DNA of 64,000 bases from the NCBI RefSeq assembly GCF_008298035.1, contig NZ_CP042910.1, positions 1,570,001-1,634,000 of the forward strand, given 5' to 3'. The position numbers and the translations under genes were made by a program. Shown here in pieces: positions 1 through 64,000 of the stretch. This DNA comes from Gimesia maris (GTDB taxonomy: Bacteria > Planctomycetota > Planctomycetia > Planctomycetales > Planctomycetaceae). Each line of letters starts with the position of its first letter. The first letter of the stretch is position 1. Below the pieces are notes generated by a model. That model had not been told where the DNA came from and did no database searches. It was given only the letters and a program-made list of their open reading frames with translations.

Positions 1-1920
1 ATTTACCGTGTGCTGATCAGACTGGCTTCCGGTCTGGATAAAACCGAGGAAGCCATTGAATATGCTCAGAAGGCGGTTGAGCTGGATCCCGAAGACTATG
101 AGCTGATGCGGAAACTGGGTCTGCATATGGCAGGACAGGGACGTTTTGAAGAGGCGGTCACTTTTCTGAAAAAGGCTTCGGATTCTCCTTCGATTGATAA
201 GAAGTCGGGTGTCTATGTGATTATCCAGCACGATCAGGCAAATCTGTACGAGCGGCTGGGGAAAAAAGAGGAAGCCGCCCAGTGCTGGGAAGTCGTATTT
301 CGCGCCCTTACGAAACCGGAAGAATTTACATTCGAGTACAATACACGTTCACAACTGGAAGCCAAGCAGGGCAAACTGTATGAGCGAATTGGCCAGTCCT
401 TTCTGGAAACAGACCGCCTCAAACTGGCTGTAGACGCTTTTAATAAAGCGGCTGATTCTCAGAAGGGGCGTCCCGGAATTCTGAAATATCACCTGGCACA
501 GGTTTATTTTCAGTCCAAACAGTATCAACAGGCTCTGGATTCCCTGCAGTCTTATTTCGATGAACAACTGCAGTCCAAGGGACGCAGAGCTTATGAATTT
601 TTAACGGAAATCTTAACAGCATTGAATCGCCAGGCCGACGTGATTCCCCAGCTGGAAAAACTCGCAGAAAAAGATCGCTTCAACCGGACTCTGCATTATT
701 ATCTGGCCGAACAGTACGGTGAAAATGATCGTTTTGATGATGCAGAGAAAACCTATCTTGAATCCATTGGAGAGTCTTCAGATACAGAAGGCCTGGCAGG
801 CCTGTTATCGCTGTATCAGAAAAATCAAAAGTATGCCAAGTTAATCGAGACACTTTCTAAGATTGTACAGACCGGAGATGGCGTTCAGCGAATCCAGTCT
901 AATCTGGAAAGGATGTCGAAAGATCCGGAGCTGGTGAAAGGTCTGATTGCGGAAGCGGAGAAGTTGAAGAAACAGGATCCACCCGGAGTAGACGTGTTTT
1001 CTGCCTTCATGATTGCGAAACTCGCTTCCGAAGCCGATCGGAAGGCTGCTGCCTCCGAGTTTTATCAGTTTGCCATGGATGCCGCTGCTAAACACGAAAA
1101 ACCACAGATTCGCGGTAACTGGACGCTGTTGATTCTTCAAGAGTACAGTCAGCTGCTACGTGAAGAAGACAAGTATGGGGAACTGGCTGTCCTGCTACAG
1201 AAAGCGGTTGAGAACCCATTGCTGGCACCGCAGCGAATCAACCTGTTGTATTTCCTGGCGGATGCACGTGAGCGAAATGGAGAGACAGAAGCAGCGATCA
1301 AAGTGAATGAAGAAGCGCGGCAGGCAGCACCCAAATTCCCTCTGCTGGATTACCAGCACGCCTGGATTTACTATCACAGCCACGACTGGGAAAAAGCCAT
1401 TGTGCAGATGCAGAAATTCATCAAAAAATATCCCGAACAGAAAGAGCGGGTCTACCAGGTGAAGATGATGCTCTCAAATACCTATGTACAACAGGGGGAG
1501 ATTGGCAAAGGGGAAGCCGTCCTGGAGGAGATGCTGGCGGACGATCCTGAGAATCCTTCGATCAATAATGACCTGGGTTATCTGTATGCAGACCAGGGGA
1601 AAAACCTTGAAAAAGCGGAAAAGATGATTCGGATCGCTTTGAAATCCGAACCGGACAATATGGCTTACCTTGACAGTATGGGGTGGGTTTTATTCAAGCT
1701 GGAACGTTACCAGGAAGCGGCTGAATATCTTGAGAAAGCCAGCAAGTTGCCGGGCGGTGGGGACAGTACGATCCTGGATCATCTGGCAGACTGCTATCAC
1801 AAGCTTAATAAAACCAAAGAAGCGAATGAGCTCTGGAAGAAAGCGCTGGAAGAAGCACAACAGTCCTCTCCTGCAGACCCGAAATTGATTGATCAGCTTC
1901 AGAAAAAACTGAACCAGTAA
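1..1920 (+). CDS. Tetratricopeptide-repeat protein, 5'-truncated by window edge
   Basis: The reading frame is already open at base 1 (codons for I, Y, R precede the first GTG at 10), so the true start lies upstream and at least 639 residues are seen here. Almost the whole length is built of TPR-like helix pairs with the usual A-x-x-Y/F and small-residue spacing, clearest near the N-terminal end (AIEYAQKAVELDP) and in the last 150 residues (NDLGYLYADQGKNLEKAEKMI, then LDSMGWVLFKLERYQEAAEYL). TPR arrays are protein-binding scaffolds, so the partner cannot be named. No catalytic domain is visible in this part, and a signal peptide, if any, would be outside the window. The next gene, for a YebC-family protein, follows after about 110 bp on the same strand. 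Confidence 0.85.
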   Translation: MYRVLIRLASGLDKTEEAIEYAQKAVELDPEDYELMRKLGLHMAGQGRFEEAVTFLKKASDSPSIDKKSGVYVIIQHDQANLYERLGKKEEAAQCWEVVFRALTKPEEFTFEYNTRSQLEAKQGKLYERIGQSFLETDRLKLAVDAFNKAADSQKGRPGILKYHLAQVYFQSKQYQQALDSLQSYFDEQLQSKGRRAYEFLTEILTALNRQADVIPQLEKLAEKDRFNRTLHYYLAEQYGENDRFDDAEKTYLESIGESSDTEGLAGLLSLYQKNQKYAKLIETLSKIVQTGDGVQRIQSNLERMSKDPELVKGLIAEAEKLKKQDPPGVDVFSAFMIAKLASEADRKAAASEFYQFAMDAAAKHEKPQIRGNWTLLILQEYSQLLREEDKYGELAVLLQKAVENPLLAPQRINLLYFLADARERNGETEAAIKVNEEARQAAPKFPLLDYQHAWIYYHSHDWEKAIVQMQKFIKKYPEQKERVYQVKMMLSNTYVQQGEIGKGEAVLEEMLADDPENPSINNDLGYLYADQGKNLEKAEKMIRIALKSEPDNMAYLDSMGWVLFKLERYQEAAEYLEKASKLPGGGDSTILDHLADCYHKLNKTKEANELWKKALEEAQQSSPADPKLIDQLQKKLNQ

Positions 1921-2031
1921 TCGATTTCTTTCCCTGTCCGTTTATTGTAATATAAGGCCCGGTATTTATTCTTTTCTGCGTCCTTCGTTCGCAGTGAATT
2001 CACGCATACTTAGAGCTGAGTAAAGTTACAA

Positions 2032-2784
2032 ATGGCAGGTCATTCTCATTGGGCAAATATCGCCGCCAAGAAAGGCGTGGTCGATAAGAAGCGGGGTAAA
2101 CTCTTTGGCAAGTTGAGTCGTGCGATCATCGTAGCGGCACAGCATGGCGGGGGAGACCCTGTCATGAATCTGGCGTTGCGGTATGCGATCGACAAAGCCC
2201 GCAAAGCCAGTATGCCGAAAGAAAATATTGACCGCGCTGTTAAAAAAGGCTGTGGTGAATTATCCGGCGAAAATTTTGAAGAACTGGTCTACGAGGGGTA
2301 TGGTTCCGCTGGTGTGGCAGTCTTGTGTGATATCCTGACGGAAAATCGAAATCGAACCGCTGGTGAAGTCCGCAAGATCTTTGAAGTGCATGGCGGGAAC
2401 CTGGGCAGCACGGGGTGTGTCGCCTGGATGTTCGAGCGAAAAGGCCTGTTCCTGATTCCCTCTGATGCGATTGAGGAAGATGAACTGTTCGAAGTCGCGC
2501 TGGAAGTCGGCGCTGATGATGTCTCTGCGAACGGAGATGTTTTCGAAGTCACGTGCAGCATAGATGCATTTCAGCAGGTTTCGGAAGAATTTGAAAAACG
2601 CAATATACCTACCAATCTGGCCGAGTTATCGCGAATTCCGGATACAACCGTTGATCTGGGAGTAGAAGATGGTAAAAAAGTATTGAAACTCATGGAGGCA
2701 CTGGAAGATCATGATGATGTGCAAAGCGTAACCGCGAATTTCAATATTCCGGAAGACATCATGGCAGAGGTTTTAGCCGACTAA
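2032..2784 (+). CDS. YebC/PmpR/TACO1-family regulatory protein
   Basis: A 250-residue protein, the usual length for the family. The N-terminus MAGHSHWANIAAKKGVVDKK is the hallmark YebC opening, followed by KARKASMPKENIDRAVKKG and the acidic middle domain with YEGYGSAGVAVLCDILTENR. Family members are cytosolic; different members have been described as DNA-binding transcriptional regulators and as translation factors that relieve ribosome stalling, and the sequence alone does not decide between these roles. The ATG at 2032 gives the conserved N-terminus, although the ribosome-binding site is weak. In many bacteria yebC lies next to ruvABC; here ruvB is two genes downstream, with a zinc-ribbon membrane protein gene between, which may be a remnant of that order. 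Confidence 0.95.
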   Translation: MAGHSHWANIAAKKGVVDKKRGKLFGKLSRAIIVAAQHGGGDPVMNLALRYAIDKARKASMPKENIDRAVKKGCGELSGENFEELVYEGYGSAGVAVLCDILTENRNRTAGEVRKIFEVHGGNLGSTGCVAWMFERKGLFLIPSDAIEEDELFEVALEVGADDVSANGDVFEVTCSIDAFQQVSEEFEKRNIPTNLAELSRIPDTTVDLGVEDGKKVLKLMEALEDHDDVQSVTANFNIPEDIMAEVLAD

Positions 2785-2815
2785 ACACCAGGTAAACAGG
2801 ACAGGGGATCCCACA

Positions 2816-3919
2816 TTGACGATTGAATTCAGTTGTTCGCATTGTAATAAAGTCCTGAAAACCTCTGATGACAAAGCCGGACGCCGTGCCAAGTGCCCAC
2901 AGTGTGGCGAACCGATCCTTGTCCCTGCACCCGAACCCTCTCCCTCTGCTCAAACAGATGACGGTTTTGATGAATTTGATCGACTTGATTCCGAGACACC
3001 GGTTCCGGAAGATCAGAGCTTTCTGGCTGAAGGTCCTGTGCGGGAAGAAGATAGCTTTCTGGCGGGGAACCAGACCGATTGTCCCATGTGTGGAGAATCG
3101 AGCCCTGCTGGTTCAAAACGGTGCCAACACTGTGGAGAAATGCTGCAGAAAGGGGAATGGGTGCCCCGCAAAATTAAGGTGGGCGATGTTTTCTCCCGCA
3201 CCTGGGAAGTCTATAAAGCTAACCTGGGATCTATCATTGGAATCCATATTCTGGCCTATGTTCTCTATGTCGTAGCGGCAGTCGTGGTCATGCTGATTTT
3301 GATGGCAATTGGATTTGCGGGAGCACTGGTATTGGGACTGGGGCAAGGCGATCAGAGTCTGATTGTTGTCTTTGGAGTAATCTTCTACTTTGTGGCAATA
3401 TTAATTATTTACAGTATCGTATTTTATCTGATGCTGGGGGTGATGAAATATTTATTGAAGATGGTTCGAGGTGAGCACCCTGAAATGGGGGAAATCTTCA
3501 GTGGAGGTCCTTTTTTAGGCAGAATGATACTGTGCAGTATTGTTTTTGGTCTTGCCTATATGGCTGGACTTGTGGCTTTTATCATTCCGGGTTTGATTAT
3601 CGTGTTTATGTTCTGGCCGTATGCCTTTCTGCTGATTGACCGGGATTTACCGGGGATTGACGCTTTCACGGAATCAAGAAAAGTCACCGCCGGGAATAAG
3701 TTCAGCATGTTCCTGATCTATCTGATCATGGCCGGAGTTTCGATCGTGCCCTATTTGTTGCTCCTGGCAATGATGTCCTCCGTAGAACAGGCGGGGGGGC
3801 CAGCACAGACTATGGTCTTTCTCATGTTTTTCGGTTTCATGGCTTTCATATATCTGATGGTGATCCCGTTTTACTCGGTACTTGGTACCGTGAGTTATGC
3901 AGAGATGACTTATCAATAA
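2816..3919 (+). CDS. Zinc-ribbon membrane protein
   Basis: A 367-residue protein starting at a TTG 31 bp after the YebC-family gene. The first 30 residues are a zinc ribbon, with CSHC and CPQC pairs around the KTSDDKAGRRAKC core that planctomycetes place at the start of many proteins. A low-complexity acidic linker (about residues 35-85) leads to a second ribbon, CPMC then CQHC, near residues 88-107. The C-terminal 240 residues are strongly hydrophobic, with about five or six likely membrane segments beginning near VGDVFSRTWEVYKANLG, a pattern seen in DUF975- and glycerophosphodiester-phosphodiesterase-type membrane domains. The ribbons should face the cytoplasm. No enzyme motif is visible and the function is unknown. 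Confidence 0.8.
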   Translation: MTIEFSCSHCNKVLKTSDDKAGRRAKCPQCGEPILVPAPEPSPSAQTDDGFDEFDRLDSETPVPEDQSFLAEGPVREEDSFLAGNQTDCPMCGESSPAGSKRCQHCGEMLQKGEWVPRKIKVGDVFSRTWEVYKANLGSIIGIHILAYVLYVVAAVVVMLILMAIGFAGALVLGLGQGDQSLIVVFGVIFYFVAILIIYSIVFYLMLGVMKYLLKMVRGEHPEMGEIFSGGPFLGRMILCSIVFGLAYMAGLVAFIIPGLIIVFMFWPYAFLLIDRDLPGIDAFTESRKVTAGNKFSMFLIYLIMAGVSIVPYLLLLAMMSSVEQAGGPAQTMVFLMFFGFMAFIYLMVIPFYSVLGTVSYAEMTYQ

Positions 3920-4276
3920 TCGCCCAGACGTCAGGTCAGAAAGCATCTGGTGTAAAATCTTCAGGTCCTGGACCTTCAGGCATGAGATCTGAAGTTGCAT
4001 TGCATTTGCCCTCCTGTTCTTTTTGTTCAATGGGCGGCGGATTAAGGGCTTCAGATTAAATCCGGATTCGGAGCGGTGAGCAGCTCCGGGGGTTTTACGG
4101 CAGGGCGGCTGATTTGCTATGATACCAGCCGTTAAACGAGGCAGAGTCGCTTCGCGCAGTGTACATTGACCACTACTGAGGTTGATGGTGTCGTCTTCCG
4201 TGCACTTGAGTTCAAGTATCATGCTTGGCATGAAGCGATCGCACAATGGAATGCATATCAGGGTGTGGATGGAAGT
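3920..4276. other. Intergenic stretch before ruvB
   Basis: About 357 bp between the zinc-ribbon gene and the preferred ruvB start. It holds a short odd palindrome, AGGTCC-T-GGACCT (3963-3975), between two copies of CTTCAGG, and a weak 6-bp hairpin (CGGAGC/GCTCCG, about 4068-4087) followed by GGGGTTTTA that could be a poor terminator. The ruvB frame is open upstream to a TTG at 4166, but that extension resembles no RuvB sequence. I see no RNA gene. Confidence 0.4.
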
Positions 4277-5347
4277 ATGGTACGAGAGCCTGTCATTAAG
4301 GGAGATGATGAACCGGAAGATCTTTCTTCGGGTGGTGAAGACGGCTGGGATTCCAGTTTTCTGGCCGACGATGGTGAGTACGATGACGCTTTACGGCCTC
4401 AGCGTCTGAGCGAAGTGGTGGGGCAGCGTGCCGTTGTGGAACGTCTGGAAGTCTTTCTGGATGCCACGCGGAAGCGCAATGAACCACTGGGCCATCTTTT
4501 GCTCGATGGACCTCCCGGATTGGGAAAAACGACTCTGGCATCGGTACTGCCTCGGGAACTGGGGACCGAACTGCAGATCACCTCTGGCCCTTCTTTAAGT
4601 GCACCAAAAGACCTGCTCCCTTTTCTGACGAATGCCAGCCACGGATCGTTTCTGTTCATTGATGAGATTCACCGGATGCCGGCGACTGTCGAAGAGTTTA
4701 TCTATCCTGCAATGGAAGATTTCCGGGTGGATATTACTCTGGGTGAAGGTCTGAATGCCCGGACCGTTAACATGAAACTGCAGAAGTTCACTGTGATTGG
4801 TGCGACGACGCGGAGCGGGATGCTGACGGCTCCTTTGCGGGATCGTTTTGTCCGCCGCGAGCATCTGGACTTTTATGAAGATCAGGAACTGATAGAAATC
4901 GTCCGCAGGAATGCCCGCAAACTGAAAACACCAATCACGGATGACGCCGCTTTTGAGATTGCCCGTCGTAGCCGGGGGACACCACGGAAAGCGAATAATC
5001 TGTTGCGCTGGGCGCGTGACTTTGCCACAAGTAAGGCGGATGGTAAGATTACCAACGAAGTGGTGAAGCGCGCCTTTGAAATGCTGGAGATTGATCAGTT
5101 GGGACTGGAACGCCAGGATCGTCGTTATCTGGAAGCCCTGGTGAAAACATTTTCCGGCGGACCTGCGGGAGTACAGGCGCTGGGGCATACCTTGAACATT
5201 CCGGCGGATACCCTGGAAGACGAAGTGGAACCGTTCTTATTACGTTGCGGATTTATCCAGCGTTCCCCCCGAGGTCGTATTGTCACCATGGCCGCGATGG
5301 AGCATTTAAACCTGAACCCTCCTGCGGGTGGCAGTCTCTTCAGATAG
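4277..5347 (+). CDS. ruvB: Holliday junction branch migration ATPase RuvB
   Basis: A AAA+ hexameric motor that drives branch migration of Holliday junctions together with RuvA. Walker A is GPPGLGKTT (residues 78-86), Walker B is FIDEIH (about 127-132), and sensor/arginine-finger sequences are GATTRSG and APLRDRF. The C-terminal winged-helix domain ends with [13 protein letters not shown] chose the ATG at 4277, which has GGATGGAAG just upstream and gives 356 residues, close to the family norm of about 340. A TTG at 4166 would add 37 residues with no family resemblance. The first 40 residues are unusually acidic. No ruvA or ruvC adjoins it. mnmG follows after 38 bp. Confidence 0.95.
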
Positions 5348-5385
5348 TATCTGAATTACATACTCTTATTTTACAAAGAAGAACC

Positions 5386-7218
5386 ATGAGTCATTCCGTT
5401 TCGTATGATTATGATATCGTTGTCGTTGGTGCAGGGCACGCCGGCTGTGAAGCTGCTCTGGCTTCTGCAAGGCTGGGGGCCAAAACAGCGCTTTTAACGA
5501 TGAACTGCGATACGGTCGGACAGATGAGCTGTAACCCTGCGATTGGTGGAGTGGCGAAAGGCCAGATCGTTCGTGAAATCGATGCCCTGGGTGGTGAAAT
5601 GGGGCGCGTGATCGACGAGACCGGAATTCAGTTCCGGATGCTCAATCTCTCCAAAGGTCCCGCCATGCACAGCCCCCGGGCACAGGCGGACAAAAAAGCG
5701 TATCAGTTCTGCATGAAGTGGAAGGTAGAGCAACAGGACAACCTGGCTTTGCGGCAGGAAATCGTGAAAAGTCTGATCGTCGAAAATGATCAGATTTGCG
5801 GAGTGGAAGTGCACGGCGATGCGACCTATCGGGCGCGCGCCGTGATTCTGACAACGGGCACATTCCTGCAGGCAATCATGCATACGGGAGAAGCAAAGAC
5901 CAAAGGGGGACGCGCTGGGGAAGGAACGACGGGAACCCTGTCCGACAGCCTGGCACAACTGGGCTTTGAACTACAGCGATTTAAAACGGGAACACCCGCA
6001 CGTCTGAATGGACGCACAATTGATTTTTCTGTGCTGGAAGAACAGCCCGGAGATGAACGTCCCCAGCCATTTTCCTATATGACTGAGAAGCTGACTCAAG
6101 AGCAGATGCCCTGCTATCTGACCGAAACCAACGAGCACGTCCATCGAGTGATCAATGAGAATCTGCATCGGGCGCCCATGTATTCCGGACAGATCAACTC
6201 AACCGGGCCGCGCTATTGTCCTTCCATCGAAGATAAAGTGGTACGGTTCTCTGAACGTAATTCCCATCAGATTTTCCTGGAACCGGAAGGGCGTTATACG
6301 AACGAGTATTACTGCAACGGGATTTCAACCAGTCTGCCACGTGATGTGCAGGATGAGATGATCCATTCCATCCGGGGTCTGGAAAAAACGGAAATCATGC
6401 GTTACGGCTACGCGGTGGAATATGATTTTGCGACTCCGACACAGTTAAAACCCACGCTGGAAACCAAGCGGGTTGCCGGGCTCTATTTCGCCGGACAGTT
6501 GAACGGGACCACCGGTTATGAGGAAGCAGCCGGGCAGGGATTGCTGGCAGGATTGAATGCCGCATTAAAGATTGCTGGGAAAGAGGATCTCATTCTCGAT
6601 CGTAACGAAGCCTATCTGGGAGTACTGATCGATGATCTGGTGACGAAAGGCGTTGATGAACCCTACAGGATGTTTACCTCACGAGCCGAGTTTCGTTTAC
6701 TGCTCAGGCAGGATAATGCGGATCGGCGGATGACGCCCATTGGTCAGCGTATCGGTTCGGTCAGCCAGGAACGCTGGGAACAGTTTCAGGCATACGAAGC
6801 AGAAATCAGTCAAATTATGGAGTTCATTCGCGGTAACCGATATCAGGGCCAGACTCTGGAAGAATGGTTACGGCGGCAGGATACCGGCTGGGAAGATATC
6901 TGCGGATTTGCACCGGAATTAAAAGCGTTCCCACTCTCTGAACGGGCCATCGAGCAGACGTTGATCGAAGTTCAGTATGCAGGCTACATCAAACGCCAGA
7001 CTGCTGAAATTGAGAAGCAGAAGAATGTGGAAACTCTGCACATTCCAGATCATATCGACTACCAGCTGGTTCCGAATCTGCGAAATGAAGCCAAGGAAAA
7101 ACTGAGCCGCGTCAAGCCACGAAACATCGGGCAGGCAGGGAGAATCAGTGGGGTAACGCCGGCTGACCTGACAGTTTTAGTACTTTATTTAAACAGTTCC
7201 AGCCGACTGGCGACCTGA
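5386..7218 (+). CDS. mnmG: tRNA uridine-5-carboxymethylaminomethyl modification enzyme MnmG (GidA)
   Basis: An FAD enzyme that, with the GTPase MnmE, installs the carboxymethylaminomethyl group on U34 of tRNAs. It is 610 residues long, near the usual 620-630. The Rossmann motif GAGHAGCEAA starts at residue 15, followed by CDTVGQMSCNPAIGGVAKGQ, the conserved active-site segment. The middle part carries TGTFL and the GLYFAGQLNGTTGYEEAAGQG FAD block, and the C-terminus has the MnmE/tRNA-binding helices (ARGEARGISGVTP-like LGQAGRISGVTPADL). The ATG at 5386 is preceded by AAAGAAGAA and starts two residues before the beta strand; an in-frame ATG at 5245 lies inside ruvB and is rejected. No mnmE or rsmG is adjacent. 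Confidence 0.97.
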   Translation: MSHSVSYDYDIVVVGAGHAGCEAALASARLGAKTALLTMNCDTVGQMSCNPAIGGVAKGQIVREIDALGGEMGRVIDETGIQFRMLNLSKGPAMHSPRAQADKKAYQFCMKWKVEQQDNLALRQEIVKSLIVENDQICGVEVHGDATYRARAVILTTGTFLQAIMHTGEAKTKGGRAGEGTTGTLSDSLAQLGFELQRFKTGTPARLNGRTIDFSVLEEQPGDERPQPFSYMTEKLTQEQMPCYLTETNEHVHRVINENLHRAPMYSGQINSTGPRYCPSIEDKVVRFSERNSHQIFLEPEGRYTNEYYCNGISTSLPRDVQDEMIHSIRGLEKTEIMRYGYAVEYDFATPTQLKPTLETKRVAGLYFAGQLNGTTGYEEAAGQGLLAGLNAALKIAGKEDLILDRNEAYLGVLIDDLVTKGVDEPYRMFTSRAEFRLLLRQDNADRRMTPIGQRIGSVSQERWEQFQAYEAEISQIMEFIRGNRYQGQTLEEWLRRQDTGWEDICGFAPELKAFPLSERAIEQTLIEVQYAGYIKRQTAEIEKQKNVETLHIPDHIDYQLVPNLRNEAKEKLSRVKPRNIGQAGRISGVTPADLTVLVLYLNSSSRLAT

Positions 7219-7300
7219 TCATTCTCGATGCAGGTGATCAAAAAATCGTAACTCTTTGCTGCGCTGGGGGTTTTTGCCGTCTATTCATACTGTTTAAAAC

Positions 7301-7321
7301 CGCAGAAAATGCTTTTCTGCG
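7301..7321 (+). terminator. Perfect hairpin after mnmG (possible terminator)
   Basis: CGCAGAAAA (7301-7309), loop TGC, TTTTCTGCG (7313-7321): a 9-bp perfect stem about 80 bp after the mnmG stop codon. It is not followed by a T-run, so it is either a stem whose own T4 arm helps termination or an mRNA 3'-end stabiliser. Confidence 0.4.
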
Positions 7322-7405
7322 ATGATTCTCCCTGTTTCTAATGCGTGTAAGTGTAAGGGCAGTCGGCGTTTATTTCAATAATTCAGTCAAGATAGCGAAT
7401 GCGTG

Positions 7406-7433
7406 TTGACCATATCGTCAGAATAGATACAAT
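7406..7433 (+). promoter_or_regulatory. Predicted sigma-70-type promoter for the two-component pair
   Basis: TTGACC (7406-7411), 16-bp spacer, TACAAT (7428-7433): five of six matches to each consensus hexamer. It points towards the HTH-receiver gene that starts at 7765. Confidence 0.5.
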
Positions 7434-7624
7434 CGGAGTTATTGATAATACTGGTAAAGTCAAGCGGTATTGAAAGTTTTGGCGTTTGTATCTATGTGGG
7501 ATACTTAAAGCGTCTGGAAAATCAGTGGCGTTTGGCAAGTGAACGGGCCACAGAACTGCACCTTGGAGGATGCGGTTTATTATCGCTTTACCTCATTTTC
7601 AGGTAAATAGGTAAGAGGCTGATT

Positions 7625-7708
7625 ATGGAGATGTCAGTTTCATGCAGCGGTGTTGATGATCGGGTCATCACTACTTCTGCGCAGGGGCTCGGTTATTGCA
7701 TGTTGTAA
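7625..7708 (+). CDS. Possible leader peptide (27 codons)
   Basis: An ATG at 7625 preceded by AAGAGG with 6-nt spacing opens 27 codons ending in TAA at 7706. The peptide (MEMSVSCSGVDDRVITTSAQ at its start) resembles nothing I know. It ends 56 bp before the HTH-receiver start and is followed by the hairpin at 7732-7750, an arrangement seen in attenuation leaders. The codon run is short enough to occur by chance, so this is a candidate only. Confidence 0.2.
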   Translation: MEMSVSCSGVDDRVITTSAQGLGYCML

Positions 7709-7731
7709 TAGCCTTACAGCGCTTGGTCTTT

Positions 7732-7750
7732 CCCGCAGCTTAGGGGCGGG
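7732..7750 (+). promoter_or_regulatory. Hairpin just upstream of the HTH-receiver ribosome-binding site
   Basis: CCCGC (7732-7736) and GCGGG (7746-7750) form a 5-bp GC-only stem ending 6 nt before the AAAGG ribosome-binding site at 7756-7760. It could modulate translation start. No biochemical inference beyond position. Confidence 0.3.
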
Positions 7751-7764
7751 TCTTCAAAGGATGG

Positions 7765-8358
7765 ATGAGCAATATGAAAACGGTCTTTACCACGGGCGAA
7801 GCCGCAAAGATTTGCAAAGTGAGTCAACAAACGATTATTCGCTGTTTTGATTCAGGCCAATTAAAGGGATTTCGGGTACCCGGCTCTCGCTTTCGTAGAA
7901 TTCCGCGCGACGTGTTGTTTAAGTTTATGAAAGACAACGGAATTCCGACTGATGCCCTGGAAAGTGGAAAGCGTAAAGCTTTAATCGTGGATGACGATGA
8001 AGAGTTGGTAGAATTGATTCGCGACGTACTGGAAGCGGATTCCCGCTTCGAAATTCGCGTAGCAAATAACGGCTTTGACGCCGGGATGATGGTGAAAGAA
8101 TATCATCCGGACATCATTATTCTGGATGTCATGCTGCCTGATATTAATGGTAAGGAAGTCTGCCAGCGGGTTCGCAGTGATTCCTCGATGGACGATGTCA
8201 AAATTATCTGCATCAGTGGTATGGTTGAAGCAGACAAGATTGACGATCTGAAAGCCGCCGGTGCAAATGACTTTATGCAAAAGCCGTTTGAAGTAGAGCA
8301 GTTAGCCGATCGCGTCTGTACGCTTCTGAATCTGGAATCTGTTCATACTGCCGGCTGA
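7765..8358 (+). CDS. Excisionase/MerR-type HTH fused to a response-regulator receiver domain
   Basis: A 197-residue cytosolic protein. Residues 1-60 are a small winged-helix DNA-binding domain of the MerR/excisionase type (TTGEAAKICKVSQQTIIRCFDSGQLKG, then GSRFRRIPR). Residues 70-192 are a complete receiver domain: acidic pocket D76-D77-D78, phospho-acceptor D121 in ILDVMLPD, S151, and K173 in MQKPFE. The DNA-binding domain precedes the receiver, the reverse of the common OmpR/NarL order. The start at 7765 has AAAGG upstream; a second ATG at 7774 is possible. A histidine kinase gene follows after about 80 bp, so the two form a likely phosphorelay pair; targets are unknown. Confidence 0.9.
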   Translation: MSNMKTVFTTGEAAKICKVSQQTIIRCFDSGQLKGFRVPGSRFRRIPRDVLFKFMKDNGIPTDALESGKRKALIVDDDEELVELIRDVLEADSRFEIRVANNGFDAGMMVKEYHPDIIILDVMLPDINGKEVCQRVRSDSSMDDVKIICISGMVEADKIDDLKAAGANDFMQKPFEVEQLADRVCTLLNLESVHTAG

Positions 8359-8385
8359 TTTCAGAGTCAGGTGAAATATCAGTAA

Positions 8386-8418
8386 CATGACGATCGGATT
8401 GCGCTTCCGATCGTCGTG
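8386..8418 (+). promoter_or_regulatory. Strong 13-bp hairpin between regulator and kinase genes
   Basis: CATGACGATCGGA (8386-8398) pairs with TCCGATCGTCGTG (8406-8418), 13 bp with one G-U pair and a 7-nt loop. No T-run follows. Position inside the two-gene unit suggests an intercistronic element that sets the ratio of regulator to kinase, by partial termination or by protecting the upstream message. Confidence 0.5.
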
Positions 8419-8441
8419 GCTACTGTTAAATGGAGCGTCTG

Positions 8442-9692
8442 ATGGCGAGCGAAACCGGTGGAGTGAGCCTTGGCCTGCCGGATGTTTTTTACCGACGACT
8501 GTTTTCATTAATCCCGATTGAATCTCTGGATTCTGTGCTGGGAGAACTGGCAGCCGTCTGGTGTGAAGCCACCGCTGCAAAAGCCGCTTATCTGGTTCAG
8601 TTCGATCAGGAATCCCTGGAATTAACCGCCGGGTTGTTTCGTCGGTCCCAGGCGGAAGCAGACTGTTTCACGCAGGCGTCGATTCGGATTGATCAGAGTC
8701 GCTCCCTTACCGAACAGGCTCGTTCCATTGCAGAGCAGGGGCGACCTTTTTCCCTGATCTCCAGTAGTTCCTTTCATTATATCGCGATCCCCTGTGCGCA
8801 GATTTCTCTGGCGGGTGTGTTTCTGTTTTCGAATCAGAGTTCGAATGATTTGCTTGCGCTGAGTTCTGAACTAACAGAAATCAGCCGTCGACTTCTCACT
8901 CAGGCATGGGAAACAGGGAATCGACAAGACTCTCAACACGATGACTGTCATACCTGCCAGACTGAAGTGGAACAGGGGAAAACTATCAGGCAGCGAGTTT
9001 TACCGAGCACCGACAAGCTGGAAGCGATGGCCGAATTTGCTGCAGGTGCCGGGCATGAGATTAATAATCCGGTCGCCACGATTGCCGGGCGGGTACAGAT
9101 GCTGCTGAAACAGGAGACCGATCCGGAACGTCGACAGTCGCTGGCGACGATTGGCGGGCAGGCATATCGAATCCGGGACATGATCGGCGATGCCATGCTG
9201 TTTGGCCGACCGCCTGCTCCCCGACCGACAGCGGTCAATCTTTCTAAAACGATCAATGACGTTCAACATAGCCTGCATGAGGCGATCCAGGATTCGGGTG
9301 TTCTGTTGACCGTTGATCTCCCAGGAGTGCCCTGCCTCCGGGCGGATGAAACACAGTTAAAAGTTGTGATCAGTAATCTGATGTTGAACTGCCTGAATGT
9401 GCTGGAACCGGGCGGACAGATATGTATTTCTGCGAAAGAAAAAATCGTGGATGCGGTTCCGATGGTGCATTTAGAAATTACAGATGATGGTCCAGGCCTG
9501 TCAGAGCAGGAGCAGGAGCACCTGTTTGACCCATTCTACTCAGCCAGGCAGGCGGGGCGCGGGCTCGGCTTTGGCCTTTCCAAATGCTGGCGAATTGTAG
9601 AACTGCATGGAGGTCAAATTGAGGCTGAGACCTGTCAGGAACGTGGTGTGACGTTCCATCTGTTCTGGCCACTTGATGAGACAGAGAATTAG
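8442..9692 (+). CDS. Sensor histidine kinase (soluble, GAF-like input)
   Basis: About 416 residues with no membrane segment, so it probably senses a cytoplasmic signal. The first 150 residues look like a divergent GAF-type input domain. The H box is GHEINNPVATIAGR, with the phospho-accepting His near residue 205. The ATPase domain shows the N box (VISNLMLNCLNVL), G1 (DDGPGLS) and G2 (GRGLGFGLSKCWRIVE), as in the HisKA_Atoc/NtrB-like class. I prefer the ATG at 8442, which has GGAG 6 nt upstream; an in-frame ATG at 8430 would add four residues. It follows the HTH-receiver gene and is its likely partner. Confidence 0.9.
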   Translation: MASETGGVSLGLPDVFYRRLFSLIPIESLDSVLGELAAVWCEATAAKAAYLVQFDQESLELTAGLFRRSQAEADCFTQASIRIDQSRSLTEQARSIAEQGRPFSLISSSSFHYIAIPCAQISLAGVFLFSNQSSNDLLALSSELTEISRRLLTQAWETGNRQDSQHDDCHTCQTEVEQGKTIRQRVLPSTDKLEAMAEFAAGAGHEINNPVATIAGRVQMLLKQETDPERRQSLATIGGQAYRIRDMIGDAMLFGRPPAPRPTAVNLSKTINDVQHSLHEAIQDSGVLLTVDLPGVPCLRADETQLKVVISNLMLNCLNVLEPGGQICISAKEKIVDAVPMVHLEITDDGPGLSEQEQEHLFDPFYSARQAGRGLGFGLSKCWRIVELHGGQIEAETCQERGVTFHLFWPLDETEN

Positions 9693-9855
9693 CTGGCGAC
9701 CGGATTCGTGAAAGTGTTCGCTTTCTGAAATCATCGCTTGCAGATCAGACGGGGATCGGTTTCAATATACCGAGCAGGACGTTCACTGGATGGCGTGATA
9801 AAAATTTTGCAATCCGCCGAACCAATCTATTTTTGATTAAGCAGCCTGAGGGACG

Positions 9856-12015
9856 ATGGCGGCGATTCATTCATTGCTGATTATTTTAACCAGTTTTCTG
9901 GCACAGACCGATCAGATTACGGATGTGCCCCTCAAGCAGGAACCTGCCCGCTACGAGATTGAAGCGCCCCCGATTGCCGTGATTGGTATTCCCGTTGGTC
10001 AGGTTACGTTGCGTGCTCTCAAACTGGATGGAACTCTCGATACGGAATTCTCGGGGCATCCCAAACAGATTATTGGCCTGGAATTATGGGTTAGAGACGT
10101 TGATACGGCATTGCCTCCATTTGAAAACGGGGTACTCGAACTCAAAACGGATCTGGCACAAAATCAGAAGGTCTTCATTACTGCGGATACAATTGTTGTT
10201 GATCCTGACATTCGGGGCACCGCTACAGTCGTGGTATACCGTATCTCACGCTGGTTAAGTCTGCTGCCTCCCATTATCGCTGTCATACTCGCGATCTGGT
10301 TTCGAAATATCATTCTGGCCTTACTGGTCAGCATCTGGCTCGGTGCAGTCATATTAGCCCATGGGAATCTGTTTCTGGGTTTCGTGCATACTCTGGATAC
10401 GTTCGTGATTCATGAGATTGTCGAGCCGGGTAGCAGCAGCTATTCCCATATGATGATCATTCTGTTTACGATGTTTCTGGGGGCGATGGTCGGAGTGATG
10501 TCGGCCGGCGGGGGAACTGCTGCGCTGGTCAACCGTCTCTCGCGTTATTCAACAAAGCGTGAGCACAGTCAGTTAATGACCTGGTTCCTGGGGCTGGTCG
10601 TGTTTTTTGATGACTATGCCAACTCACTGCTGGTAGGAACTTCCATGCGTCCCTTTACTGACCGCATGAAAGTTTCGCGCGAGAAGCTGGCATTTCTGGT
10701 GGATTCCACGGCGGCTCCGGTATCCGGGATCGCGATCATCTCGACCTGGGTGGGTGTGGAAATCGGATATATAGCTGATACCTACAGCAGTCTGGGGATC
10801 AGCGAGGATTACTACACCACTTTTTTATACAGTCTGCCTTATCGGTTTTATCCGCTGCATCTGCTGGCTTTTGTCTGGTTAGTGGCTTATCTGGGTAACG
10901 ATTATGGACCGATGCTCAAAGCCGAAACGCGGGCGATTGCATTTAACCAGCTGGTGCGACCGGGGCGTTTTAATGTCGTGGAAGCTGAGCTGGGTTCAGA
11001 TAATGGTGAACTGGCCCGCCGTCAACTGTTACGTAATGCTTTGATACCACTATCCGTGTTACTCGGGTTGGCGATGATTGGTCTATGGTGGACGGGAACG
11101 ATTGAAATCGATCGGCTGAATCTGGAACGGCTCGAGGAGGGGAAACCGTTACTGGATCAATCAATGAGTAAAATTCTGGAGCATGCTTCACCCAACCGGG
11201 TGCTGTTGATTTCCTCTTTTCTGGCTTCTATCTCTGCCGTTGCCAGTTGCAGTTTTACCAAAGCACTGTCCCTGAATGAATGTGTTGAGGCCTGGTCCGC
11301 GGGAGCGAAGAGCATGTTCCTGGCGATTCTGATTCTGGTACTGGCCTGGGCAGTCGCGACGGTGTGTGATGAAAACCATCTGAATACCGCTGGTGTACTG
11401 GTGGAGCTGCTTTCAGGCAGTCTGTCTCCTAACTGGATGCCAACGATTACATTTCTGTTAGCGGCTGCTGTCAGTTTTGCGACGGGAAGTTCCTGGTCCA
11501 CGATGGGGCTGCTGATGCCTTTAGCGATTTCATTGACTTACAGCCTGCTGGTTCCCTTAAATGAAGCGGATCCGAATCATCATCTGATGCTGGGGACAAT
11601 CGGCGGTGTATTGGCGGGAGCGATTTTCGGAGATCACTGCTCCCCGATTTCGGATACCACTGTACTCTCTTCCGCAGCTTCGGGATCTGACCATCTGGAT
11701 CACGTGCTGACACAAATGCCTTACGCGTTAACCGTTGCCATCGTATCGGTAGTCTTTGGATATATCCCGGTAGGCTTCGGGATCCAGCCATATATTCTGT
11801 TGCCGGTCGGCCTGGTTGTATTATTTCTGATCCTGCAGTTTTACGGGAAATCTGCCGAAGCTGAGGCCCAAAAACTATTGGATGCCGGGGTGCGTGCTGA
11901 GGATTTTAACCTTTCTGAGGATCGTGAACCCGACGAAGCGGGCATAATCGATACGAATGATTCAGATTCCGAAGATGATCCAGAGTCTGCAGAAGGGGCC
12001 GTTGAAGAGGCCTGA
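9856..12015 (+). CDS. NhaC-family Na+/H+ antiporter-like membrane transporter with N-terminal extension
   Basis: A 719-residue protein. The start at 9856 follows GAGGGACG. A hydrophobic N-terminal segment (ILTSFLAQ) is followed by about 110 residues of beta-rich, extracytoplasmic-looking sequence before the transporter proper begins near LLPPIIAVILAIWFRN. From there about 11-12 membrane segments are visible, with the NhaC-superfamily signatures VFFDDYANSLLVG, STAAPVSGIAIISTWVG and GDHCSPISDTTVLSSAASG. The C-terminal 50 residues are acidic. The family exchanges Na+ (or organic acids/amines in some branches) for protons; the true substrate cannot be read from sequence. The N-terminal extension is not part of the classic family architecture. 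Confidence 0.85.
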   Translation: MAAIHSLLIILTSFLAQTDQITDVPLKQEPARYEIEAPPIAVIGIPVGQVTLRALKLDGTLDTEFSGHPKQIIGLELWVRDVDTALPPFENGVLELKTDLAQNQKVFITADTIVVDPDIRGTATVVVYRISRWLSLLPPIIAVILAIWFRNIILALLVSIWLGAVILAHGNLFLGFVHTLDTFVIHEIVEPGSSSYSHMMIILFTMFLGAMVGVMSAGGGTAALVNRLSRYSTKREHSQLMTWFLGLVVFFDDYANSLLVGTSMRPFTDRMKVSREKLAFLVDSTAAPVSGIAIISTWVGVEIGYIADTYSSLGISEDYYTTFLYSLPYRFYPLHLLAFVWLVAYLGNDYGPMLKAETRAIAFNQLVRPGRFNVVEAELGSDNGELARRQLLRNALIPLSVLLGLAMIGLWWTGTIEIDRLNLERLEEGKPLLDQSMSKILEHASPNRVLLISSFLASISAVASCSFTKALSLNECVEAWSAGAKSMFLAILILVLAWAVATVCDENHLNTAGVLVELLSGSLSPNWMPTITFLLAAAVSFATGSSWSTMGLLMPLAISLTYSLLVPLNEADPNHHLMLGTIGGVLAGAIFGDHCSPISDTTVLSSAASGSDHLDHVLTQMPYALTVAIVSVVFGYIPVGFGIQPYILLPVGLVVLFLILQFYGKSAEAEAQKLLDAGVRAEDFNLSEDREPDEAGIIDTNDSDSEDDPESAEGAVEEA

Positions 12016-12030
12016 AACTGTGTCGTCCCT

Positions 12031-12060
12031 TTGATATGTATGCTATACTCTTCCTATACT
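12031..12060 (+). promoter_or_regulatory. Predicted promoter of the aldolase gene
   Basis: TTGATA (12031-12036), 18-bp spacer, TATACT (12055-12060), placed 44 bp before the ATG at 12105. A second TATACT at 12044-12049 lies inside the spacer. Confidence 0.5.
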
Positions 12061-12104
12061 CCGTAAGTTAGCGAATCTGTTTTTAAGTATAGGTAGCTCC
12101 CCGA

Positions 12105-13130
12105 ATGAATCCCCAATCCAAGCTCAGTGGAATATTTACACCCAATCTGGTCCCTTTTGACTCTCACGGCGAAATCAATGAGCCGGAGCTCAGACGTTAT
12201 ATCGACTGGCTGATTGAAAAAGGGGTGCACGGTCTGTATCCCAATGGTTCCACGGGGGAATTTACTCGATTCACACCAGAGGAGCGTCGACGGATCGTCG
12301 CGATCATCGCAGATCAGACTCGAGGCCGCGTTCCCATTCTGGCCGGTGCCGCCGAGGCGAATGTTCGAGAAACCATCAAGGCCTGTGAGTATTATCATGG
12401 CCTGGGGATCCGTGCCGTCGCGATTGTAGCCCCCTTTTATTACAAATTGAGTCCAGCCTCGGTTTATGCTTATTTCAAGGAAATTGGTGATAATACTCCG
12501 ATCGACGTGACGCTTTACAATATTCCGATGTTCGCCAGTCCCATTGATGTGCCTACGATTCAGCGTCTGTCAGAAGAGTGCGAGAAGATCGTGGCGATCA
12601 AAGATTCTTCAGGGGACATTCCCAATATGATCCGTATGATTCAGGCAGTGCGTCCGAATCGTCCCGAGTTCTCATTTCTGACAGGCTGGGATGCCGCATT
12701 AATGCCGTTACTGTTGAGTGGTGCGGATGGCGGGACCAATGCGAGTTCGGGCGTTGTTCCTGAACTGACACGCAAGTTGTATGACCTGACGATGTCGGCT
12801 CAACTGGATGAAGCCCGCCGTGTGCAGTATGACTTGTTGACCTTGTTCGACACGATGATTTATTCCGCTGAATTCCCGGAAGGATTCCGGGCTGCGGTTG
12901 AACTGCGTGGTTTTCAGATGGGGCAGGGACGGCAGCCAATCACATCAGAGCAGAAGACAGATATTTCGACTCTGAGTCGGACTCTGCAGTGCATGCTCTC
13001 CGAACATGGTTTTACCAATGAGCCCATCGGTGGTTGTGCCACTGGAATTACGGAAGAGCTCGGCAACAACGATGTTTCACAAATCGTGCAACGTGTTGTC
13101 GCAGAACTCAATCGCCGTAATCTTCTCTAA
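12105..13130 (+). CDS. DapA/NanA-family class I aldolase or lyase
   Basis: A 341-residue TIM-barrel enzyme of the dihydrodipicolinate synthase/N-acetylneuraminate lyase family. The pyruvate-binding GSTGE is at 48-52, the catalytic Tyr138 lies in LYNIPMF and the Schiff-base Lys166 in VAIKDSSGD. The family length is about 295; this protein has a further C-terminal segment of about 40 residues, ending in an [17 protein letters not shown] helix. Neither lysine-biosynthesis nor sialic-acid genes adjoin it, so the substrate (aspartate semialdehyde, sialic acid, or a sugar-derived keto acid) is open; planctomycetes carry many paralogues. It reads towards alaS, which is convergent. Confidence 0.85.
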
Positions 13131-13155
13131 GGGATAGAACCGGATTCAGCCAGGC

Positions 13156-15783
13156 TCAGACTTCCAACTGACTACGGTAGTAGTCTGCGCCGGTCGTGAG
13201 TGCTTCGTCCAGTTTATCGGGATCTTTTCCGCCGGCTTCGGCCATGTCGGGACGACCACCGCCACCACCGCCTACCACCTTGGCGGCTGCTTTGACACAG
13301 TCACCGGCTTTGAGCCCCTGTTTCACCAGGTCAGAATTGACGGCTGCCATCAATGCGACTTTGCCGTCGAGTACTGTTCCCAGGATCAGGGCAACCTGTT
13401 TGCCTTTTTTCCGCAGATGGTCAGCCAGTTCCCGCAGTTGATCGCGTGAAGCATCCTTGGCATGGTAGGCCACGATTTTAACATCGTTCACAACAGGTGC
13501 CTCTTCCAGTAAATCATCAGCGGTTCCCGCGAGTGACTTACTGGAAAATTTGGTGAGCTGCTTTTTGGTTTCGCGGAGTTCATCCTGCAGATGTTGAATG
13601 CGGACCGGTAAATCGTCAGGTCGCGGTACCTTCATCTGGGCGGCTATTTCCAGCAGCAGTTTTTCAGTGTCTCTGGTTTTTTCCAGTGCTTTCGGGCCTG
13701 TCAATGCATAAATACGTCGTACCCCTTTGGCGACCAGTTCTTCATTGATGATCTTGCATAAGCCGACCTGCCCTGTATTGGAAAGGTGGGTGCCTCCGCA
13801 AAGTTCGGTACTGAAGTCGCCCATTTGAACCACGCGAACGTAGTCGGGATATTTTTCACCAAACAGTGCCATGGCCCCGAGTTCGCGGGCTTTCTGCAGC
13901 TTCATCAGTTCGGTCGTGACGGGCGCCCCTTCAGAAACGCGCTGGTTGATAATATCTTCAATGCGGCTGATCTCTTCCGGAGTCACTGCTTTACTGTGGG
14001 AAAAGTCGAAACGGAGCGTGTCTTCTTCCACCTTGGATCCACGCTGCATGGCGTTTTCTCCCAGAACGGTATGCAGTGCATGATGCAGCAGGTGTGTTGC
14101 TGAGTGGGCACGCTGGATTCCGGAACGACGCGGCTCTGTGACTGTTGCTGTGAGAGTCTGCCCTTGCTCCAGTTTACCCGTCAAGAGATGTCCAATGTGA
14201 AGGTAAAGGCCGGCATTTTTCTGGGTATTGGTGACTTCGAATTTGATTCCGTCTGCTTCGAGGAACCCGGTATCACCAACCTGTCCGCCGGCTTCTGCGT
14301 AGAAAGGGGTCTGGTCGAGTACGACGACAACCGGGTGAGCATGGCCTTTTTCGACCATGGACTCGACCAGCCGGTCTTCGGCAATGATGCCTATGACTTT
14401 GGATTCGGTCGTGGTGGTCTCATAACCCTTGAAGTCTGTTTCGCTGATGGTTTTGTGGAGTGCGGTCAGTGGTCCTTCTGACATGACAGAATCCAGGAAG
14501 GCGCCGCTGCCGCTGTCTTTCTGATGTCGCTGCATCATGTTGTTGAACTCGGTCCGGTTCACGGACATGTTGTTTTTGGCAGCAAGGGCTTCCGTCAGTT
14601 CGATCAGGAAACCATCGGTCTGATGCAGGTCGAAAGCGTCTTCCCCGGAAATGACCGAACTGCCTGCCTGTTCTGCCGATTTCAGGAAGCCTTCAAAACG
14701 GGAGAGTCCTTTTTCGATGACACCCAGGAACTGCTCTTCTTCTTCTTTGATCGTGCTTTGCACGTTTTCAACTGTTTTGGCGATGTCGGGGTACGGAGCT
14801 TTCATAATCTCAACAACGGCCGGGACCAGCCGGTGCAGAAACGGTTCATGTTTGCCGAGCAGGTAGCCTTCCAGCAGTGCGCGGCGGAGTAATTGCCTGA
14901 CGACATAGCTCTCTTTGTCTCTACCTGGGTTGACTCCTTCATGGATACTGAAAGTAATGGCCCGTACATGGTCCGAGATACGACGAACCGGTCGCCCCGA
15001 TGGCGCATCGAAATCGTATCCCGTACCGACAATATCACCAGCGGCCAGGCAGAGCTGTTTGAGTGTGTCGATCTCAAAGTTGCTGCGGACTCCCTGGAGT
15101 ACGGAAGCGGTCCGCTCCAGCCCCATGCCCGTATCGATATTCTTTTTGGGAAGGGGCTTCAGATTATCAGGAGGATTTCCAACCCGGTTAAACTGAGTGA
15201 AGACGAGGTTCCAGATCTCGACATTATCTTTCCCACCATTGGGATGATAGAAAATTTCGCTACACGGGCCACAAACTCCATCGGGGCCGTCAGAGGGAGC
15301 ACCGGCGGGCCAGAAGTTTTCGTGTTCGTTTTCACGACTGATGCGGTTGGCAGGCAGTTTGATCTCGTCATGCCAGATGTTGTAGGCTTCATCATCTTCC
15401 TGATAGACGGTGACGGAGAGCAGACTGGGATCAAGTCCCAGATATTTTTTATCGGTCAGATATTCCCAGGCCCAGTGGATGGCTTCGCGTTTGAAGTAAT
15501 CTCCGAACGAGAAGTTACCCAGCATTTCGAAGAACGTATGGTGATACGCGGTGACACCCACGTTCTGGATATCGCCGGTTCGCAGGCACATCTGGCAGGT
15601 TGTGGCACTGGGGAATTCAAGTTTTCCCACTCCCAGAAACTGATCCTTAAACTGGTTCATCCCGGCTGGCGTGAACAGAACCGTTTTGTCATCTCGCGGA
15701 ACCAAGACATCGGAAGGACGTTTAACACAGCCTTTTTCTTCAAAGAAGGAAAGATAGCTCTCGCGAAGTTCGTCTGTTTTCAT
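13156..15783 (-). CDS. alaS: Alanyl-tRNA synthetase
   Basis: An 875-residue class II synthetase, the usual bacterial length. The N-terminal catalytic domain has [13 protein letters not shown], the motif 1/2 region [18 protein letters not shown], and the GPCSEIFY segment. The editing domain has the zinc-type [11 protein letters not shown] and [10 protein letters not shown] motifs, and the C-terminal C-Ala domain has the Gly-rich [17 protein letters not shown]. It charges tRNA-Ala with alanine and hydrolyses mischarged Ser/Gly. Its ATG overlaps the stop of the upstream protease gene in the form ATGA (15780-15783), so the two are probably translationally coupled. Confidence 0.98.
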
Positions 15784-17393
15784 TGTTTCTTATTGCTTGC
15801 TGGGGGAAGGATCAGCTTTTGGCCATCCAGATATAGTAATGTTACCGGTGAATTGTTGACTTTTTGTGCTTCCTGATAGAACGAATCCGGCGTTTGAACC
15901 GCTTGTCCATTGATCTGGCTGATAAAGGCACCTTCCTTGAGCCCAGCCTGTTGTGCAGGGCTGTCCGGAGCAACATGCGTTACGACGACAGCAGGTGGAT
16001 AACTGAACGGACTGAATGTATATTTCCTGCGAGCAGTAGGATAATCGACTCTAAGTCCGCGCCAGAGAGGATGGCGATAGCGGGTTTGTATAATCCCTTC
16101 ATCATCCGCTACGGGCCATTTTCCCAGTTTCACGTTCAGAGTCAACTCACGCGCTTTTTTTCCTCTCAATATTTGAAGCTTTATCTCATTTCCTGCACCA
16201 GCTTTACCAACTTCACGCATCAGATCCAGATCATGAGTCAATTTCTGACCATTCACGGAAAGAATGAGGTCATGGGGCAGCATCCCGGCCAGTTGTGCAG
16301 GTGAATGCTGTTTGACCCGAGAAGCTTCCACGTAAAAGGGGGCGTCGAGCCCTACGGCTCCAGGAAAGCTGTTACGTACCTGACCCCGATCCAGTGTGCC
16401 AGGTTCGATGCCCAGGAAACCGTACTCGGCTTCGAGACCGGCGGCGAGGCTGTCGATGATTCTCAAAGTCGATTGATCGATGGGGATCGCATAGCCAACC
16501 GACTTTTCGTATCCCTCCAGCGCAGCCAGTGCGGTTGTGACGCCAATCAGGTTGCCTTCGAGGTCCAGCAGAGCACCGCCGCTGGTACCCAGGTCCAGAT
16601 GGGTATCGACCTGCAGCAGAGTGCCAAAGTGATGCAGGGTTTCTTCCTTGGCAATTTCCTGATTCAAAAAATGTTTGAAAATAGGAACCGGATAGCGATG
16701 AAAATTGCTGATAATCCCCCAGCTCGCACTGGGGGAACCATCGCGGGCGATGGCATAGGGATTCCCCAAAGCGATGACGAACTGTCCTTTTTTTACCGGT
16801 TGATTTTTACCATATCTGATGGGAGTCAGAGAGCGTGCGTATTCCGGAGACACAGGCTGCACGGGGGTGAGAACGGCCAGATCGCTGCGAGGATCTGCGG
16901 CGATAATCTCTGCATAAAACCCCTGCCGGTTCGCAGTATGTACGTAAATTCGGCTCTCCGGGATGGAGGTCTGTTCTGCGATTGGGCCCCCTTCTGTAAG
17001 ATGGAAATTCGTCAGCACCAGTATCCGATTCTGTTTTGTCGGGTCTGGAATCAGAATTCCTGAACCAAATTCATTGGGGATAAAATTGAGATCCTGGGGA
17101 TCCTGAGAAATACTGAAACCCTGATTGGGATCGATGCCGAAGGGGGCAGGGATGCGTGACTGAAATTTCTGCTTGGGAATTTTGATCTTTGAGATCGCCA
17201 CCACGGAGGATTCCGTCTGTTCAATGGCTTTCACAATCTGCTGTTGAACCGCCAATGCGACAGTAGTGGCATCCGGTGATTGCGCCCCGAGTGGTAAACC
17301 AGAGAGGAGCGGGAGTAACAGACATCCAGCGAACAGTTTTCTCACTAAACACGGTCGACCAGGGGCAGATATTGTTGGTTGAGCATCAAACAT
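15780..17393 (-). CDS. Secreted trypsin-like serine protease with two PDZ domains (HtrA/DegP-like)
   Basis: A 537-residue protein. Residues 1-37 are a basic then hydrophobic signal peptide ending near PLGAQ. The protease domain has His in [11 protein letters not shown], Asp in DPRSDLAVL and Ser in [14 protein letters not shown], the HtrA-type triad with T for the usual N before SGG. Two PDZ domains follow (around [14 protein letters not shown] and [14 protein letters not shown]). HtrA proteases handle misfolded envelope proteins. Compared with DegP there is a longer loop after the signal peptide and a spacer of about 40 residues between the PDZs. It is directly upstream of alaS with a 4-bp overlap, an unexpected partner. 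Confidence 0.85.
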
Positions 17394-17505
17394 GCAGGGC
17401 CTTGTAATGAAACAGAAGTGTTTTTTGAGCGGAAAGAGGCTTCTGCTTCCCGCTTTGATCGTCCCGGTAACATTTTACTGTTTTTACAGGGAGAACCCAA
17501 TGCAA

Positions 17506-17541
17506 AACGACCTTGAATACCGGTCGGGCATCAAGGTCGTT
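17506..17541 (-). terminator. Intrinsic terminator of recA
   Basis: AACGACCTTGA (17506-17516) and TCAAGGTCGTT (17531-17541) form an 11-bp perfect stem with a 14-nt loop, 43 bp after the recA stop on the minus strand. Reading on the minus strand the stem is followed by TTGC, giving a short T-tract including the stem's own TT. Confidence 0.65.
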
Positions 17542-17583
17542 CTGTCATTCAGATTGTTTTCAGCCGGATAGCCCGGCATCGGG

Positions 17584-18672
17584 TCAGGCTTCGACAGCCT
17601 CTGTTTCCGGTTCGGACTCTTCTTCGGGAGTGGGGACGACTCCTTGTGCCGCCAGAACTTTCTGTTTGATTTCCTCACAGATATCCGGGTTTTCTTCGAG
17701 CACGACTTTGGATTTGTCACGCCCTTGTCCCAGTCGTAATTCGCCGTAGCTGAACCAGCTGCCACTCTTCTTGACGATTTTGTTTTCGACTGCCAGGTCC
17801 AGCAGATCCAGCTCGTAATTAATTCCGCCTGTTGTGAGCATGTCAAATTCCGCGATCCGGAAGGGGGGCGCGATTTTGTTTTTGACAATCTTGGCTTTCA
17901 TGCGAATACCGGTCACAGTATCCCCGTCTTTCAGCGTGGCAATCCGGCGGACATCCACACGTACCGAACTATAGAATTTCAGTGCGCGACCGCCGGGGGT
18001 CGTTTCGGGGCTGCCGAACATGACGCCGATCTTTTCACGGATCTGGTTAATGAAAATCACTGTTGTTTTCGATTTGGAAATGGCGCCAGTCAGTTTTCGC
18101 ATCGCCTGGCTCATCATGCGGGCCTGCAGGCCCACGTGTGTATCTCCGATTTCCCCGTCCAGTTCCGCTTTAGGAACCAGGGCGGCGACGGAATCGACTA
18201 CGATGACATCCACCGAGTTCGATTTGATCAGCATTTCGGCAATCTGCAGGCCTTCTTCGCCATAGGTTGGCTGACTGACGAGCAGTTCGGAAATGTTGAC
18301 CCCCAGTTTTTTTGCCCAGACCGGATCGAGTGCGTGTTCGGCGTCGATGAACGCGGCAATGCCTCCCTCTTTCTGAGCATTGGCAATCACGTGCAGTGCG
18401 AGCGTGGTTTTACCACTCGATTCAGGCCCGTAAAGTTCGATGATACGACCTCGCGGAAATCCGGCACCTCCCAGTGCCAGGTCGAGTGAAAGTGCACCAC
18501 TGGCAATTGAGGGAACAGACCGGGCATTTGCGCCCGTCAGTTTCATAATCGCGCCTCTGCCAAAGGCCTGTTCAATTTGTCCCAGAGCGTTTTTCAGCAT
18601 CCCTTCCGAATCATTCGTGCCATTTGTGCTCGGGGCAGGGGTTGCTCTTTTTGATCTTGCTTTTGCGGCCAT
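17584..18672 (-). CDS. recA: Recombinase RecA
   Basis: A 362-residue protein. RecA forms ATP-dependent filaments on single-stranded DNA, drives strand exchange and activates the SOS response. Walker A is GPESSGKTT (82-90), Walker [13 protein letters not shown] (154-165), and loop L2 carries [27 protein letters not shown] in family order. The first 20 residues are a basic, low-complexity extension ([13 protein letters not shown]) before the conserved N-terminal helix, and the tail is the usual acidic one. It has its own promoter with a conspicuous inverted repeat upstream and a terminator downstream, so it is monocistronic. Confidence 0.98.
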
Positions 18673-18810
18673 TAAGGTCTTCCTTCAATAATATGCACTT
18701 GCCCCGCAATGAGTTCGAGTTCGTCAGGCGAAGCAACTGCCTAATTTATCGAGAATTGCGGGGACGCTACTACTGAACGCCGTCTCGACCCATGGTTTTG
18801 AAAAGAAATG

Positions 18811-18861
18811 TCTATTGTGAGCAAAGGTATATTAAAATAAATACTCTCTTGTCACAATAGA
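18811..18861 (-). promoter_or_regulatory. recA promoter bracketed by a perfect inverted repeat
   Basis: On the minus strand TTGTGA, 17-bp spacer, TAATAT form a promoter about 160 bp upstream of the recA ATG. TCTATTGTGA (18811-18820) and TCACAATAGA (18852-18861) are exact inverted copies, 31 bp apart. One half-site covers the -35 hexamer, the other sits just after the -10. A further AAATGTCT (18806-18813)/AGACATTT (18869-18876) pair extends the dyad with a gap. This layout suggests an operator; whether it is the SOS (LexA) site of this lineage is inference. Confidence 0.55.
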
Positions 18862-18957
18862 AAACATGAGACATTTATAGCTGTCGACAATTATTTCAGA
18901 ATCTCACCAGTCTGAAAAGGAATAAAAGCGGGGAAAGATTCGAAAATATGAAGAAGC

Positions 18958-19524
18958 TTATTCTGAGGACACTTCCGCTTCCCGATCCATCAGCATCCCC
19001 AGATAGGACAGTCGAATTTGATTGGAAAGTCCAAGAGATTTTGCCAGTTCGATGATCGCGGCTTCCGCTGCAGCGAGCTGGTCTTCTTCAGCAAGCAGTT
19101 CGATTTCAGCAAACGTCCCCAGTTCCTGAACTTCGTCGATCGTAATTTCGAACGTTTGCTGATTGTGAGCATAAGCATAAGGGGTGCGTCGTTTTTTGAC
19201 CGTGCGGACCTGTTCGAATCCAAGCAGCTCCAGCGTTTCGGCCAGTTGTTCAAACGCGGACTCTCCCGACTCAAAACCGAGTTCAATCTCTTTTCGAACC
19301 TTACTGACGGTGGCCCGTTTCGGACCTTTATAGGTAATCCGGTTATCGGTGCCATTGCGGCGGATGCGGAGTGCTTCATCGGTTTCCGCGAAGTTCCGTA
19401 CGGGATGTGCAAAATAGTAGTCATGCTGTTCGATCGGTTCACCACTTGTGGCCCCCAGCTGTGCCAGCTGGTCGATGAGTTGATCTTTGTCATGAATCCG
19501 AAATTTTTGTTCGACTTCCAGCAT
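18958..19524 (-). CDS. CYTH-domain protein (class IV adenylate cyclase / CyaB-like)
   Basis: A 188-residue cytosolic protein beginning MLEVEQKFRI, the ExExK strand that defines CYTH phosphohydrolase/cyclase tunnels. Further conserved charges are LRIRRNG, ITYKGPK, VRKEIELGFES and FEITIDEVQELGTFAEIE, all typical of the CyaB branch that includes class IV adenylate cyclases and related triphosphate enzymes. Which activity it has cannot be told from sequence. The frame is open upstream to 19872 but the extension overlaps the cytochrome gene and is low-complexity, so the ATG at 19524, which starts the first beta strand, is preferred. Confidence 0.85.
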   Translation of the reverse strand: MLEVEQKFRIHDKDQLIDQLAQLGATSGEPIEQHDYYFAHPVRNFAETDEALRIRRNGTDNRITYKGPKRATVSKVRKEIELGFESGESAFEQLAETLELLGFEQVRTVKKRRTPYAYAHNQQTFEITIDEVQELGTFAEIELLAEEDQLAAAEAAIIELAKSLGLSNQIRLSYLGMLMDREAEVSSE

Positions 19525-19582
19525 GTAACGAGAGCTATCCGAAATAAAGTGAAGGGGGTGGCGATCGCTCCTGTGTGAGCAA

Positions 19583-21247
19583 TTAATCGCGCCAGGGGTG
19601 TTTAATTTTTTCCCAGTAGGAATCGAATTCAAATTTGGGGCTGTTATCGAGATCGTGACATTGAAAACAGGTATTCTTTTTGGCTTCGGCAAGCGTGACT
19701 CGCATGACCTTCTTCGCTTCTTCGAGCTTATCCATTTCGACCAGCTCGATATGGCCGCTGCCGGGACCGTGGCAGTTCTCGCACTGCTGACCCAGCAGAT
19801 GGGGAGATTCCTGCTTGTTGACGAATCCGCTTTCGTAACGAATGACCTCCTGGGGTTGCCAGCCGGTGACATGGCAGGAGAGACATTCGGGATCGTAAAT
19901 TCGTGAGACGATTTTCTCGCCTCGTTCGATCTGGTCTTTGCGACCTTTAATCAGGCTTTCGTAGGCGTGGGCATGTGCGGTGGTGAGCCATTTTTCATAG
20001 GCTTTGGTGTGACATTCGCCACAGGTTTCTGCACCCACAAACGTGGCACCACGGGGATGGTCGATGGGGAGTTCTTTCGCGGCGAGATCTTCCTGTTTCA
20101 GACGATCCTGGTAGAACTGCATGTGCTCGGCCATTTTCGGGGTATCTTTGAACCGCTGTTTATCCAGCTCAATGACCGTGAAGCGGAAGCGTTTCGAAGG
20201 ATCTGCTTTGTCAGCCTGGTCAGGGTAGTAACCGACCACTCCGGCACTTTTCCCTTTATGGCCGACATCTACCATCATCGTGTTTCCGATGAATGTCGGT
20301 TCTCCGAGTGGATCTTCCACGCCACCTGCTGTCAGGAGCAGATCAAACTGGGGGAATTTTTCGGCGAGTGCTTTTGATTCTTCTTTTTCCGACTGGGAGA
20401 GGAGTATCATCAGGTCGGGCTTAGCGGCCTGCATCTGTTGAATGACGTCGGGTAATACTTTTGCGGGTTCCTGCCAGGTGATGTCGGGAAACTTCTCAGC
20501 CTGGCTTTTGCTCAGGATGGAAGTGACTGCCATTTTCACGCCGCCGACTTCAACGATTTTGAATGCCGTTTTACCAAGTCCGGGCGTTTCCAGAATGAGG
20601 ATGTTGGCAGCCAGAAATGTGGGCGTGGTATTGGGGGCCTGCGGTTCCGGATTGTGCAGTTGCAGGAAAATGTCAGCCCCGAATCTCAGTTCTTCAGGGC
20701 CGAGGCCGACGCCCGCGTAATTCATGTCTTTCATGGATGCCAGAATGGTTTCATATTTAATCTGACTCTGACGGCGATTGCGTTTGACCAGGCCTCCCAG
20801 ATCAAAAGCCGTCACGGGCCATTTTCTGTCTTCGATCTGTTTGAAGAGATTGGCCAGCAGTGAAACGCCTCCCGTCTGATTTTGAGTACAGCCACAGGGC
20901 TCCAGATAACCGTGCCGTTCTCCCGTCAGGACGATCGCCAGTTTGGGGGCAGGCCAGTCTTTGAACAGCGGTTTCGGGGAACCGGCGGGAGCTGCTGTCC
21001 TGGATACTGATGTGGCAGCGTGCGGAGATTTCGCAGCAGGAGCTTCCGGTTGAACCGTAGCGGTCGCAGGGGCTTTCTGAACAGCAGGTTCAGTTACTTC
21101 TGGTTGCTTTGGAATTGTATCGGGAGCTTTTATATCTTCAGAGACGACGCTGGTTTCTGGCGAGGAACTCGATTCACACCCTGTCTGCAGGGGGATGATC
21201 AGAAGCGCGAGAAAAAGAATCTGAGTTGAAATTCGGTTGCTTAACAT
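19583..21247 (-). CDS. Four-haem cytochrome c lipoprotein with metallophosphatase-like domain
   Basis: A 554-residue lipoprotein; the signal peptide ends in a lipobox with Cys24 (PLQTGC), followed by a Pro/Ala-rich linker to about residue 95. Residues 100-370 resemble a 5'-nucleotidase/metallophosphatase-like fold with the ERHGYLEPCGC motif common in planctomycete multihaem proteins; the classic D-x-H metal motif is not seen. The C-terminal part has four CXXCH haem sites at 409-413, 455-459, 489-493 and 527-531, spaced as in cytochrome c554-type domains. It should be anchored in a membrane and face the periplasm, in electron transfer. The next upstream gene encodes a DUF1573 protein, so the two may share a redox or envelope role. 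Confidence 0.8.
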   Translation of the reverse strand: MLSNRISTQILFLALLIIPLQTGCESSSSPETSVVSEDIKAPDTIPKQPEVTEPAVQKAPATATVQPEAPAAKSPHAATSVSRTAAPAGSPKPLFKDWPAPKLAIVLTGERHGYLEPCGCTQNQTGGVSLLANLFKQIEDRKWPVTAFDLGGLVKRNRRQSQIKYETILASMKDMNYAGVGLGPEELRFGADIFLQLHNPEPQAPNTTPTFLAANILILETPGLGKTAFKIVEVGGVKMAVTSILSKSQAEKFPDITWQEPAKVLPDVIQQMQAAKPDLMILLSQSEKEESKALAEKFPQFDLLLTAGGVEDPLGEPTFIGNTMMVDVGHKGKSAGVVGYYPDQADKADPSKRFRFTVIELDKQRFKDTPKMAEHMQFYQDRLKQEDLAAKELPIDHPRGATFVGAETCGECHTKAYEKWLTTAHAHAYESLIKGRKDQIERGEKIVSRIYDPECLSCHVTGWQPQEVIRYESGFVNKQESPHLLGQQCENCHGPGSGHIELVEMDKLEEAKKVMRVTLAEAKKNTCFQCHDLDNSPKFEFDSYWEKIKHPWRD

Positions 21248-21433
21248 TCAGTTTGACCTTCCGTGGAGGTGATTGAGGAAAGTAAACGATGGGGAGCTTC
21301 CTCATGGTTTATTTTAGCTCAATACATGGTGTTGCGTCAAAGTGGATCTGACCCTGGCCCTGGAAAGGTCTTCAACAATAAAAGGTTACAGGTTGTGTCG
21401 AATGCGGGATCATTTTCTCTTCGGGACTGGGAA

Positions 21434-22696
21434 TCACAGTGAGATAAACTGAACGCGAAATTCGATCTCCTTGGCATTCGGATGATTCGTCTGCAGTTTG
21501 ACTTTGGCGAGATTCGTTCTCCCGAAGGAAACCGGAGACATCTCGGCAGGGACGGCAAATTTCAGTTCATATCGCTGCTTGGTTTTTGACTCAAATTTGT
21601 CGTCTTTTTTCAATTCAAATTCTAGAAAATCAGGTGCAATTTCCTGGTCAACGATTTCCAGTGAATGTTCAGTCCCTTCGACAAACATGGAGAGAGTGAC
21701 GGTCTTGCCTTCCTTTGCCGGGAATTCCCCCAGGTTCAAAATCATGGTATTGGGATTCCAGTGCACGCCATAGGTAGGAACAATCCGGATGGGGCCGGTG
21801 TGATTTCCTGAAACCTGGATCACAAAAGTTCGCGGTCCTTCTGGTGTTGCATGCTCATGATCGTGTTTGTGGTCGTGACCCTCGGGGTGATCGTGTTTCT
21901 CCTCGGTACCCGGCGGCGATAAATCATGCGGGATATCCGTTTTGACAGTGAGCCGTTCGGTGAATCCTCCCAATGGAAATTGTTCAGGGTCTGCAGTGAC
22001 TTCAATTGTATAGCCGGATTTCGTATCAGCTTCTTTCAATTCTTCCGCCGTGAGTGGTCTGAATTTCGAAGTCAGTCCCGGCTTACTCGATTCAATTCCC
22101 AGAATCTTAAATTCATCCAGATATTTGGTGTGTATTTTTCCCGAAAACGAGACCGGATCTGTAGTGGACATGGTGGGCAGGGACCAGTGAGGACTGCCTT
22201 CAAAGTCGCCCGTAAAAGCGATCAGGTTGTTCGCAGTGCCTTCGATCTGCAGCTTGAGTTCCTGATTTTTCGGGTCGTTGGTGTAAATGGTGGCTGTTTG
22301 CCCAAAGTTTTGCTGGGGGCTTTTGGGTGTCCAGGTCAATTCAATTTTGATTGACTCGCCAGGGGCAACCATGTTTTCCTTCATTTCACTCAGTGTGCAT
22401 TTGCAGGTAGTGGCACCTTTCTGGACTTCCAGTGGTACTTCTCCCTCATTCTTCAGAATGAAATTATGAGACAGCGATTGCCCCACAGCCATACTGCCAA
22501 AGTTGTAAAGTGGAGTGTCTACGACCGCTTTGGGGTAGGGGCCGGTGGGTGAAATTTTCGGGCGATCGTCAGAGGGATCAGTCTGTTTTGGAACAGGAGC
22601 CGCAGGCTGGATGTCTCCATTGCCTCGACCCAGCCAGACTGTACCAGCAAGTGCAATAACAAGAGCAATTAACGCCGTAACGGCTCGTAAATTCAT
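21434..22696 (-). CDS. DUF1573-domain secreted protein with His-rich insert
   Basis: A 420-residue protein with an N-terminal signal or membrane anchor (ALIALVIALAGTVWLG). Residues 60-155 are a DUF1573 Ig-like domain: YNFGSMAVGQSLSHNFILKN, then TTCKCT with Cys98 and Cys100, then APGESIKIELTWTP. A second similar beta-rich half follows to the C-terminus. Residues 268-282 are a His/Asp-rich run (HDHPEGHDHKHDHEH) that could bind metal. DUF1573 proteins are extracytoplasmic and of unknown function. It is divergent from nothing and lies 186 bp upstream of the cytochrome lipoprotein on the same strand. Confidence 0.8.
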   Translation of the reverse strand: MNLRAVTALIALVIALAGTVWLGRGNGDIQPAAPVPKQTDPSDDRPKISPTGPYPKAVVDTPLYNFGSMAVGQSLSHNFILKNEGEVPLEVQKGATTCKCTLSEMKENMVAPGESIKIELTWTPKSPQQNFGQTATIYTNDPKNQELKLQIEGTANNLIAFTGDFEGSPHWSLPTMSTTDPVSFSGKIHTKYLDEFKILGIESSKPGLTSKFRPLTAEELKEADTKSGYTIEVTADPEQFPLGGFTERLTVKTDIPHDLSPPGTEEKHDHPEGHDHKHDHEHATPEGPRTFVIQVSGNHTGPIRIVPTYGVHWNPNTMILNLGEFPAKEGKTVTLSMFVEGTEHSLEIVDQEIAPDFLEFELKKDDKFESKTKQRYELKFAVPAEMSPVSFGRTNLAKVKLQTNHPNAKEIEFRVQFISL

Positions 22697-22818
22697 GATT
22701 TCACCAGCAAAGAAGTAGTTTGAATATAATGGACCACAATAATAATGTCGGGAAATTCAGATCAGACTGGATCCCTACAGAGAACACTCAGTTATTATGG
22801 GCCTAAGCGCGACCGAGT

Positions 22819-25215
22819 TCAATTCTGATTCGATGGAGTTGCGTTAATTATTTCTTTCATTCGACTTACCATATCTTCATTTAAGTATTTGTCCACATGC
22901 TGACCACGTCTGTTGGCTTCATCCAGTTCAATCGCGCGGCGAGCCTCGTGCTGGCTCTCGGCAGACTTGCCTGCTTCTGACAGAGCTTTTGCAAATTCAG
23001 CTCGATAAAGGGAATTATTGGGATATCCTGCCACGGCACGCTGGAAGCTTTCGAGTGCAGCAGTGAGATCATCCTGCTGGTGCGAGGCCTGATACTGCTG
23101 TTCCCATTGTCGACCCAGATCGAAATAATGGAGCGGATTCATTGGATCTCTTTGAATTGCAGCTTCTTTCAACTCGACACCCCGTTCAAATGCACTGCGA
23201 TTCTGTTCTCCCTCTCGAAATTCAATCTCAGCCAAAGCCTGCCAGGGACCCGGAGAGATTGAATCTACCTGACTGGCCTGACTGAAATAACGTTGCGCAT
23301 TTCGAACCGATGAGCCACGCATGAGTGACTGTTCCGCTTGTAATACGAGCGATTTCCGCTGGATCGTTGGCGCAAACGAAGACCAGATAAAGAAAAACGT
23401 CAGGATCAGACAGGCACTCAGGGGGATTGCTCGCAAATGTATAGGTGCCTCGGTTTGAGATGAGCTTGGATTTGCCTGGTCTACTGAACTTGCGTCAGGT
23501 ATGGCTGGCCTGGTAATAATGGGAAAAGCAAGTGCCAGCAGCAGCAGCCAGGTCTGAGTGATCGCGGGCATGGCAATGCCCCCCGCACCAGATAAATGGA
23601 TGCATAAGCTGATAAAAGCTGCTCCGAACGCGAGGGGCAATATTGAGGCGTTTGCATCAGGATCAGCTACACTCAAATTAGCACTGGTATTTAAAATGAA
23701 GAAGAGTACCAGCCAGCCCAGGCAAAACAGCCAGAGAATTGATTCATCGACAGAAAACAGAAACAGTTGCATCCCCCAAAGCAGGGCAAATGAGAGCCCG
23801 AACCCTGACAGCAGTGCCAGTTGCGATTGCGAAAAGAGGTTCCCGGTTAAGGGAGCCTGCTGTTCCGCAGTATTAAGATCGGGCAATGGTTTGATCAACC
23901 AGCGGTAGCAGGCCAGGCACAGAATCAGCAGTAATCCAGCGAATGCAATCAGGCCTGCATTCGCCCAGACATCGAGGATGAAATTATGTGGATCCGCGAT
24001 TTCTTCACTGGATCCAGGCAGCTTGAATTTCAGGTAATGTGATCGGAAGTTTCCCGGACCTGTCCCCCAGATCGGATTTTCTTTGATGACATCCCAGGTG
24101 GCCGTCCAGTATTCGATACGGTATTGAAGAGACTTTGGGGCTTCGGTCAACACTGCCCGGTCAACACCTCCACTCAACGTGGCCAACAGCAAAAAACCAA
24201 TACAGAGAATCGTGGCCAGACCTCCCCATTTGACAAGCTGTTTTTTCCAGCGTTGAGGATCGGCTGTTGAGCTCCGGCGTGATTGAAGCAGTTTCAGCAG
24301 TCCCAGACTGACAAGGCCACCGATGAGACCGACCCATGCAGTGCGGCTTTTGGTCAGGATCAGGCAGTAGCCGATCAGCATGGTCGACAGCAGAAAAACT
24401 CCGGGTTTCCACTGATTCCAGAGCGAACTGGAGGACGCAGATTTCCGGAAAAAACAATCAATGGTTACTGCAAACGAAAGCAGAAAGCCAACAGTCAACA
24501 GGCCGGCAAATGTATTTGCGAGAGCAAACATGCCCAGGGGTTCGGAACTGTCCAACAGTCGTCGTTCAAACAGTTCGCGGCCGCTCCCGTGGAGGGCATG
24601 GGCGGGAACTCCCATCGAAAGCAGTTTCTGCTGGGCTTCGGGAGAGCGCGTGGCATCATACTGTTGCCGGGTCGCCAGATACTCTTTTGAGAGTTGGTCG
24701 TACATCCAATGATGCTGCCAGATGCCATAAACGGCGAGAACTACGACAGTCGTGATGAATCCCACAATCAATGTGCCGCGCAATGCAGATGTGGCAATCA
24801 GGCGGCGGATCAGGGAGAAGCTGCAGCCCAGAGCGACCCATTCCCACATCATGTTCAAAGCAGCCCGCTGCTGACCTTCTCCGAACCCAATCATGACCAG
24901 TGTGGAGAGAACCTGACCTGCAACCAGCAGCCAGACGGCGCAGTCAAACAGGTCCAGCCGAAACGATCGGGAGCGATCTGTCACAAAACTGGCGGCATAC
25001 AGAATCGTGACCAGGAACCAGCCCAGCGCAAACGTGAGAGTGTCCCCGTCCGGTGCAGATTCTGCTGGTACAAAGTAACGAGCTAAAATGAGCGTGCCAG
25101 CCAGAAACAGTTGGGTTCCCTGGAGCAGACTGGTCAGCCAGAAGAGAGAGGACGCTGTTGGAGTCGTCTCAACTCGAATCGGCTGTGGCGGTTTTTTTTT
25201 ACGCTGCTTACTCAT
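22819..25215 (-). CDS. O-antigen ligase/Wzy-like membrane protein with C-terminal TPRs
   Basis: A 798-residue protein with about a dozen hydrophobic segments. The Wzy_C/O-antigen-ligase signature region is around WGTGPGNFRSHYLKF and ADPHNFILDVWANAGLIAF, and the last 170 residues carry TPRs (ALAEIEFREGEQNRSAF, then NPLHYFDLGRQWEQQYQ). Such proteins polymerise or ligate lipid-linked glycans on the periplasmic side; the TPR tail is found in a subset. I chose the ATG at 25215, which overlaps the stop of the WecA-like gene as ATGA (25212-25215), over an ATG at 25269 that would run 54 bp into that gene. The overlap supports a joint role in surface polysaccharide synthesis. Confidence 0.8.
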   Translation of the reverse strand: MSKQRKKKPPQPIRVETTPTASSLFWLTSLLQGTQLFLAGTLILARYFVPAESAPDGDTLTFALGWFLVTILYAASFVTDRSRSFRLDLFDCAVWLLVAGQVLSTLVMIGFGEGQQRAALNMMWEWVALGCSFSLIRRLIATSALRGTLIVGFITTVVVLAVYGIWQHHWMYDQLSKEYLATRQQYDATRSPEAQQKLLSMGVPAHALHGSGRELFERRLLDSSEPLGMFALANTFAGLLTVGFLLSFAVTIDCFFRKSASSSSLWNQWKPGVFLLSTMLIGYCLILTKSRTAWVGLIGGLVSLGLLKLLQSRRSSTADPQRWKKQLVKWGGLATILCIGFLLLATLSGGVDRAVLTEAPKSLQYRIEYWTATWDVIKENPIWGTGPGNFRSHYLKFKLPGSSEEIADPHNFILDVWANAGLIAFAGLLLILCLACYRWLIKPLPDLNTAEQQAPLTGNLFSQSQLALLSGFGLSFALLWGMQLFLFSVDESILWLFCLGWLVLFFILNTSANLSVADPDANASILPLAFGAAFISLCIHLSGAGGIAMPAITQTWLLLLALAFPIITRPAIPDASSVDQANPSSSQTEAPIHLRAIPLSACLILTFFFIWSSFAPTIQRKSLVLQAEQSLMRGSSVRNAQRYFSQASQVDSISPGPWQALAEIEFREGEQNRSAFERGVELKEAAIQRDPMNPLHYFDLGRQWEQQYQASHQQDDLTAALESFQRAVAGYPNNSLYRAEFAKALSEAGKSAESQHEARRAIELDEANRRGQHVDKYLNEDMVSRMKEIINATPSNQN

Positions 25216-26345
25216 TCCCGATTTTTCCGACCTACATTTTCCAGGATCGTCACGATCGAAAGGACACACAGAATCATGAGTATGACCAGCAGAGCAGCGC
25301 TCCAGGACGAAACTTCATACAGAATCAGTCCGCCGATTCCCGTGGTCAATGTCGCCAGGTGGATGGTGAGAACTGTAGCCCGTTTACTTAAGCCGAGCTC
25401 GACCAGGCGGTGTGAGAAATGGCTTTTATCTGCATGAAACGGGCTGCGACCTTCTTTCAATCGAATGATCATCACCGTACAGAAATCATACAGGGGGATC
25501 GCCAGAATGCAAAGCGGGGCCAGGATAACATGCCGATTCACGATGACATCGCCGGTGGGAGTTGTGCCGGGATAAAATGTACCCAGAATGGTCATCGTAG
25601 ACAGAATCAGCCCGATGAAATAACTGCCCGAGTCTCCCATAAAGATTTTTGCGGGAGGCCAGTTATGGCATAAGAACCCGGCAATCGCACCTGCGAGAAC
25701 AAGTAGAACGCCGGCGACCAGCCAGCGTGGTTCACCTGTAAAACGCAACATGATTATTGCAAACAGGATGGCTGCAATCAGCCCGATGCCCGATGTGAGG
25801 CCGTCCATGTTGTCCAGAAAGTTTAATGAGTTGACCAGGACAATGATCCAGGCGACTGTCAGCAGCATCCCGATCCAGGGTTGCTGAATAAAGAGAGAAC
25901 CCCGGATGCCCCCCATTACCAGACCACCAGCCACAAGCAGTTGAATGATCAGGCGTGGCTTCCATGAGATATTGAGTTTATCGTCAAGCAGTCCCATGAC
26001 AGCAAGAACTGTCCCTCCCGCGAGCACCATCCAGAGTTGTTCCGAGCGATAGAGAACTCCATCCAGATGGACAATGAGTTCCGCGGGAATCCATGACGGA
26101 TTGCTGCCTGATTTGACAAGCACCAGTGCGATCAGCTGCGCGCAGACGATCGGAATGATGACTCCCAGCCAGATGCCGACACCTCCACCAAGGGGAGTGG
26201 GAGTGATATGCACTTTGCGTTGGGCAGGCTGATCAATCAGCCCCCAGCGCGGTGCCAGTTTCCGCATCGCTGCTGTGGCAAGAAACGAAATGAGAAATGA
26301 GGGAATAAGACAGGCGATAACAAAGAAAAGCATTTCAAATGGCAT
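25212..26345 (-). CDS. WecA/TagO-like undecaprenyl-phosphate sugar-1-phosphate transferase
   Basis: A 377-residue polytopic membrane enzyme of the MraY/WecA family that moves a sugar-1-phosphate (usually GlcNAc) from UDP-sugar to undecaprenyl phosphate. Visible signatures: GLLDDKLNISWKPRLIIQ, NSLNFLDNMDGLTSG, IFMGDSGSYFIG, and the C-terminal SPFHADKSHFSHRL loop that marks the WecA/TagO/Rgpl branch apart from MraY. About ten membrane helices are visible. It sits at the head of a two-gene unit with the O-antigen-ligase-like gene (4-bp overlap), as expected for the initiating step of surface glycan synthesis. Confidence 0.9.
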   Translation of the reverse strand: MPFEMLFFVIACLIPSFLISFLATAAMRKLAPRWGLIDQPAQRKVHITPTPLGGGVGIWLGVIIPIVCAQLIALVLVKSGSNPSWIPAELIVHLDGVLYRSEQLWMVLAGGTVLAVMGLLDDKLNISWKPRLIIQLLVAGGLVMGGIRGSLFIQQPWIGMLLTVAWIIVLVNSLNFLDNMDGLTSGIGLIAAILFAIIMLRFTGEPRWLVAGVLLVLAGAIAGFLCHNWPPAKIFMGDSGSYFIGLILSTMTILGTFYPGTTPTGDVIVNRHVILAPLCILAIPLYDFCTVMIIRLKEGRSPFHADKSHFSHRLVELGLSKRATVLTIHLATLTTGIGGLILYEVSSWSAALLVILMILCVLSIVTILENVGRKNRE

Positions 26346-26529
26346 TCGGAGTAACAGAGAGGAATCGGGAATAATATGCTCTAGTTTGGCTGAAATCAGG
26401 GATTAGTGATAGCGAAAAATGTAATTCCAGCCAGTTTTCGATTGATATATCCCCTGCATGACTTACAGTTGTCCTCACCTGTATAATCCGAGTTGCGATT
26501 CTGGAAAGAGGAGTATTTCAACGACTGTG

Positions 26530-27381
26530 ATGAATGAATTATTTGAGGAAGAAATTCGATTTAACCTGGCGAGTCGTCCTAACTGGGAGCAGGGGGCATC
26601 GCATCGCAATTTAATCACAGGATATCTGACAGACCTGGCCGATTCTTCCCGGGGGCGATTATGTGTGCTGGGGGCGGGAAACTGTAACGACCTGGATTTG
26701 CAGAAACTGTCGCAAGTGTACAGCGAAATTCATCTGGTAGATCTGGACGAATCTGCATTGAGATACGCTGTTGATTTTCAGTCGGTCTCTGAAAATCCGG
26801 CGATCTGCCTGCATGTGCTGGATCTGACCGGAGTTGGTGACATGCTGGCAGCTTATAAATCGGAGCATCGTCAAGGGGAGGGCGATCTGCGGAAGATTAG
26901 GGACGCGTTATCTGAGTCTCCCGAATGGAATCTTCCCGGCCCTTTTGAAGTGGTCTGTTCCACTTGTATCTTGAGTCAGCTGATTCTTCAGGTTGTACAT
27001 GCCCTCGGCGAGACCCACCCCCAGTTTGAGGAACTGATGGTTGCGGTGCGCGAGCAGCATTTCCGCACCGTGCTGGATTTGATTGGCAAGGGGGGCGCGG
27101 GACTCATTATCAGTGACTTTGTCTCTTCGGAATCTGCAGCAGATTTGAAGGATGTTCCCGATTTTCAATTCACCCAGTATTTGTCTCAGCTGCTGTCATC
27201 ACGTAATTTTTTTCACGGCGTGCATCCGGGACTGTTGTTTGCGCAATTGAAAGGCAAAGCGCCGCTGGCAAAACTGGTTCAAGATGTCGAGATGCTGCCT
27301 CCCTGGCGCTGGGACCTGGGCACGCGTCAATATGCCGTCGCTGCACTCCGCTTTCGCCGTCTTACAGGCGACCAGGGATGA
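26530..27381 (+). CDS. SAM-methyltransferase-like protein of unknown substrate
   Basis: About 283 residues. The segment RLCVLGAGNCNDLDLQKL reads as a glycine-rich SAM-binding loop (GAGNCND) with the acidic end of strand 2 at HLVDLDESAL, which is the Rossmann methyltransferase pattern. FEVVCSTCILSQLI would be strand 4, and the C-terminal PPWRWDLGTRQYAVAALRFRR the last strand. I do not recognise a named family, and the substrate is open. The start is set at the ATG at 26530 (GAGGAG 12-17 nt upstream); a GTG immediately before and an ATG at 26458 are alternatives. It is divergent from the WecA-like gene. Confidence 0.65.
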   Translation: MNELFEEEIRFNLASRPNWEQGASHRNLITGYLTDLADSSRGRLCVLGAGNCNDLDLQKLSQVYSEIHLVDLDESALRYAVDFQSVSENPAICLHVLDLTGVGDMLAAYKSEHRQGEGDLRKIRDALSESPEWNLPGPFEVVCSTCILSQLILQVVHALGETHPQFEELMVAVREQHFRTVLDLIGKGGAGLIISDFVSSESAADLKDVPDFQFTQYLSQLLSSRNFFHGVHPGLLFAQLKGKAPLAKLVQDVEMLPPWRWDLGTRQYAVAALRFRRLTGDQG

Positions 27382-27423
27382 TGCAGGCATCTTTAGTCCG
27401 GTCGCAGCTTCAACCTCCCGGAA

Positions 27424-29058
27424 TCATTTTTTTCCAGCGGGTTTCTTTTTTCGTGCGGCCCCACTTTTTCTCGGTTTGAGACGTAGTGAAGGTGGATCTT
27501 TCTCCACAGAACCTGTGTCATCAGGAACCTGATATTTTGCCTGCAGCAGCTTCAGTTCCGCTTTCAGGTTTTTGACCACCTGGGCATATTCCGGTTCTGA
27601 GTAAACGTTTTTCATCTCCCGGGGATCTTTCTCCAGATCGTAAAGTTCCCATTCACCAAGATTGTAGAAATCGATCAGCTTATATCGCTTTGTACGGACC
27701 CCGTTGTGTCGGCGGACCATGTGAGCGGAACGTCGATCATTGTAGAATTCATAGTAATGGTAATAGAGGCTTTCACGCCATTTCACCTCTTCCCCTTTGA
27801 AGAGAGGTACCAGACTGACTCCCTGCATATCAGCAGGGATCGGTGCGTGGGCCAGGTCCAGAAAGGTTTCCGCGAAATCCAGGTTGGATACCAGGTCGTT
27901 ATTCACACTGCCGGGTTTGATAACGCCGGGCCAGCGTGCCAGCAAAGGCATCCGATATGACTCTTCATACATGAATCGTTTGTCAAACCAGCCATGATCT
28001 CCCAGGTAAAAGCCCTGATCAGACGAGTAGATTACGACGGTATTCTTTGCCAGGCCTGACGATTCCAGGTAGTCCAGCATGCGACCCACATTCTCATCGA
28101 CAGAGGCAACACATCTGAGATAGTCCTTCATGTAACGCTGATATTTCCAGCGTACCAGATCTTTTCCCGTGAGATTTGCTTTGCGAAATGCTTCATTTTT
28201 GGGTTCATATGCGGCATTCCATGTTGCCAGCTGTTCGGGGGTCAGATTGGTGGGGGGAGTTAATTTCAGGTCAAACGGAGTCATCGTTTTGGCGATGGTC
28301 ATATCCTGCTGATGGGCTGCAGTGCCGCGACCTTCATAATTATCAAACAGGTTATCCGGCTCCGGGATGGTCACATCGTCATACATGTGGAGGTATTTGG
28401 GTCCGGGTTGCCAGTTACGATGTGGTGCCTTGTGTTGAAACATCAACATAAAAGGTTTGTCAGGATCGCGATCATTTTTGAGGTAGTCGAGTGCCAGATC
28501 GGTGATGATATCCGTGGTGTACCCTTCGTGTTTGACACGTTCCCCGTTCTTGATCATCGGCGGGTTATAATAAGGCCCCTGTCCAATCAGAATTTCAGAA
28601 TAGTCGAAACCCGTCGGGTCGGAGGCCAGATGCCATTTCCCGACAATCGCAGTCTGATAGCCATACTTTCGGAGGATTTTGGGGAACGTCTGCTGCGCGC
28701 CGTCAAATTTGTTGCCGTTCTGTTTGAAGCCATTCAAATGACTGTGTTTGCCGGTCAGAATGACTGCGCGACTGGGACCACAGATACTGTTCGTGCAGAA
28801 ACAGTTGTTAAACCGCATGCCTTCACGGGCGATGCGATCCAGGTTCGGGGTCTCATTGACTTTCGAGCCATAACAACTCATGGCATGCGAGGCATGATCA
28901 TCGGTGAAGATAAACAGAATATTAGGGCGGCCTGGTTCCGCGGCAGCACTCTCTGACTGTGGGCAGATGATCAAGTGAGACAGAGTGAGCAGCAGGCACC
29001 ACACTAATGAAAAGCAACATCGAACAGCAGGTTGGCAGTGTGACAGCATAAGGTTCAT
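27424..29058 (-). CDS. Secreted arylsulfatase-family sulfatase (sulfatase 1)
   Basis: A 544-residue sulfatase with an N-terminal hydrophobic signal sequence (about residues 15-38). The catalytic Cys93 lies in CGPSR (93-97), the site converted to formylglycine by FGE-type enzymes, and is followed by LTGKH. Metal ligands are D53-D54 in [10 protein letters not shown], and the second metal/catalytic region is [19 protein letters not shown]. The C-terminus ends in a Lys-rich tail (RKKKPAGKK). Sulfatases of this kind remove sulfate from polysaccharides, and planctomycetes carry large numbers. The preferred substrate cannot be read. It is divergent from the small TPR gene at 29461. Confidence 0.9.
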
Positions 29059-29460
29059 CCTCAGTCTCGTAAGAAGTCATGTCACCGGTAAAGGCTTGTG
29101 AATTAGGTGCTCACTATCATGCAGGTTTCTCAAGCGAAGTGCAAGTTTTCGCATGGGATTGCGTCAGCTTCGAATAATACCCGTTTTATAGATCGGGAGA
29201 TGTAGATGTTACAGAAACAGTCCGGGTAGAAACTGCATTTTGGTTGATCCTGAATATACGAAGTGAAATTTCTCTGTGGTTGAAGGTGTTTCACAGTCTT
29301 GAGATAGGTAAAATCCTCATCCGTGGTATTCCATTTGGTATGGAGGTTGCATTTATAAAATCTATCGAGTCAGCGTTTCAGAGGATTGAGACGTTTTTGG
29401 AAACAACATCGCAGCCGGGCAATGGATTGCTTGCCCCACCGGTAAAAAAAGGAATTGATT
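29059..29460. other. Divergent intergenic region with sigma-54-like element
   Basis: 402 bp between sulfatase 1 (-) and the first small TPR gene (+). It holds the sigma-54-like element listed separately, and a GTGAAA/TTTCAC inverted pair (about 29261-29296). I see no gene and no clear sigma-70 promoter towards the TPR gene. Confidence 0.4.
29336..29351 (+). promoter_or_regulatory. Sigma-54-like -24/-12 element (paralogue 1)
   Basis: TGGTAT, five bases, TTGCA: GG and GC are exactly at the spacing of the sigma-54 consensus TGGCAC-N5-TTGCW, with a perfect -12 half. It lies about 110 bp before the ATG of the first small TPR gene. Confidence 0.45.
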
Positions 29461-29922
29461 ATGTTTGACAACGTTTCTCCCAAAGTAATTCACAAAATTA
29501 TGGCCGCCGAGGGATACCTGGAACTGGGGATGCCTATTCAGGCCCTGGATGCCCTTACTTCTTTAGAAGATGCGGGTCCCCTGGAAGCCATGCGTCTGTT
29601 TCTCACAGGGGAAGCTTACCTGCGTCAGGAACGATATCAGGAGGCGATTGACCCTCTTCATCAGGCAGCACGCCTGTTTCCTGTCATGGAAAGTCGTAAA
29701 GCCTGGAGTGCCTTGAGCGAATGTTTTCGCCTGGGGGGCTATAAGGAACTGGCAGAGGTCGCCTCACTGACGGCTGAAGCAGTGGAAGAGATCGAAGCGA
29801 GCTGTGAAGTCCTGTGTTTGACACGGGACCATGGATCATCCTGGAACTGGCCCGATTCTGTTTCCCGGATGACCGAATTTTCATTGTCGAGTCGGGGTGT
29901 GAGTCCCCGCATTCCTCGTTAA
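29461..29922 (+). CDS. Small TPR-type protein (paralogue 1)
   Basis: A 153-residue cytosolic-looking protein made of about two to three TPR-like helix pairs (YLELGMPIQALDAL, then FLTGEAYLRQERYQEAIDPLHQAA) with a short unrelated tail. It shares the run MAAEGYLELGMP and the pattern GE-RY-EAI-PL-AA with the protein at 31963, so the two are paralogues. The ATG at 29461 has AAAAAAGGA 7 nt upstream; a TTG at 29455 is less likely. No signal peptide. TPRs bind protein partners; no partner can be named. A terminator-like hairpin follows at 29932. Confidence 0.75.
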   Translation: MFDNVSPKVIHKIMAAEGYLELGMPIQALDALTSLEDAGPLEAMRLFLTGEAYLRQERYQEAIDPLHQAARLFPVMESRKAWSALSECFRLGGYKELAEVASLTAEAVEEIEASCEVLCLTRDHGSSWNWPDSVSRMTEFSLSSRGVSPRIPR

Positions 29923-29931
29923 AAAACCAAA

Positions 29932-29971
29932 AAACACAGAGTTTTTTGAGTAAACCTGTGTTTGTTGTTTT
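29932..29971 (+). terminator. Probable terminator of paralogue 1
   Basis: AAACACAG (29932-29939) and CTGTGTTT (29956-29963) form an 8-bp stem with a 16-nt loop starting 10 bp after the stop codon, followed by GTTGTTTTG. Confidence 0.5.
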
Positions 29972-30029
29972 GATATAAGTCTATATGAAGATGTAGAATA
30001 CGTAAATTATTTTAAGATCAAAATCATAT

Positions 30030-30057
30030 TTGAGTTTCACGATGTGTTCGCTATACT
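30030..30057 (+). promoter_or_regulatory. Predicted promoter of the lipoprotein gene
   Basis: TTGAGT (30030-30035), 16-bp spacer, TATACT (30052-30057). It precedes a leader of about 315 nt containing an imperfect inverted repeat. Confidence 0.45.
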
Positions 30058-30378
30058 TTGGCCCTCGGGTGATTACTTAACTCCTCTCATTTAAGAAATC
30101 ATCCCGGCATGGACACCTGCCTTGCTCTGTAGCCCATACAGAACGAGTCAGACTTACCTCCTGGTCAAAGTTCCTTCCTGGTTCTGGCCAACTTTCCCAC
30201 ACAACTATCAACATCAAATACAATCAAAGAGTCAATGCGTATATTGATCTCTGTGGTTACGTATGGCTGTTGTATTTCACACTGTATTTCCGGGCTGCTG
30301 CCTGTCGGGATTTTTCCCGCTCAGTCGGTGGAAATCGTGTCGACGAACTTTGTGCTGAAAAGACGATCGCCAAGACTC

Positions 30379-31536
30379 ATGTTTGATTTTAATCGGTGCC
30401 TTACTAATCGCATTCAGGGCTGTCTGCTCATTGGACTGCTGATCCTGTTATCAGGCTGCGGAAAGATGATCAGCAACAGTGCGACAGAGCAGTTACTGAC
30501 ATCCGATGCCGTCGACCAGACCATCTCCCGACTTGATTTCAGCACACTGGCAAATAAAAAAGTCTTTTTTGATACCACTTACATCAAGAACGTCAAAGAG
30601 GCCGGTTTTGTCAACGGAGACTATATCATCAGCTCATTGCGACAGCAGATCGTCGCCGCCAACTGCCTGATTCAGGAGAAGAAAGAGGAGGCGGACTACG
30701 TCATTGAGGCGCGCGTCGGCACTTTGGCTACGAATAGCCACGAAGTAAATTATGGAATCCCGGCCAGTAATATGCTTTCCTCCGCGGCGACACTAATGCC
30801 AGCCGCACCAGCAATTCCTACCATCCCCGAAATCTCGCTGGCGAAGAAGAGCAATCAGTCGGCCGCTGCGAAAATCAGTGTGTTCGCCTATAACCAGAAA
30901 ACACGTGAACGTGTCTGGCAGTCAGGAGTCCTTCAGTCCAAGAGTACCGCCCGTGATACGTGGATCTTAGGAGCAGGACCTTTTCAACGCGGTACCATTT
31001 ACAAAGAGGGAGCCCAGTTTGCCGGGGCCAAAATTGAAATCCCATTGGGTAGTGGCGAGGAATTTGCCAATGACAGTACTGTGGATTATCTGGAGTCGGC
31101 CCGTTTTGTTGAAACTCCGGTGAAATCTGAGATCAAACAGGAAACGAAAAAACGGGATGTCAAAACGCTGGAAGAATGGATCAAAGCTGAGACAGCCGGC
31201 AAAGAAAAGAAAAAAGAGGCTTCTGCTAAGAAGTCAGATCAACCGAAAATCGAACCTGTAGCAGCAAAAAAGACACAGGCTGCCGGGAAGTCCACCAAGC
31301 AGGCCAAATCACAACTTGAGATCGAGCCCTCTAAAATAAAAACGGTTCTCTTCTTACAACCGGAAAAAGCCAACGGACATCACGACTGGCTGCAGGGAGA
31401 TACGTCTCGAATCTCAACAGTGTGGCCCCAAAGTCCTGAGGAAGTTCAGAATGCGCCTGTCACCGCTCCAGAAGAGTCTGAATCGCAGGAAATATTTGAA
31501 GTCGATGAAACGTTTCGCAAAATAATTTCCGAATAA
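30379..31536 (+). CDS. Putative lipoprotein of a planctomycete uncharacterised family
   Basis: A 385-residue protein. The start at 30379 gives a 26-residue signal peptide with lipobox LLSGC, lipidated Cys27. Residues 50-225 are a conserved-looking globular domain ([53 protein letters not shown]), resembling what I recall as DUF6655, unverified. The C-terminal 150 residues are charged and low-complexity (Lys/Glu/Ala-rich) with no visible fold. An upstream ATG at 30235 would put the lipobox at residue 75 and is rejected. It lies between the two paralogous TPR genes. Function unknown. Confidence 0.7.
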
Positions 31537-31962
31537 ACACCGTTTTGTACGTAAGTATCCACAGTGACCTGACAAATCAGTATGTCGGGCAGCCTTGTTT
31601 CAGTTTGAGCTGGCGCGAACCGGTTTCCCTTCTGTCTTGTCTAATGAAAAGCCCTGCGGTTGTACAACTTTGGAGCAATCTGCCACCAGTTTGATGCCAA
31701 AACAACCGCCAAATTGGCACTGTCGAGTTCTGGTTTACAGATCATGAGGCGGTATAAGTTATTTTGTGTGAATGCTTTAGGTTTATTTCAATAGAAGCGG
31801 AGGCAGATTTGGCACATTGTGTGCGGTAAAATTGATCCAGCGGGCTTTGAATTGCGTTTTTAAGTACAACAAATAATGTGAATGAGCCCTGAGGTGTTGA
31901 TTTCCCATATATTCAACCCAGTGACACTCACCAATGAGATGGTGAAACGGGAGGTATTAAAA
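31537..31962. other. Intergenic region before paralogue 2
   Basis: 426 bp. It holds a perfect inverted repeat, TGCCAA (31695-31700) and TTGGCA (31714-31719) with 13 bp between, about 90 bp upstream of the sigma-54-like element at 31810. I see no gene. A GTG/ATG extension of the TPR frame up to 31882 is possible but unsupported. Confidence 0.4.
31810..31825 (+). promoter_or_regulatory. Sigma-54-like -24/-12 element (paralogue 2)
   Basis: TGGCAC, five bases, GTGCG: a perfect -24 half, GG to GC spacing correct for sigma-54, one mismatch in the -12 half (G for the first T). It is about 138 bp upstream of the ATG at 31963. Confidence 0.45.
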
Positions 31963-32481
31963 ATGATGATCCCTCGAATTCCTCAAAAAACAGTAAGACA
32001 ACTGATGGCCGCTGAAGGTTATCTTGAACTGGGTATGCCTCGACAGGCGCTCAGAGAACTGGATCAGATTATCGATCCGGGATCGTTAACTGCCTCGTAT
32101 TCTTTTTTACGAGGGGAATCTTTAAAACGAGTCGGACGCTACTCCGAAGCGATTAAACCTTTACAATACGCGGCTGATTTATTGCCGATACCACATAGCC
32201 AGTTGCCCTGGAAATCTCTGGGCGCCTGTTATCGCGAAAGCGGCCAGAGTGATCTGGCAGACAGTGCTGAGAAAACCGCTGATGAAATTGCATCAGAAGC
32301 AAATATTCATCTGCGATTTGAACCTTTGGGGTCTCAGTTCAACCCTGTCGTAAAACATCAGGTACACCTGACGATTTCGTTTGAACCTGCTGAAGAGGAA
32401 GAACAGACGGAAACAGATGAAAACCTGTTTCTGGATAAAGAAGAACCGGAAGATTTTGGCATTGATCCCGAAGTCGATTAA
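31963..32481 (+). CDS. Small TPR-type protein (paralogue 2)
   Basis: 172 residues. Residues 10-105 mirror the protein at 29461 (QLMAAEGYLELGMPRQALREL, then FLRGESLKRVGRYSEAIKPL), then a diverged acidic tail (EEEEQTETDENLFLDKEEPEDF) that the paralogue lacks. The ATG at 31963 has GGGAGG with 8-nt spacing, an excellent ribosome-binding site; ATG at 31966 or 31882 are alternatives. No signal peptide or membrane segment. Sulfatase 2 follows after 164 bp. Partner and function are unknown. Confidence 0.75.
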   Translation: MMIPRIPQKTVRQLMAAEGYLELGMPRQALRELDQIIDPGSLTASYSFLRGESLKRVGRYSEAIKPLQYAADLLPIPHSQLPWKSLGACYRESGQSDLADSAEKTADEIASEANIHLRFEPLGSQFNPVVKHQVHLTISFEPAEEEEQTETDENLFLDKEEPEDFGIDPEVD

Positions 32482-32562
32482 CTCTGCCTTTACTAACTAT
32501 TGTTATGAAATTGATTGCCTGGAACTTAGCATCTGAATTCCCTCCTCATGATTGAGAAGTCT

Positions 32563-32612
32563 GACCTGTTGTAGTACTGTAGAGTCTACAGTGTCTGGCA
32601 GGTCGAGACCTG
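32563..32612 (+). repeat. Nested inverted repeats in the sulfatase 2 leader
   Basis: ACTGTAGA-G-TCTACAGT (32576-32592) is a 17-bp odd palindrome. It is nested in GACCTG (32563-32568) and CAGGTC (32599-32604), and a second GACCTG (32607-32612) gives a competing partner for CAGGTC. The set ends 33 bp before the sulfatase 2 ATG and could be a DNA operator or a switching RNA structure. Confidence 0.5.
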
Positions 32613-32645
32613 AATTCTCTAATTCTGAATGAGGTAGCGTGCATC

Positions 32646-34118
32646 ATGCAGGTTCGATTTTCTTTCTTGAACCATCTCTTTTATCTGTTGGCAGCTTTTC
32701 TGCTGGCATCTCTATTTCAGTCTGAGCGCATTATTGCTGCTCCGCCTAACATTGTCATGATCCTGGCAGACGATGTTTCCTGGAACGATCTGGCGTGCTA
32801 CGGCCATCCGTCCCTGCGAACTCCCAATCTGGATCGACTGGCCAAAGAAGGTCTGCGGTTTGACAATGCCTATCTGACGATCAGCAGTTGCAGCCCGAGT
32901 CGTTGCAGTGTGATTACCGGTCGTTATCCCCATAACACGGGTGCTCCGGAACTGCATACACCTCTTCCTCAAGGTCAGGTGCTCTTTCCACAGTTATTAC
33001 GTGATGCCGGTTACTATACGGTGATCTCAGGTAAACAGCATATGGGTAATTATGCATTGACCGCCTTCGATCTCGTCTCAAAAGGGAAAGGACCGGGACG
33101 CGAAGCAGACTGGGTTCCCATTCTGAAAAAACGTCCCAAAGACAAACCCTTTTTCTGCTGGTTTGCATCCGTCGATGCCCACCGCGCGTGGCAGGCATCC
33201 AAAGAATATCAGCCCCATCAGCCTTCCGAAGTCGTTGTTCCTCCCTATCTGATTGACTGTGAAGAAACACGCCGTGACCTGGCACAGTACTACGACGAGA
33301 TCAGTCGCATTGATTATTTTACCGGCCGGATCCTGGATGAACTGGATGCCCAGGGGATCGCTGATAATACGCTCGTCCTGTTTTTCTCAGACAACGGCCG
33401 CCCCTTTCCACGCTGTAAAACCCGACTGTATGACAGTGGCATTAAAACACCACTGATTGTCCGCTGGCCCGCAGTCATTAAAGCCGGTGGTGTGAGTAAC
33501 AGTCTGGTCAGTTCAATGGACATCGGCCCTACATTTCTGGAAGTGGCAGGTGTACCCCTCGATCCACGCATTCAGGGCGTCAGTTTTGAAAAAGTCCTCA
33601 AACAGCCGGAATCGAAAGTGCGTGACTTTGCCTTTGCTGAACATAACTGGCATGTCTTTAAAGCCCACGAACGGATGGTGAGAAACGGTGACTGGCTTTA
33701 CATTCGAAATGCCTGGCCAGAGCAGCGCAACCTGTGTGTCGAATCGATAGAATTCCCTTCAGGCGAAGTGCTCTGGGAACGGTTCAAAGCGGGGCAACTG
33801 AATGAATTTCAGCAGGACGTTTTTTTAAAACCTCGTCCACAGGAAGAACTGTATCGGGTTTCAGAAGATCCTTATCAGTTCCATAATCTGGCGTCGAAAC
33901 CGGAGCATGCCGCGGAACTGGCTCGGCTCAGGAAAGCCCTCGATCAATGGACGGTTCAAACCGGAGATACCATTCCTGAGACTCCGACTCCCGATCGAAA
34001 TCAGCGTCCGGGAGAACCGAAACCTCCCGAATTTGAACATCGTGAGATGCCCGGTGATGCAAAGCAGGCTCAGAAGATTAATGCGCCCGGACCTGTCCTG
34101 TCCTCGTCGATCGATTGA
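32646..34118 (+). CDS. Secreted sulfatase-family protein (sulfatase 2)
   Basis: A 490-residue sulfatase with a signal peptide (hydrophobic LFYLLAAFLLASLF then a cut near AAPP). The formylglycine site is Cys82 in CSPSR (82-86) followed by ITGRYPHNTG; metal ligands D42-D43 in MILADDVSWND. The later active-site sequence is LFFSDNGRPFPRCKTR. It differs from sulfatase 1 in length, and the two share only the family core. A ribosome-binding site GAGG lies about 12 nt upstream of the ATG. It is followed by a DUF1080 gene on the same strand after 95 bp, a pairing common in planctomycetes that points to breakdown of sulfated carbohydrate. Confidence 0.9.
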   Translation: MQVRFSFLNHLFYLLAAFLLASLFQSERIIAAPPNIVMILADDVSWNDLACYGHPSLRTPNLDRLAKEGLRFDNAYLTISSCSPSRCSVITGRYPHNTGAPELHTPLPQGQVLFPQLLRDAGYYTVISGKQHMGNYALTAFDLVSKGKGPGREADWVPILKKRPKDKPFFCWFASVDAHRAWQASKEYQPHQPSEVVVPPYLIDCEETRRDLAQYYDEISRIDYFTGRILDELDAQGIADNTLVLFFSDNGRPFPRCKTRLYDSGIKTPLIVRWPAVIKAGGVSNSLVSSMDIGPTFLEVAGVPLDPRIQGVSFEKVLKQPESKVRDFAFAEHNWHVFKAHERMVRNGDWLYIRNAWPEQRNLCVESIEFPSGEVLWERFKAGQLNEFQQDVFLKPRPQEELYRVSEDPYQFHNLASKPEHAAELARLRKALDQWTVQTGDTIPETPTPDRNQRPGEPKPPEFEHREMPGDAKQAQKINAPGPVLSSSID

Positions 34119-34213
34119 ACAATTCTGTCTGCCTGAGAAACGCATTTCGCTGAACCAGGCTTTTGAACTACTTACGAAGAACTATCAACATTGTGATTAT
34201 TTGGGAGAGAAAA

Positions 34214-34897
34214 ATGAAACGACATTCCTTTCTGGGATTAGGTGTAGCGTTATTAGCTGTTGTCAGTCTGAGCGTCAGTCTTCACGCCGGCGCAGACTCC
34301 GGTTGGGTGAGCCTGTTTGACGGGAAAACACTTAATAACTGGGTTCAACACAATGGAACTGCCACCTATATGGTGAAGGATGGCACGATTGAAGGCACAA
34401 CCTCAGAAGGCAGCCCGAATTCGTTTTTGTGTACGAAGAAAAACTATGGTAATTTCGAACTGGAATTTGAAGTTAAGGTTCACAATAACCTGAACTCCGG
34501 CGTCCAGATTCGCAGCCAGCAGGAGAACGGAGATGGCCGCGTAAATGGCCCTCAGGTCGAAATTGAAGCCAGTGGCGATAATGGTGCAGAAGCCGGCTAC
34601 ATCTATGGTGAAGCGATCAAGTACGCTGGCAAAGGTATTGGCTGGATGACCCCGGAAGACAAGCGTACGCCCCACAAGAATCTGAAGGATGGCGAATGGA
34701 ACCAATTCCGGGTTGTCGCCAATGGTCCCAGAATCCAAACCTGGGTCAACGGGGAGCAGGTATCAGATCTGGTCGATGAGCGTGTTTATAAATCTCATCC
34801 CACAGGATTCATCGGCCTGCAGGTTCACGGAATCAAAAAGGGAACCGGTCCTTATTCCGTTGCCTGGAAAAACATTCGGATCAAAGAGCTGAAGTAA
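34214..34897 (+). CDS. DUF1080 (3-keto-disaccharide hydrolase-like) secreted protein
   Basis: A 227-residue protein; residues 1-25 are a signal peptide (LGLGVALLAVVSLSVSLHAGA), then a single DUF1080 jelly-roll domain recognisable from GWVSLFDGKTLNNW, YGNFELEFEVKV, NSGVQIRSQ and ENGDGRVNGPQVEIE. The ATG at 34214 has GGGAGAGA upstream; an earlier ATG at 34163 would add 17 residues ahead of the signal. DUF1080 proteins include 3-keto-glycoside hydrolases acting on disaccharides; the substrate is open here. The terminator at 34928 closes the transcript. Confidence 0.9.
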   Translation: MKRHSFLGLGVALLAVVSLSVSLHAGADSGWVSLFDGKTLNNWVQHNGTATYMVKDGTIEGTTSEGSPNSFLCTKKNYGNFELEFEVKVHNNLNSGVQIRSQQENGDGRVNGPQVEIEASGDNGAEAGYIYGEAIKYAGKGIGWMTPEDKRTPHKNLKDGEWNQFRVVANGPRIQTWVNGEQVSDLVDERVYKSHPTGFIGLQVHGIKKGTGPYSVAWKNIRIKELK

Positions 34898-34927
34898 TCC
34901 GGCTTCGATGAAAGATGGAATTGCTAA

Positions 34928-34968
34928 CAGGCCGGCAGAGTGAATCTCTCTGCCGGCCTGTATTTATT
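34928..34968 (+). terminator. Intrinsic terminator after the DUF1080 gene
   Basis: CAGGCCGGCAGAG (34928-34940) and CTCTGCCGGCCTG (34948-34960), a perfect 13-bp stem with a 7-nt loop, then TATTTATT. It separates the convergent proS gene. Confidence 0.8.
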
Positions 34969-34999
34969 ATGGAAAGTCGCTTATTGCGATATCAGCAAT

Positions 35000-36754
35000 T
35001 CACTCAGGGACATTCGCCGCCTGATACTCTTCTGCCTTGCGTGATTCCAGAGCTTCAAGAACAGGCCTGATGCCTGCATCAAGGGCGATCATCTCTGCAT
35101 TTTCAGCAGTCCGCCACTTGGTTTCGATTTCTCCCTTCTGCAGCCCCTTACCGCCGATGACGACCCGATAGGGAATGCCGATCAGGTCCGCGTCTTTGAA
35201 TTTAACGCCGGGCCGGGCATTGCGATCATCAAACAGGACATCAACGCCGGCTGCTTTAAGTTCGTTGTAATAGCGTTCCGCAGTCTGCATGACTTCGTCG
35301 TCTTTTACGTTCAACGGAATTACCAGCACTTCATAGGGGGCAATGGAAAGGGGCCAGATGAGGCCGTTCTCGTCGTGTCGTGTTTCTGCCAGACCTGCGA
35401 CGATGCGATTCACGCCAATCCCGTAGCAACCCATGATGATCGGATGCCGCTTTTCTTTTTCGTCCAGAAAGTTGGCATCCAGGGCTTCCGTGTATTTGGT
35501 TCCCAGTTTGAACACATGGCCAACTTCGATGCCATGCACAATTGTCAGTGGTTCGCCACTCTTAGGGCAGGGGTCGCCCGCTTCGGCATTTCGCAGGTCG
35601 AAGGTGGTTTCCAACTGGTAGTCCCGGCCAACATTCACATTCAGGTAATGGGCGTCCGCTTCGTTTGCGCCGGTGATTGCGTTTTCGATGACCGGGACAT
35701 CATGGTCGGCGATGATTTTACATTTGATACCAACCGGTCCGGCAAATCCGGTTGGTGCGTTTGTCACCTGCTGGATGGTCTTGTCATCGGCTAACTCGAC
35801 TGAGCTGGCCGACAAGGCGCGGCGGATTTTGCCTTCGTTGGCTTCGTGATCGCCGCGGATCAGAACGGCCACAGGTTCGCCGTCCGCCAGATAAATCAGG
35901 GTTTTGATCATTTGAGATGGTTCACATCCCAGGAGTTTGCTGACCTGTTCAATGCTGGTGGCTTCGGGAGTGGATTTTTTCTCCAGGGCGGCTGCATTGC
36001 TGCTGGTGACGATTTCCGGTGAAGTACGACCGGTGTCGGCTCGTTCCATGTTGGCTGCATAACCTGAAGCTTCACAGTAGACGATCGAATCTTCACCGTT
36101 GTCGGCGGGGATCATGAATTCATGCGAAGCGTCGCCGCCAATCGGACCGCTTTCTGCTTCGACAGGGAGGTATTTCAGACCACAACGGGCAAAAATCCGG
36201 CAGTAGGCGCGGTACATGCGGTCGTAGATTTCGTCGAGCTGTTTTACGGAAGAGCTGAAGCTGTAGGCGTCTTTCATCAAAAATTCGCTGGTACGCAGGA
36301 CGCCGAAGCGGGGGCGTTCTTCGTTGCGGAATTTAGTCTGAATCTGATAGACCGTCAGAGGCAACTGTTTGTAGCTGCTGATGCAGTGACTGATGAGATC
36401 GGTGACCACTTCTTCGTGGGTCGGTCCAAGTGCCATGGGAATCTGTCGATTTCCCCGGGGAACATTGAACTGAATCAGCACAGAGCCGAAGGCTTCTTTT
36501 CGCTGTGTGCGTTCAAACAAGCCGATCGGTTGCAAGGCAGGCATGTGGAGTTCTGCGGCCCCGGCGGCGTCCATTTCTTCACGGACAATCTGCGCGGCTT
36601 TCTGAATTGCCTTCCATCCCAGTGGGAGATAAGTATAGGCGCCCGCCATCAACTGGCGGATCAGACCGGCTCGTAACATGAGCTGATGGCTGGGAATCTC
36701 CGCATCAGCGGGAACTTCTTTGATGGTGGGGATCAGAGTATTCGACCAGCGCAC
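35000..36754 (-). CDS. proS: Prolyl-tRNA synthetase (bacterial type)
   Basis: A 584-residue class II synthetase that charges tRNA-Pro. Its N-terminus [20 protein letters not shown], the TPR-like [11 protein letters not shown] segment, motif 2 ([21 protein letters not shown]) and the motif 3 region [17 protein letters not shown] are intact. A YbaK-type editing insertion of about 180 residues (around residues 225-390, with [19 protein letters not shown] and [12 protein letters not shown]) marks the bacterial form that hydrolyses mischarged Ala-tRNA-Pro. The last 130 residues are the anticodon-binding domain. The gene stands alone and faces the YhaM-like gene across a divergent region. Confidence 0.97.
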
Positions 36755-37131
36755 GTTATTTCCTTAAGTATCTGATGAGAAAATATTTATGAAGTCGTAT
36801 CTGCGCCCTGGGAGAGGCAACAGTCAAACTGGACACAGTCTAGCAGAACCGATTCGTCTTCAAAAGGTTCGGACTTGTTCGGAGTGAAAATATTCCCGTG
36901 GCTCTAAGTTCCATGAGATCAGGGGTTTATTGAGTTTCGTCACGGATCGGAAAGATCGTGATTAGGGAATGGGCGGGCATCATTTCAGGCAAATGGTAGA
37001 GACTTTCAGAACGGACTGGTGTCGGACTTGTTGAGTAGAATGGAACGGCTTAAGATCGTTCCATTGTGTTTCTTAGCGAAACTTAAGATCGACAACAGCG
37101 TTTTAAAAGTGATTCTGAAAGCCGAATCGAG
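36755..37131. other. Divergent region between proS and the YhaM-like gene
   Basis: 377 bp. AATGGAACG (37039-37047) and CGTTCCATT (37057-37065) form a perfect 9-bp inverted repeat with a 9-bp centre, and CTTAAGATCG is directly repeated at 37049 and 37082. No convincing RNA gene is visible. These may be operator or leader elements for the exonuclease operon. Confidence 0.4.
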
Positions 37132-38103
37132 ATGTCTCGACAAAATATAAATCAACTCAAGGATGGTGATACAGTCAATGAGGTTTATCTGTTAGTTGAT
37201 AAGCAGTTACGTGCAAATCGCAATGCCAGCCTGTTTCTGTCGGCCGACCTGCGGGATTCGACGGGGGTCGTGAATGCCCGGATGTGGAATGTGCTTGAAG
37301 AGCGGATGCAGCATTTTCAGTCGGGCAATTATGTGCAGGCCAAAGGGAAAGTGCATCTCTTTCAGGGGACCCTGCAGATCATTTTGACTTATATTGAGCC
37401 GGTCTCTGCAGAAAACCTTGATCCGGCAGATTTCCAGCCACAGGCACCCCAGGATGTACAGCTACTGCTGACGAAACTGCGCGAGATGCTGCTGGGAATC
37501 GAAAACAATGAAATCCGTACGCTGATGGAATGTTTCCTGGTCGACGAAGCCTTGATGGATGAATTTTGCCGAGCCCCCGCGGGTGTGAAAACCCATCATG
37601 CCTATCACGGCGGCTTGATCGAACATGTTGTCAATCTGATGGAAACGGCGCAGCGCATTTCTGACCTCTATCCCAAAGCGGATATGAGTCTGCTGCTGGC
37701 GGGGGTCTTCCTGCATGACCTGGGCAAGGTCCGGGAGCTCGGATATGAAAATGAATTTATCTATACGGATGAAGGTCAGTTGCTGGGACACCTGATCATT
37801 GGCGTCGAGATGCTGACCGAGAAAATCCGTGCTTATCAGGAGATGACAGGCGAATCGTTTCCCAAAGAAGCAGAGTTGCGTCTGAAGCACATGATTGTCA
37901 GTCATCATGGGACCTATGAGTTCGGCAGCGCGCGTCTGCCGATGACACCGGAAGCAGTGGCATTGCATCATCTGGATAACCTGGATGCCAAAGTGAATGA
38001 GTTTGCGAGATTCATTGACGATGATCTGAATTCCACATCAAACTGGACCCCTTATTCGCCCCGCTTGCAGCGAAAATTGTTCAAGGGAATAACCGAGGAT
38101 TGA
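37132..38103 (+). CDS. YhaM-family 3'-5' exonuclease-like protein (OB-fold plus HD domain)
   Basis: A 323-residue cytosolic protein. Residues 12-90 are an OB-type nucleic-acid-binding fold (LVDKQLRANRNASLFLSADL, then VHLFQGTLQIIL). The HD phosphohydrolase domain has THHAYHGGLIEHVVN (His165 region) and the HD pair at H195-D196 in VFLHDLGKVRELG, with a second His cluster in MIVSHHGTYEFGS. This is the YhaM/CBF1 architecture, which acts as a 3'-5' exoribonuclease and in some cases exodeoxyribonuclease. RNase R follows after 4 bp, so the two enzymes form an RNA-degradation unit. Confidence 0.85.
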   Translation: MSRQNINQLKDGDTVNEVYLLVDKQLRANRNASLFLSADLRDSTGVVNARMWNVLEERMQHFQSGNYVQAKGKVHLFQGTLQIILTYIEPVSAENLDPADFQPQAPQDVQLLLTKLREMLLGIENNEIRTLMECFLVDEALMDEFCRAPAGVKTHHAYHGGLIEHVVNLMETAQRISDLYPKADMSLLLAGVFLHDLGKVRELGYENEFIYTDEGQLLGHLIIGVEMLTEKIRAYQEMTGESFPKEAELRLKHMIVSHHGTYEFGSARLPMTPEAVALHHLDNLDAKVNEFARFIDDDLNSTSNWTPYSPRLQRKLFKGITED

Positions 38104-38107
38104 GGTC

Positions 38108-40384
38108 ATGCCCGACTTTGAGAAGAAAATTCTCGATTATGTGAACAGAACCGGTTACACACCGGTGCGTGAAAAGGCACTGCTGAAAAAAGTAGGGGGC
38201 TCAAAATCAAGTTCTCCGGAATTTGAACAGGCGATGGCCAACCTGCGATCCCGCAAGGAGATCCTGATTTCCGATTCCGGGCTGATCCGACCTGTTAAAA
38301 AGGAGGGCTGGATCGCCGGTACAATCAAGAAAACAAATTCCGGTGCCGGCTATCTGATTCCTCATCATAAACCGGATGATATTGCGCATGATCAGCGACA
38401 TGCCGGGGATCTCTACATCTCGGAACGCGATCTGGGTGATGCACAGACCGGTGATGAAGTGTATGCGACGGCCATCAATCGCCAGCGGAGTGGGGGGCAG
38501 ATTTGTGGCCGCGTGGTAGAGATAATCGAACGGGCATCGACGACCTTTGTGGGTACCTATTTTGAAACACAGGGGGAAGGTTATGTGCACGTGGACGGCA
38601 AAATCTTCAATTCGCCGATCCATGTAGGTGATCCCGGGGCCAAGGGAGTGCGTTCGGAAGATAAAGTTGTCATCGATATACTGCACTTTCCTTCTAAAAA
38701 TTACCTGGGCCAAGGCGTCATTGCCAAAGTACTCGGGCCTCATGGAAAAGCTGGTGTCGACCTCTTGTCGATCATCTACGAGTTTGGGATTCCTCTCGAT
38801 TTTCCAGAGGAAGTTCTGGCTGAAGCGCGCGAGCAGGCCAGCCTGTTCGACGAAACAAAACTCGGGAATCGACGTGACCTGACCAGAGAAACGATTGTGA
38901 CCATCGATCCTGCGGATGCGCGTGATTTCGATGATGCGATTTCCCTTACACGGGATGAAAAAGGGCACTGGCTGCTGGGGGTACATATTGCAGATGTGGC
39001 GCACTTTGTCAAAGAGGGTTCCCTGTTGGATCGCGAGGCCAAACACCGAGGTACCAGCGTTTATCTGCCAGGCAGAGTGATTCCAATGTTGCCAGAGATC
39101 ATTTCCAATGGCCTGGCCAGTCTGCAGGAAGGGCAGGTTCGGTTTACCAAATCAGCTTTCATCGAATTCACTCCAGAAGGGATTCCCGTTCATACCGAAT
39201 TTGCCAATACCGCGATCAAAGTGAAGCAGCGATTTGCCTATGAGCAGGTATTGCCTATTGTCCAGGAGCGGGATGATGAAGGGAAACACGTTTCAGCAGA
39301 AGTGCGTGAACTGCTGAAAAACATGTATCAACTGGCAATGATGTTGCGGGGACGCCGCTTTTCTGCAGGTGCTCTGGAATTGCATCTGGCCGAAGTGAAG
39401 TTGACATTTGATGACAAGCATCGTGTTACCGGTGCCGTCGAACGTGAGCATGATGAAAGTCATCAGATCATCGAAGAATTCATGCTGGCTGCCAATATTT
39501 CAATTGCAGAAGCGTTTCATGATCGTGGATTACGTTTTTTGCGTCGCGTCCATCCTTCTCCAGAAATGCCTCGTCAGCTCGCATTTGCCGAATTCGCGAA
39601 CGCCCTCGGGTTTACCCTGAATAAAGTCCAGAGTCGCAAAGATCTGCAGAAGCTGATTAATGAAGTTCATGGAACTCCTGTGGAGCAGGCTATTAATTAC
39701 GCATTGCTCAGGAGTCTGAAGCAAGCGGAATATACAGATAAGGAGTTAGGGCACTATGCGTTAGCCGTTGATCATTACTGTCATTTTACCAGTCCGATCC
39801 GTCGTTACCCCGATTTAACCATACATCGCATGATCGATGAAATCCTGGAACGACCGGATAAAGGAAAAGGGCAGAGCCCGCAGGGACTCCGTCAGCTGGG
39901 GCATGAACTGTCGTTGCGGGAGCGTCGCGCAGAATCTGCCGAACGGGAACTGACAAAGGTCAAACTATTGACCTGGATGATCGATAATAACATCAGGACG
40001 CTGGAAACCATGATTACCGGGGTGGAAACCTTTGGTATGTTCTGCAGGGGAACGGATGTGCCTGTGGAAGGTTTGCTGCACATCAGTCGTCTGGGGAAAC
40101 ATGATTATTTCCATCAGGAAGTTCCCAAATTCAGTATCGTGGGAGAACGGACTGGCCAGGAGTATCGCGTAGGTGATCTGTTGACGGTCGAAGTCGAGAA
40201 GATTGATCTGGACCGCCGCGAGCTGGATTTTCGACTGCCTCGCCCCAAGCAATATGGGAAGACAAAAAAGAAGGGATCTGGTGCACCGGAAAAGAGAGCT
40301 CCTGCCGGGGCTGCGAAGTCAAAAAAGAAAGAGAGTGTGCGCAAAGCCAAATCAAAGAAGACCCGGAAGAAAAAACGAAAATAA
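38108..40384 (+). CDS. rnr: Ribonuclease R
   Basis: A 758-residue 3'-5' exoribonuclease of the RNase II/R family. N-terminal cold-shock-like domains precede the catalytic RNB domain, whose metal-binding motif is DPADARDFDD (residues 267-276). The S1 domain lies near residues 645-730 (MFCRGTDVPVEGLLHIS), and the tail is Lys/Arg-rich (KKKESVRKAKSKKTRKKKRK), typical of RNase R rather than RNase II. The ATG is 4 bp after the YhaM-like stop with GAGG upstream, so the genes are co-translated. Both enzymes degrade structured or damaged RNA. Confidence 0.93.
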   Translation: MPDFEKKILDYVNRTGYTPVREKALLKKVGGSKSSSPEFEQAMANLRSRKEILISDSGLIRPVKKEGWIAGTIKKTNSGAGYLIPHHKPDDIAHDQRHAGDLYISERDLGDAQTGDEVYATAINRQRSGGQICGRVVEIIERASTTFVGTYFETQGEGYVHVDGKIFNSPIHVGDPGAKGVRSEDKVVIDILHFPSKNYLGQGVIAKVLGPHGKAGVDLLSIIYEFGIPLDFPEEVLAEAREQASLFDETKLGNRRDLTRETIVTIDPADARDFDDAISLTRDEKGHWLLGVHIADVAHFVKEGSLLDREAKHRGTSVYLPGRVIPMLPEIISNGLASLQEGQVRFTKSAFIEFTPEGIPVHTEFANTAIKVKQRFAYEQVLPIVQERDDEGKHVSAEVRELLKNMYQLAMMLRGRRFSAGALELHLAEVKLTFDDKHRVTGAVEREHDESHQIIEEFMLAANISIAEAFHDRGLRFLRRVHPSPEMPRQLAFAEFANALGFTLNKVQSRKDLQKLINEVHGTPVEQAINYALLRSLKQAEYTDKELGHYALAVDHYCHFTSPIRRYPDLTIHRMIDEILERPDKGKGQSPQGLRQLGHELSLRERRAESAERELTKVKLLTWMIDNNIRTLETMITGVETFGMFCRGTDVPVEGLLHISRLGKHDYFHQEVPKFSIVGERTGQEYRVGDLLTVEVEKIDLDRRELDFRLPRPKQYGKTKKKGSGAPEKRAPAGAAKSKKKESVRKAKSKKTRKKKRK

Positions 40385-40760
40385 AGAGCAATTGATCAAG
40401 GGTAACGAAGAACAGCGTGGAAGTAACCGATGTAATAGTGCAGGGCTTCCCTGTTCTGAGAATAGAAACTCACTTTCTGGAATTGAATCGAAATAATATG
40501 GGGCATGGCTTGAAAATATTCGAATTGCTTCTAGAAAACCTAAAATTTTGCAAAAGCATCTAAGTTTATAATTATGTAATGATTGATGTTCGAAGGCAAA
40601 GAAATATAATAACTTAAGTAAAGTCTCTAATTTAGAATCAGCCAGTTGGCATTCTGAATTATGGCCAGTGGAGTGATTGACAGTCAGTTACTCGCATCAA
40701 AATTATTTATCACAATCTTATTCATGGTGTGCCTCTGGGTATCCGTGTGAGAGCTAGATT
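40385..40760. other. Intergenic region before sdhC
   Basis: 376 bp, AT-rich. A perfect -35 TTGACA (40677-40682) with an 18-bp spacer and AATTAT (40701-40706) is a likely sdhCAB promoter about 55 bp before the sdhC start. No terminator for the rnr gene is visible. Confidence 0.45.
40677..40706 (+). promoter_or_regulatory. Predicted promoter of the sdhCAB operon
   Basis: TTGACA (exact consensus), 18-bp spacer, AATTAT, pointing at sdhC (ATG 40761). Confidence 0.5.
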
Positions 40761-41525
40761 ATGGTGACGAAAACAGCTGAGAAACAGCAACCCTCTCCGA
40801 CAGCCGGCGGAAAATCAGCGACAAAATGGATCATGACCTTACTGTCGTCTTCGCTGGGTCAAAAGTTTGTGATGGGGATTACCGGACTTTTACTCTGTAG
40901 CTTTCTGGTAGTGCATCTGGCAGGGAATCTGCTCGTGTATGTGGGAGCAGATGCCTACAATTCCTATGCGCACGATTTGCACAGTATGCTGCTGCTGCCG
41001 GTCGCAGAAACAGGTTTGTTTCTACTGCTGTTTGCACACATCGCTCTGGCTTTCAAGCTGACCAGTGACAATCGTAAAGCGCGACACATCAGCTATCATG
41101 AGAAACAGAGTAAGATTGAAGAGCCTCCCTCTTTTTTTGGAAAAACTCCCATGGGACGTACCAGTTCCTGGATGTTTCTTTCCGGCTCGATCATTCTGAT
41201 TTTTCTGATCGTGCATATGATTGATATGAAACTGCACCTGAATCCTGCGGTAGCTTATACCGTTGAAACACCGGAAGGAGTCGTCGAGGCGGATCCTTAC
41301 AGCATTATCGTTCAAGTGCTCGGCAGCTGGAGTGCTGCTGTTTATATCATCGGGACGATCATTCTCGGGTTCCACTTATCCCATGGTTTCTGGAGTGCAT
41401 TTCAGTCACTGGGTCTGAATCATCCCAAATATACACCCTGGATCAAGAAGTTTGCGATTCTGTTTGCAGCAGTAATTGCCATCGGTTTTGCCAGTCTGCC
41501 CATTTGGGGATTATTTATTCATTAA
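40761..41525 (+). CDS. sdhC: Succinate dehydrogenase cytochrome b subunit (type B)
   Basis: A 254-residue membrane protein with about five hydrophobic helices (GITGLLLCSFLVVHLAGNLL first), anchoring succinate dehydrogenase/fumarate reductase to the membrane and binding haem b. Haem-ligand-type histidines are present, including LVVHLAGN, FAHIALA, LIVHMID and GFHLSHG. One long subunit without a SdhD partner, upstream of sdhA and sdhB, is the type B organisation known in Bacillus and Bacteroidota. ATG preceded by GAGAG. Confidence 0.9.
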   Translation: MVTKTAEKQQPSPTAGGKSATKWIMTLLSSSLGQKFVMGITGLLLCSFLVVHLAGNLLVYVGADAYNSYAHDLHSMLLLPVAETGLFLLLFAHIALAFKLTSDNRKARHISYHEKQSKIEEPPSFFGKTPMGRTSSWMFLSGSIILIFLIVHMIDMKLHLNPAVAYTVETPEGVVEADPYSIIVQVLGSWSAAVYIIGTIILGFHLSHGFWSAFQSLGLNHPKYTPWIKKFAILFAAVIAIGFASLPIWGLFIH

Positions 41526-41601
41526 ATGTCTGAGATTCAGTTCCGATTGAACTCGCGCATTATTTAATAGTTCAACAGTTTCCGTTGTGAAGGTTTACAT
41601 C

Positions 41602-43533
41602 ATGGCCGAGGCGGCTACCACGGTTTTAAATTCTCGCGTTCCTGAAGGGCCGATGGCCGAGAAATGGGATCGTTGCAAGAAGGAAATGAAGCTGGTTAAC
41701 CCGGCGAACAAGCGCAAGAAAAAAATCATCGTAGTCGGTACCGGGCTGGCAGGTGCATCTGCTGCGGCGTCCCTGGCGGAACTGGGCTATCAGGTTCAGT
41801 CCTTCTGTTTTCAGGATTCGCCACGTCGAGCACACAGTATTGCTGCCCAGGGCGGAATCAACGCTGCCAAGAACTATCCCAACGATGGTGACAGTGTGTG
41901 GCGACTGTTTTACGATACTGTCAAAGGGGGAGACTTCCGCAGCCGCGAAGCCAACGTGCATCGTCTGGCACAGGTCAGTAATAACATTATCGACCAGTGT
42001 GCGGCACAGGGAGTTCCTTTTGCCCGCGATTATGGCGGAACCCTGGCAAATCGTTCGTTCGGTGGTGCCCAGGTGTCTCGCACATTTTATGCCCGCGGAC
42101 AGACCGGGCAGCAGCTGTTGCTGGGAGCCTACAGTGCCCTGATGCGACAGGTGGGCGCCGGTCGTATTCAGCTCTTTCCTCGACGGGAAATGCTGGACCT
42201 GGTCAAGGTTGATGGTGTCGCCCGGGGGATTATCGTCCGCAACCTGATTACCGGCGAATTCGAAAAATATTCCGCGGACTGCGTTCTGCTGTGCACCGGG
42301 GGGTATGGAAACGCATTCTATCTGTCGACGAATGCCAAGGGATCCAATGTAACCGCAGCCTGGCGCTGTCACAAACGGGGTGCCTTTTTTGCAAATCCCT
42401 GTTACACGCAGATCCATCCGACGTGTATTCCCGTCAGTGGTGACTATCAGTCCAAGCTGACACTGATGAGTGAGAGCCTTCGAAATGATGGCCGGGTCTG
42501 GGTGCCTCAAGTTGCCGGTGATCAACGTCGTGGAAATGAGATCCCGGACAGCGAACGGGATTACTACCTCGAACGTCGTTATCCTGCGTTTGGTAACCTG
42601 GTGCCCCGTGATGTGGCTTCCCGTGCTGCTAAGGAACGTTGCGATGCCGGTTACGGGGTTGGTTCAACCGGACAGGCCGTATTCCTGGACTTCCGCGATG
42701 CGATTGCCCGCGATGGTCGTCATGCGATTGAAGCCAAGTACGGTAACCTGTTTCACATGTACCACAAGATCACAGGCGAAGATCCTTACCAGGTTCCGAT
42801 GCGTATTTATCCTGCCGTGCATTATACGATGGGCGGGCTCTGGGTGGACTATCATCTGCAGAGCACTATCCCCGGTCTGTTTGTCCTGGGGGAAGCCAAC
42901 TTTTCGGATCATGGTGCGAACCGCCTGGGAGCGTCGGCTCTGATGCAGGGCCTCGCAGATGGCTACTTTGTGGCACCTTATACCACGGGACACTATCTTG
43001 GTTCGCAGAATCTGCCTTCCGTTTCGACTGATGATGAAGCATTTACGGAAGCCATGGCGAATGCCCAGGACTGGAATGCAAAAATTCTGGGTGTGCAGGG
43101 AACCCGTTCCTCAGACAGCATCCATCGTGAACTGGGACACATCCTCTGGGAATACTGTGGAATGTCACGGGAACGACAGGGGCTGGAAACAGCGATGGGC
43201 AAAATTAGTAACCTGCGAGACGAGTTCTGGTCCAGCATCAAAGTGATCGGCCAGGGTGAGCAACTGAATCAGAACCTGGAACATGCCGGCCGTCTGGCCG
43301 ACTTCCTGGAGTTCGGTGAGTTGATGGTGCGAGACGCGCTGGTTCGGGAAGAATCCTGCGGCGGACATTTCCGTGAAGAGCACCAGTCTCCTGAAAATGA
43401 GGCATTACGTGACGATGAGAATTTCTGTCATGTGACGGCCTGGGAATTCACGGGAGTAGGCAACGAGCCTGTGGAACACCGTGAGCATTTAGAATTTGTC
43501 GAAGTACCTCTGGCTACGAGGAGTTATAAATAA
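41602..43533 (+). CDS. sdhA: Succinate dehydrogenase/fumarate reductase flavoprotein subunit
   Basis: 643 residues. Carries covalently bound [20 protein letters not shown] is the dinucleotide-binding motif and His78 in [17 protein letters not shown] is the flavin-linked histidine. Downstream are the substrate-site elements [10 protein letters not shown] and [11 protein letters not shown] and the [24 protein letters not shown] region. It oxidises succinate to fumarate and passes electrons to SdhB. The start is set at the ATG at 41602 (GAAGG 8 nt upstream) rather than the GTG at 41587. Its stop overlaps sdhB by one base (TAATG). Confidence 0.95.
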
Positions 43534-44294
43534 TGAGCGAGACACTGGATCTGACGCTCAGAGTGTGGCGACAACCCGGCGCAGATGCCGTGGGCCAATA
43601 CGTGGAATACAAGCTGACCGGGATTTCGACTCATATGTCCTTCCTGGAAATGCTGGACGTCCTGAATGAGCAACTGCATGCCAAAGGCGAAGAGATGATT
43701 GCCTTTGATCATGACTGCCGCGAAGGGATTTGTGGCATGTGCAGCCTGATGATCAATGGTCAGGCACACGGGCCGGATACCGGGACGACCACCTGTCAGC
43801 TGCATATGCGTCGCTTTAAGAATGGTGATACGATTGTGGTCGAGCCCTGGCGTGCTCAGGCATTTCCGGTCGTGCGTGACCTGGTGGTCGACCGCAGTGC
43901 CTTTGATCGCATCATCGAGAAAGGGGGCTATATTTCGGTCAGTACCGGAAATGCTCCCGAAGCCAATGCGATTCCAGTGCCCGCGCCCGTTCAGGAGACT
44001 GCGATGGATGCAGCGGCCTGCATTGGCTGTGGTGCCTGTGTCGCGGCCTGTAAGAATGCCTCAGCGATGCTGTTTGTTTCTGCCAAAGTTTCCCACTTAT
44101 CAACGCTGCCTCAAGGCAAGCCAGAGCGAGACAGTCGCGTCCAGAATATGGTGGCGCAAATGGATCTGGAAGGATTTGGCAACTGCACGAATACAGAGGA
44201 ATGCTCGGCTGCCTGTCCGGCTGAGATTTCGGTCTCGAACATTGCCCGCCTGAATCGCGAATATATGCGTGCCAAGCTGTGTGCAAAGGAGTAA
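43533..44294 (+). CDS. sdhB: Succinate dehydrogenase/fumarate reductase iron-sulfur subunit
   Basis: 253 residues. The N-terminal [2Fe-2S] domain has [17 protein letters not shown] with the fourth ligand in TTTCQLHM. The C-terminal domain has [13 protein letters not shown] and [12 protein letters not shown] for the [4Fe-4S] and [3Fe-4S] clusters. It relays electrons from SdhA flavin to the membrane subunit. The ATG overlaps the sdhA stop by one base, with GAGGAG upstream, giving tight stoichiometric coupling. A strong terminator follows at 44324. Confidence 0.95.
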
Positions 44295-44323
44295 GCTGCG
44301 TTTGATTTTGAATCATTAATTCG

Positions 44324-44361
44324 AAAGCGAGGTCTGCTTAATCGTCGACCTCGCTTTTTTT
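44324..44361 (+). terminator. Intrinsic terminator of sdhCAB
   Basis: AAAGCGAGGTC (44324-44334) and GACCTCGCTTT (44347-44357), a perfect 11-bp stem, followed by a T-run to 44361. The textbook form. Confidence 0.9.
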
Positions 44362-44520
44362 ATAATGAAAGAGTCTGGGAAATTTCAGATTCCCGGAGTG
44401 TGTTGATTGCGAGATTCCAGCCGAGCTTCCACAATAGATGCGCCTTGTGATCGACGGCGAATCCGCCTGTTTTTGATGATCCATTCAGTCTGTAACAGCC
44501 AATAGAGAAGAGAGAAGTCC

Positions 44521-45618
44521 GTGTCCGATTCATTATTATATACTGCCTGTCATCAGTGGCATGTCGACCATGGTGGCCGTATGGTCGATTTTGCGGGCTG
44601 GGAAATGCCTTTGCTCTATTCCAATATCACCACAGAACATCAGGCAGTCCGTAATGCGGCAGGACTGTTTGACATTGCCCACATGGGACGGCTGTTTTTC
44701 ACCGGGCCCGATGCGTGCCGTTTCCTGGATCGGTTGTTGACGAACAGCGTGGAATCGCTCAAGCCGGGACAGATTCGCTATTCGCTGGTCACAAATGAAT
44801 CCGGAGGCATTCTGGACGATGTACTGGTCTACCGTTTCTCTGACTTTTATATGCTGGTGGTGAATGCTTCCAATCGTCTGAAAATCGTGGACTGGATTGA
44901 AGGGCAGCGGAGCGGTTTTGATGTTCGGATTGAAGATCAGACCCGTGATAAATTCATGCTGGCATTACAGGGCCCGCAGTCGTTGGCGATTCTCAATCCC
45001 CTGGTGGAAGCAGAACTGAGCGAAATCAAATATTATTACGGGATTGAAACCAGGGTCTCAGGTGTTGACGCGCTGGTCAGTCGCACGGGCTATACCGGCG
45101 AAGACGGCTTTGAAGTCGTACTTGATCAGTCGGAAGGAGCGGCGCTCTGGGAGCGTTTGATCGCCGGGGGAGAGCCCTCGGGACTGATCCCTGCTGGCCT
45201 GGGATGCCGGGATACTCTGCGACTGGAGGCGGCGATGCCTTTGTATGGTCATGAGCTGGATGAATCGACCGATCCTTATACTGCGGGGCTGAATTTCGCA
45301 GTGAAACTAAAGGCCGCTGATTTCATCGGGAAAGAGGCATTGATCGCTGCCAAGGCACGCGATGATCGAAAAGTCCGTGTTGGTTTTACCCTGGAGGGGA
45401 AGCGGGCAGCCCGTGAGGGTTCGCTGTTGTTCTCAGGAGATCAGCAGGTGGGGATGGTGACATCCGGGTCCTTCTCACCCACCCTGGATCTGCCGATCGG
45501 GATGGCTTACGTTGAAGCCGGATTCGCCGATGCAGGGCAGATTCTGGAAGCAGATATCCGAGGCAAACGATACCCTGTCAATGTGACTGAGCTGCCTTTT
45601 TACAAACGCGACACTTAG
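44521..45618 (+). CDS. gcvT: Glycine-cleavage system T protein (aminomethyltransferase)
   Basis: 365 residues, the expected length. It transfers the aminomethyl unit from glycine-charged H protein to tetrahydrofolate. N-terminal HQWHVDHGGRMVDFAGWEMPL, then GLFDIAHMGRLFF, the folate-site GYTGEDGFEVV, and the C-terminal GFTLEGKRAAREG / GMVTSGSFSPTL barrel. Start is GTG at 44521 with GAGAGAAG upstream. gcvH, gcvP are not adjacent in this window. The desaturase gene is convergent; a long-range inverted repeat (GGCGTGCA 45635-45642 / TGCACGCC 45687-45694) lies between them. Confidence 0.95.
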   Translation: MSDSLLYTACHQWHVDHGGRMVDFAGWEMPLLYSNITTEHQAVRNAAGLFDIAHMGRLFFTGPDACRFLDRLLTNSVESLKPGQIRYSLVTNESGGILDDVLVYRFSDFYMLVVNASNRLKIVDWIEGQRSGFDVRIEDQTRDKFMLALQGPQSLAILNPLVEAELSEIKYYYGIETRVSGVDALVSRTGYTGEDGFEVVLDQSEGAALWERLIAGGEPSGLIPAGLGCRDTLRLEAAMPLYGHELDESTDPYTAGLNFAVKLKAADFIGKEALIAAKARDDRKVRVGFTLEGKRAAREGSLLFSGDQQVGMVTSGSFSPTLDLPIGMAYVEAGFADAGQILEADIRGKRYPVNVTELPFYKRDT

Positions 45619-45721
45619 GCAACTTCAGGTGAGAGGCGTGCAATGTCACTGATTGCCCGCAGTTAAAGTGCCATGTATCAGTTAAATGCACGCCAGGTGT
45701 TCAGGCTTGCCCGCGTAGAGG

Positions 45722-46765
45722 TTAATCGACCGGTTTGGTGACGAGATCGTCATCGGCGATCACTTCTTTGGCGACATCCTGTACAAAGTTGTCAATCTGC
45801 TTCTTTTCTTTTCCTGGTGGTGGAGCGCCTGCATTCATGCCCACACCGGGTTTGAAGAGAAAGGCAGGCGCCATATCGATGATTGCACCCCAGTAGGTCG
45901 TGAACACAGGATATTTGACATCCGGGTTTTTTTCCTGATAGTCATCCATCTTCTGCAGCAACAGGTTATGCGCTATACGTGGATGGCGGTGATGAGGACC
46001 ATGCACAAAGATATCAAAATTGAAGTAGGTACAAAGCTTAGTAATCAAATTAGAGCCGACGACGGTACGGGTACCCAGCATGGGGTCGTAACTGCTCATG
46101 CCCAGGTGTTCGGTAAATTTACGTGTATTCTGATAAATACCAGCCAGGTAATGGGGCAAAAACCAGACACGTGCCAAGTCCCAGAGTACACCGTAGTATG
46201 CACACAATCCTAATACAGAGCCCCAGAAGAGCACCATGACTGCATATTCATAACGAATCGTCTGGCGGACTTTGGGGTCCGTAAGCGGGGAATCTTTATG
46301 CCAGAAGATGCGACCGTAAATATACGGCGCCATAAACAGGCCCATCCCCAGATCGAACCAGATAAAGATTCTGCGGAACCGCAACGAAGTATTGGGGTCT
46401 GAATAAGGCCAGAGCTCCCAGTCGCTGGGTTTATTGAGATAGGCATGGTGACGAATATGACTCTCACGATAGACGGTGTAGGGCACAAACATCGCGGTCC
46501 CCAATACACGACCCAACCAGATGCTGGCATTTTTGGAACCAGACAGGGTATGGTGAGAGCATTCGTGGAAACAACTGGTCCAGCAGAAAAGGCAATATGA
46601 GGTAAAGAGTGTCCAGAAAATCTGCCACCCGATTGCCTGACTTGGCCAGTAGACAGCCAGGCACCAGAGCCCTATTAATCCCAGGGGTAAGAATAAAAAA
46701 CGAGGAATCGTCGTTTTTTCTTCGAGATCTTTTAATTCCTGCTCAGTAAATTGTGTGACGGACAC
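45722..46765 (-). CDS. Membrane fatty-acid desaturase/hydroxylase family protein
   Basis: 347 residues with three to four hydrophobic helices. The three histidine boxes that hold the di-iron centre are HECSHH (67-72), HIRHH (103-107) and HGPHHRHP (255-262), with EHLG near 220. This is the membrane FA_desaturase superfamily that introduces double bonds or hydroxyl groups into fatty acids, sphingolipids or carotenoids using O2; the acceptor lipid cannot be told. The box spacing fits a carotenoid/sphingolipid-type or acyl-lipid desaturase equally. It faces gcvT convergently and the 88-residue gene divergently. Confidence 0.85.
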   Translation of the reverse strand: MSVTQFTEQELKDLEEKTTIPRFLFLPLGLIGLWCLAVYWPSQAIGWQIFWTLFTSYCLFCWTSCFHECSHHTLSGSKNASIWLGRVLGTAMFVPYTVYRESHIRHHAYLNKPSDWELWPYSDPNTSLRFRRIFIWFDLGMGLFMAPYIYGRIFWHKDSPLTDPKVRQTIRYEYAVMVLFWGSVLGLCAYYGVLWDLARVWFLPHYLAGIYQNTRKFTEHLGMSSYDPMLGTRTVVGSNLITKLCTYFNFDIFVHGPHHRHPRIAHNLLLQKMDDYQEKNPDVKYPVFTTYWGAIIDMAPAFLFKPGVGMNAGAPPPGKEKKQIDNFVQDVAKEVIADDDLVTKPVD

Positions 46766-47298
46766 GTTTCGCTCCGGACTTATGAACTATCAGCACTTTT
46801 TCTAATAGATGATTCAAACAGTTGTGAGTATCAGATAGTGATTACATTAGATACTGCTGAGAACGCATAAAATGTTACTCCCAGAAAATTGGTGAGTCAA
46901 CTAATCAGAACTTTCGGCCATTTGTTGTGAATACTATATGATGTCTTATCGTCTAAATCCCCGGTTGCGCTTATTTTTAATCCGGGTAAAATGCAATATT
47001 TATGCGAAGTGGGTATTTTACGTTAATTGTAACGACTTGGGAGTGCGGATTTAGCACAATTTTTAGAGATTCTCTTAACTGGAACCCTCATTCGAGCTCA
47101 GGATACTTTTTCTCTTCCCTTTTCAGGGGGCAGATGCATAAAATCAATCATTTCAATTTGTTGCGACAGAGTATAAATTTTAGTCAGTCTCGGGAACTTT
47201 TAAACCGATAAAAGTCTTCTATATCTCAGTTGCAATAAGCCTGTCAGGCATTCCAGTCCGTTTTGAGTTGAAGTGATCACAGGAGTCTCGTTTTTCAG
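46766..47298. other. Long divergent intergenic region
   Basis: 533 bp between the desaturase and the 88-residue gene. CCCGG/CCGGG arms (about 46961 and 46982) flank an AT-rich loop, and CTTTTAAACCGATAAAAG near 47198 is a partial dyad. No gene or clear promoter pair is identified. Its length for two small flanking promoters is unexplained. Confidence 0.35.
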
Positions 47299-47565
47299 AT
47301 GGCCGATTATTCAAATTACCAAAAAGACGTGATCAAACGTTACTATGACAATCGAGATTCAATTGATCAACAGCGGTTGTCTGAACTTTGCACCAATCTC
47401 TTTCTGACGGAAGGCAAGAAGAAAGCCAAACTCTGGGAAAAAGCACAGGAACTGATGGAGCGACTCAATGTTCCGGCTTCGAGGATTGATCATGTTCTCA
47501 AATCAGAAGATCCTGCGGTTCTGGCTGAAGTCGTGAAAGATATAGAATCCGGAGCTATTCGCTAA
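47299..47565 (+). CDS. Small conserved-looking hypothetical protein
   Basis: 88 residues, no signal peptide, no cysteines beyond one, strongly charged. It looks like an all-helical protein (YQKDVIKRYYDNRDS, LTEGKKKAKLWEKAQELMERL, HVLKSEDPAVLAEVV). Its ribosome-binding site AGGAG lies about 12 nt upstream of the ATG at 47299. I do not recognise the family; the even spread of Lys and Glu suggests a genuine small cytosolic protein rather than a chance frame. It ends 141 bp before the convergent MFS gene. Confidence 0.65.
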   Translation: MADYSNYQKDVIKRYYDNRDSIDQQRLSELCTNLFLTEGKKKAKLWEKAQELMERLNVPASRIDHVLKSEDPAVLAEVVKDIESGAIR

Positions 47566-47705
47566 AACGCGTCACATTTAACCAGAGCGTCTCCCGATTC
47601 GGGATTCTCGATCCTAATGGCCCTGGAGATGTTACAGTAAAACCGAACACAGTCTAAAGCCGGACACCCTGTTTGCTTCTGATTGCGGACTCCAGGGCGA
47701 ATTGA

Positions 47706-48959
47706 TCAATCAATGGCTTCTTCGAGAGAGGGGCAGAACTCCTGTTGTTGTGGAACAGCGATGTCTTTACTCAGGCTGTGATTGGCAGTCAATGTGTAAA
47801 CGGTGGCAGTCAGCGTCATCACAGACGCCGAAGTATAGAACATGGGAGTAAACCCCCAGCGGTCAATAATGCTTCCCAGAATCGGGGCAAAAATGATGGC
47901 ACCTGCATCAAAAAAGCCCAGCACGATCGTTGTTCCTGTTCCCCGGTAATGTCGGGGAAAGGATTCGGTTCCCAGTGAAACAACCGCCGGGAAGAGCAGG
48001 GCGTGTCCAAACCCACACAGGATGGAAGGACCGATTAACTGCCATTCTTCAGTAATGGAAGGCAGTATCGTGTGGCCGATGGCGTGTCCCATCAATCCCA
48101 GTGTGATCATTTTATTGCGTCCGACAGTTTCACCCCAGCGTCGTGTCACAATCCGAATCACGAATGCGGAGACAGCATAACCGGCGAAGAAGGTACCGAT
48201 TCCCCCCAGTTCTTTCTGGGAGACGAACCGCGTCAAAAAGACGCTGATGACGGTAAAGCTGAGTCCCATCATGATGGCGACGACGACAACCTGTCCGGGC
48301 CAGTAACGGAACAGCAGCTGATGGGCGGCTGGTGTGACCCTGGGTCTGCGGTGAGTATCATTGCTGGTGACATAAATGACGATTGCAAAATAACAGAGCC
48401 CCAGAAAAGCGGGGATACCGAACAAGGCATAAAACTGGGCATTCCCGGGTGCAAACGAGCGAAGCATCCAGTCGCTGGTCTGGGTCCCCAGAATCATGCC
48501 GACAAAGCCACTGCTGCCGAGACTGCCAATAACTTCCGTTCGACGGTGCTGAGGAACTTTCTGCTGGATATGGACCACAGAGCAGGTAAACATTCCGGCA
48601 ATCCCCGTGGCAAAACACATGCGTAACGCGAATATTTCCCATCCCAGCGATCGGCAGACGGTCATACCTCCAGCACCAACGACAAAGATCAAAGCAGAGA
48701 GTGCCCAGAGTCGGCGCACTCCATAACGGTCGATGCCCTGTCCCAGAAAGAAGCGGGCAATCAAGGCGACAAAGACACCACAGCCAACGATATCGCCGAC
48801 CAGTTCTTCGGTTCCTCCGAGATAGGTGATCAGATCTGCGAAACGGAATGTAATGGCGTTCGCGGTGACCAGCATGACATTTGCCAGATAGCAGAGCCAG
48901 AATAACCCGTTATAGATGGGTTCCTCTTCATCAGTAGGGATAATAGGAGTAATAGACAT
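47706..48959 (-). CDS. Major facilitator superfamily transporter
   Basis: 417 residues with 12 hydrophobic segments (LFWLCYLANVMLVTANAI first). Family marks include the loop 2-3 motif DRYGVRRLWALS (a GxxxDRxGRR-like form), FGMFTCSV-like helix 4-5 and the second-half SIIDRWGFTPMFY. It lies in the drug/carbohydrate-phosphate-like part of the MFS but no substrate motif is seen. No regulator is adjacent, so the substrate stays open. The 397 bp upstream of its start hold no gene. Confidence 0.8.
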   Translation of the reverse strand: MSITPIIPTDEEEPIYNGLFWLCYLANVMLVTANAITFRFADLITYLGGTEELVGDIVGCGVFVALIARFFLGQGIDRYGVRRLWALSALIFVVGAGGMTVCRSLGWEIFALRMCFATGIAGMFTCSVVHIQQKVPQHRRTEVIGSLGSSGFVGMILGTQTSDWMLRSFAPGNAQFYALFGIPAFLGLCYFAIVIYVTSNDTHRRPRVTPAAHQLLFRYWPGQVVVVAIMMGLSFTVISVFLTRFVSQKELGGIGTFFAGYAVSAFVIRIVTRRWGETVGRNKMITLGLMGHAIGHTILPSITEEWQLIGPSILCGFGHALLFPAVVSLGTESFPRHYRGTGTTIVLGFFDAGAIIFAPILGSIIDRWGFTPMFYTSASVMTLTATVYTLTANHSLSKDIAVPQQQEFCPSLEEAID

Positions 48960-49356
48960 TTGATTAATTTTGGTTAGGACATATTGACGTATTCAGGACC
49001 AGACAGCTCTGAAAACTGCCTGTATTTAACTGCATTTACGAAATCAGAAACCCTGCCCGACAGGAATGGATTTCAGGACTGTCTTAAATTCGTAATTGAG
49101 GCAGCAGGCGGGTACAACGACTGGACACAAACCGGCTGAAACTAGTTCGTTACCCAGGGAGGGAGAAGAGACTCTCGTTCAACAAACTGACACTTGTGAA
49201 GAAAGTGCCCTGAACCCTTTGAAATGATTTTAGCAGACTGGCGGGGATTCGTCTAAGGGGGAAAACCGGAAAGTTGACGGTCCAGGCAGTCCAGTTACGC
49301 AAAAACGGGATGATATTAAGTATTCATTAAGATCATAAATCCCTGAATTGAAGGAT
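48960..49356. other. Intergenic region upstream of the MFS gene
   Basis: 397 bp between the MFS start and the ABC permease end on the minus strand. It holds a 7-bp inverted pair TTACGAA (49036-49042)/TTCGTAA (49089-49095), a possible operator. I see no gene. Confidence 0.35.
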
Positions 49357-50211
49357 TTATCCCCCGAAGGCGCTATAACGGCGGATACCGCGCTGAAAGG
49401 CAATGCGATTTAGAGAAAACAGGACGATGATCCAGACGACTTCAATAGACAATTCGAAAATCAGTTCCTGATGGGTATATTTACCCAGAATGACAGTTCC
49501 CGGGAAATACGCCAGGTACTTGAACGGCAGCATCTGCATCCAGCTGCTCAGGGGTTCCGGAAACAGGTCGAGGGGAATCATATGTCCGGAGAGAAAATAA
49601 TTCAGCATCATATAGATAAAGATCAGCGAACTGACTTCCAGGAACCAGAATGCGATCAAGCCGATCAGTGATTCGATTAAAAATCCGACAAGAAATGCCA
49701 TCAACAGCGACAAGACCCAGACGGTAACCGTAAATGCATCCGGCCAGCCGACGAAGTAGTCGCGACAGAGGTAGAAGAGTAGAATGAACGGACCGATTGC
49801 GACCATGTAATAAACCAGCTTATGAGCCATCCGGGCCCAGAACAGATAGCCCAGCATGTCGATGGGCTGAATCAGGTATTTTTTGATCGTTCCATCCCGC
49901 ACATCATTGGCGATGCCATTGGCCAGGCCGGGCATGCTGGAAAATGCGCGACCAACCATTACCAGCAGGTAATAGGCGACCATCTCTTTGTAATTATAAC
50001 CTTTGATCGAAGCGACTGGATTCGTCGAATGGATCCCGTAAATGGCACCCCAGAGGAATATCTGTGTGACGATGGGAAGGAACCGTACGAATGTGGCAAA
50101 GACAAAGTCTCCCCGATAAACGAGGCGTTCCTCGATCGAGGTCTTTAGGATAATCCAGTGAGTTCGCAGGCTGGCAATCATGAGGCTGTTATCAACAGGA
50201 ACGAAATCCAA
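49357..50211 (-). CDS. ABC-2-type exporter permease
   Basis: 284 residues with six hydrophobic segments; the amphipathic N-terminal segment ([21 protein letters not shown]) leads into helix 1, matching permeases of the COG4587/COG3694 type. It should form the membrane pore of an exporter with the ATP-binding protein encoded 17 bp upstream. Such systems usually carry two different permease genes; only one is visible here, so it may act as a homodimer. Substrate unknown. Confidence 0.8.
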
Positions 50212-50228
50212 ATCGGAAGCGGGTGGTT

Positions 50229-51260
50229 TTAATCGGAGGCAGACTGCAGGAGACTCTGTTCGTCCTGCAGACGCCGGGCATCGTTTTTCTGCTCGGTAAA
50301 TACTTCTGCGATGACTTCTTCGAGGGGTCTTTCCTGTACGCCTACATCCAGAATGCGATACTTGGAAAGCAGGTTCGACAGGATTTCCGGTATTTTGTTG
50401 CGGGGAACTTTCAACTTCACACGTGGTGCCTCATTTTCAATGACTTCTCCCCATTGTGAAAAGTCACGGGGCATGTCATCGCCATCAAATTGCACGTCCA
50501 TGATCTTATAGTTGCTGAATCGGTCCAGGATATCACTGAGGGGGCCATCATGTTTAATCTGCCCCTGATTGATGATGACGGCACGTTTGCAGAGGGCCTC
50601 CACATCTTTCATGTAGTGACTGGTCAGGACAACCGTGGTTTTCTGTTCGATCTGGTAATATTTCAGGAACTCCTGCACACGGCGCTGCGAAACCACATCC
50701 AGGCCGATCGTGGGTTCATCCAGGAGCAGTACGTCCGGTTTATGCAGCAATGCCGCAATCAGTTCCATTCGCATCCGTTCTCCCAGAGAGAGCTCCCGTA
50801 CAGGCTGCCCGATTAGATGACGGACTTCGAGCAGGCTGGTCAGTTCGTCAATACGGCGTTCATACTGTTGCGGATCGATGCGGTAAATCTCTTTATGCAG
50901 CCGGAACGATTCCTGGGCCGGCAGGTCCCACCAGAGCTGGTTTTTCTGTCCCATGACCAGGGAAAAACGACGTCGATATTCATTTTCCCGCTTCCAGGGG
51001 ATATGTCCCAGTACCGTGGCTTCTCCAGCAGAAGGGAAAATGAGGCCAGAAAGCAGCTTGAGGGTGGTCGTTTTTCCTGCACCATTTGGACCGAGAAAGG
51101 CCACAATTTCGCCTTGTTCGATTGAAAAGCTTACATCGGAAACAGCGTGAACCGTTTTGTAGTCGCGCCGCCACAGTCCCTTGATTGAGGCGAAGACTCC
51201 CTCATTTTTCTGGTAGACTTTGTAGGTTTTTTCCAGGTTTTTAACAACAATGGCATTCAT
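50229..51260 (-). CDS. ABC transporter ATP-binding protein (COG4586-like)
   Basis: 343 residues. Walker A is [12 protein letters not shown], the Q-loop segment is [13 protein letters not shown], the signature is [10 protein letters not shown] and Walker B is [12 protein letters not shown]. The NatA-like N-terminal [20 protein letters not shown] and long C-terminal domain of about 110 residues mark the COG4586 group. It powers the adjacent permease. The C-terminal part may carry a regulatory domain. Confidence 0.9.
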
Positions 51261-51372
51261 GTCCTCATCTTACGGTACCCGTGGTTGCTGGTCGAGCGAC
51301 AAACCGGGGGATTCAGAAAAAACGCTGGCGCAAGTGAAACTTAATGTGTCTGCCAGGTTTTCTGAAAAATGA

Positions 51373-52437
51373 TCAGGAGGTGGCAGCCAGCTCTTTGCGA
51401 ATCTGACAGGCGATCAGGGGATCACACATGGCAGCCGTCGCCAGATGTGTGGCGTTGGCGCCGGCTGCCAGGAACGTCCGCACATCACTGGCAGAACCAA
51501 TACCGCCACAGGAAATCAGATCGGGGCGGGGTTGGTCGGCGGGGAGTTCAGCGATCAACTCTGTAAACAAACGCAGTTGATTCAGCGAAGCTTGTCTGGT
51601 TGCTGCACCACAAATTCCACGTTGTTCTCCCGAGAAGAGTGGCGTTCCCTGATCATCGACGACCGTTGTTGCCACACTGTTGGTCATGACAATTCCTGCA
51701 GCAAAAGGAAGTACGGCCTGGAGAAACGCATGGGCCTCCGCTTTTTGCGACAGGTGGCCGATTTTAATCAGGTAGGGAACCGTTCCTGATACCGCTTTGA
51801 CACGACTGGCAACAAGTGCCGCTGCCTCGGGCTGCTGGTAAAGCTGGCCATCACGGGTGCAGACATTCGGGCAGGAGAAATTGGTTTCCACGCAGTCGGC
51901 ACCACTTTCGATGGCCCATTTTGCACAGCGCGCATAATCGTCGGCCAGATCTTCCAGTGACCAGTCGGGTTGCAGGCTGCCAACGACAGAGACGGAGAGC
52001 CGTTTTTCTGCCGACAACTGTTTGCGGGTCTGTTCCACATCGCGACGCCACACATCAGGTTCAGCAGAAGGCATCCCAAAGGAGACCGCCCAGCTGCCCT
52101 GCATTTCTGCTGAGAGTTTCACCGCGGTTTCAGTACCTTCGAGTGAGGAAGTCTGCACCGGTTGCAGATTGGGCAAGGGATAGCAGGCGCGGGAGGAGGA
52201 ACGTACCGTTTTATAGGTCAGTACATCAAAGCCAAGACTGGCATAATACAGCACCCATTTCCCATTTAATAAGGGACCAGCGGGAATCCCCAGTGGAGAG
52301 GGAACAGGCAGACCGCAGAATGACCAGCAACCGGGAAAAGAGGGTACTTCCCGATCAACGGGCTCGGGGGCGTGCTTGTAATTCCACTCGTAAGTCTGCT
52401 CTGGAAGATAGCGGGGCAGGTGCTGTGTGTTCGGCAT
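51373..52437 (-). CDS. Dihydroorotate dehydrogenase-like flavoprotein
   Basis: 354 residues from the ATG at 52437, which has AGG 7 nt upstream. A FMN-binding TIM barrel: GIPAGPLLNGKWVLYYASLGFD at the start, the NFSCPNVCT motif, a LIKIGHL strand, TNSVATT and the phosphate-binding GGIGSASDVRTFLAAGANA. The NxSCPN motif is that of dihydroorotate dehydrogenases (and dihydropyrimidine dehydrogenases). The electron acceptor is not readable. No pyr genes adjoin. A longer frame from 52542 is rejected because it lacks barrel sequence. Confidence 0.75.
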   Translation of the reverse strand: MPNTQHLPRYLPEQTYEWNYKHAPEPVDREVPSFPGCWSFCGLPVPSPLGIPAGPLLNGKWVLYYASLGFDVLTYKTVRSSSRACYPLPNLQPVQTSSLEGTETAVKLSAEMQGSWAVSFGMPSAEPDVWRRDVEQTRKQLSAEKRLSVSVVGSLQPDWSLEDLADDYARCAKWAIESGADCVETNFSCPNVCTRDGQLYQQPEAAALVASRVKAVSGTVPYLIKIGHLSQKAEAHAFLQAVLPFAAGIVMTNSVATTVVDDQGTPLFSGEQRGICGAATRQASLNQLRLFTELIAELPADQPRPDLISCGGIGSASDVRTFLAAGANATHLATAAMCDPLIACQIRKELAATS

Positions 52438-52580
52438 GGTGGAACCTGAAAATGAGCCAGAGACGCAGAAAACCAAATTGATTATAGCGGATCCAGTGAC
52501 TCGGATTCCATGCAGAAGTGGACCAGTCAATGGAATGTTCAATTTGAACTACTGCTGAGAGTCGGCTGAAACACCTGAAT

Positions 52581-52616
52581 AAAAAAACTCCGGCCTCTGA
52601 AATGAGAGACCGGAGT
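52581..52616 (-). terminator. Intrinsic terminator of prc
   Basis: On the minus strand, ACTCCGGTCTCT-CATTTC-AGAGGCCGGAGT (52616-52587) makes a 12-bp stem with one G-U pair and is followed by TTTTTTT (52587-52581), 33 bp after the prc stop. Confidence 0.85.
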
Positions 52617-52648
52617 CAAGGGGGAGTCAGTAAATTCCTGAAGCAGGA

Positions 52649-54712
52649 TTAACGCTGAACGGTATTCATGTTCTTGAGTACGTTCATGTAATCGACAGTG
52701 ATATTCAGGATTTCATCGTTGTAGTAATCCTTTTTGAAGATCTCCTTGTCGGCTGCTTCTTTCTTTGCTTTTTCTTCTTCTTTTTTCTTGTCTTCCTTCT
52801 CTTTTTCTTTGTCGCTGGACAATTCTTTGCGTCGAGTAACTTCATTCAGAGAGATGGTTTTCTGGTTTTTCTTCTGCAGGTATTTGTCGATCTCTTCCTG
52901 CGTTTCTTTGAATTCCTTGTCAGCAACAATCCGCTTTGAACTGGACTGTTTCAGCTGATCCAGAATCTGTGGATTTACCATACCGACAGGAGCAAACTGA
53001 GCGACCTCGGTCTGATCGAATTCCATGGCATCATCCAGGAAGGATTCGCCCAGATCCATATTGTCGATCAATGAAGGCAGTACAATGTCAGAGCGAACGC
53101 CCCGGTTTTGAGTACTGTCGCCGTTGACGCGATAGAACTGGTTGATTGTCAGTTTCAGTGCTCCCAGGTCCTGTCCACGCAGGAATGAGAACATCTGGTT
53201 GCTGACGGGCATCACATTCTGTACGGTCCCTTTACCGTGCGTGGTTGTGTCGCCGATAATCAGTCCGCGTTTGTAGTCTTTGATCACGCCTGCGAAAATT
53301 TCAGAAGCGGATGCGGAAAGCCGGTTACAAACAACGACCAGAGGTCCTGTGTAGACCGCACCTGGTTCGACATCACTGTGAATTTTTCGTTCGCCGTCCA
53401 TCTGTTTAACTTGAACAACCGGGCCTTCATCCACAAACAGGCCTGAAACTTCGATGGCTTCGCTGAGTGCACCACCACCGTTGAATCGCAGATCGACGAC
53501 GACACCATCGACGCCACCCTGGTCACGGAAGTCATACAGGACTTTACGAACATCGCGAGCGGTACTTTTGAAGTTTTCATCACCCCGCTGTGCACCACGG
53601 AAATCGCGATAGAAAGAGGGAATGCTGATGACGCCGATGCGGCCGGTTTTACCCGGAAGTCTTTCGCCGGTTTCAATGATTTTGCCTTTGACTTCCGATG
53701 TGCTCAACTCGATTTTTTTGCGGGTCAGCTCATAGGTTTCAACGGCGTTATTCTTTTCTTTTTTGACTCGCAGTTGCACGATGGTACCGCGTTTTCCACG
53801 GATATACCGGACCACCTTGCTGAGTTTCATTTCGACAACATCAACAAAATCGCCATCTTCCTGAGCCACGGCGACGATTTTGTCACCTGGTTTCAAGCGT
53901 CCGTCGGCATCAGCGGCACCGCCGGGTACGATTTCGGCAACCACTGTGAAACCGTCTTCAGATCGCAGGGCAGCACCGATACCGTCCAGGCTGAGCTCCA
54001 TGCTGATCCGAAAGTCTTCCAGTGTCTGGGGAGACATGTAGCTGGAGTGAGGATCAAAACAGTGAGTCAGAGAGCTCAGATACATTTCCAGCTTTTCCGA
54101 CTTTTCCGTCTGAGCCATGGTTCGCAGGTTGTTACGATAACGTTTGTGTAACTGCTCGCGTGCTTCTTCGAGCTTGGTATCTTCCAGAACCAGGTTCAGC
54201 AGATCGTATTTGACACGCTTTCTCCAGCGTTCATTCATCTCTGTCTGATCTTTGGCAAAGTCCTGTTCCTTGGCGTCAACGATGATCGATTCATCAACGG
54301 TGAAGTCGTGATCTACGTCGACCAGTTGCTGAGCATATTCCATCCGTTCCTGAAGACGCTTCAGGTACAGATCAAATGATTCATAAGCGAAGTTGACATC
54401 ACCAACTGCCAGTTTGTCGTCCAGCTGGGTTTTGTCTTTTTCGAATGCCTCAATATCTGATTTGTAAAAATACAGCTTTTGTGGATCGAGTTGTTTGATG
54501 AAACGCTTCATCAGTTTCTGAGAGATTTCATCATTGATCGGTTTGCCGCTGATATGGAAGCGGCTGACCATCGCACAGACCCGTTTGGCTGTGGTTGAAT
54601 CACTGGCTGAATCAGAGACAGTAGCCTGCTGCGCGAAAATCGCGGTTCCCAGAAGGAGAACCATACAAAGACTGAGAGCAGAGGCTGCTTTTGAGGGAGG
54701 ATTTAACTTCAT
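52649..54712 (-). CDS. prc: Tail-specific/C-terminal processing protease (Prc/Tsp, S41 family)
   Basis: 687 residues with a signal peptide (LCMVLLLGTAIFAQQA). An all-helical N-terminal domain is followed by a PDZ domain (about residues 235-320, IGAALRSEDGFTVVAEIVPGGAADADGRLKPGD), then the S41 core with LRFNGGGALSEAIE and the catalytic Ser468 in NRLSASASEIFAG with Lys494 in THGKGT. The C-terminal 130 residues are Lys/Glu-rich. It degrades periplasmic proteins that carry a hydrophobic C-terminus. The promoter, leader hairpin and terminator are listed separately. Confidence 0.93.
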   Translation of the reverse strand: MKLNPPSKAASALSLCMVLLLGTAIFAQQATVSDSASDSTTAKRVCAMVSRFHISGKPINDEISQKLMKRFIKQLDPQKLYFYKSDIEAFEKDKTQLDDKLAVGDVNFAYESFDLYLKRLQERMEYAQQLVDVDHDFTVDESIIVDAKEQDFAKDQTEMNERWRKRVKYDLLNLVLEDTKLEEAREQLHKRYRNNLRTMAQTEKSEKLEMYLSSLTHCFDPHSSYMSPQTLEDFRISMELSLDGIGAALRSEDGFTVVAEIVPGGAADADGRLKPGDKIVAVAQEDGDFVDVVEMKLSKVVRYIRGKRGTIVQLRVKKEKNNAVETYELTRKKIELSTSEVKGKIIETGERLPGKTGRIGVISIPSFYRDFRGAQRGDENFKSTARDVRKVLYDFRDQGGVDGVVVDLRFNGGGALSEAIEVSGLFVDEGPVVQVKQMDGERKIHSDVEPGAVYTGPLVVVCNRLSASASEIFAGVIKDYKRGLIIGDTTTHGKGTVQNVMPVSNQMFSFLRGQDLGALKLTINQFYRVNGDSTQNRGVRSDIVLPSLIDNMDLGESFLDDAMEFDQTEVAQFAPVGMVNPQILDQLKQSSSKRIVADKEFKETQEEIDKYLQKKNQKTISLNEVTRRKELSSDKEKEKEDKKKEEEKAKKEAADKEIFKKDYYNDEILNITVDYMNVLKNMNTVQR

Positions 54713-55140
54713 AAGTTTCGTCCGTTGCTTGGATTTGAAGTGATATAGAAAAAACCGTTAGTGAGATCTGAAGCGATCCAGAGTCTCACTAATGTCAGCC
54801 GCTTGATATTATAGGATCAGAGAAAACAGAACAAGATGACATTTCCAGGACCTGCTTTTCTCAACTGTCTCTCAGTGATCGCTTTATGCTGAAAACGAGA
54901 TGAAAAGACTATTCCGAACTTTCCAGAGTCCACTAGAAATTATTACGTCTGTTGACTGTCAGACGTTGGTATTTATTCAAAGGAATTCCGAATGAGGGGT
55001 TTCCTTTGGTAAATCATCGACCTGGAATCCGGGGATCTGAGATTGAATCGGGTTCGGGTTGTTTTTTGCTGATTTTCTGTAAGTTTTATATCTACAGTGG
55101 TTTAGGTGCTGATGGGGCAGGTCGTTTCGCACGAAATTAT
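54713..55140. other. Region between tetR-like gene and prc, with leader elements
   Basis: 428 bp. The part next to prc contains the promoter and hairpin listed below. The rest, 54820-55140, is unremarkable; no RNA gene or terminator for the TetR-family gene is seen. Confidence 0.4.
54749..54813 (-). promoter_or_regulatory. prc promoter with a terminator-like hairpin in the 5' leader
   Basis: On the minus strand a perfect -10 TATAAT lies at 54813-54808 with TTGTTC about 15 bp upstream. Just downstream, TTAGTGAGA and TCTCACTAA (54792-54784 and 54766-54758) form a 9-bp perfect stem with a 17-nt loop, then CGG and T6 (54754-54749), then about 36 nt to the prc ATG. The hairpin plus T-run looks like an intrinsic terminator in the leader: attenuation, or 5' mRNA protection. 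Confidence 0.5.
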
Positions 55141-55752
55141 CTAAGAAGGCTGCATCAGTCTGGTGAGAGCCAGCAGGCAGTTGTTCCATAGTACCTGAAA
55201 TTCGTCGGAGTCGACTTTGTGGCCGGAAATCAGTTGGGCCAGTTGTGGCAATGTCGCGGGGAAAAAGACCAGAGCCGTAAAAATGAGCATCAGACAGACA
55301 GGGTCAAACTCGTCAGAGATGTCACCTTCCGCCTGCGATTGTTTCAGCCGATCAATGTGGTTCTGATAGTACTCTCTGCGCCAGGCATTATCGATCAGCG
55401 GTTCCCCCTGATTTTGCTGCGCTTCGTTGAGCAGAACCCGCACATAATTCTGGTCGCGCATGTTTTCTTTTACATAGAATTGCAGGACCTCGGAAATCTC
55501 TTTGGGGATTTTTTCGACGCTGTCGTTTCGCTCTTCGAGTTTGCGTTGCAGGGCTGCTTCGAACAGTCCCTGTTTGTCGTTAAAATAGCGGTATATCAGC
55601 GATTTATTAAATTTCGCCTGCCTGGCGATCGCTTCGATCCGAGCGCCATCCACGCCACGTTCTGCAAATTCAGCGATGGCCGCCTTGAGGATCGCGTCGT
55701 GTGAACGGATCACTTTCTTAGGCGGAATCTCCTCGGCTTCAGTCGAATTCAT
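55141..55752 (-). CDS. TetR-family transcriptional regulator
   Basis: 203 residues. The N-terminal helix-turn-helix (about residues 17-62) reads RSHDAILKAAIAEFAERG, then VDGARIEAIARQAKFNKSLIYRYFNDKQGLFEAAL, a classic TetR/AcrR N-domain. The C-terminal ligand domain is not assigned to a subfamily. It is divergent from an aldehyde dehydrogenase gene and the palindrome between them is a candidate operator, suggesting it controls that enzyme and the downstream cytochrome. Confidence 0.9.
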   Translation of the reverse strand: MNSTEAEEIPPKKVIRSHDAILKAAIAEFAERGVDGARIEAIARQAKFNKSLIYRYFNDKQGLFEAALQRKLEERNDSVEKIPKEISEVLQFYVKENMRDQNYVRVLLNEAQQNQGEPLIDNAWRREYYQNHIDRLKQSQAEGDISDEFDPVCLMLIFTALVFFPATLPQLAQLISGHKVDSDEFQVLWNNCLLALTRLMQPS

Positions 55753-56121
55753 AGTGGCTCCAAGTGTATAGGGAATCTGGAGTATAGCTGCAGCAGATTG
55801 TGAAGGGAAGAAGCCTCAGTGTCACAACAGAATTTCCAGCCGTGAAGCAGGACGACAAATTTTTCAGATTTTTGTTGAACTCAAGATTGGGGGGGATTAG
55901 GATTCAGTTGGTTGTAACGGTATCGTTACCAGATGTCCGTGCCTTTTGATGAAAAAGTGCCTTCCATTTCGATTCAGTATAATTCGCGGAGTGGTATTCC
56001 ACCGGTTAGGCAATAAACAGTTTATACTGTAGCGTCTCAAAGGTCATTTGGTCCGAGTACAGTTAGATCCAGAGACACTCTGGTTAATTGTGACGCGTCC
56101 TGGAGTCCTAATCCGGTTCGA
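55753..56121. other. Divergent region, TetR-family gene and aldehyde dehydrogenase
   Basis: 369 bp holding the palindrome below, a G-run and AT-rich sequence. The dehydrogenase frame is open up to 56017 with no ATG, so the start is uncertain in this stretch. Confidence 0.4.
55914..55929. promoter_or_regulatory. Palindrome, candidate TetR-type operator
   Basis: GTAACG-GTAT-CGTTAC (55914-55929), a 16-bp palindrome with a 4-bp centre. Its size and location between a TetR-family gene and a divergent gene are typical of TetR operators. The assignment to this regulator is inference. Confidence 0.45.
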
Positions 56122-57819
56122 GTGGGGGACACGATCCTGCATCAGCAATACGCGACAAATAGCGACCAGTCTAAGCTGGATCAGGCTTTGGATGAACTGG
56201 CAGCAACCAGCCGGTCAGAGGCTGGTCTGTCTGTTGCACGCCGAATCGAATTGACAGGGCAGTGTCTCTGTTGTCTGTCCCAGGTTGCTCGAGAATGGGT
56301 CGATCTGGCTTGTGAAGCGAAACGGATACCAAGGGAGAGTACAACCTGCGCAGAAGAAGTGCTGGCAGGGCCGGTATCGGTGGCCCGGTTCCTGCAGGTA
56401 CTGCTACTCAGCTTGAAATCGATTCAATCTGAGGGACAGCCACGTTTACCGGCATCACCGAAGGCAAAATCAGGGGAACAGATTCGCGTACCGGTGTTTC
56501 CGACCTCGGGAATATACGATTCTCTGGTGTTTTACGGACTGTCCGCAGAAGCCTGGTTGCCTGAGGACATTGGTGCGGAGACCCTGTTTGACCTGACCCA
56601 TCTGGAACAGACTGAGAATTCTGCTTTGCCACTGACACTGGTGCTGGGAGCAGGTAACGTTTCCGCAATCCCCGCGACTGATGTATTAACTAAAATCCTG
56701 CAGGATGGCGAGCGGGTGCTGTTGAAGATGAATCCAGTGAATGACTATCTCAAGACTGTATTCGAACGGTCATTTACCCCGCTGATCGATGCCGGGCTGC
56801 TCAGGATTGTCAGCGGAGATGCAGCGGCAGGCGCATACCTGGTCGCGCATCCTGCCATAGACCGGATTCATATTACCGGCTCAACACGGACACATGATGC
56901 GATTGTGTGGGGCAGCGATCCGGAGGAATGCCGTGCGAGAAAAGAAAGCAACCAGCCTCAGTTGGAGATCCCGGTGACCAGTGAACTGGGCAACGTTTCT
57001 CCCTGGATTATTGTTCCCGGTCGCTATTCTGAAAAACAGTTACAGTTTCAGGCGGAAAACATTGCCGCTTCCATCGTGAATAATGCGTCTTTTAACTGTC
57101 TGGCGACCAAGGTGATTGTGACTTATGCCGACTGGCCGGACCGGGATCGATTTCTGACGATGATTGAGCAGAAGCTACAACACATTCCTCGACGCTACGC
57201 TTATTATCCGGGCGCACCCGAACGCTGGCAACGTTTTGCCGGCGCTGAACCCGATGACAGACAGTATTTACCCTGGAAGCTGATTCGCGATGCCGATCCG
57301 GTTCAGTCGTCTCATTTGTTTCAGGAAGAATCGTTTGTCTGTGTCTGTGCCGAGACAGCACTCGAAGCAGAGTCAGACTCAGATTTTCTGGAGCGAGCAG
57401 TAGAATTTGTGAATCGAGATGTTTGGGGGACCCTGTGTGCCACGATTACGGTTCCAGATGCGTTTCGCCAAACAGACCACGCGACTTTGGATCGATGTAT
57501 TGGTAAGCTGAAATATGGAGCAGTGGGAATTAATCACTGGCCCGCTTTGAATTACGCATTCATGTCGACTCCCTGGGGTGGGGCTTCCGGGGCGACGCTA
57601 CAGGATGTCGTCAGCGGAATTGGGAACGTACATAACACTTACTTTCTGGCGGGAGTGGAAAAAACGGTACTCTATGGGCCGTTAACCCTGTTTCCGCAGC
57701 CGGTCTGGTTTCCTTCTCATCCCAATCCGGAAGCGGTGGGCTGGCGTCTATTTGATTTATATACGAAACCATCGCTGGGCAATCTGCTGCGAACCGGATT
57801 GACGGTTGCGTTAAAATAA
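56122..57819 (+). CDS. Aldehyde dehydrogenase-family protein
   Basis: 565 residues from a GTG at 56122; the frame runs open upstream to 56017 without another good start, so the N-terminus is uncertain. The ALDH fold is clear: the catalytic Glu288 in SELGNVSP and Cys326 in NASFNCLATK, the nucleotide-side HITGSTRTHD, and the PWGGASG near the C-terminal end. It would oxidise an aldehyde (or reduce an acyl group) with NAD(P). The N-terminal 150 residues are diverged from the classic ALDH. It lies 39 bp upstream of the beta-helix/cytochrome gene, which suggests the pair works together in an oxidation pathway. Confidence 0.8.
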   Translation: MGDTILHQQYATNSDQSKLDQALDELAATSRSEAGLSVARRIELTGQCLCCLSQVAREWVDLACEAKRIPRESTTCAEEVLAGPVSVARFLQVLLLSLKSIQSEGQPRLPASPKAKSGEQIRVPVFPTSGIYDSLVFYGLSAEAWLPEDIGAETLFDLTHLEQTENSALPLTLVLGAGNVSAIPATDVLTKILQDGERVLLKMNPVNDYLKTVFERSFTPLIDAGLLRIVSGDAAAGAYLVAHPAIDRIHITGSTRTHDAIVWGSDPEECRARKESNQPQLEIPVTSELGNVSPWIIVPGRYSEKQLQFQAENIAASIVNNASFNCLATKVIVTYADWPDRDRFLTMIEQKLQHIPRRYAYYPGAPERWQRFAGAEPDDRQYLPWKLIRDADPVQSSHLFQEESFVCVCAETALEAESDSDFLERAVEFVNRDVWGTLCATITVPDAFRQTDHATLDRCIGKLKYGAVGINHWPALNYAFMSTPWGGASGATLQDVVSGIGNVHNTYFLAGVEKTVLYGPLTLFPQPVWFPSHPNPEAVGWRLFDLYTKPSLGNLLRTGLTVALK

Positions 57820-57858
57820 CGAATTCATTTCAACTCATTTCTTGACAGGTTCTTTGAT

Positions 57859-60198
57859 ATGGCGCTTTATCAATGGATGACATGTTGCCGGGCAATTGCT
57901 CTGTCAGTGTTGATTCTGGGATGCAGCTTGCTGCATGTTGCTGTTTTAGCAGGTGCGGAGGAAAAGCCTGCGTTTAAACTGGAAGCATCGACTTATACCT
58001 TTTCACCCGGGCCTGAATTTCAGTTTGAATTTCAGTCGCGACTGATTCAGGCGGTTCCCGGTGATGTGCTGATTCTCAAAGCGGGCAGGTATGATTTACA
58101 CTCCGGTTTAAATCTGGTGACCGATAATGTCACTATTCGCGGGGAGGGACACGAAAAAACGGTGCTCTCTTTCAAGCATCAGACCGATGGCAGTTTTGGG
58201 CTGCTGGCCAGCGGGGACAACCTGGTTCTGGAAAATTTTGCCGTGGAAGATACCAGTCATAATGCCATCAAAGTTTTAGGGGCTGAGAATGTGACCTTTC
58301 GCGGCGTGCGCACGGAGTGGACAGGAGGCCCGAAAACGACAAACGGGGCATACGGGCTTTATCCGGTGCAATGCAAGAATGTATTGATTGAAAACTGTGT
58401 GGCGATCGGTGCCGCCGATGCGGGGATTTATGTGGGACAGTCAACGGACGTCGTTGTCCGTAACAGCCGTGCCGAAGCGAATGTGGCCGGTATCGAGATT
58501 GAGAATACGGTCAACGCAGACGTGTATGAGAACGTGGTCACCGGAAATACCGGCGGTCTGCTGGTCTTCGACCTGCCCGGACTGCCTCAAAAAAACGGGA
58601 GGCAGGTCAGGCTGTTTCGAAATCGCATCTTTAAAAATAACCTGGCTAACTTTGCACCTGAGGGAAATATGGTCGCTTCCGTCCCGGCGGGAACCGGAAT
58701 TCTGGTGATGGCCACCGATGAAGTCGAGATATTCGAAAATACCATCAGAGACAATCGATCGTTTAATGTGTCTGTCGTCAGCTTCCTGATTTTTGGAAAG
58801 AAGATGAAGGATCCGAATTACGATCCCTACCCGGAAGGTGTTTCGATCCATGACAATAAGATCCAGGGGGGAGGCATGGATCCGGACGGGGAACTGGGAT
58901 TGATTTTGAAGTCACTGGTAGGCACCCCGTTACCAGAGATTGTGTATGACGGCGTGATTGATTCTCGCAAGCTGGTTGATGGAAAGATTCCGGCTGAGAA
59001 AAGTTTGCGAATATCAAATAACGGGGATGTTCGATTTCTGAATATTGATTTCGGGAATCTGACGCCGGTTAACATTGCGACCGGAAAATATCAACCCGAG
59101 ACTGATGCGTCATCTTTCACCGGAGCACTGCCAGCGCTGAATCCGGTTGTGCTTCAACCTCATGGAAAACCGGAACCGACAAAAAATAAGGCATTACAGA
59201 TCTATTATGATGCGCCGCCTAAACTGTCTGAACTGGGTTTGTTCCAGGGAAATGGCGCGACACAGGAGCCTGTGAATGATGTGATCCCCTATGAGCTGCT
59301 GACAACGCTGTTTACCGATTACACTTCCAAACATCGTTTTGTGCGACTGCCTGCCGGAGAAAAAATCCGGTTTCAGGAATCCGGGGTACTGGAGTTTCCC
59401 GTGGGCAGCATGTTAGTCAAAACGTTTTCTTACCTGAAGGATCAGCGGGATCCGGGTGCTGGTGAACGCCTGCTGGAAACACGTGTTGAGTTTCTGAAAG
59501 AATCCGGATGGTACGGATATTCCTACATCTGGAATGAAGAGCAGACAGATGCTGAACTCAGCCTGGGGGGCGGGGAAATCGATGTGTCCTGGATTCACAC
59601 TGATGGCCAGGTACGATCCACCCGGCATCTGGTGCCGAATGCCAATCAGTGTATCAGTTGTCACAGCCAGAATGAAAAGTATGTGCCCCTTGGTCCTGTC
59701 GCTGCGAATCTGAACCGGAAGAATCACTATGCTGACGGAGAAGAGAATCAGCTGGCTTATCTGACGCGAAAGGGGCTGCTGCAGGGAACTCCCGCGTTGA
59801 AAGAAATCACAAAGCTCCCGGAGTTTTCAGAGCCTCGTTCGGGAACAGTGGATCAACGGGTTCGTGCATATCTGGCGGTGAACTGTGCTCACTGTCACAG
59901 CCCGGGCGGCAATGCGCGCACGACGGGGCTGGACCTGCGTTTTTCGCAGGAGGACCCTGCCCGGTGGGGCGTCTGGAAAAATCCGGTCGCTGCAGGCAGA
60001 GGCTCAGGCGGTCGCAGTTATGACATCGTACCTGGTGCGCCTGAGAAGTCGATCCTGATGCATCGTCTGCAGTCCAGTGATCTGGCAGCGCGGATGCCAA
60101 ATATCGGGAACCGGGTGATTCATCAGGAAGCCGTCGATTTGATCGGACAGTGGATCAGTGAAATGCCGGTCGAACGATCCGGTTCTGAAACCCCTTAG
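57859..60198 (+). CDS. Parallel beta-helix repeat domain fused to dihaem c-type cytochrome
   Basis: 779 residues with an N-terminal signal peptide (IALSVLILGCSLLHVAVLAGA). Residues 50-400 are a right-handed beta-helix: repeated short strands such as NLVTDNVTIRGEG, NLVLENFAVEDTSHNAIKV and ENVTFRGVRTEW, followed by NADVYENVVTGNTGGLLVF. From about residue 435 the C-terminal part is a dihaem cytochrome with CXXCH at 598-602 (CISCH) and 676-680 (CAHCH). From memory these correspond to TIGR03805 and TIGR03806, families usually encoded by neighbouring separate genes; here they are one polypeptide. It should be periplasmic or surface-exposed, and passes electrons; the substrate of the beta-helix part is unknown. 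Confidence 0.8.
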   Translation: MALYQWMTCCRAIALSVLILGCSLLHVAVLAGAEEKPAFKLEASTYTFSPGPEFQFEFQSRLIQAVPGDVLILKAGRYDLHSGLNLVTDNVTIRGEGHEKTVLSFKHQTDGSFGLLASGDNLVLENFAVEDTSHNAIKVLGAENVTFRGVRTEWTGGPKTTNGAYGLYPVQCKNVLIENCVAIGAADAGIYVGQSTDVVVRNSRAEANVAGIEIENTVNADVYENVVTGNTGGLLVFDLPGLPQKNGRQVRLFRNRIFKNNLANFAPEGNMVASVPAGTGILVMATDEVEIFENTIRDNRSFNVSVVSFLIFGKKMKDPNYDPYPEGVSIHDNKIQGGGMDPDGELGLILKSLVGTPLPEIVYDGVIDSRKLVDGKIPAEKSLRISNNGDVRFLNIDFGNLTPVNIATGKYQPETDASSFTGALPALNPVVLQPHGKPEPTKNKALQIYYDAPPKLSELGLFQGNGATQEPVNDVIPYELLTTLFTDYTSKHRFVRLPAGEKIRFQESGVLEFPVGSMLVKTFSYLKDQRDPGAGERLLETRVEFLKESGWYGYSYIWNEEQTDAELSLGGGEIDVSWIHTDGQVRSTRHLVPNANQCISCHSQNEKYVPLGPVAANLNRKNHYADGEENQLAYLTRKGLLQGTPALKEITKLPEFSEPRSGTVDQRVRAYLAVNCAHCHSPGGNARTTGLDLRFSQEDPARWGVWKNPVAAGRGSGGRSYDIVPGAPEKSILMHRLQSSDLAARMPNIGNRVIHQEAVDLIGQWISEMPVERSGSETP

Positions 60199-60226
60199 AG
60201 CTGACAAGCTGAAGCTGCAGGAGAAT

Positions 60227-61162
60227 TCAAACTGCCTGTTTGTGTTCGTAGGAGTGACTGTCCTGAATAATCAGCTGATTGCGGCCCTGTTTCTGCGATT
60301 GGGCCAATGCGTGTAGACCTCGTTCCAGTACCAGCTCGGCTGAATCGCCGGGAACACAATTGAGATAAGCGAGGCTGGCGGTGACGACGACTTCGGGACT
60401 GTTACTTTCCAGTCGGAAATGATGGTGGCGAATCGCGTCTCGAATCGTTTCAGCACAGATCTGTCCGGCGTCGACTTCAACTGCTGGGAAGAGGATCGCC
60501 AGCGTGTCTGATTTCCAGAGACAGATCACATCTTCGTCTCGCACGTTGTGCATGATCAGTCGCGAAAGGGTTTTCATGAACTTGATAGGAGCCATGATCC
60601 CGAACCGCTCTTTCAACTGGTCATGTTGATTCATCTGCACAAGTAGCAGTCCACTGTTATTTTCCGTAGAAGTTCCCGCCAGCAACAGCATGTCCAGATT
60701 GGCTTCGAAAGCAGAAGAATCAGGCAGCTTTAAATGCGAGTGTTCCGGCTGGAAGGCCCACTGTAAAGCCGGGAAATCCTGCGGCTTCTTTTTTTCCTGC
60801 TTTGTAACAGGCGGGGTTTTTTCCGGCTCTGTATTTTTTCGCTCTACCAGTCGATTGATCAGTGACAGCAGACTGGTGCGTTTGGAATTCAATTCCCGCG
60901 TCTGGTCGCTGGTAAGAATTGTGCCCGGGAATTTCTCGAGAAGCGAGCAGGCGGTACAGGCTGTGTCCAGCGTTTCTTTTACGTGCTGGTAGCAGTTCTG
61001 AAGATGTTTCTGCGCACGCCGAAGGTTCCGGACCGGGGTACTCTTACCGAGGGCATAGCCGGCGGCAAAACCCAGCGAGGCAGCAATCAGCAACCCCCCA
61101 CCGAAACAGATCAGTATTTCGTTGGGCAGTGTTGATAATATTGTTGCGAGAACAGGTGTCAT
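60227..61162 (-). CDS. Membrane-anchored degenerate GGDEF protein
   Basis: 311 residues. Residues 13-40 are one hydrophobic helix (EILICFGGGLLIAASLGFAAGYALG), then a coiled-coil/linker region, then a GGDEF-fold domain (about residues 150-305). The position of the GGDEF signature reads KSDTL (217-221, in ICLWKSDTLAILFP), so the GG and the catalytic Glu are missing, and diguanylate cyclase activity is unlikely. It may bind a nucleotide or partner as a signalling pseudo-enzyme. The ATG at 61162 has GGAAGAGAAG just upstream; a longer start at 61324 is rejected because the hydrophobic helix would be buried. Confidence 0.75.
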   Translation of the reverse strand: MTPVLATILSTLPNEILICFGGGLLIAASLGFAAGYALGKSTPVRNLRRAQKHLQNCYQHVKETLDTACTACSLLEKFPGTILTSDQTRELNSKRTSLLSLINRLVERKNTEPEKTPPVTKQEKKKPQDFPALQWAFQPEHSHLKLPDSSAFEANLDMLLLAGTSTENNSGLLLVQMNQHDQLKERFGIMAPIKFMKTLSRLIMHNVRDEDVICLWKSDTLAILFPAVEVDAGQICAETIRDAIRHHHFRLESNSPEVVVTASLAYLNCVPGDSAELVLERGLHALAQSQKQGRNQLIIQDSHSYEHKQAV

Positions 61163-61413
61163 ACTTCTCTTCCTGTCTGGGAAGGAAATCCGAATAGAAG
61201 CGATTGGTTTGCGAATGATTGCCTGGAGAAAAGGGAGAGTTGTAACCAGGTACATGAAGTTTAGTTCGCAAATCGAGGTGAAGTGCAGGTGAATCCCTGT
61301 TCGATCGCGAAACTCTATGACCAATTATGCTGGTCGTACGGTTTATGAGCCCGATTTGATCCTGACCGGATCACCTGCAGGTCGCGTTTGGGGTCGCGAG
61401 AGAACTGTCTGGA

Positions 61414-62817
61414 TTATTTGCGTTTGTTACCTTCGAGGGGAGTTGCCTGGACAGGCGCTGGTTTCGGTTCGAGGAATTGCAGACTCAGCACGATATCCGT
61501 GTCTCGATTATCCAGTTCATTGATCAGTTTTTCGTCTACGGTGAAGACGAATGAGATCTGCCTGCCGGACGGTGCAGCGCACAGGTAATAAATCCATTGG
61601 ACCGGGATGTCGTTGGCTTTTCCGGCAACGGTGACGCGGTGGATAAACCGTCCGTCGTCTGTGGAGAGGTTTTCTGCTTTCAGAATCTTGATGAGCTTGT
61701 CTCCCAGGGAAGAACGGATATCTTGCTGGAACTGTTCTTCGCTGGTATGTTCTCCTGGTTTGACAGTCGGGATTTTTGAGATATTGGCCTGTGAGACCAG
61801 GCTCCCTTTATCGAGCAGACGTAATACGGCAACCTGACCAGTCTGATGGAAGACATACCAGTCACGAGGCAGTAATAACCGGATATCCCACGGTGGTTCA
61901 AAGCTCAGGTATTTAGCTTCCGGACTGGTCTCCAGTGGGATCGAAGCCAGAATTTCATCGGTTAACGGGCCTGAGGCCGTCGCGACAGAGCGTGTCCAGT
62001 TGACATCAGCAGTCACTTTCATTCCCGGACTGACAGAGCCGACCGAACGTTTTTCGGTCTGCTGCAGTTCGAGTTGACTGATATAGTTGTGATCCAGGCG
62101 GAACTGCAGTTTGCCTTTGACGGTGATGGTGGTCTGCGCGCCAACGGTCGCTCCTTCAATACTGCCTGTGAAGCTGATGGTGGCCAGTTGATCTTCGACG
62201 GAATCCAGTTGACAGGTTAACTCGGATTTCAAAACGGCTTCCAGGCCGGTCAGAGACTGCAGCACCCAGCGGTCCGGAGTCCAGACTTCACCCACTTCAA
62301 CATCCGATTGTGGTAATAATGCCATCACGGGCAGGCTGTCTCCCGGGGAGTTCAGCAGTTCGACTTCGGAAGGCAGGAGATGACTGTTGGGGGCATGCAG
62401 AGAGAGCCCTTCCAGAGTTCCTTCTGCCACGATGAGACGATGCTTGTCGCTGCCACGGGCATAGGTTTTCTGCCCTTGAACATCGATGGTGGCTGTCGCT
62501 GCTTCATAATATCGAAGTGAGCGAAATGCTTCTGCATCGCGTCCGGTTCCGGGTAAGCGTCGTTCGAGGTACTGAAATTTTCCATCGACGTCGAGTGCGA
62601 GTGAGCGTGCCTGCCCTGTTTTGATCGCTGTTTCCAGTTGTCCTTTCACCCGCACGGTAGAATTCACGTTGAAAGTACGTGCGTCCTGAACGGGTTCTCT
62701 GAATTCATAGGGTTCCGCGAAAGAATCATTCGCAGAGGCTGACAGAACCAATGCGACCAGCGTCAGGCAGAGAATACCGGGAATCGATGCAGAAGAAACA
62801 GAACTCAGTGAAAACAT
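61414..62817 (-). CDS. Secreted hypothetical protein
   Basis: 467 residues with a clear signal peptide (GILCLTLVALVLSASANDSFA, from the ATG at 62817 with GGAG 8 nt upstream; a TTG at 62838 is a possible longer start). The mature part is beta-rich in the first 300 residues (FNVNSTVRVKGQLETAI, LATISFTGSIEGATVG, LQFRLDHNYISQLELQQ), then a domain with WDIRLLLPRDWYVFHQ and a C-terminal strand region ending RDTDIVLSLQFLE. I do not recognise a family. The last part looks like a PsbP/DUF1795-type fold, low confidence. Its downstream neighbour is the degenerate GGDEF gene. Confidence 0.7.
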   Translation of the reverse strand: MFSLSSVSSASIPGILCLTLVALVLSASANDSFAEPYEFREPVQDARTFNVNSTVRVKGQLETAIKTGQARSLALDVDGKFQYLERRLPGTGRDAEAFRSLRYYEAATATIDVQGQKTYARGSDKHRLIVAEGTLEGLSLHAPNSHLLPSEVELLNSPGDSLPVMALLPQSDVEVGEVWTPDRWVLQSLTGLEAVLKSELTCQLDSVEDQLATISFTGSIEGATVGAQTTITVKGKLQFRLDHNYISQLELQQTEKRSVGSVSPGMKVTADVNWTRSVATASGPLTDEILASIPLETSPEAKYLSFEPPWDIRLLLPRDWYVFHQTGQVAVLRLLDKGSLVSQANISKIPTVKPGEHTSEEQFQQDIRSSLGDKLIKILKAENLSTDDGRFIHRVTVAGKANDIPVQWIYYLCAAPSGRQISFVFTVDEKLINELDNRDTDIVLSLQFLEPKPAPVQATPLEGNKRK

Positions 62818-62871
62818 GCGGATGGCTCCGTAAATCAAGCGTCCATACTGATTGGAGAATGCGAAACGTAA

Positions 62872-64000
62872 CTAATCGTTGATTGCCACTTTGGTCTGCT
62901 GTGCCAGTTCACGGGCTGTTGCCGTAATCCCGGCAACATCGAGACCCAGGTCAGCCAGTAATTCCTTGCGGTTTCCATGTTCAATGAAACGATCCGGGAT
63001 TCCCAGTCGTTTGAGGTGACTGGTGTTTATTCCCGCATCATTTGCCGACTCAAGAACGGCAGAACCGAAGCCGCCACAAAGTGTACCTTCTTCAACGGTA
63101 ATCACAAAGCCCGATTCCTGCAAAGCCTGGTGGATGACTTCTGCGTCAAGAGGCTTGGAGAAACGGGCGTTGATGACACCAATGTCGAGTCCTTCTTCAC
63201 GCAGTTTTTCCGCAGCCTGGATGCAATTGGTGAACAGAGAGCCAAATGCGATCAGCATTCCATCTTTGCCCCAGACGTAGACTTCCGACTTGCCGAGTTC
63301 CACAGGTGCGACCTGGCGTTCGACTGAATCGGCGGCTGCTTTGGGGTAGCGGATTGCCGTCGGTCCATCGTGCTGCAGCGAAAATTCGAGCATGGGCTCG
63401 ACATCCAAAGCGTCACCGGGGGACATGTTGACAATATTCGGAAAGCACCGCATGTAAGTGTTATCGAAGGCGCCGTGATGGGTAGGGCCGTCTTCACCGG
63501 CGATTCCGGCACGGTCCATGCAGAAGGTAACGGGCAGATTCTGTAAAGCGACTTCCTGAAAGATGTGGTCGAAGCTGCGCTGCAGAAAAGTGCTGTAAAT
63601 ATCGACGATGGGTCGCAGACCTGCTTTAGCCATTCCGCCAGCGAAGGCAACCGCATGCGCTTCGCAGATCCCGGTATCAAAGAAGCGGTCAGGGAAGCCA
63701 TCGCGGATTTTTCCGAGCTTATTACCGGCGCACATGGCCGCTGTGAGGACGACGACCCGTTCGTTGTCAGTCATCGCCTGAAAAATCGAACTGCTGACGA
63801 CATCGGTAAACGCTTTGGGAGAGCTGCTGCCTGGTTTTTCCACAGGCACGATTTCATTTTCTTCGTTCCTCTGGAACGGAGCCGGGGCATGAAATGAGAC
63901 GGGATCATTCGTTGCCGGTTCAAAACCGTGCCCCTTTTCGGTCAATACATGCAGCAGGACCGGGCCTTTGATGTTCTTGATCATCTGCAGATAACCGGAC
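62872..64000 (-). CDS. dxs: 1-deoxy-D-xylulose-5-phosphate synthase, C-terminal part (cut by window end)
   Basis: Minus-strand frame open to the last base, so the N-terminal thiamine-binding half lies beyond the window. The 375 residues seen are the pyrimidine (transketolase central) and C-terminal domains of DXS: HVLTEKGHGFEPATNDPV, GMAKAGLRPIVDIYSTFLQRSFDHIFQEVALQNLPVTFCMDRAGIAGEDGPTHHG in family order, then TAIRYPKAA and ITVEEGTLCGGFGSAVLE. DXS condenses pyruvate and glyceraldehyde 3-phosphate, the first step of the MEP isoprenoid pathway. The last codons give ELAQQTKVAIND. Confidence 0.95.
   Translation of the reverse strand, partial: SGYLQMIKNIKGPVLLHVLTEKGHGFEPATNDPVSFHAPAPFQRNEENEIVPVEKPGSSSPKAFTDVVSSSIFQAMTDNERVVVLTAAMCAGNKLGKIRDGFPDRFFDTGICEAHAVAFAGGMAKAGLRPIVDIYSTFLQRSFDHIFQEVALQNLPVTFCMDRAGIAGEDGPTHHGAFDNTYMRCFPNIVNMSPGDALDVEPMLEFSLQHDGPTAIRYPKAAADSVERQVAPVELGKSEVYVWGKDGMLIAFGSLFTNCIQAAEKLREEGLDIGVINARFSKPLDAEVIHQALQESGFVITVEEGTLCGGFGSAVLESANDAGINTSHLKRLGIPDRFIEHGNRKELLADLGLDVAGITATARELAQQTKVAIND

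Follow-up and report, generated by a model that had tools for sequence, protein, structure and literature searches.

Does a beta-helix protein that carries its own dihaem cytochrome c work together with the aldehyde dehydrogenase (ALDH) encoded next to it, and what might such a protein do? The question is raised by a unit in Gimesia maris (assembly GCF_008298035.1, contig NZ_CP042910.1), located at positions 55141-60198 of the window, as we call the whole analysed stretch of 64,000 nucleotides (1,570,001-1,634,000 of the forward strand). As described in the original prediction, a tetR gene diverges from the ALDH gene and a fusion gene begins 39 bp past the ALDH stop; the coordinates confirm this layout:

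55141-55752, minus strand: tetR, TetR-family regulator (203 aa), transcribed away from the operon of ALDH and fusion gene
55914-55929, no strand: operator-like palindrome GTAACG-GTAT-CGTTAC, conserved in relatives
56122-57819, plus strand: ALDH, 565 aa, GTG start, PF00171
57859-60198, plus strand: fusion gene, 779 aa, with a signal-peptide-like N-terminus, a beta-helix (TIGR03805) and a dihaem module (TIGR03806)
57988-59127, plus strand: beta-helix domain, approximately residues 44-423, fold match to the AlgE6/AlgE4 A-module
59194-59772, plus strand: first haem domain, approximately residues 446-638, cytochrome P460/c'-beta-like, with CISCH at 598-602 and Lys521
59773-60165, plus strand: second haem domain, class-I-like, with CAHCH at 676-680 and Met746

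Two protein families in one polypeptide

Both parts of the fusion protein belong to the families named for them in the original prediction: a profile search of 57859-60198 finds TIGR03805 at residues 59-366 (396.1 bits; curated cut-off 141.5) and TIGR03806 at residues 453-769 (373.5 bits; curated cut-off 313.3). These families ("parallel beta-helix domain-containing protein" and "SO2930 family diheme c-type cytochrome") are known as a gene pair in which, as in the fusion, the beta-helix comes first; in Gimesia maris, by contrast, they form one polypeptide. That adjacent separate genes are the usual arrangement is borne out by a survey of 115 loci, in which 65 loci have separate genes (some genomes being counted twice, for example as L006 and L071) and 11, from 9 genomes, are fused. 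One half alone was called at 28 loci, which include modules linked to a GSDH (PF07995) domain, two contig-cut Gimesia loci, and high-GC loci where the greedy choice of open reading frames failed; another 11 (L003, L004, L020, L023, L024, L029, L031, L033, L038, L073 and L115) yielded no call.

No frame error separates the two halves: a full-length match in a single open frame, of 779-843 aa, is present in 12 of 17 same-genus genomes, that of the window included. As for the other five, a contig end cuts the gene in G300, G301 and G304, the contig of G303 (L139) ends just past ALDH, and G295 has suffered the loss described below. The AlphaFold2 model of the fusion has a mean pLDDT of 92.4 and a pTM of 0.87. 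In a tree of 54 rows all eight fused rows lie on one side of a single branch (support 100/95), and among the loci sampled fusion arose once, in planctomycetes. To take it as strong evidence of joint action, as was done at the outset, is reasonable, but the adjacency of the separate genes already implied as much; the NCBIfam text of TIGR03805, too, presumably already says that the two families may be fused.

By eye, the N-terminus of the fusion resembles a signal peptide, and the protein is probably exported. Among proteins encoded by separate genes, a loose pattern finds a lipobox-like motif in 14 of 40 beta-helix and 15 of 43 dihaem proteins; for the fusion a plain signal peptide is preferred, because the relative L034 does not share its LGC (again judged by eye).

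No mention of TIGR03806 was found in the literature searched. Excerpts of PMC3584217 and PMC5847202 mention TIGR03805 once each, and an excerpt of PMC4837345 merely lists SO_2930 as an outer-membrane/extracellular cytochrome; the name "parallel beta-helix domain-containing protein" is absent among the literature matches listed. The searches turned up no paper linking a beta-helix to alkane or to planctomycetes, nor one linking P460 to PQQ.

Predicted folds of the beta-helix and haem domains

In its model, the beta-helix has the mannuronan C5-epimerases as its nearest fold neighbours yet is without their catalytic His and Asp, which is a new observation. Foldseek places AlgE-type structures at ranks 1-4, and the A-modules of AlgE4 and AlgE6 (2pyg, 5lw3) share its right-handed beta-helix fold with VIA-align Z scores of 33.5-33.8, the highest of these at 2.9 A over 299 residues with 21% identity. 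The active-site Tyr of AlgE is kept (Y149, equivalent to Y165 of the fusion); the AlgE motif YGFDPH reads YGLYPV, with D152 and H154 replaced, and Y168 and V170 of the beta-helix are invariant in 41 of 41 sequences. This matching of residues rests on motif and fold, because the pairwise alignment with AlgE is weak (z 2.7, with at least 1 of 500 shuffles scoring higher). An AlgE-type epimerase function is rejected, since the catalytic positions are not kept.

The first haem domain looks like a remote relative of the cytochrome P460/c'-beta superfamily, a likeness that is also new and that was reached via the fold of the dihaem half searched alone; that half has no convincing solved sequence relative (cytochrome c555/c552 and an unrelated protein were returned). 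The CXXCH motifs of the fusion lie at 598-602 and 676-680, with C598, H602, C676 and H680 present in 48 of 48 family members. When that half was used for structure search, all of the top 13 VIA rows were P460 or c'-beta (Z 5.3-7.5, although a Z below 8 may reflect only a common arrangement); Foldseek had no match below E 0.001, and its two best rows were unrelated. Against the P460 profile the first haem domain scores 42.6, and 60 column-shuffled controls reach at most 20.3; the C-terminal haem region reaches a probability of 20.2 with 10 columns matched. PF16694 gives the window protein 11.7 bits, below its cut-off of 27, and 18 of 48 family members show weak matches with E values no higher than 1, of which the best is 0.0072; P460 is absent from the Pfam table of window proteins at E 0.01. 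With the superfamily the domain shares the order of G-[ST]-x3-K, Trp and CXXCH, the lysine and, probably, its fold, and it differs in falling under the PF16694 cut-off and in sitting within a two-haem module.

That lysine, K521, is invariant in 67 of 67 sequences and in alignment falls on the Lys of PF16694, equivalent to Lys106 of NsP460 as counted along the 6amg alignment. According to excerpts of a 2025 review (PMC11928373), Lys106 of NsP460 is the haem cross-link position, the same position is Phe or Met in the three cytochromes c'-beta of its Table 2, native P460s have potentials of -340 to -424 mV, and the P460 sequences that it analyses come from proteobacteria. PF16694 proteins are found in 26 of 199 planctomycete genomes. 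A cross-linked haem of the P460 type would be expected at a very low potential, which would be odd for a simple acceptor. The invariant E540 lies near the place of the distal proton-accepting carboxylate, in an alignment uncertain by at least one residue.

The second haem domain matches PSCyt1 with 23.2 bits when its half is scanned alone (cut-off 22) and with 19.1 bits within the whole protein. Met746, present in 47 of 48 family members (with one gap) and in 19 of 19 remoter modules, is the likely sixth ligand of its haem. Elsewhere in the Gimesia maris genome, and in 3 of 3 other planctomycete open reading frames scanned, a similar dihaem module is attached to a PF07995 domain; as PF07995 is a sugar-dehydrogenase domain, the module has a substrate domain as its partner there too. 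These GSDH-dihaem proteins have most of the invariant residues of the homologous module in common with the window family, but carry a sugar-dehydrogenase head rather than a beta-helix and do not keep K707 and F485.

The aldehyde dehydrogenase and the conserved palindrome

The ALDH matches PF00171 (36.7 bits; cut-off 23) and keeps E288, C326, K202 and N179, of which E288 and C326 were aligned with two canonical ALDHs. Its motifs LGAGN ... KMNPV ... SELG ... FNC point to a distinct subfamily of some 550-580 aa, and among named ALDH equivalogs (StyD, BADH, ExaC and others, at NCBIfam cut-offs) the best match was 27.7 bits versus 800. No signal peptide is visible by eye, and since the catalytic residues are also kept, the enzyme should act in the cytoplasm. 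The description of the whole as a regulated periplasmic oxidation system was therefore overstated: it agrees with the N-terminus of the fusion, but not with an ALDH of this kind.

The association of ALDH with the fusion is local: outside this genus it was seen in a single genome, which belongs to a second genus. The ALDH gene is present in 16 of 17 genus genomes and adjoins the fusion in 14 of 15 relative loci (the 15th is ended by a contig boundary), the order tetR, ALDH, fusion being common to the genus loci. In the single genome of the second genus an ALDH of 46% identity lies directly upstream of the fusion, and a MarR gene replaces tetR. In G295, of the same genus as the window, the 5' part of tetR, the palindrome, ALDH and most of the fusion are gone together, so the unit was lost as one block. 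On the other hand, a survey of 47 other genomes that have the beta-helix/dihaem pair found the ALDH in just one; because it was not found in the other 46, the pair would function without it. Nor is the pair beside ALDH in any of the 7 readable loci among 12 further planctomycete ALDH loci (five, L158, L159, L160, L166 and L168, are without ORF calls); in one planctomycete locus, L165, the ALDH relative is beside a GMC gene.

Plasmid relatives of the ALDH have other neighbours: an acyl-CoA ligase gene adjoins it in 4 of 6 annotated regions, a GMC oxidoreductase is also nearby in 2 of 6, and neither is present in 2 of 6. The Polaromonas plasmid pPNAP01, for example, has an operon of a ferredoxin/reductase/desaturase-type protein, GMC, acyl-CoA ligase, ALDH and OmpW, which we take to be an alkane or alcohol operon. 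Its ALDH has the same motifs as that of the window and 34% identity over 98% of the length, but the annotated stretch is without a beta-helix or dihaem gene, and no hydroxylase, GMC or ligase gene directly flanks the ALDH of the window.

The regulator matches PF00440 TetR_N (55.5 bits; cut-off 24), and its C-terminus matches TetR_C_21/29 slightly below cut-off. Of 15 relative loci, 14 have a divergent tetR homologue at 65-85% identity, and the contig of the other begins within the unit. By itself the 16-bp palindrome between tetR and ALDH, GTAACG-N4-CGTTAC, does not beat chance, because the 369-bp gap holds 21 inverted pairs with arms of at least 6 nt at any spacing; its weight comes from conservation, not from being palindromic. 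Here the original prediction held up: the palindrome, with the form GTAACGGTAACGTTACCG in relatives, is kept in 14 of 14 related loci, where GTAACGGTAACGTTAC lies 156-171 bp upstream of tetR. The region comprises the top-conserved 18 columns of the intergenic alignment (mean conservation 0.993), and the exact 14-mer CGGTAACGTTACCG has one copy per genome, at the palindrome position, in 9 of 9 other same-genus genomes. We consider the palindrome operator-like and a candidate TetR site. No claim is made for a wider TetR regulon: with at most one mismatch the 12-mer GGTAACGTTACC occurs at 10 places in the Gimesia maris genome, versus 16 for the reversed control, and three of the nine other places of the GGTAACGTTACC type bear the window's own variant GGTATCGTTACC.

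A possible mechanism and its rivals

The reading that we favour, though we give it somewhat less than an even chance, is a TetR-controlled operon that combines a cytoplasmic ALDH with an exported two-haem oxidoreductase. The beta-helix head would bind a probably chain-like substrate (sugar or long-chain) in its AlgE-type groove, performing no epimerase or lyase reaction. Electrons would enter the P460-like haem domain first and pass through the second, His/Met class-I-like haem to the respiratory chain; an aldehyde formed or released would be oxidised inside the cell by ALDH, and TetR, acting at the conserved palindrome, would keep the operon repressed as long as neither substrate nor product is there. 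This reading draws on the two family matches in one frame, the single fused branch of the tree, the gene order in two genera, the palindrome, the GSDH-joined modules, the TonB receptors and the PQQ dehydrogenase near proteobacterial pairs, and the acyl-CoA ligase and GMC genes near relatives of the ALDH. Against it weigh the 46 pair-bearing genomes in which no ALDH was found, separate pairs that share no neighbour beyond a lineage, the proteobacterial loci and plasmid regions in which such neighbours were not seen, and the low potential expected of a cross-linked haem.

Another account, doubtful in our view, makes ALDH and the fusion mere co-transcribed neighbours, with TetR running an aldehyde-stress response and the fusion acting as an unrelated electron-transfer protein. 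The single ALDH among 47 other pair-bearing genomes, and the seven readable planctomycete ALDH loci without the pair alongside, are what such an account would expect; adjacency in 14 of 15 relative loci, and again in a second genus under a different regulator with a diverged ALDH, speaks against it, as does the joint loss in G295, although one deletion takes neighbours whatever their roles. It is distinctly unlikely that the P460-like haem is itself catalytic, cross-linked through Lys521 and oxidising a small molecule while the beta-helix only docks on a polymer or surface. Relatedness to P460 by fold and by profile, the aligned Trp and CXXCH, and a universal lysine where three cytochromes c'-beta have Phe or Met are consistent with this; set against it are the unreached PF16694 cut-off, the low Z scores and unrelated Foldseek rows, a distal carboxylate for which no counterpart could be placed, and the lysine's presence also in GSDH-joined modules, where the haem should be an acceptor. 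Very improbable is a NosD-like role, in which a periplasmic metalloenzyme would depend on the beta-helix for maturation or delivery, the cytochrome being the electron source: NosD comes close in fold (Z 28.3), PF05048 NosD scores 38.8 bits over a cut-off of 23.6 and TIGR04247 matches weakly (33.2 bits; cut-off 300), but AlgE is closer in fold, PF13229 Beta_helix outscores PF05048 at 61.1 bits, and no ABC transporter was recognised by eye among the open reading frames of 52-64 kb.

Returning to the two-haem oxidoreductase, in a broader and rather unlikely extension the SO2930 family dihaem cytochrome would belong to the P460 superfamily as an unrecognised branch, with an open, Lys-cross-linked catalytic first haem, a class-I relay haem and exchangeable substrate heads (AlgE-like beta-helix or GSDH-type), here in one polypeptide under TetR control. 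Two widespread families gain testable structural leads: for one, an AlgE-type groove that is missing its catalytic base; for the other, a haem domain that resembles P460 and has a lysine that never varies. With the planctomycete fusion there is just one protein to purify, and the conserved palindrome is a handle for finding the inducer. Were the lysine cross-linked, the chemistry of P460 would also be at work in a two-haem family that spans several phyla.

No neighbour is common to all separate pairs, clustering of open reading frames (loci L034 onward) having given only lineage-wide synteny. The widest neighbour is a gene for a cyclic-nucleotide-binding-domain protein (Pfam on one member), seen at 14 loci, all Bacteroidota by record title; at 11 of these it immediately precedes the beta-helix gene, in the same orientation. 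At proteobacterial loci, where the search for neighbours used 18 fixed queries, a TonB receptor was not found with the queries used in 3 of 9 and adjoins the full pair in 6 of 9, two of the six being Kangiella; one TonB-receptor locus, L205, also has a PQQ dehydrogenase close by.

Genes of the unit and their setting in Gimesia

Re-reading of the window (G000:C1:1570001-1634000) bore out the coordinates originally given for the three genes of the unit, which are as follows:

55141-55752, minus strand: tetR, TetR-family regulator (TetR_N, Pfam 55.5 bits)
56122-57819, plus strand: aldehyde dehydrogenase, ALDH (Aldedh, Pfam 36.7 bits; a short yet significant match)
57859-60198, plus strand: fusion of 779 aa (TIGR03805 and TIGR03806 in one open reading frame)

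The two families proposed for the fusion were recovered by HMM search, each above its curated NCBIfam cut-off: the beta-helix family TIGR03805 at 396.1 bits (residues 59-366) and the dihaem family TIGR03806 at 373.5 bits (residues 453-769). A Gimesia sp. locus (L034) carries a fusion with 88% identity to that of the window. Across 17 genomes of the genus, the ALDH was found in 16 and TIGR03805 above cut-off in 14. Neighbourhoods were compared in 15 relative loci (L120 and L132-L145): the beta-helix is directly preceded by the ALDH in 14, the remaining locus being cut by a contig end, and tetR is divergent in 14, the contig of the other beginning inside the unit. A DUF1559 gene (PF07596, by Pfam on one) lies between tetR and the ALDH in 14 of these 15 loci, and is absent from L133 and from the window; its product is pseudopilin-like, and in these 14 relatives the gene sits inside the putative operon. 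In a second genus (G024, locus L146) the fusion is directly preceded by an ALDH of 46% identity, and a MarR gene takes the place that tetR has in the Gimesia loci.

One Gimesia genome, G295 (L212, G295:C1:2940000-2952500), is without a block of about 4.5 kb corresponding to window positions 55539-60048. The loss covers the palindrome and the ALDH, together with the 5' part of tetR and most of the fusion. The flanks of the deletion are otherwise syntenic (87-88% identity to the window), and the aligned segments share a 4-base overlap at the junction; an internal piece of tetR (window 55339-55538) is retained at 75% identity, and window positions 55001-55338 gave no alignment in G295.

By itself the palindrome between tetR and the ALDH is ordinary, being one of 21 inverted pairs in the 369-bp gap. 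Its conservation in related strains, on which the original prediction depended, was found throughout: GTAACGGTAACGTTAC is present in all 14 relatives with a tetR start, 156-171 bp from that start, and the 18 columns spanning the palindrome have the top conservation of the aligned region (0.993). Each of the 9 other same-genus genomes searched has a single exact copy of the 14-mer CGGTAACGTTACCG, located at the palindrome position. The window's own site is GGTATCGTTACC. An exact GGTAACGTTACC is absent from the window's genome, in which 10 one-mismatch places of that sequence were counted, fewer than the 16 of the reversed control, and we therefore claim no wider regulon. The GGTATCGTTACC variant also stands at 3 of the 9 other one-mismatch places (G000:C1:102895, 2560285 and 3713940).

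Fused and separate forms of the pair

A possible fusion of the two families is already mentioned in the NCBIfam text for TIGR03805. Their usual encoding by separate genes, as first proposed, agrees with a survey of 115 loci, in which two separate ORFs were found in 65 and a single ORF matching both halves in 11 (9 genomes, the window's genome and G227 each being counted twice), with only one half called in 28 and no call in 11. A phylum search of 294 genomes found TIGR03806 above cut-off in 12, of which 7 have the fused form (open frames of 779-872 aa) and 5 have frames of 340-393 aa. Because all 8 fused rows of a maximum-likelihood tree of 54 modules fall to one side of a single branch (support 100/95; found in 100% of 200 bootstrap trees), the fusion arose once, within planctomycetes, as far as sampled. 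Three planctomycete separate modules were placed away from this branch, and the sampled fused carriers are Planctomycetaceae and one Pirellulaceae MAG.

Among nine proteobacterial loci with the full pair (L042, L047, L079, L114, L203-L206 and L210), a TonB receptor adjoins it in six, two of them from Kangiella; L042 has a divergent TetR, and the regulator beside the Kangiella pair gives a sub-threshold TetR match (18.3 bits). In 11 Bacteroidota loci (L049-L053, L055, L056, L058-L060 and L094) a gene for a cyclic-nucleotide-binding-domain protein is directly upstream of the beta-helix gene. Three loci (L115, L207 and L208; Ruegeria and two Kangiella-class genomes) have a TIGR03805 gene but no TIGR03806; its companion there is a gene for a CCP_MauG-type dihaem peroxidase, joined in L115 and L207 by a cytochrome c gene. 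The window's genome further encodes a 992-aa protein (L002, G000:C1:5811039-5812007) with a sugar-dehydrogenase (GSDH) domain, a like dihaem module and a third CXXCH, and GSDH is joined to a like module in all three other planctomycete ORFs scanned.

Predicted folds of the two halves

The AlphaFold2 model of the whole fusion has a mean pLDDT of 92.4 and a pTM of 0.87. The closest solved folds to its beta-helix are AlgE6 and AlgE4 (Z 33.8-33.5), followed by an alginate epimerase/lyase (32.7), RbmB (30.5), polygalacturonases (from 29.5) and NosD (28.3). The catalytic residues given for AlgE in PMC8824271 are Y149, D152, H154 and D178; where AlgE has YGFDPH, the window beta-helix has YGLYPV, of which Tyr165, Tyr168, Pro169 and Val170 are invariant in 41/41 beta-helix sequences. 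Pairwise alignment of this stretch with AlgE is weak (z 2.7, at least 1 of 500 shuffles scoring higher), and in a sequence search of the PDB the beta-helix family profile matched no AlgE chain, its best matches being phage preneck appendage proteins and polysaccharide lyases.

For the dihaem half (pLDDT 91.3 when modelled alone), the top 13 VIA rows of its first ~200 residues are 13 cytochrome P460 or c'-beta structures (Z 7.5 to 5.3; following row 4.6), and Foldseek ranked P460 at 3, 5 and 9 (E 0.1-0.3), below two unrelated rows. An independent profile comparison used 15 planctomycete PF16694 sequences, those left of 18 extracted out of 30 loci after removal of 3 near-copies or repeats, and gave a probability of 77.8. 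Against this P460 profile the combined N-terminal region reached 86.8 and 19 remoter modules alone 88.5 (23 columns), with 20.2 for the C-terminal region and 0.5 for the beta-helix profile; 60 column-shuffled controls gave at most 2.4, with scores of at most 20.3 against the real 42.6. The Viterbi path aligns the window family to P460 in the order FPxGTxLIK, Trp, CXXCH. The P460 lysine is residue 106 in NsP460 (PMC11928373, Table 2); when residues are counted along the 6amg alignment, it falls on the K of GTVIVKE. The window's K521 is invariant in 48/48 family members and 19/19 remoter modules (GSDH-joined state shown for 4), and a corresponding Lys was read in 13/15 PF16694 rows. Met746, in a Met-Pro motif, is kept in 47/48 family members (the other a gap) and 19/19 remoter modules, and is the likely ligand of haem 2.

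The aldehyde dehydrogenase and a putative scheme

Around the established gene order, fusion, predicted folds and palindrome conservation, we infer the most likely scheme as a whole: TetR would sit on the palindrome, holding the operon until an inducer appears; the beta-helix of an exported fusion would bind substrate, with electrons passing through haem 1 and haem 2; and an aldehyde derived from this reaction would be oxidised by the cytoplasmic ALDH. The best present guess for the fusion's substrate is alcohol/aldehyde or uronate-like chains.

By alignment, E288, C326, K202 and N179 of the ALDH match positions in two canonical ALDHs, and all are kept in 36/36 rows other than the window's own (one being the window's gene again, and one genome being represented twice). 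Its subfamily, with LGAGN in place of the canonical IPWN, is present in 19 of 246 phylum genomes (E 1e-5). The pair was not beside the ALDH in the 7 readable loci out of 12 further ALDH loci, and only 1 of 47 genomes carrying the pair (those behind 47 of 80 pair loci) has the ALDH at E 1e-20.

Relatives of 34-38% identity lie in six annotated plasmid regions. The plasmid label of two Klebsiella records (CP125156.1 and NZ_CP098173.1) looks doubtful, given a length on the scale of a chromosome (5.4 Mb) or the presence of genes such as potABCD and phoPQ. An acyl-CoA ligase gene adjoins the ALDH relative in four regions (Polaromonas, Sulfitobacter, Klebsiella and one Streptomyces), two of which also have a GMC oxidoreductase gene; those of Tsukamurella and another Streptomyces have neither gene. 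The operon of Polaromonas plasmid pPNAP01 (L169) encodes a GMC oxidoreductase, an acyl-CoA ligase, an ALDH of the same subfamily, OmpW and a fused ferredoxin/reductase/FA_desaturase-type protein, and presumably serves alkane or alcohol oxidation.
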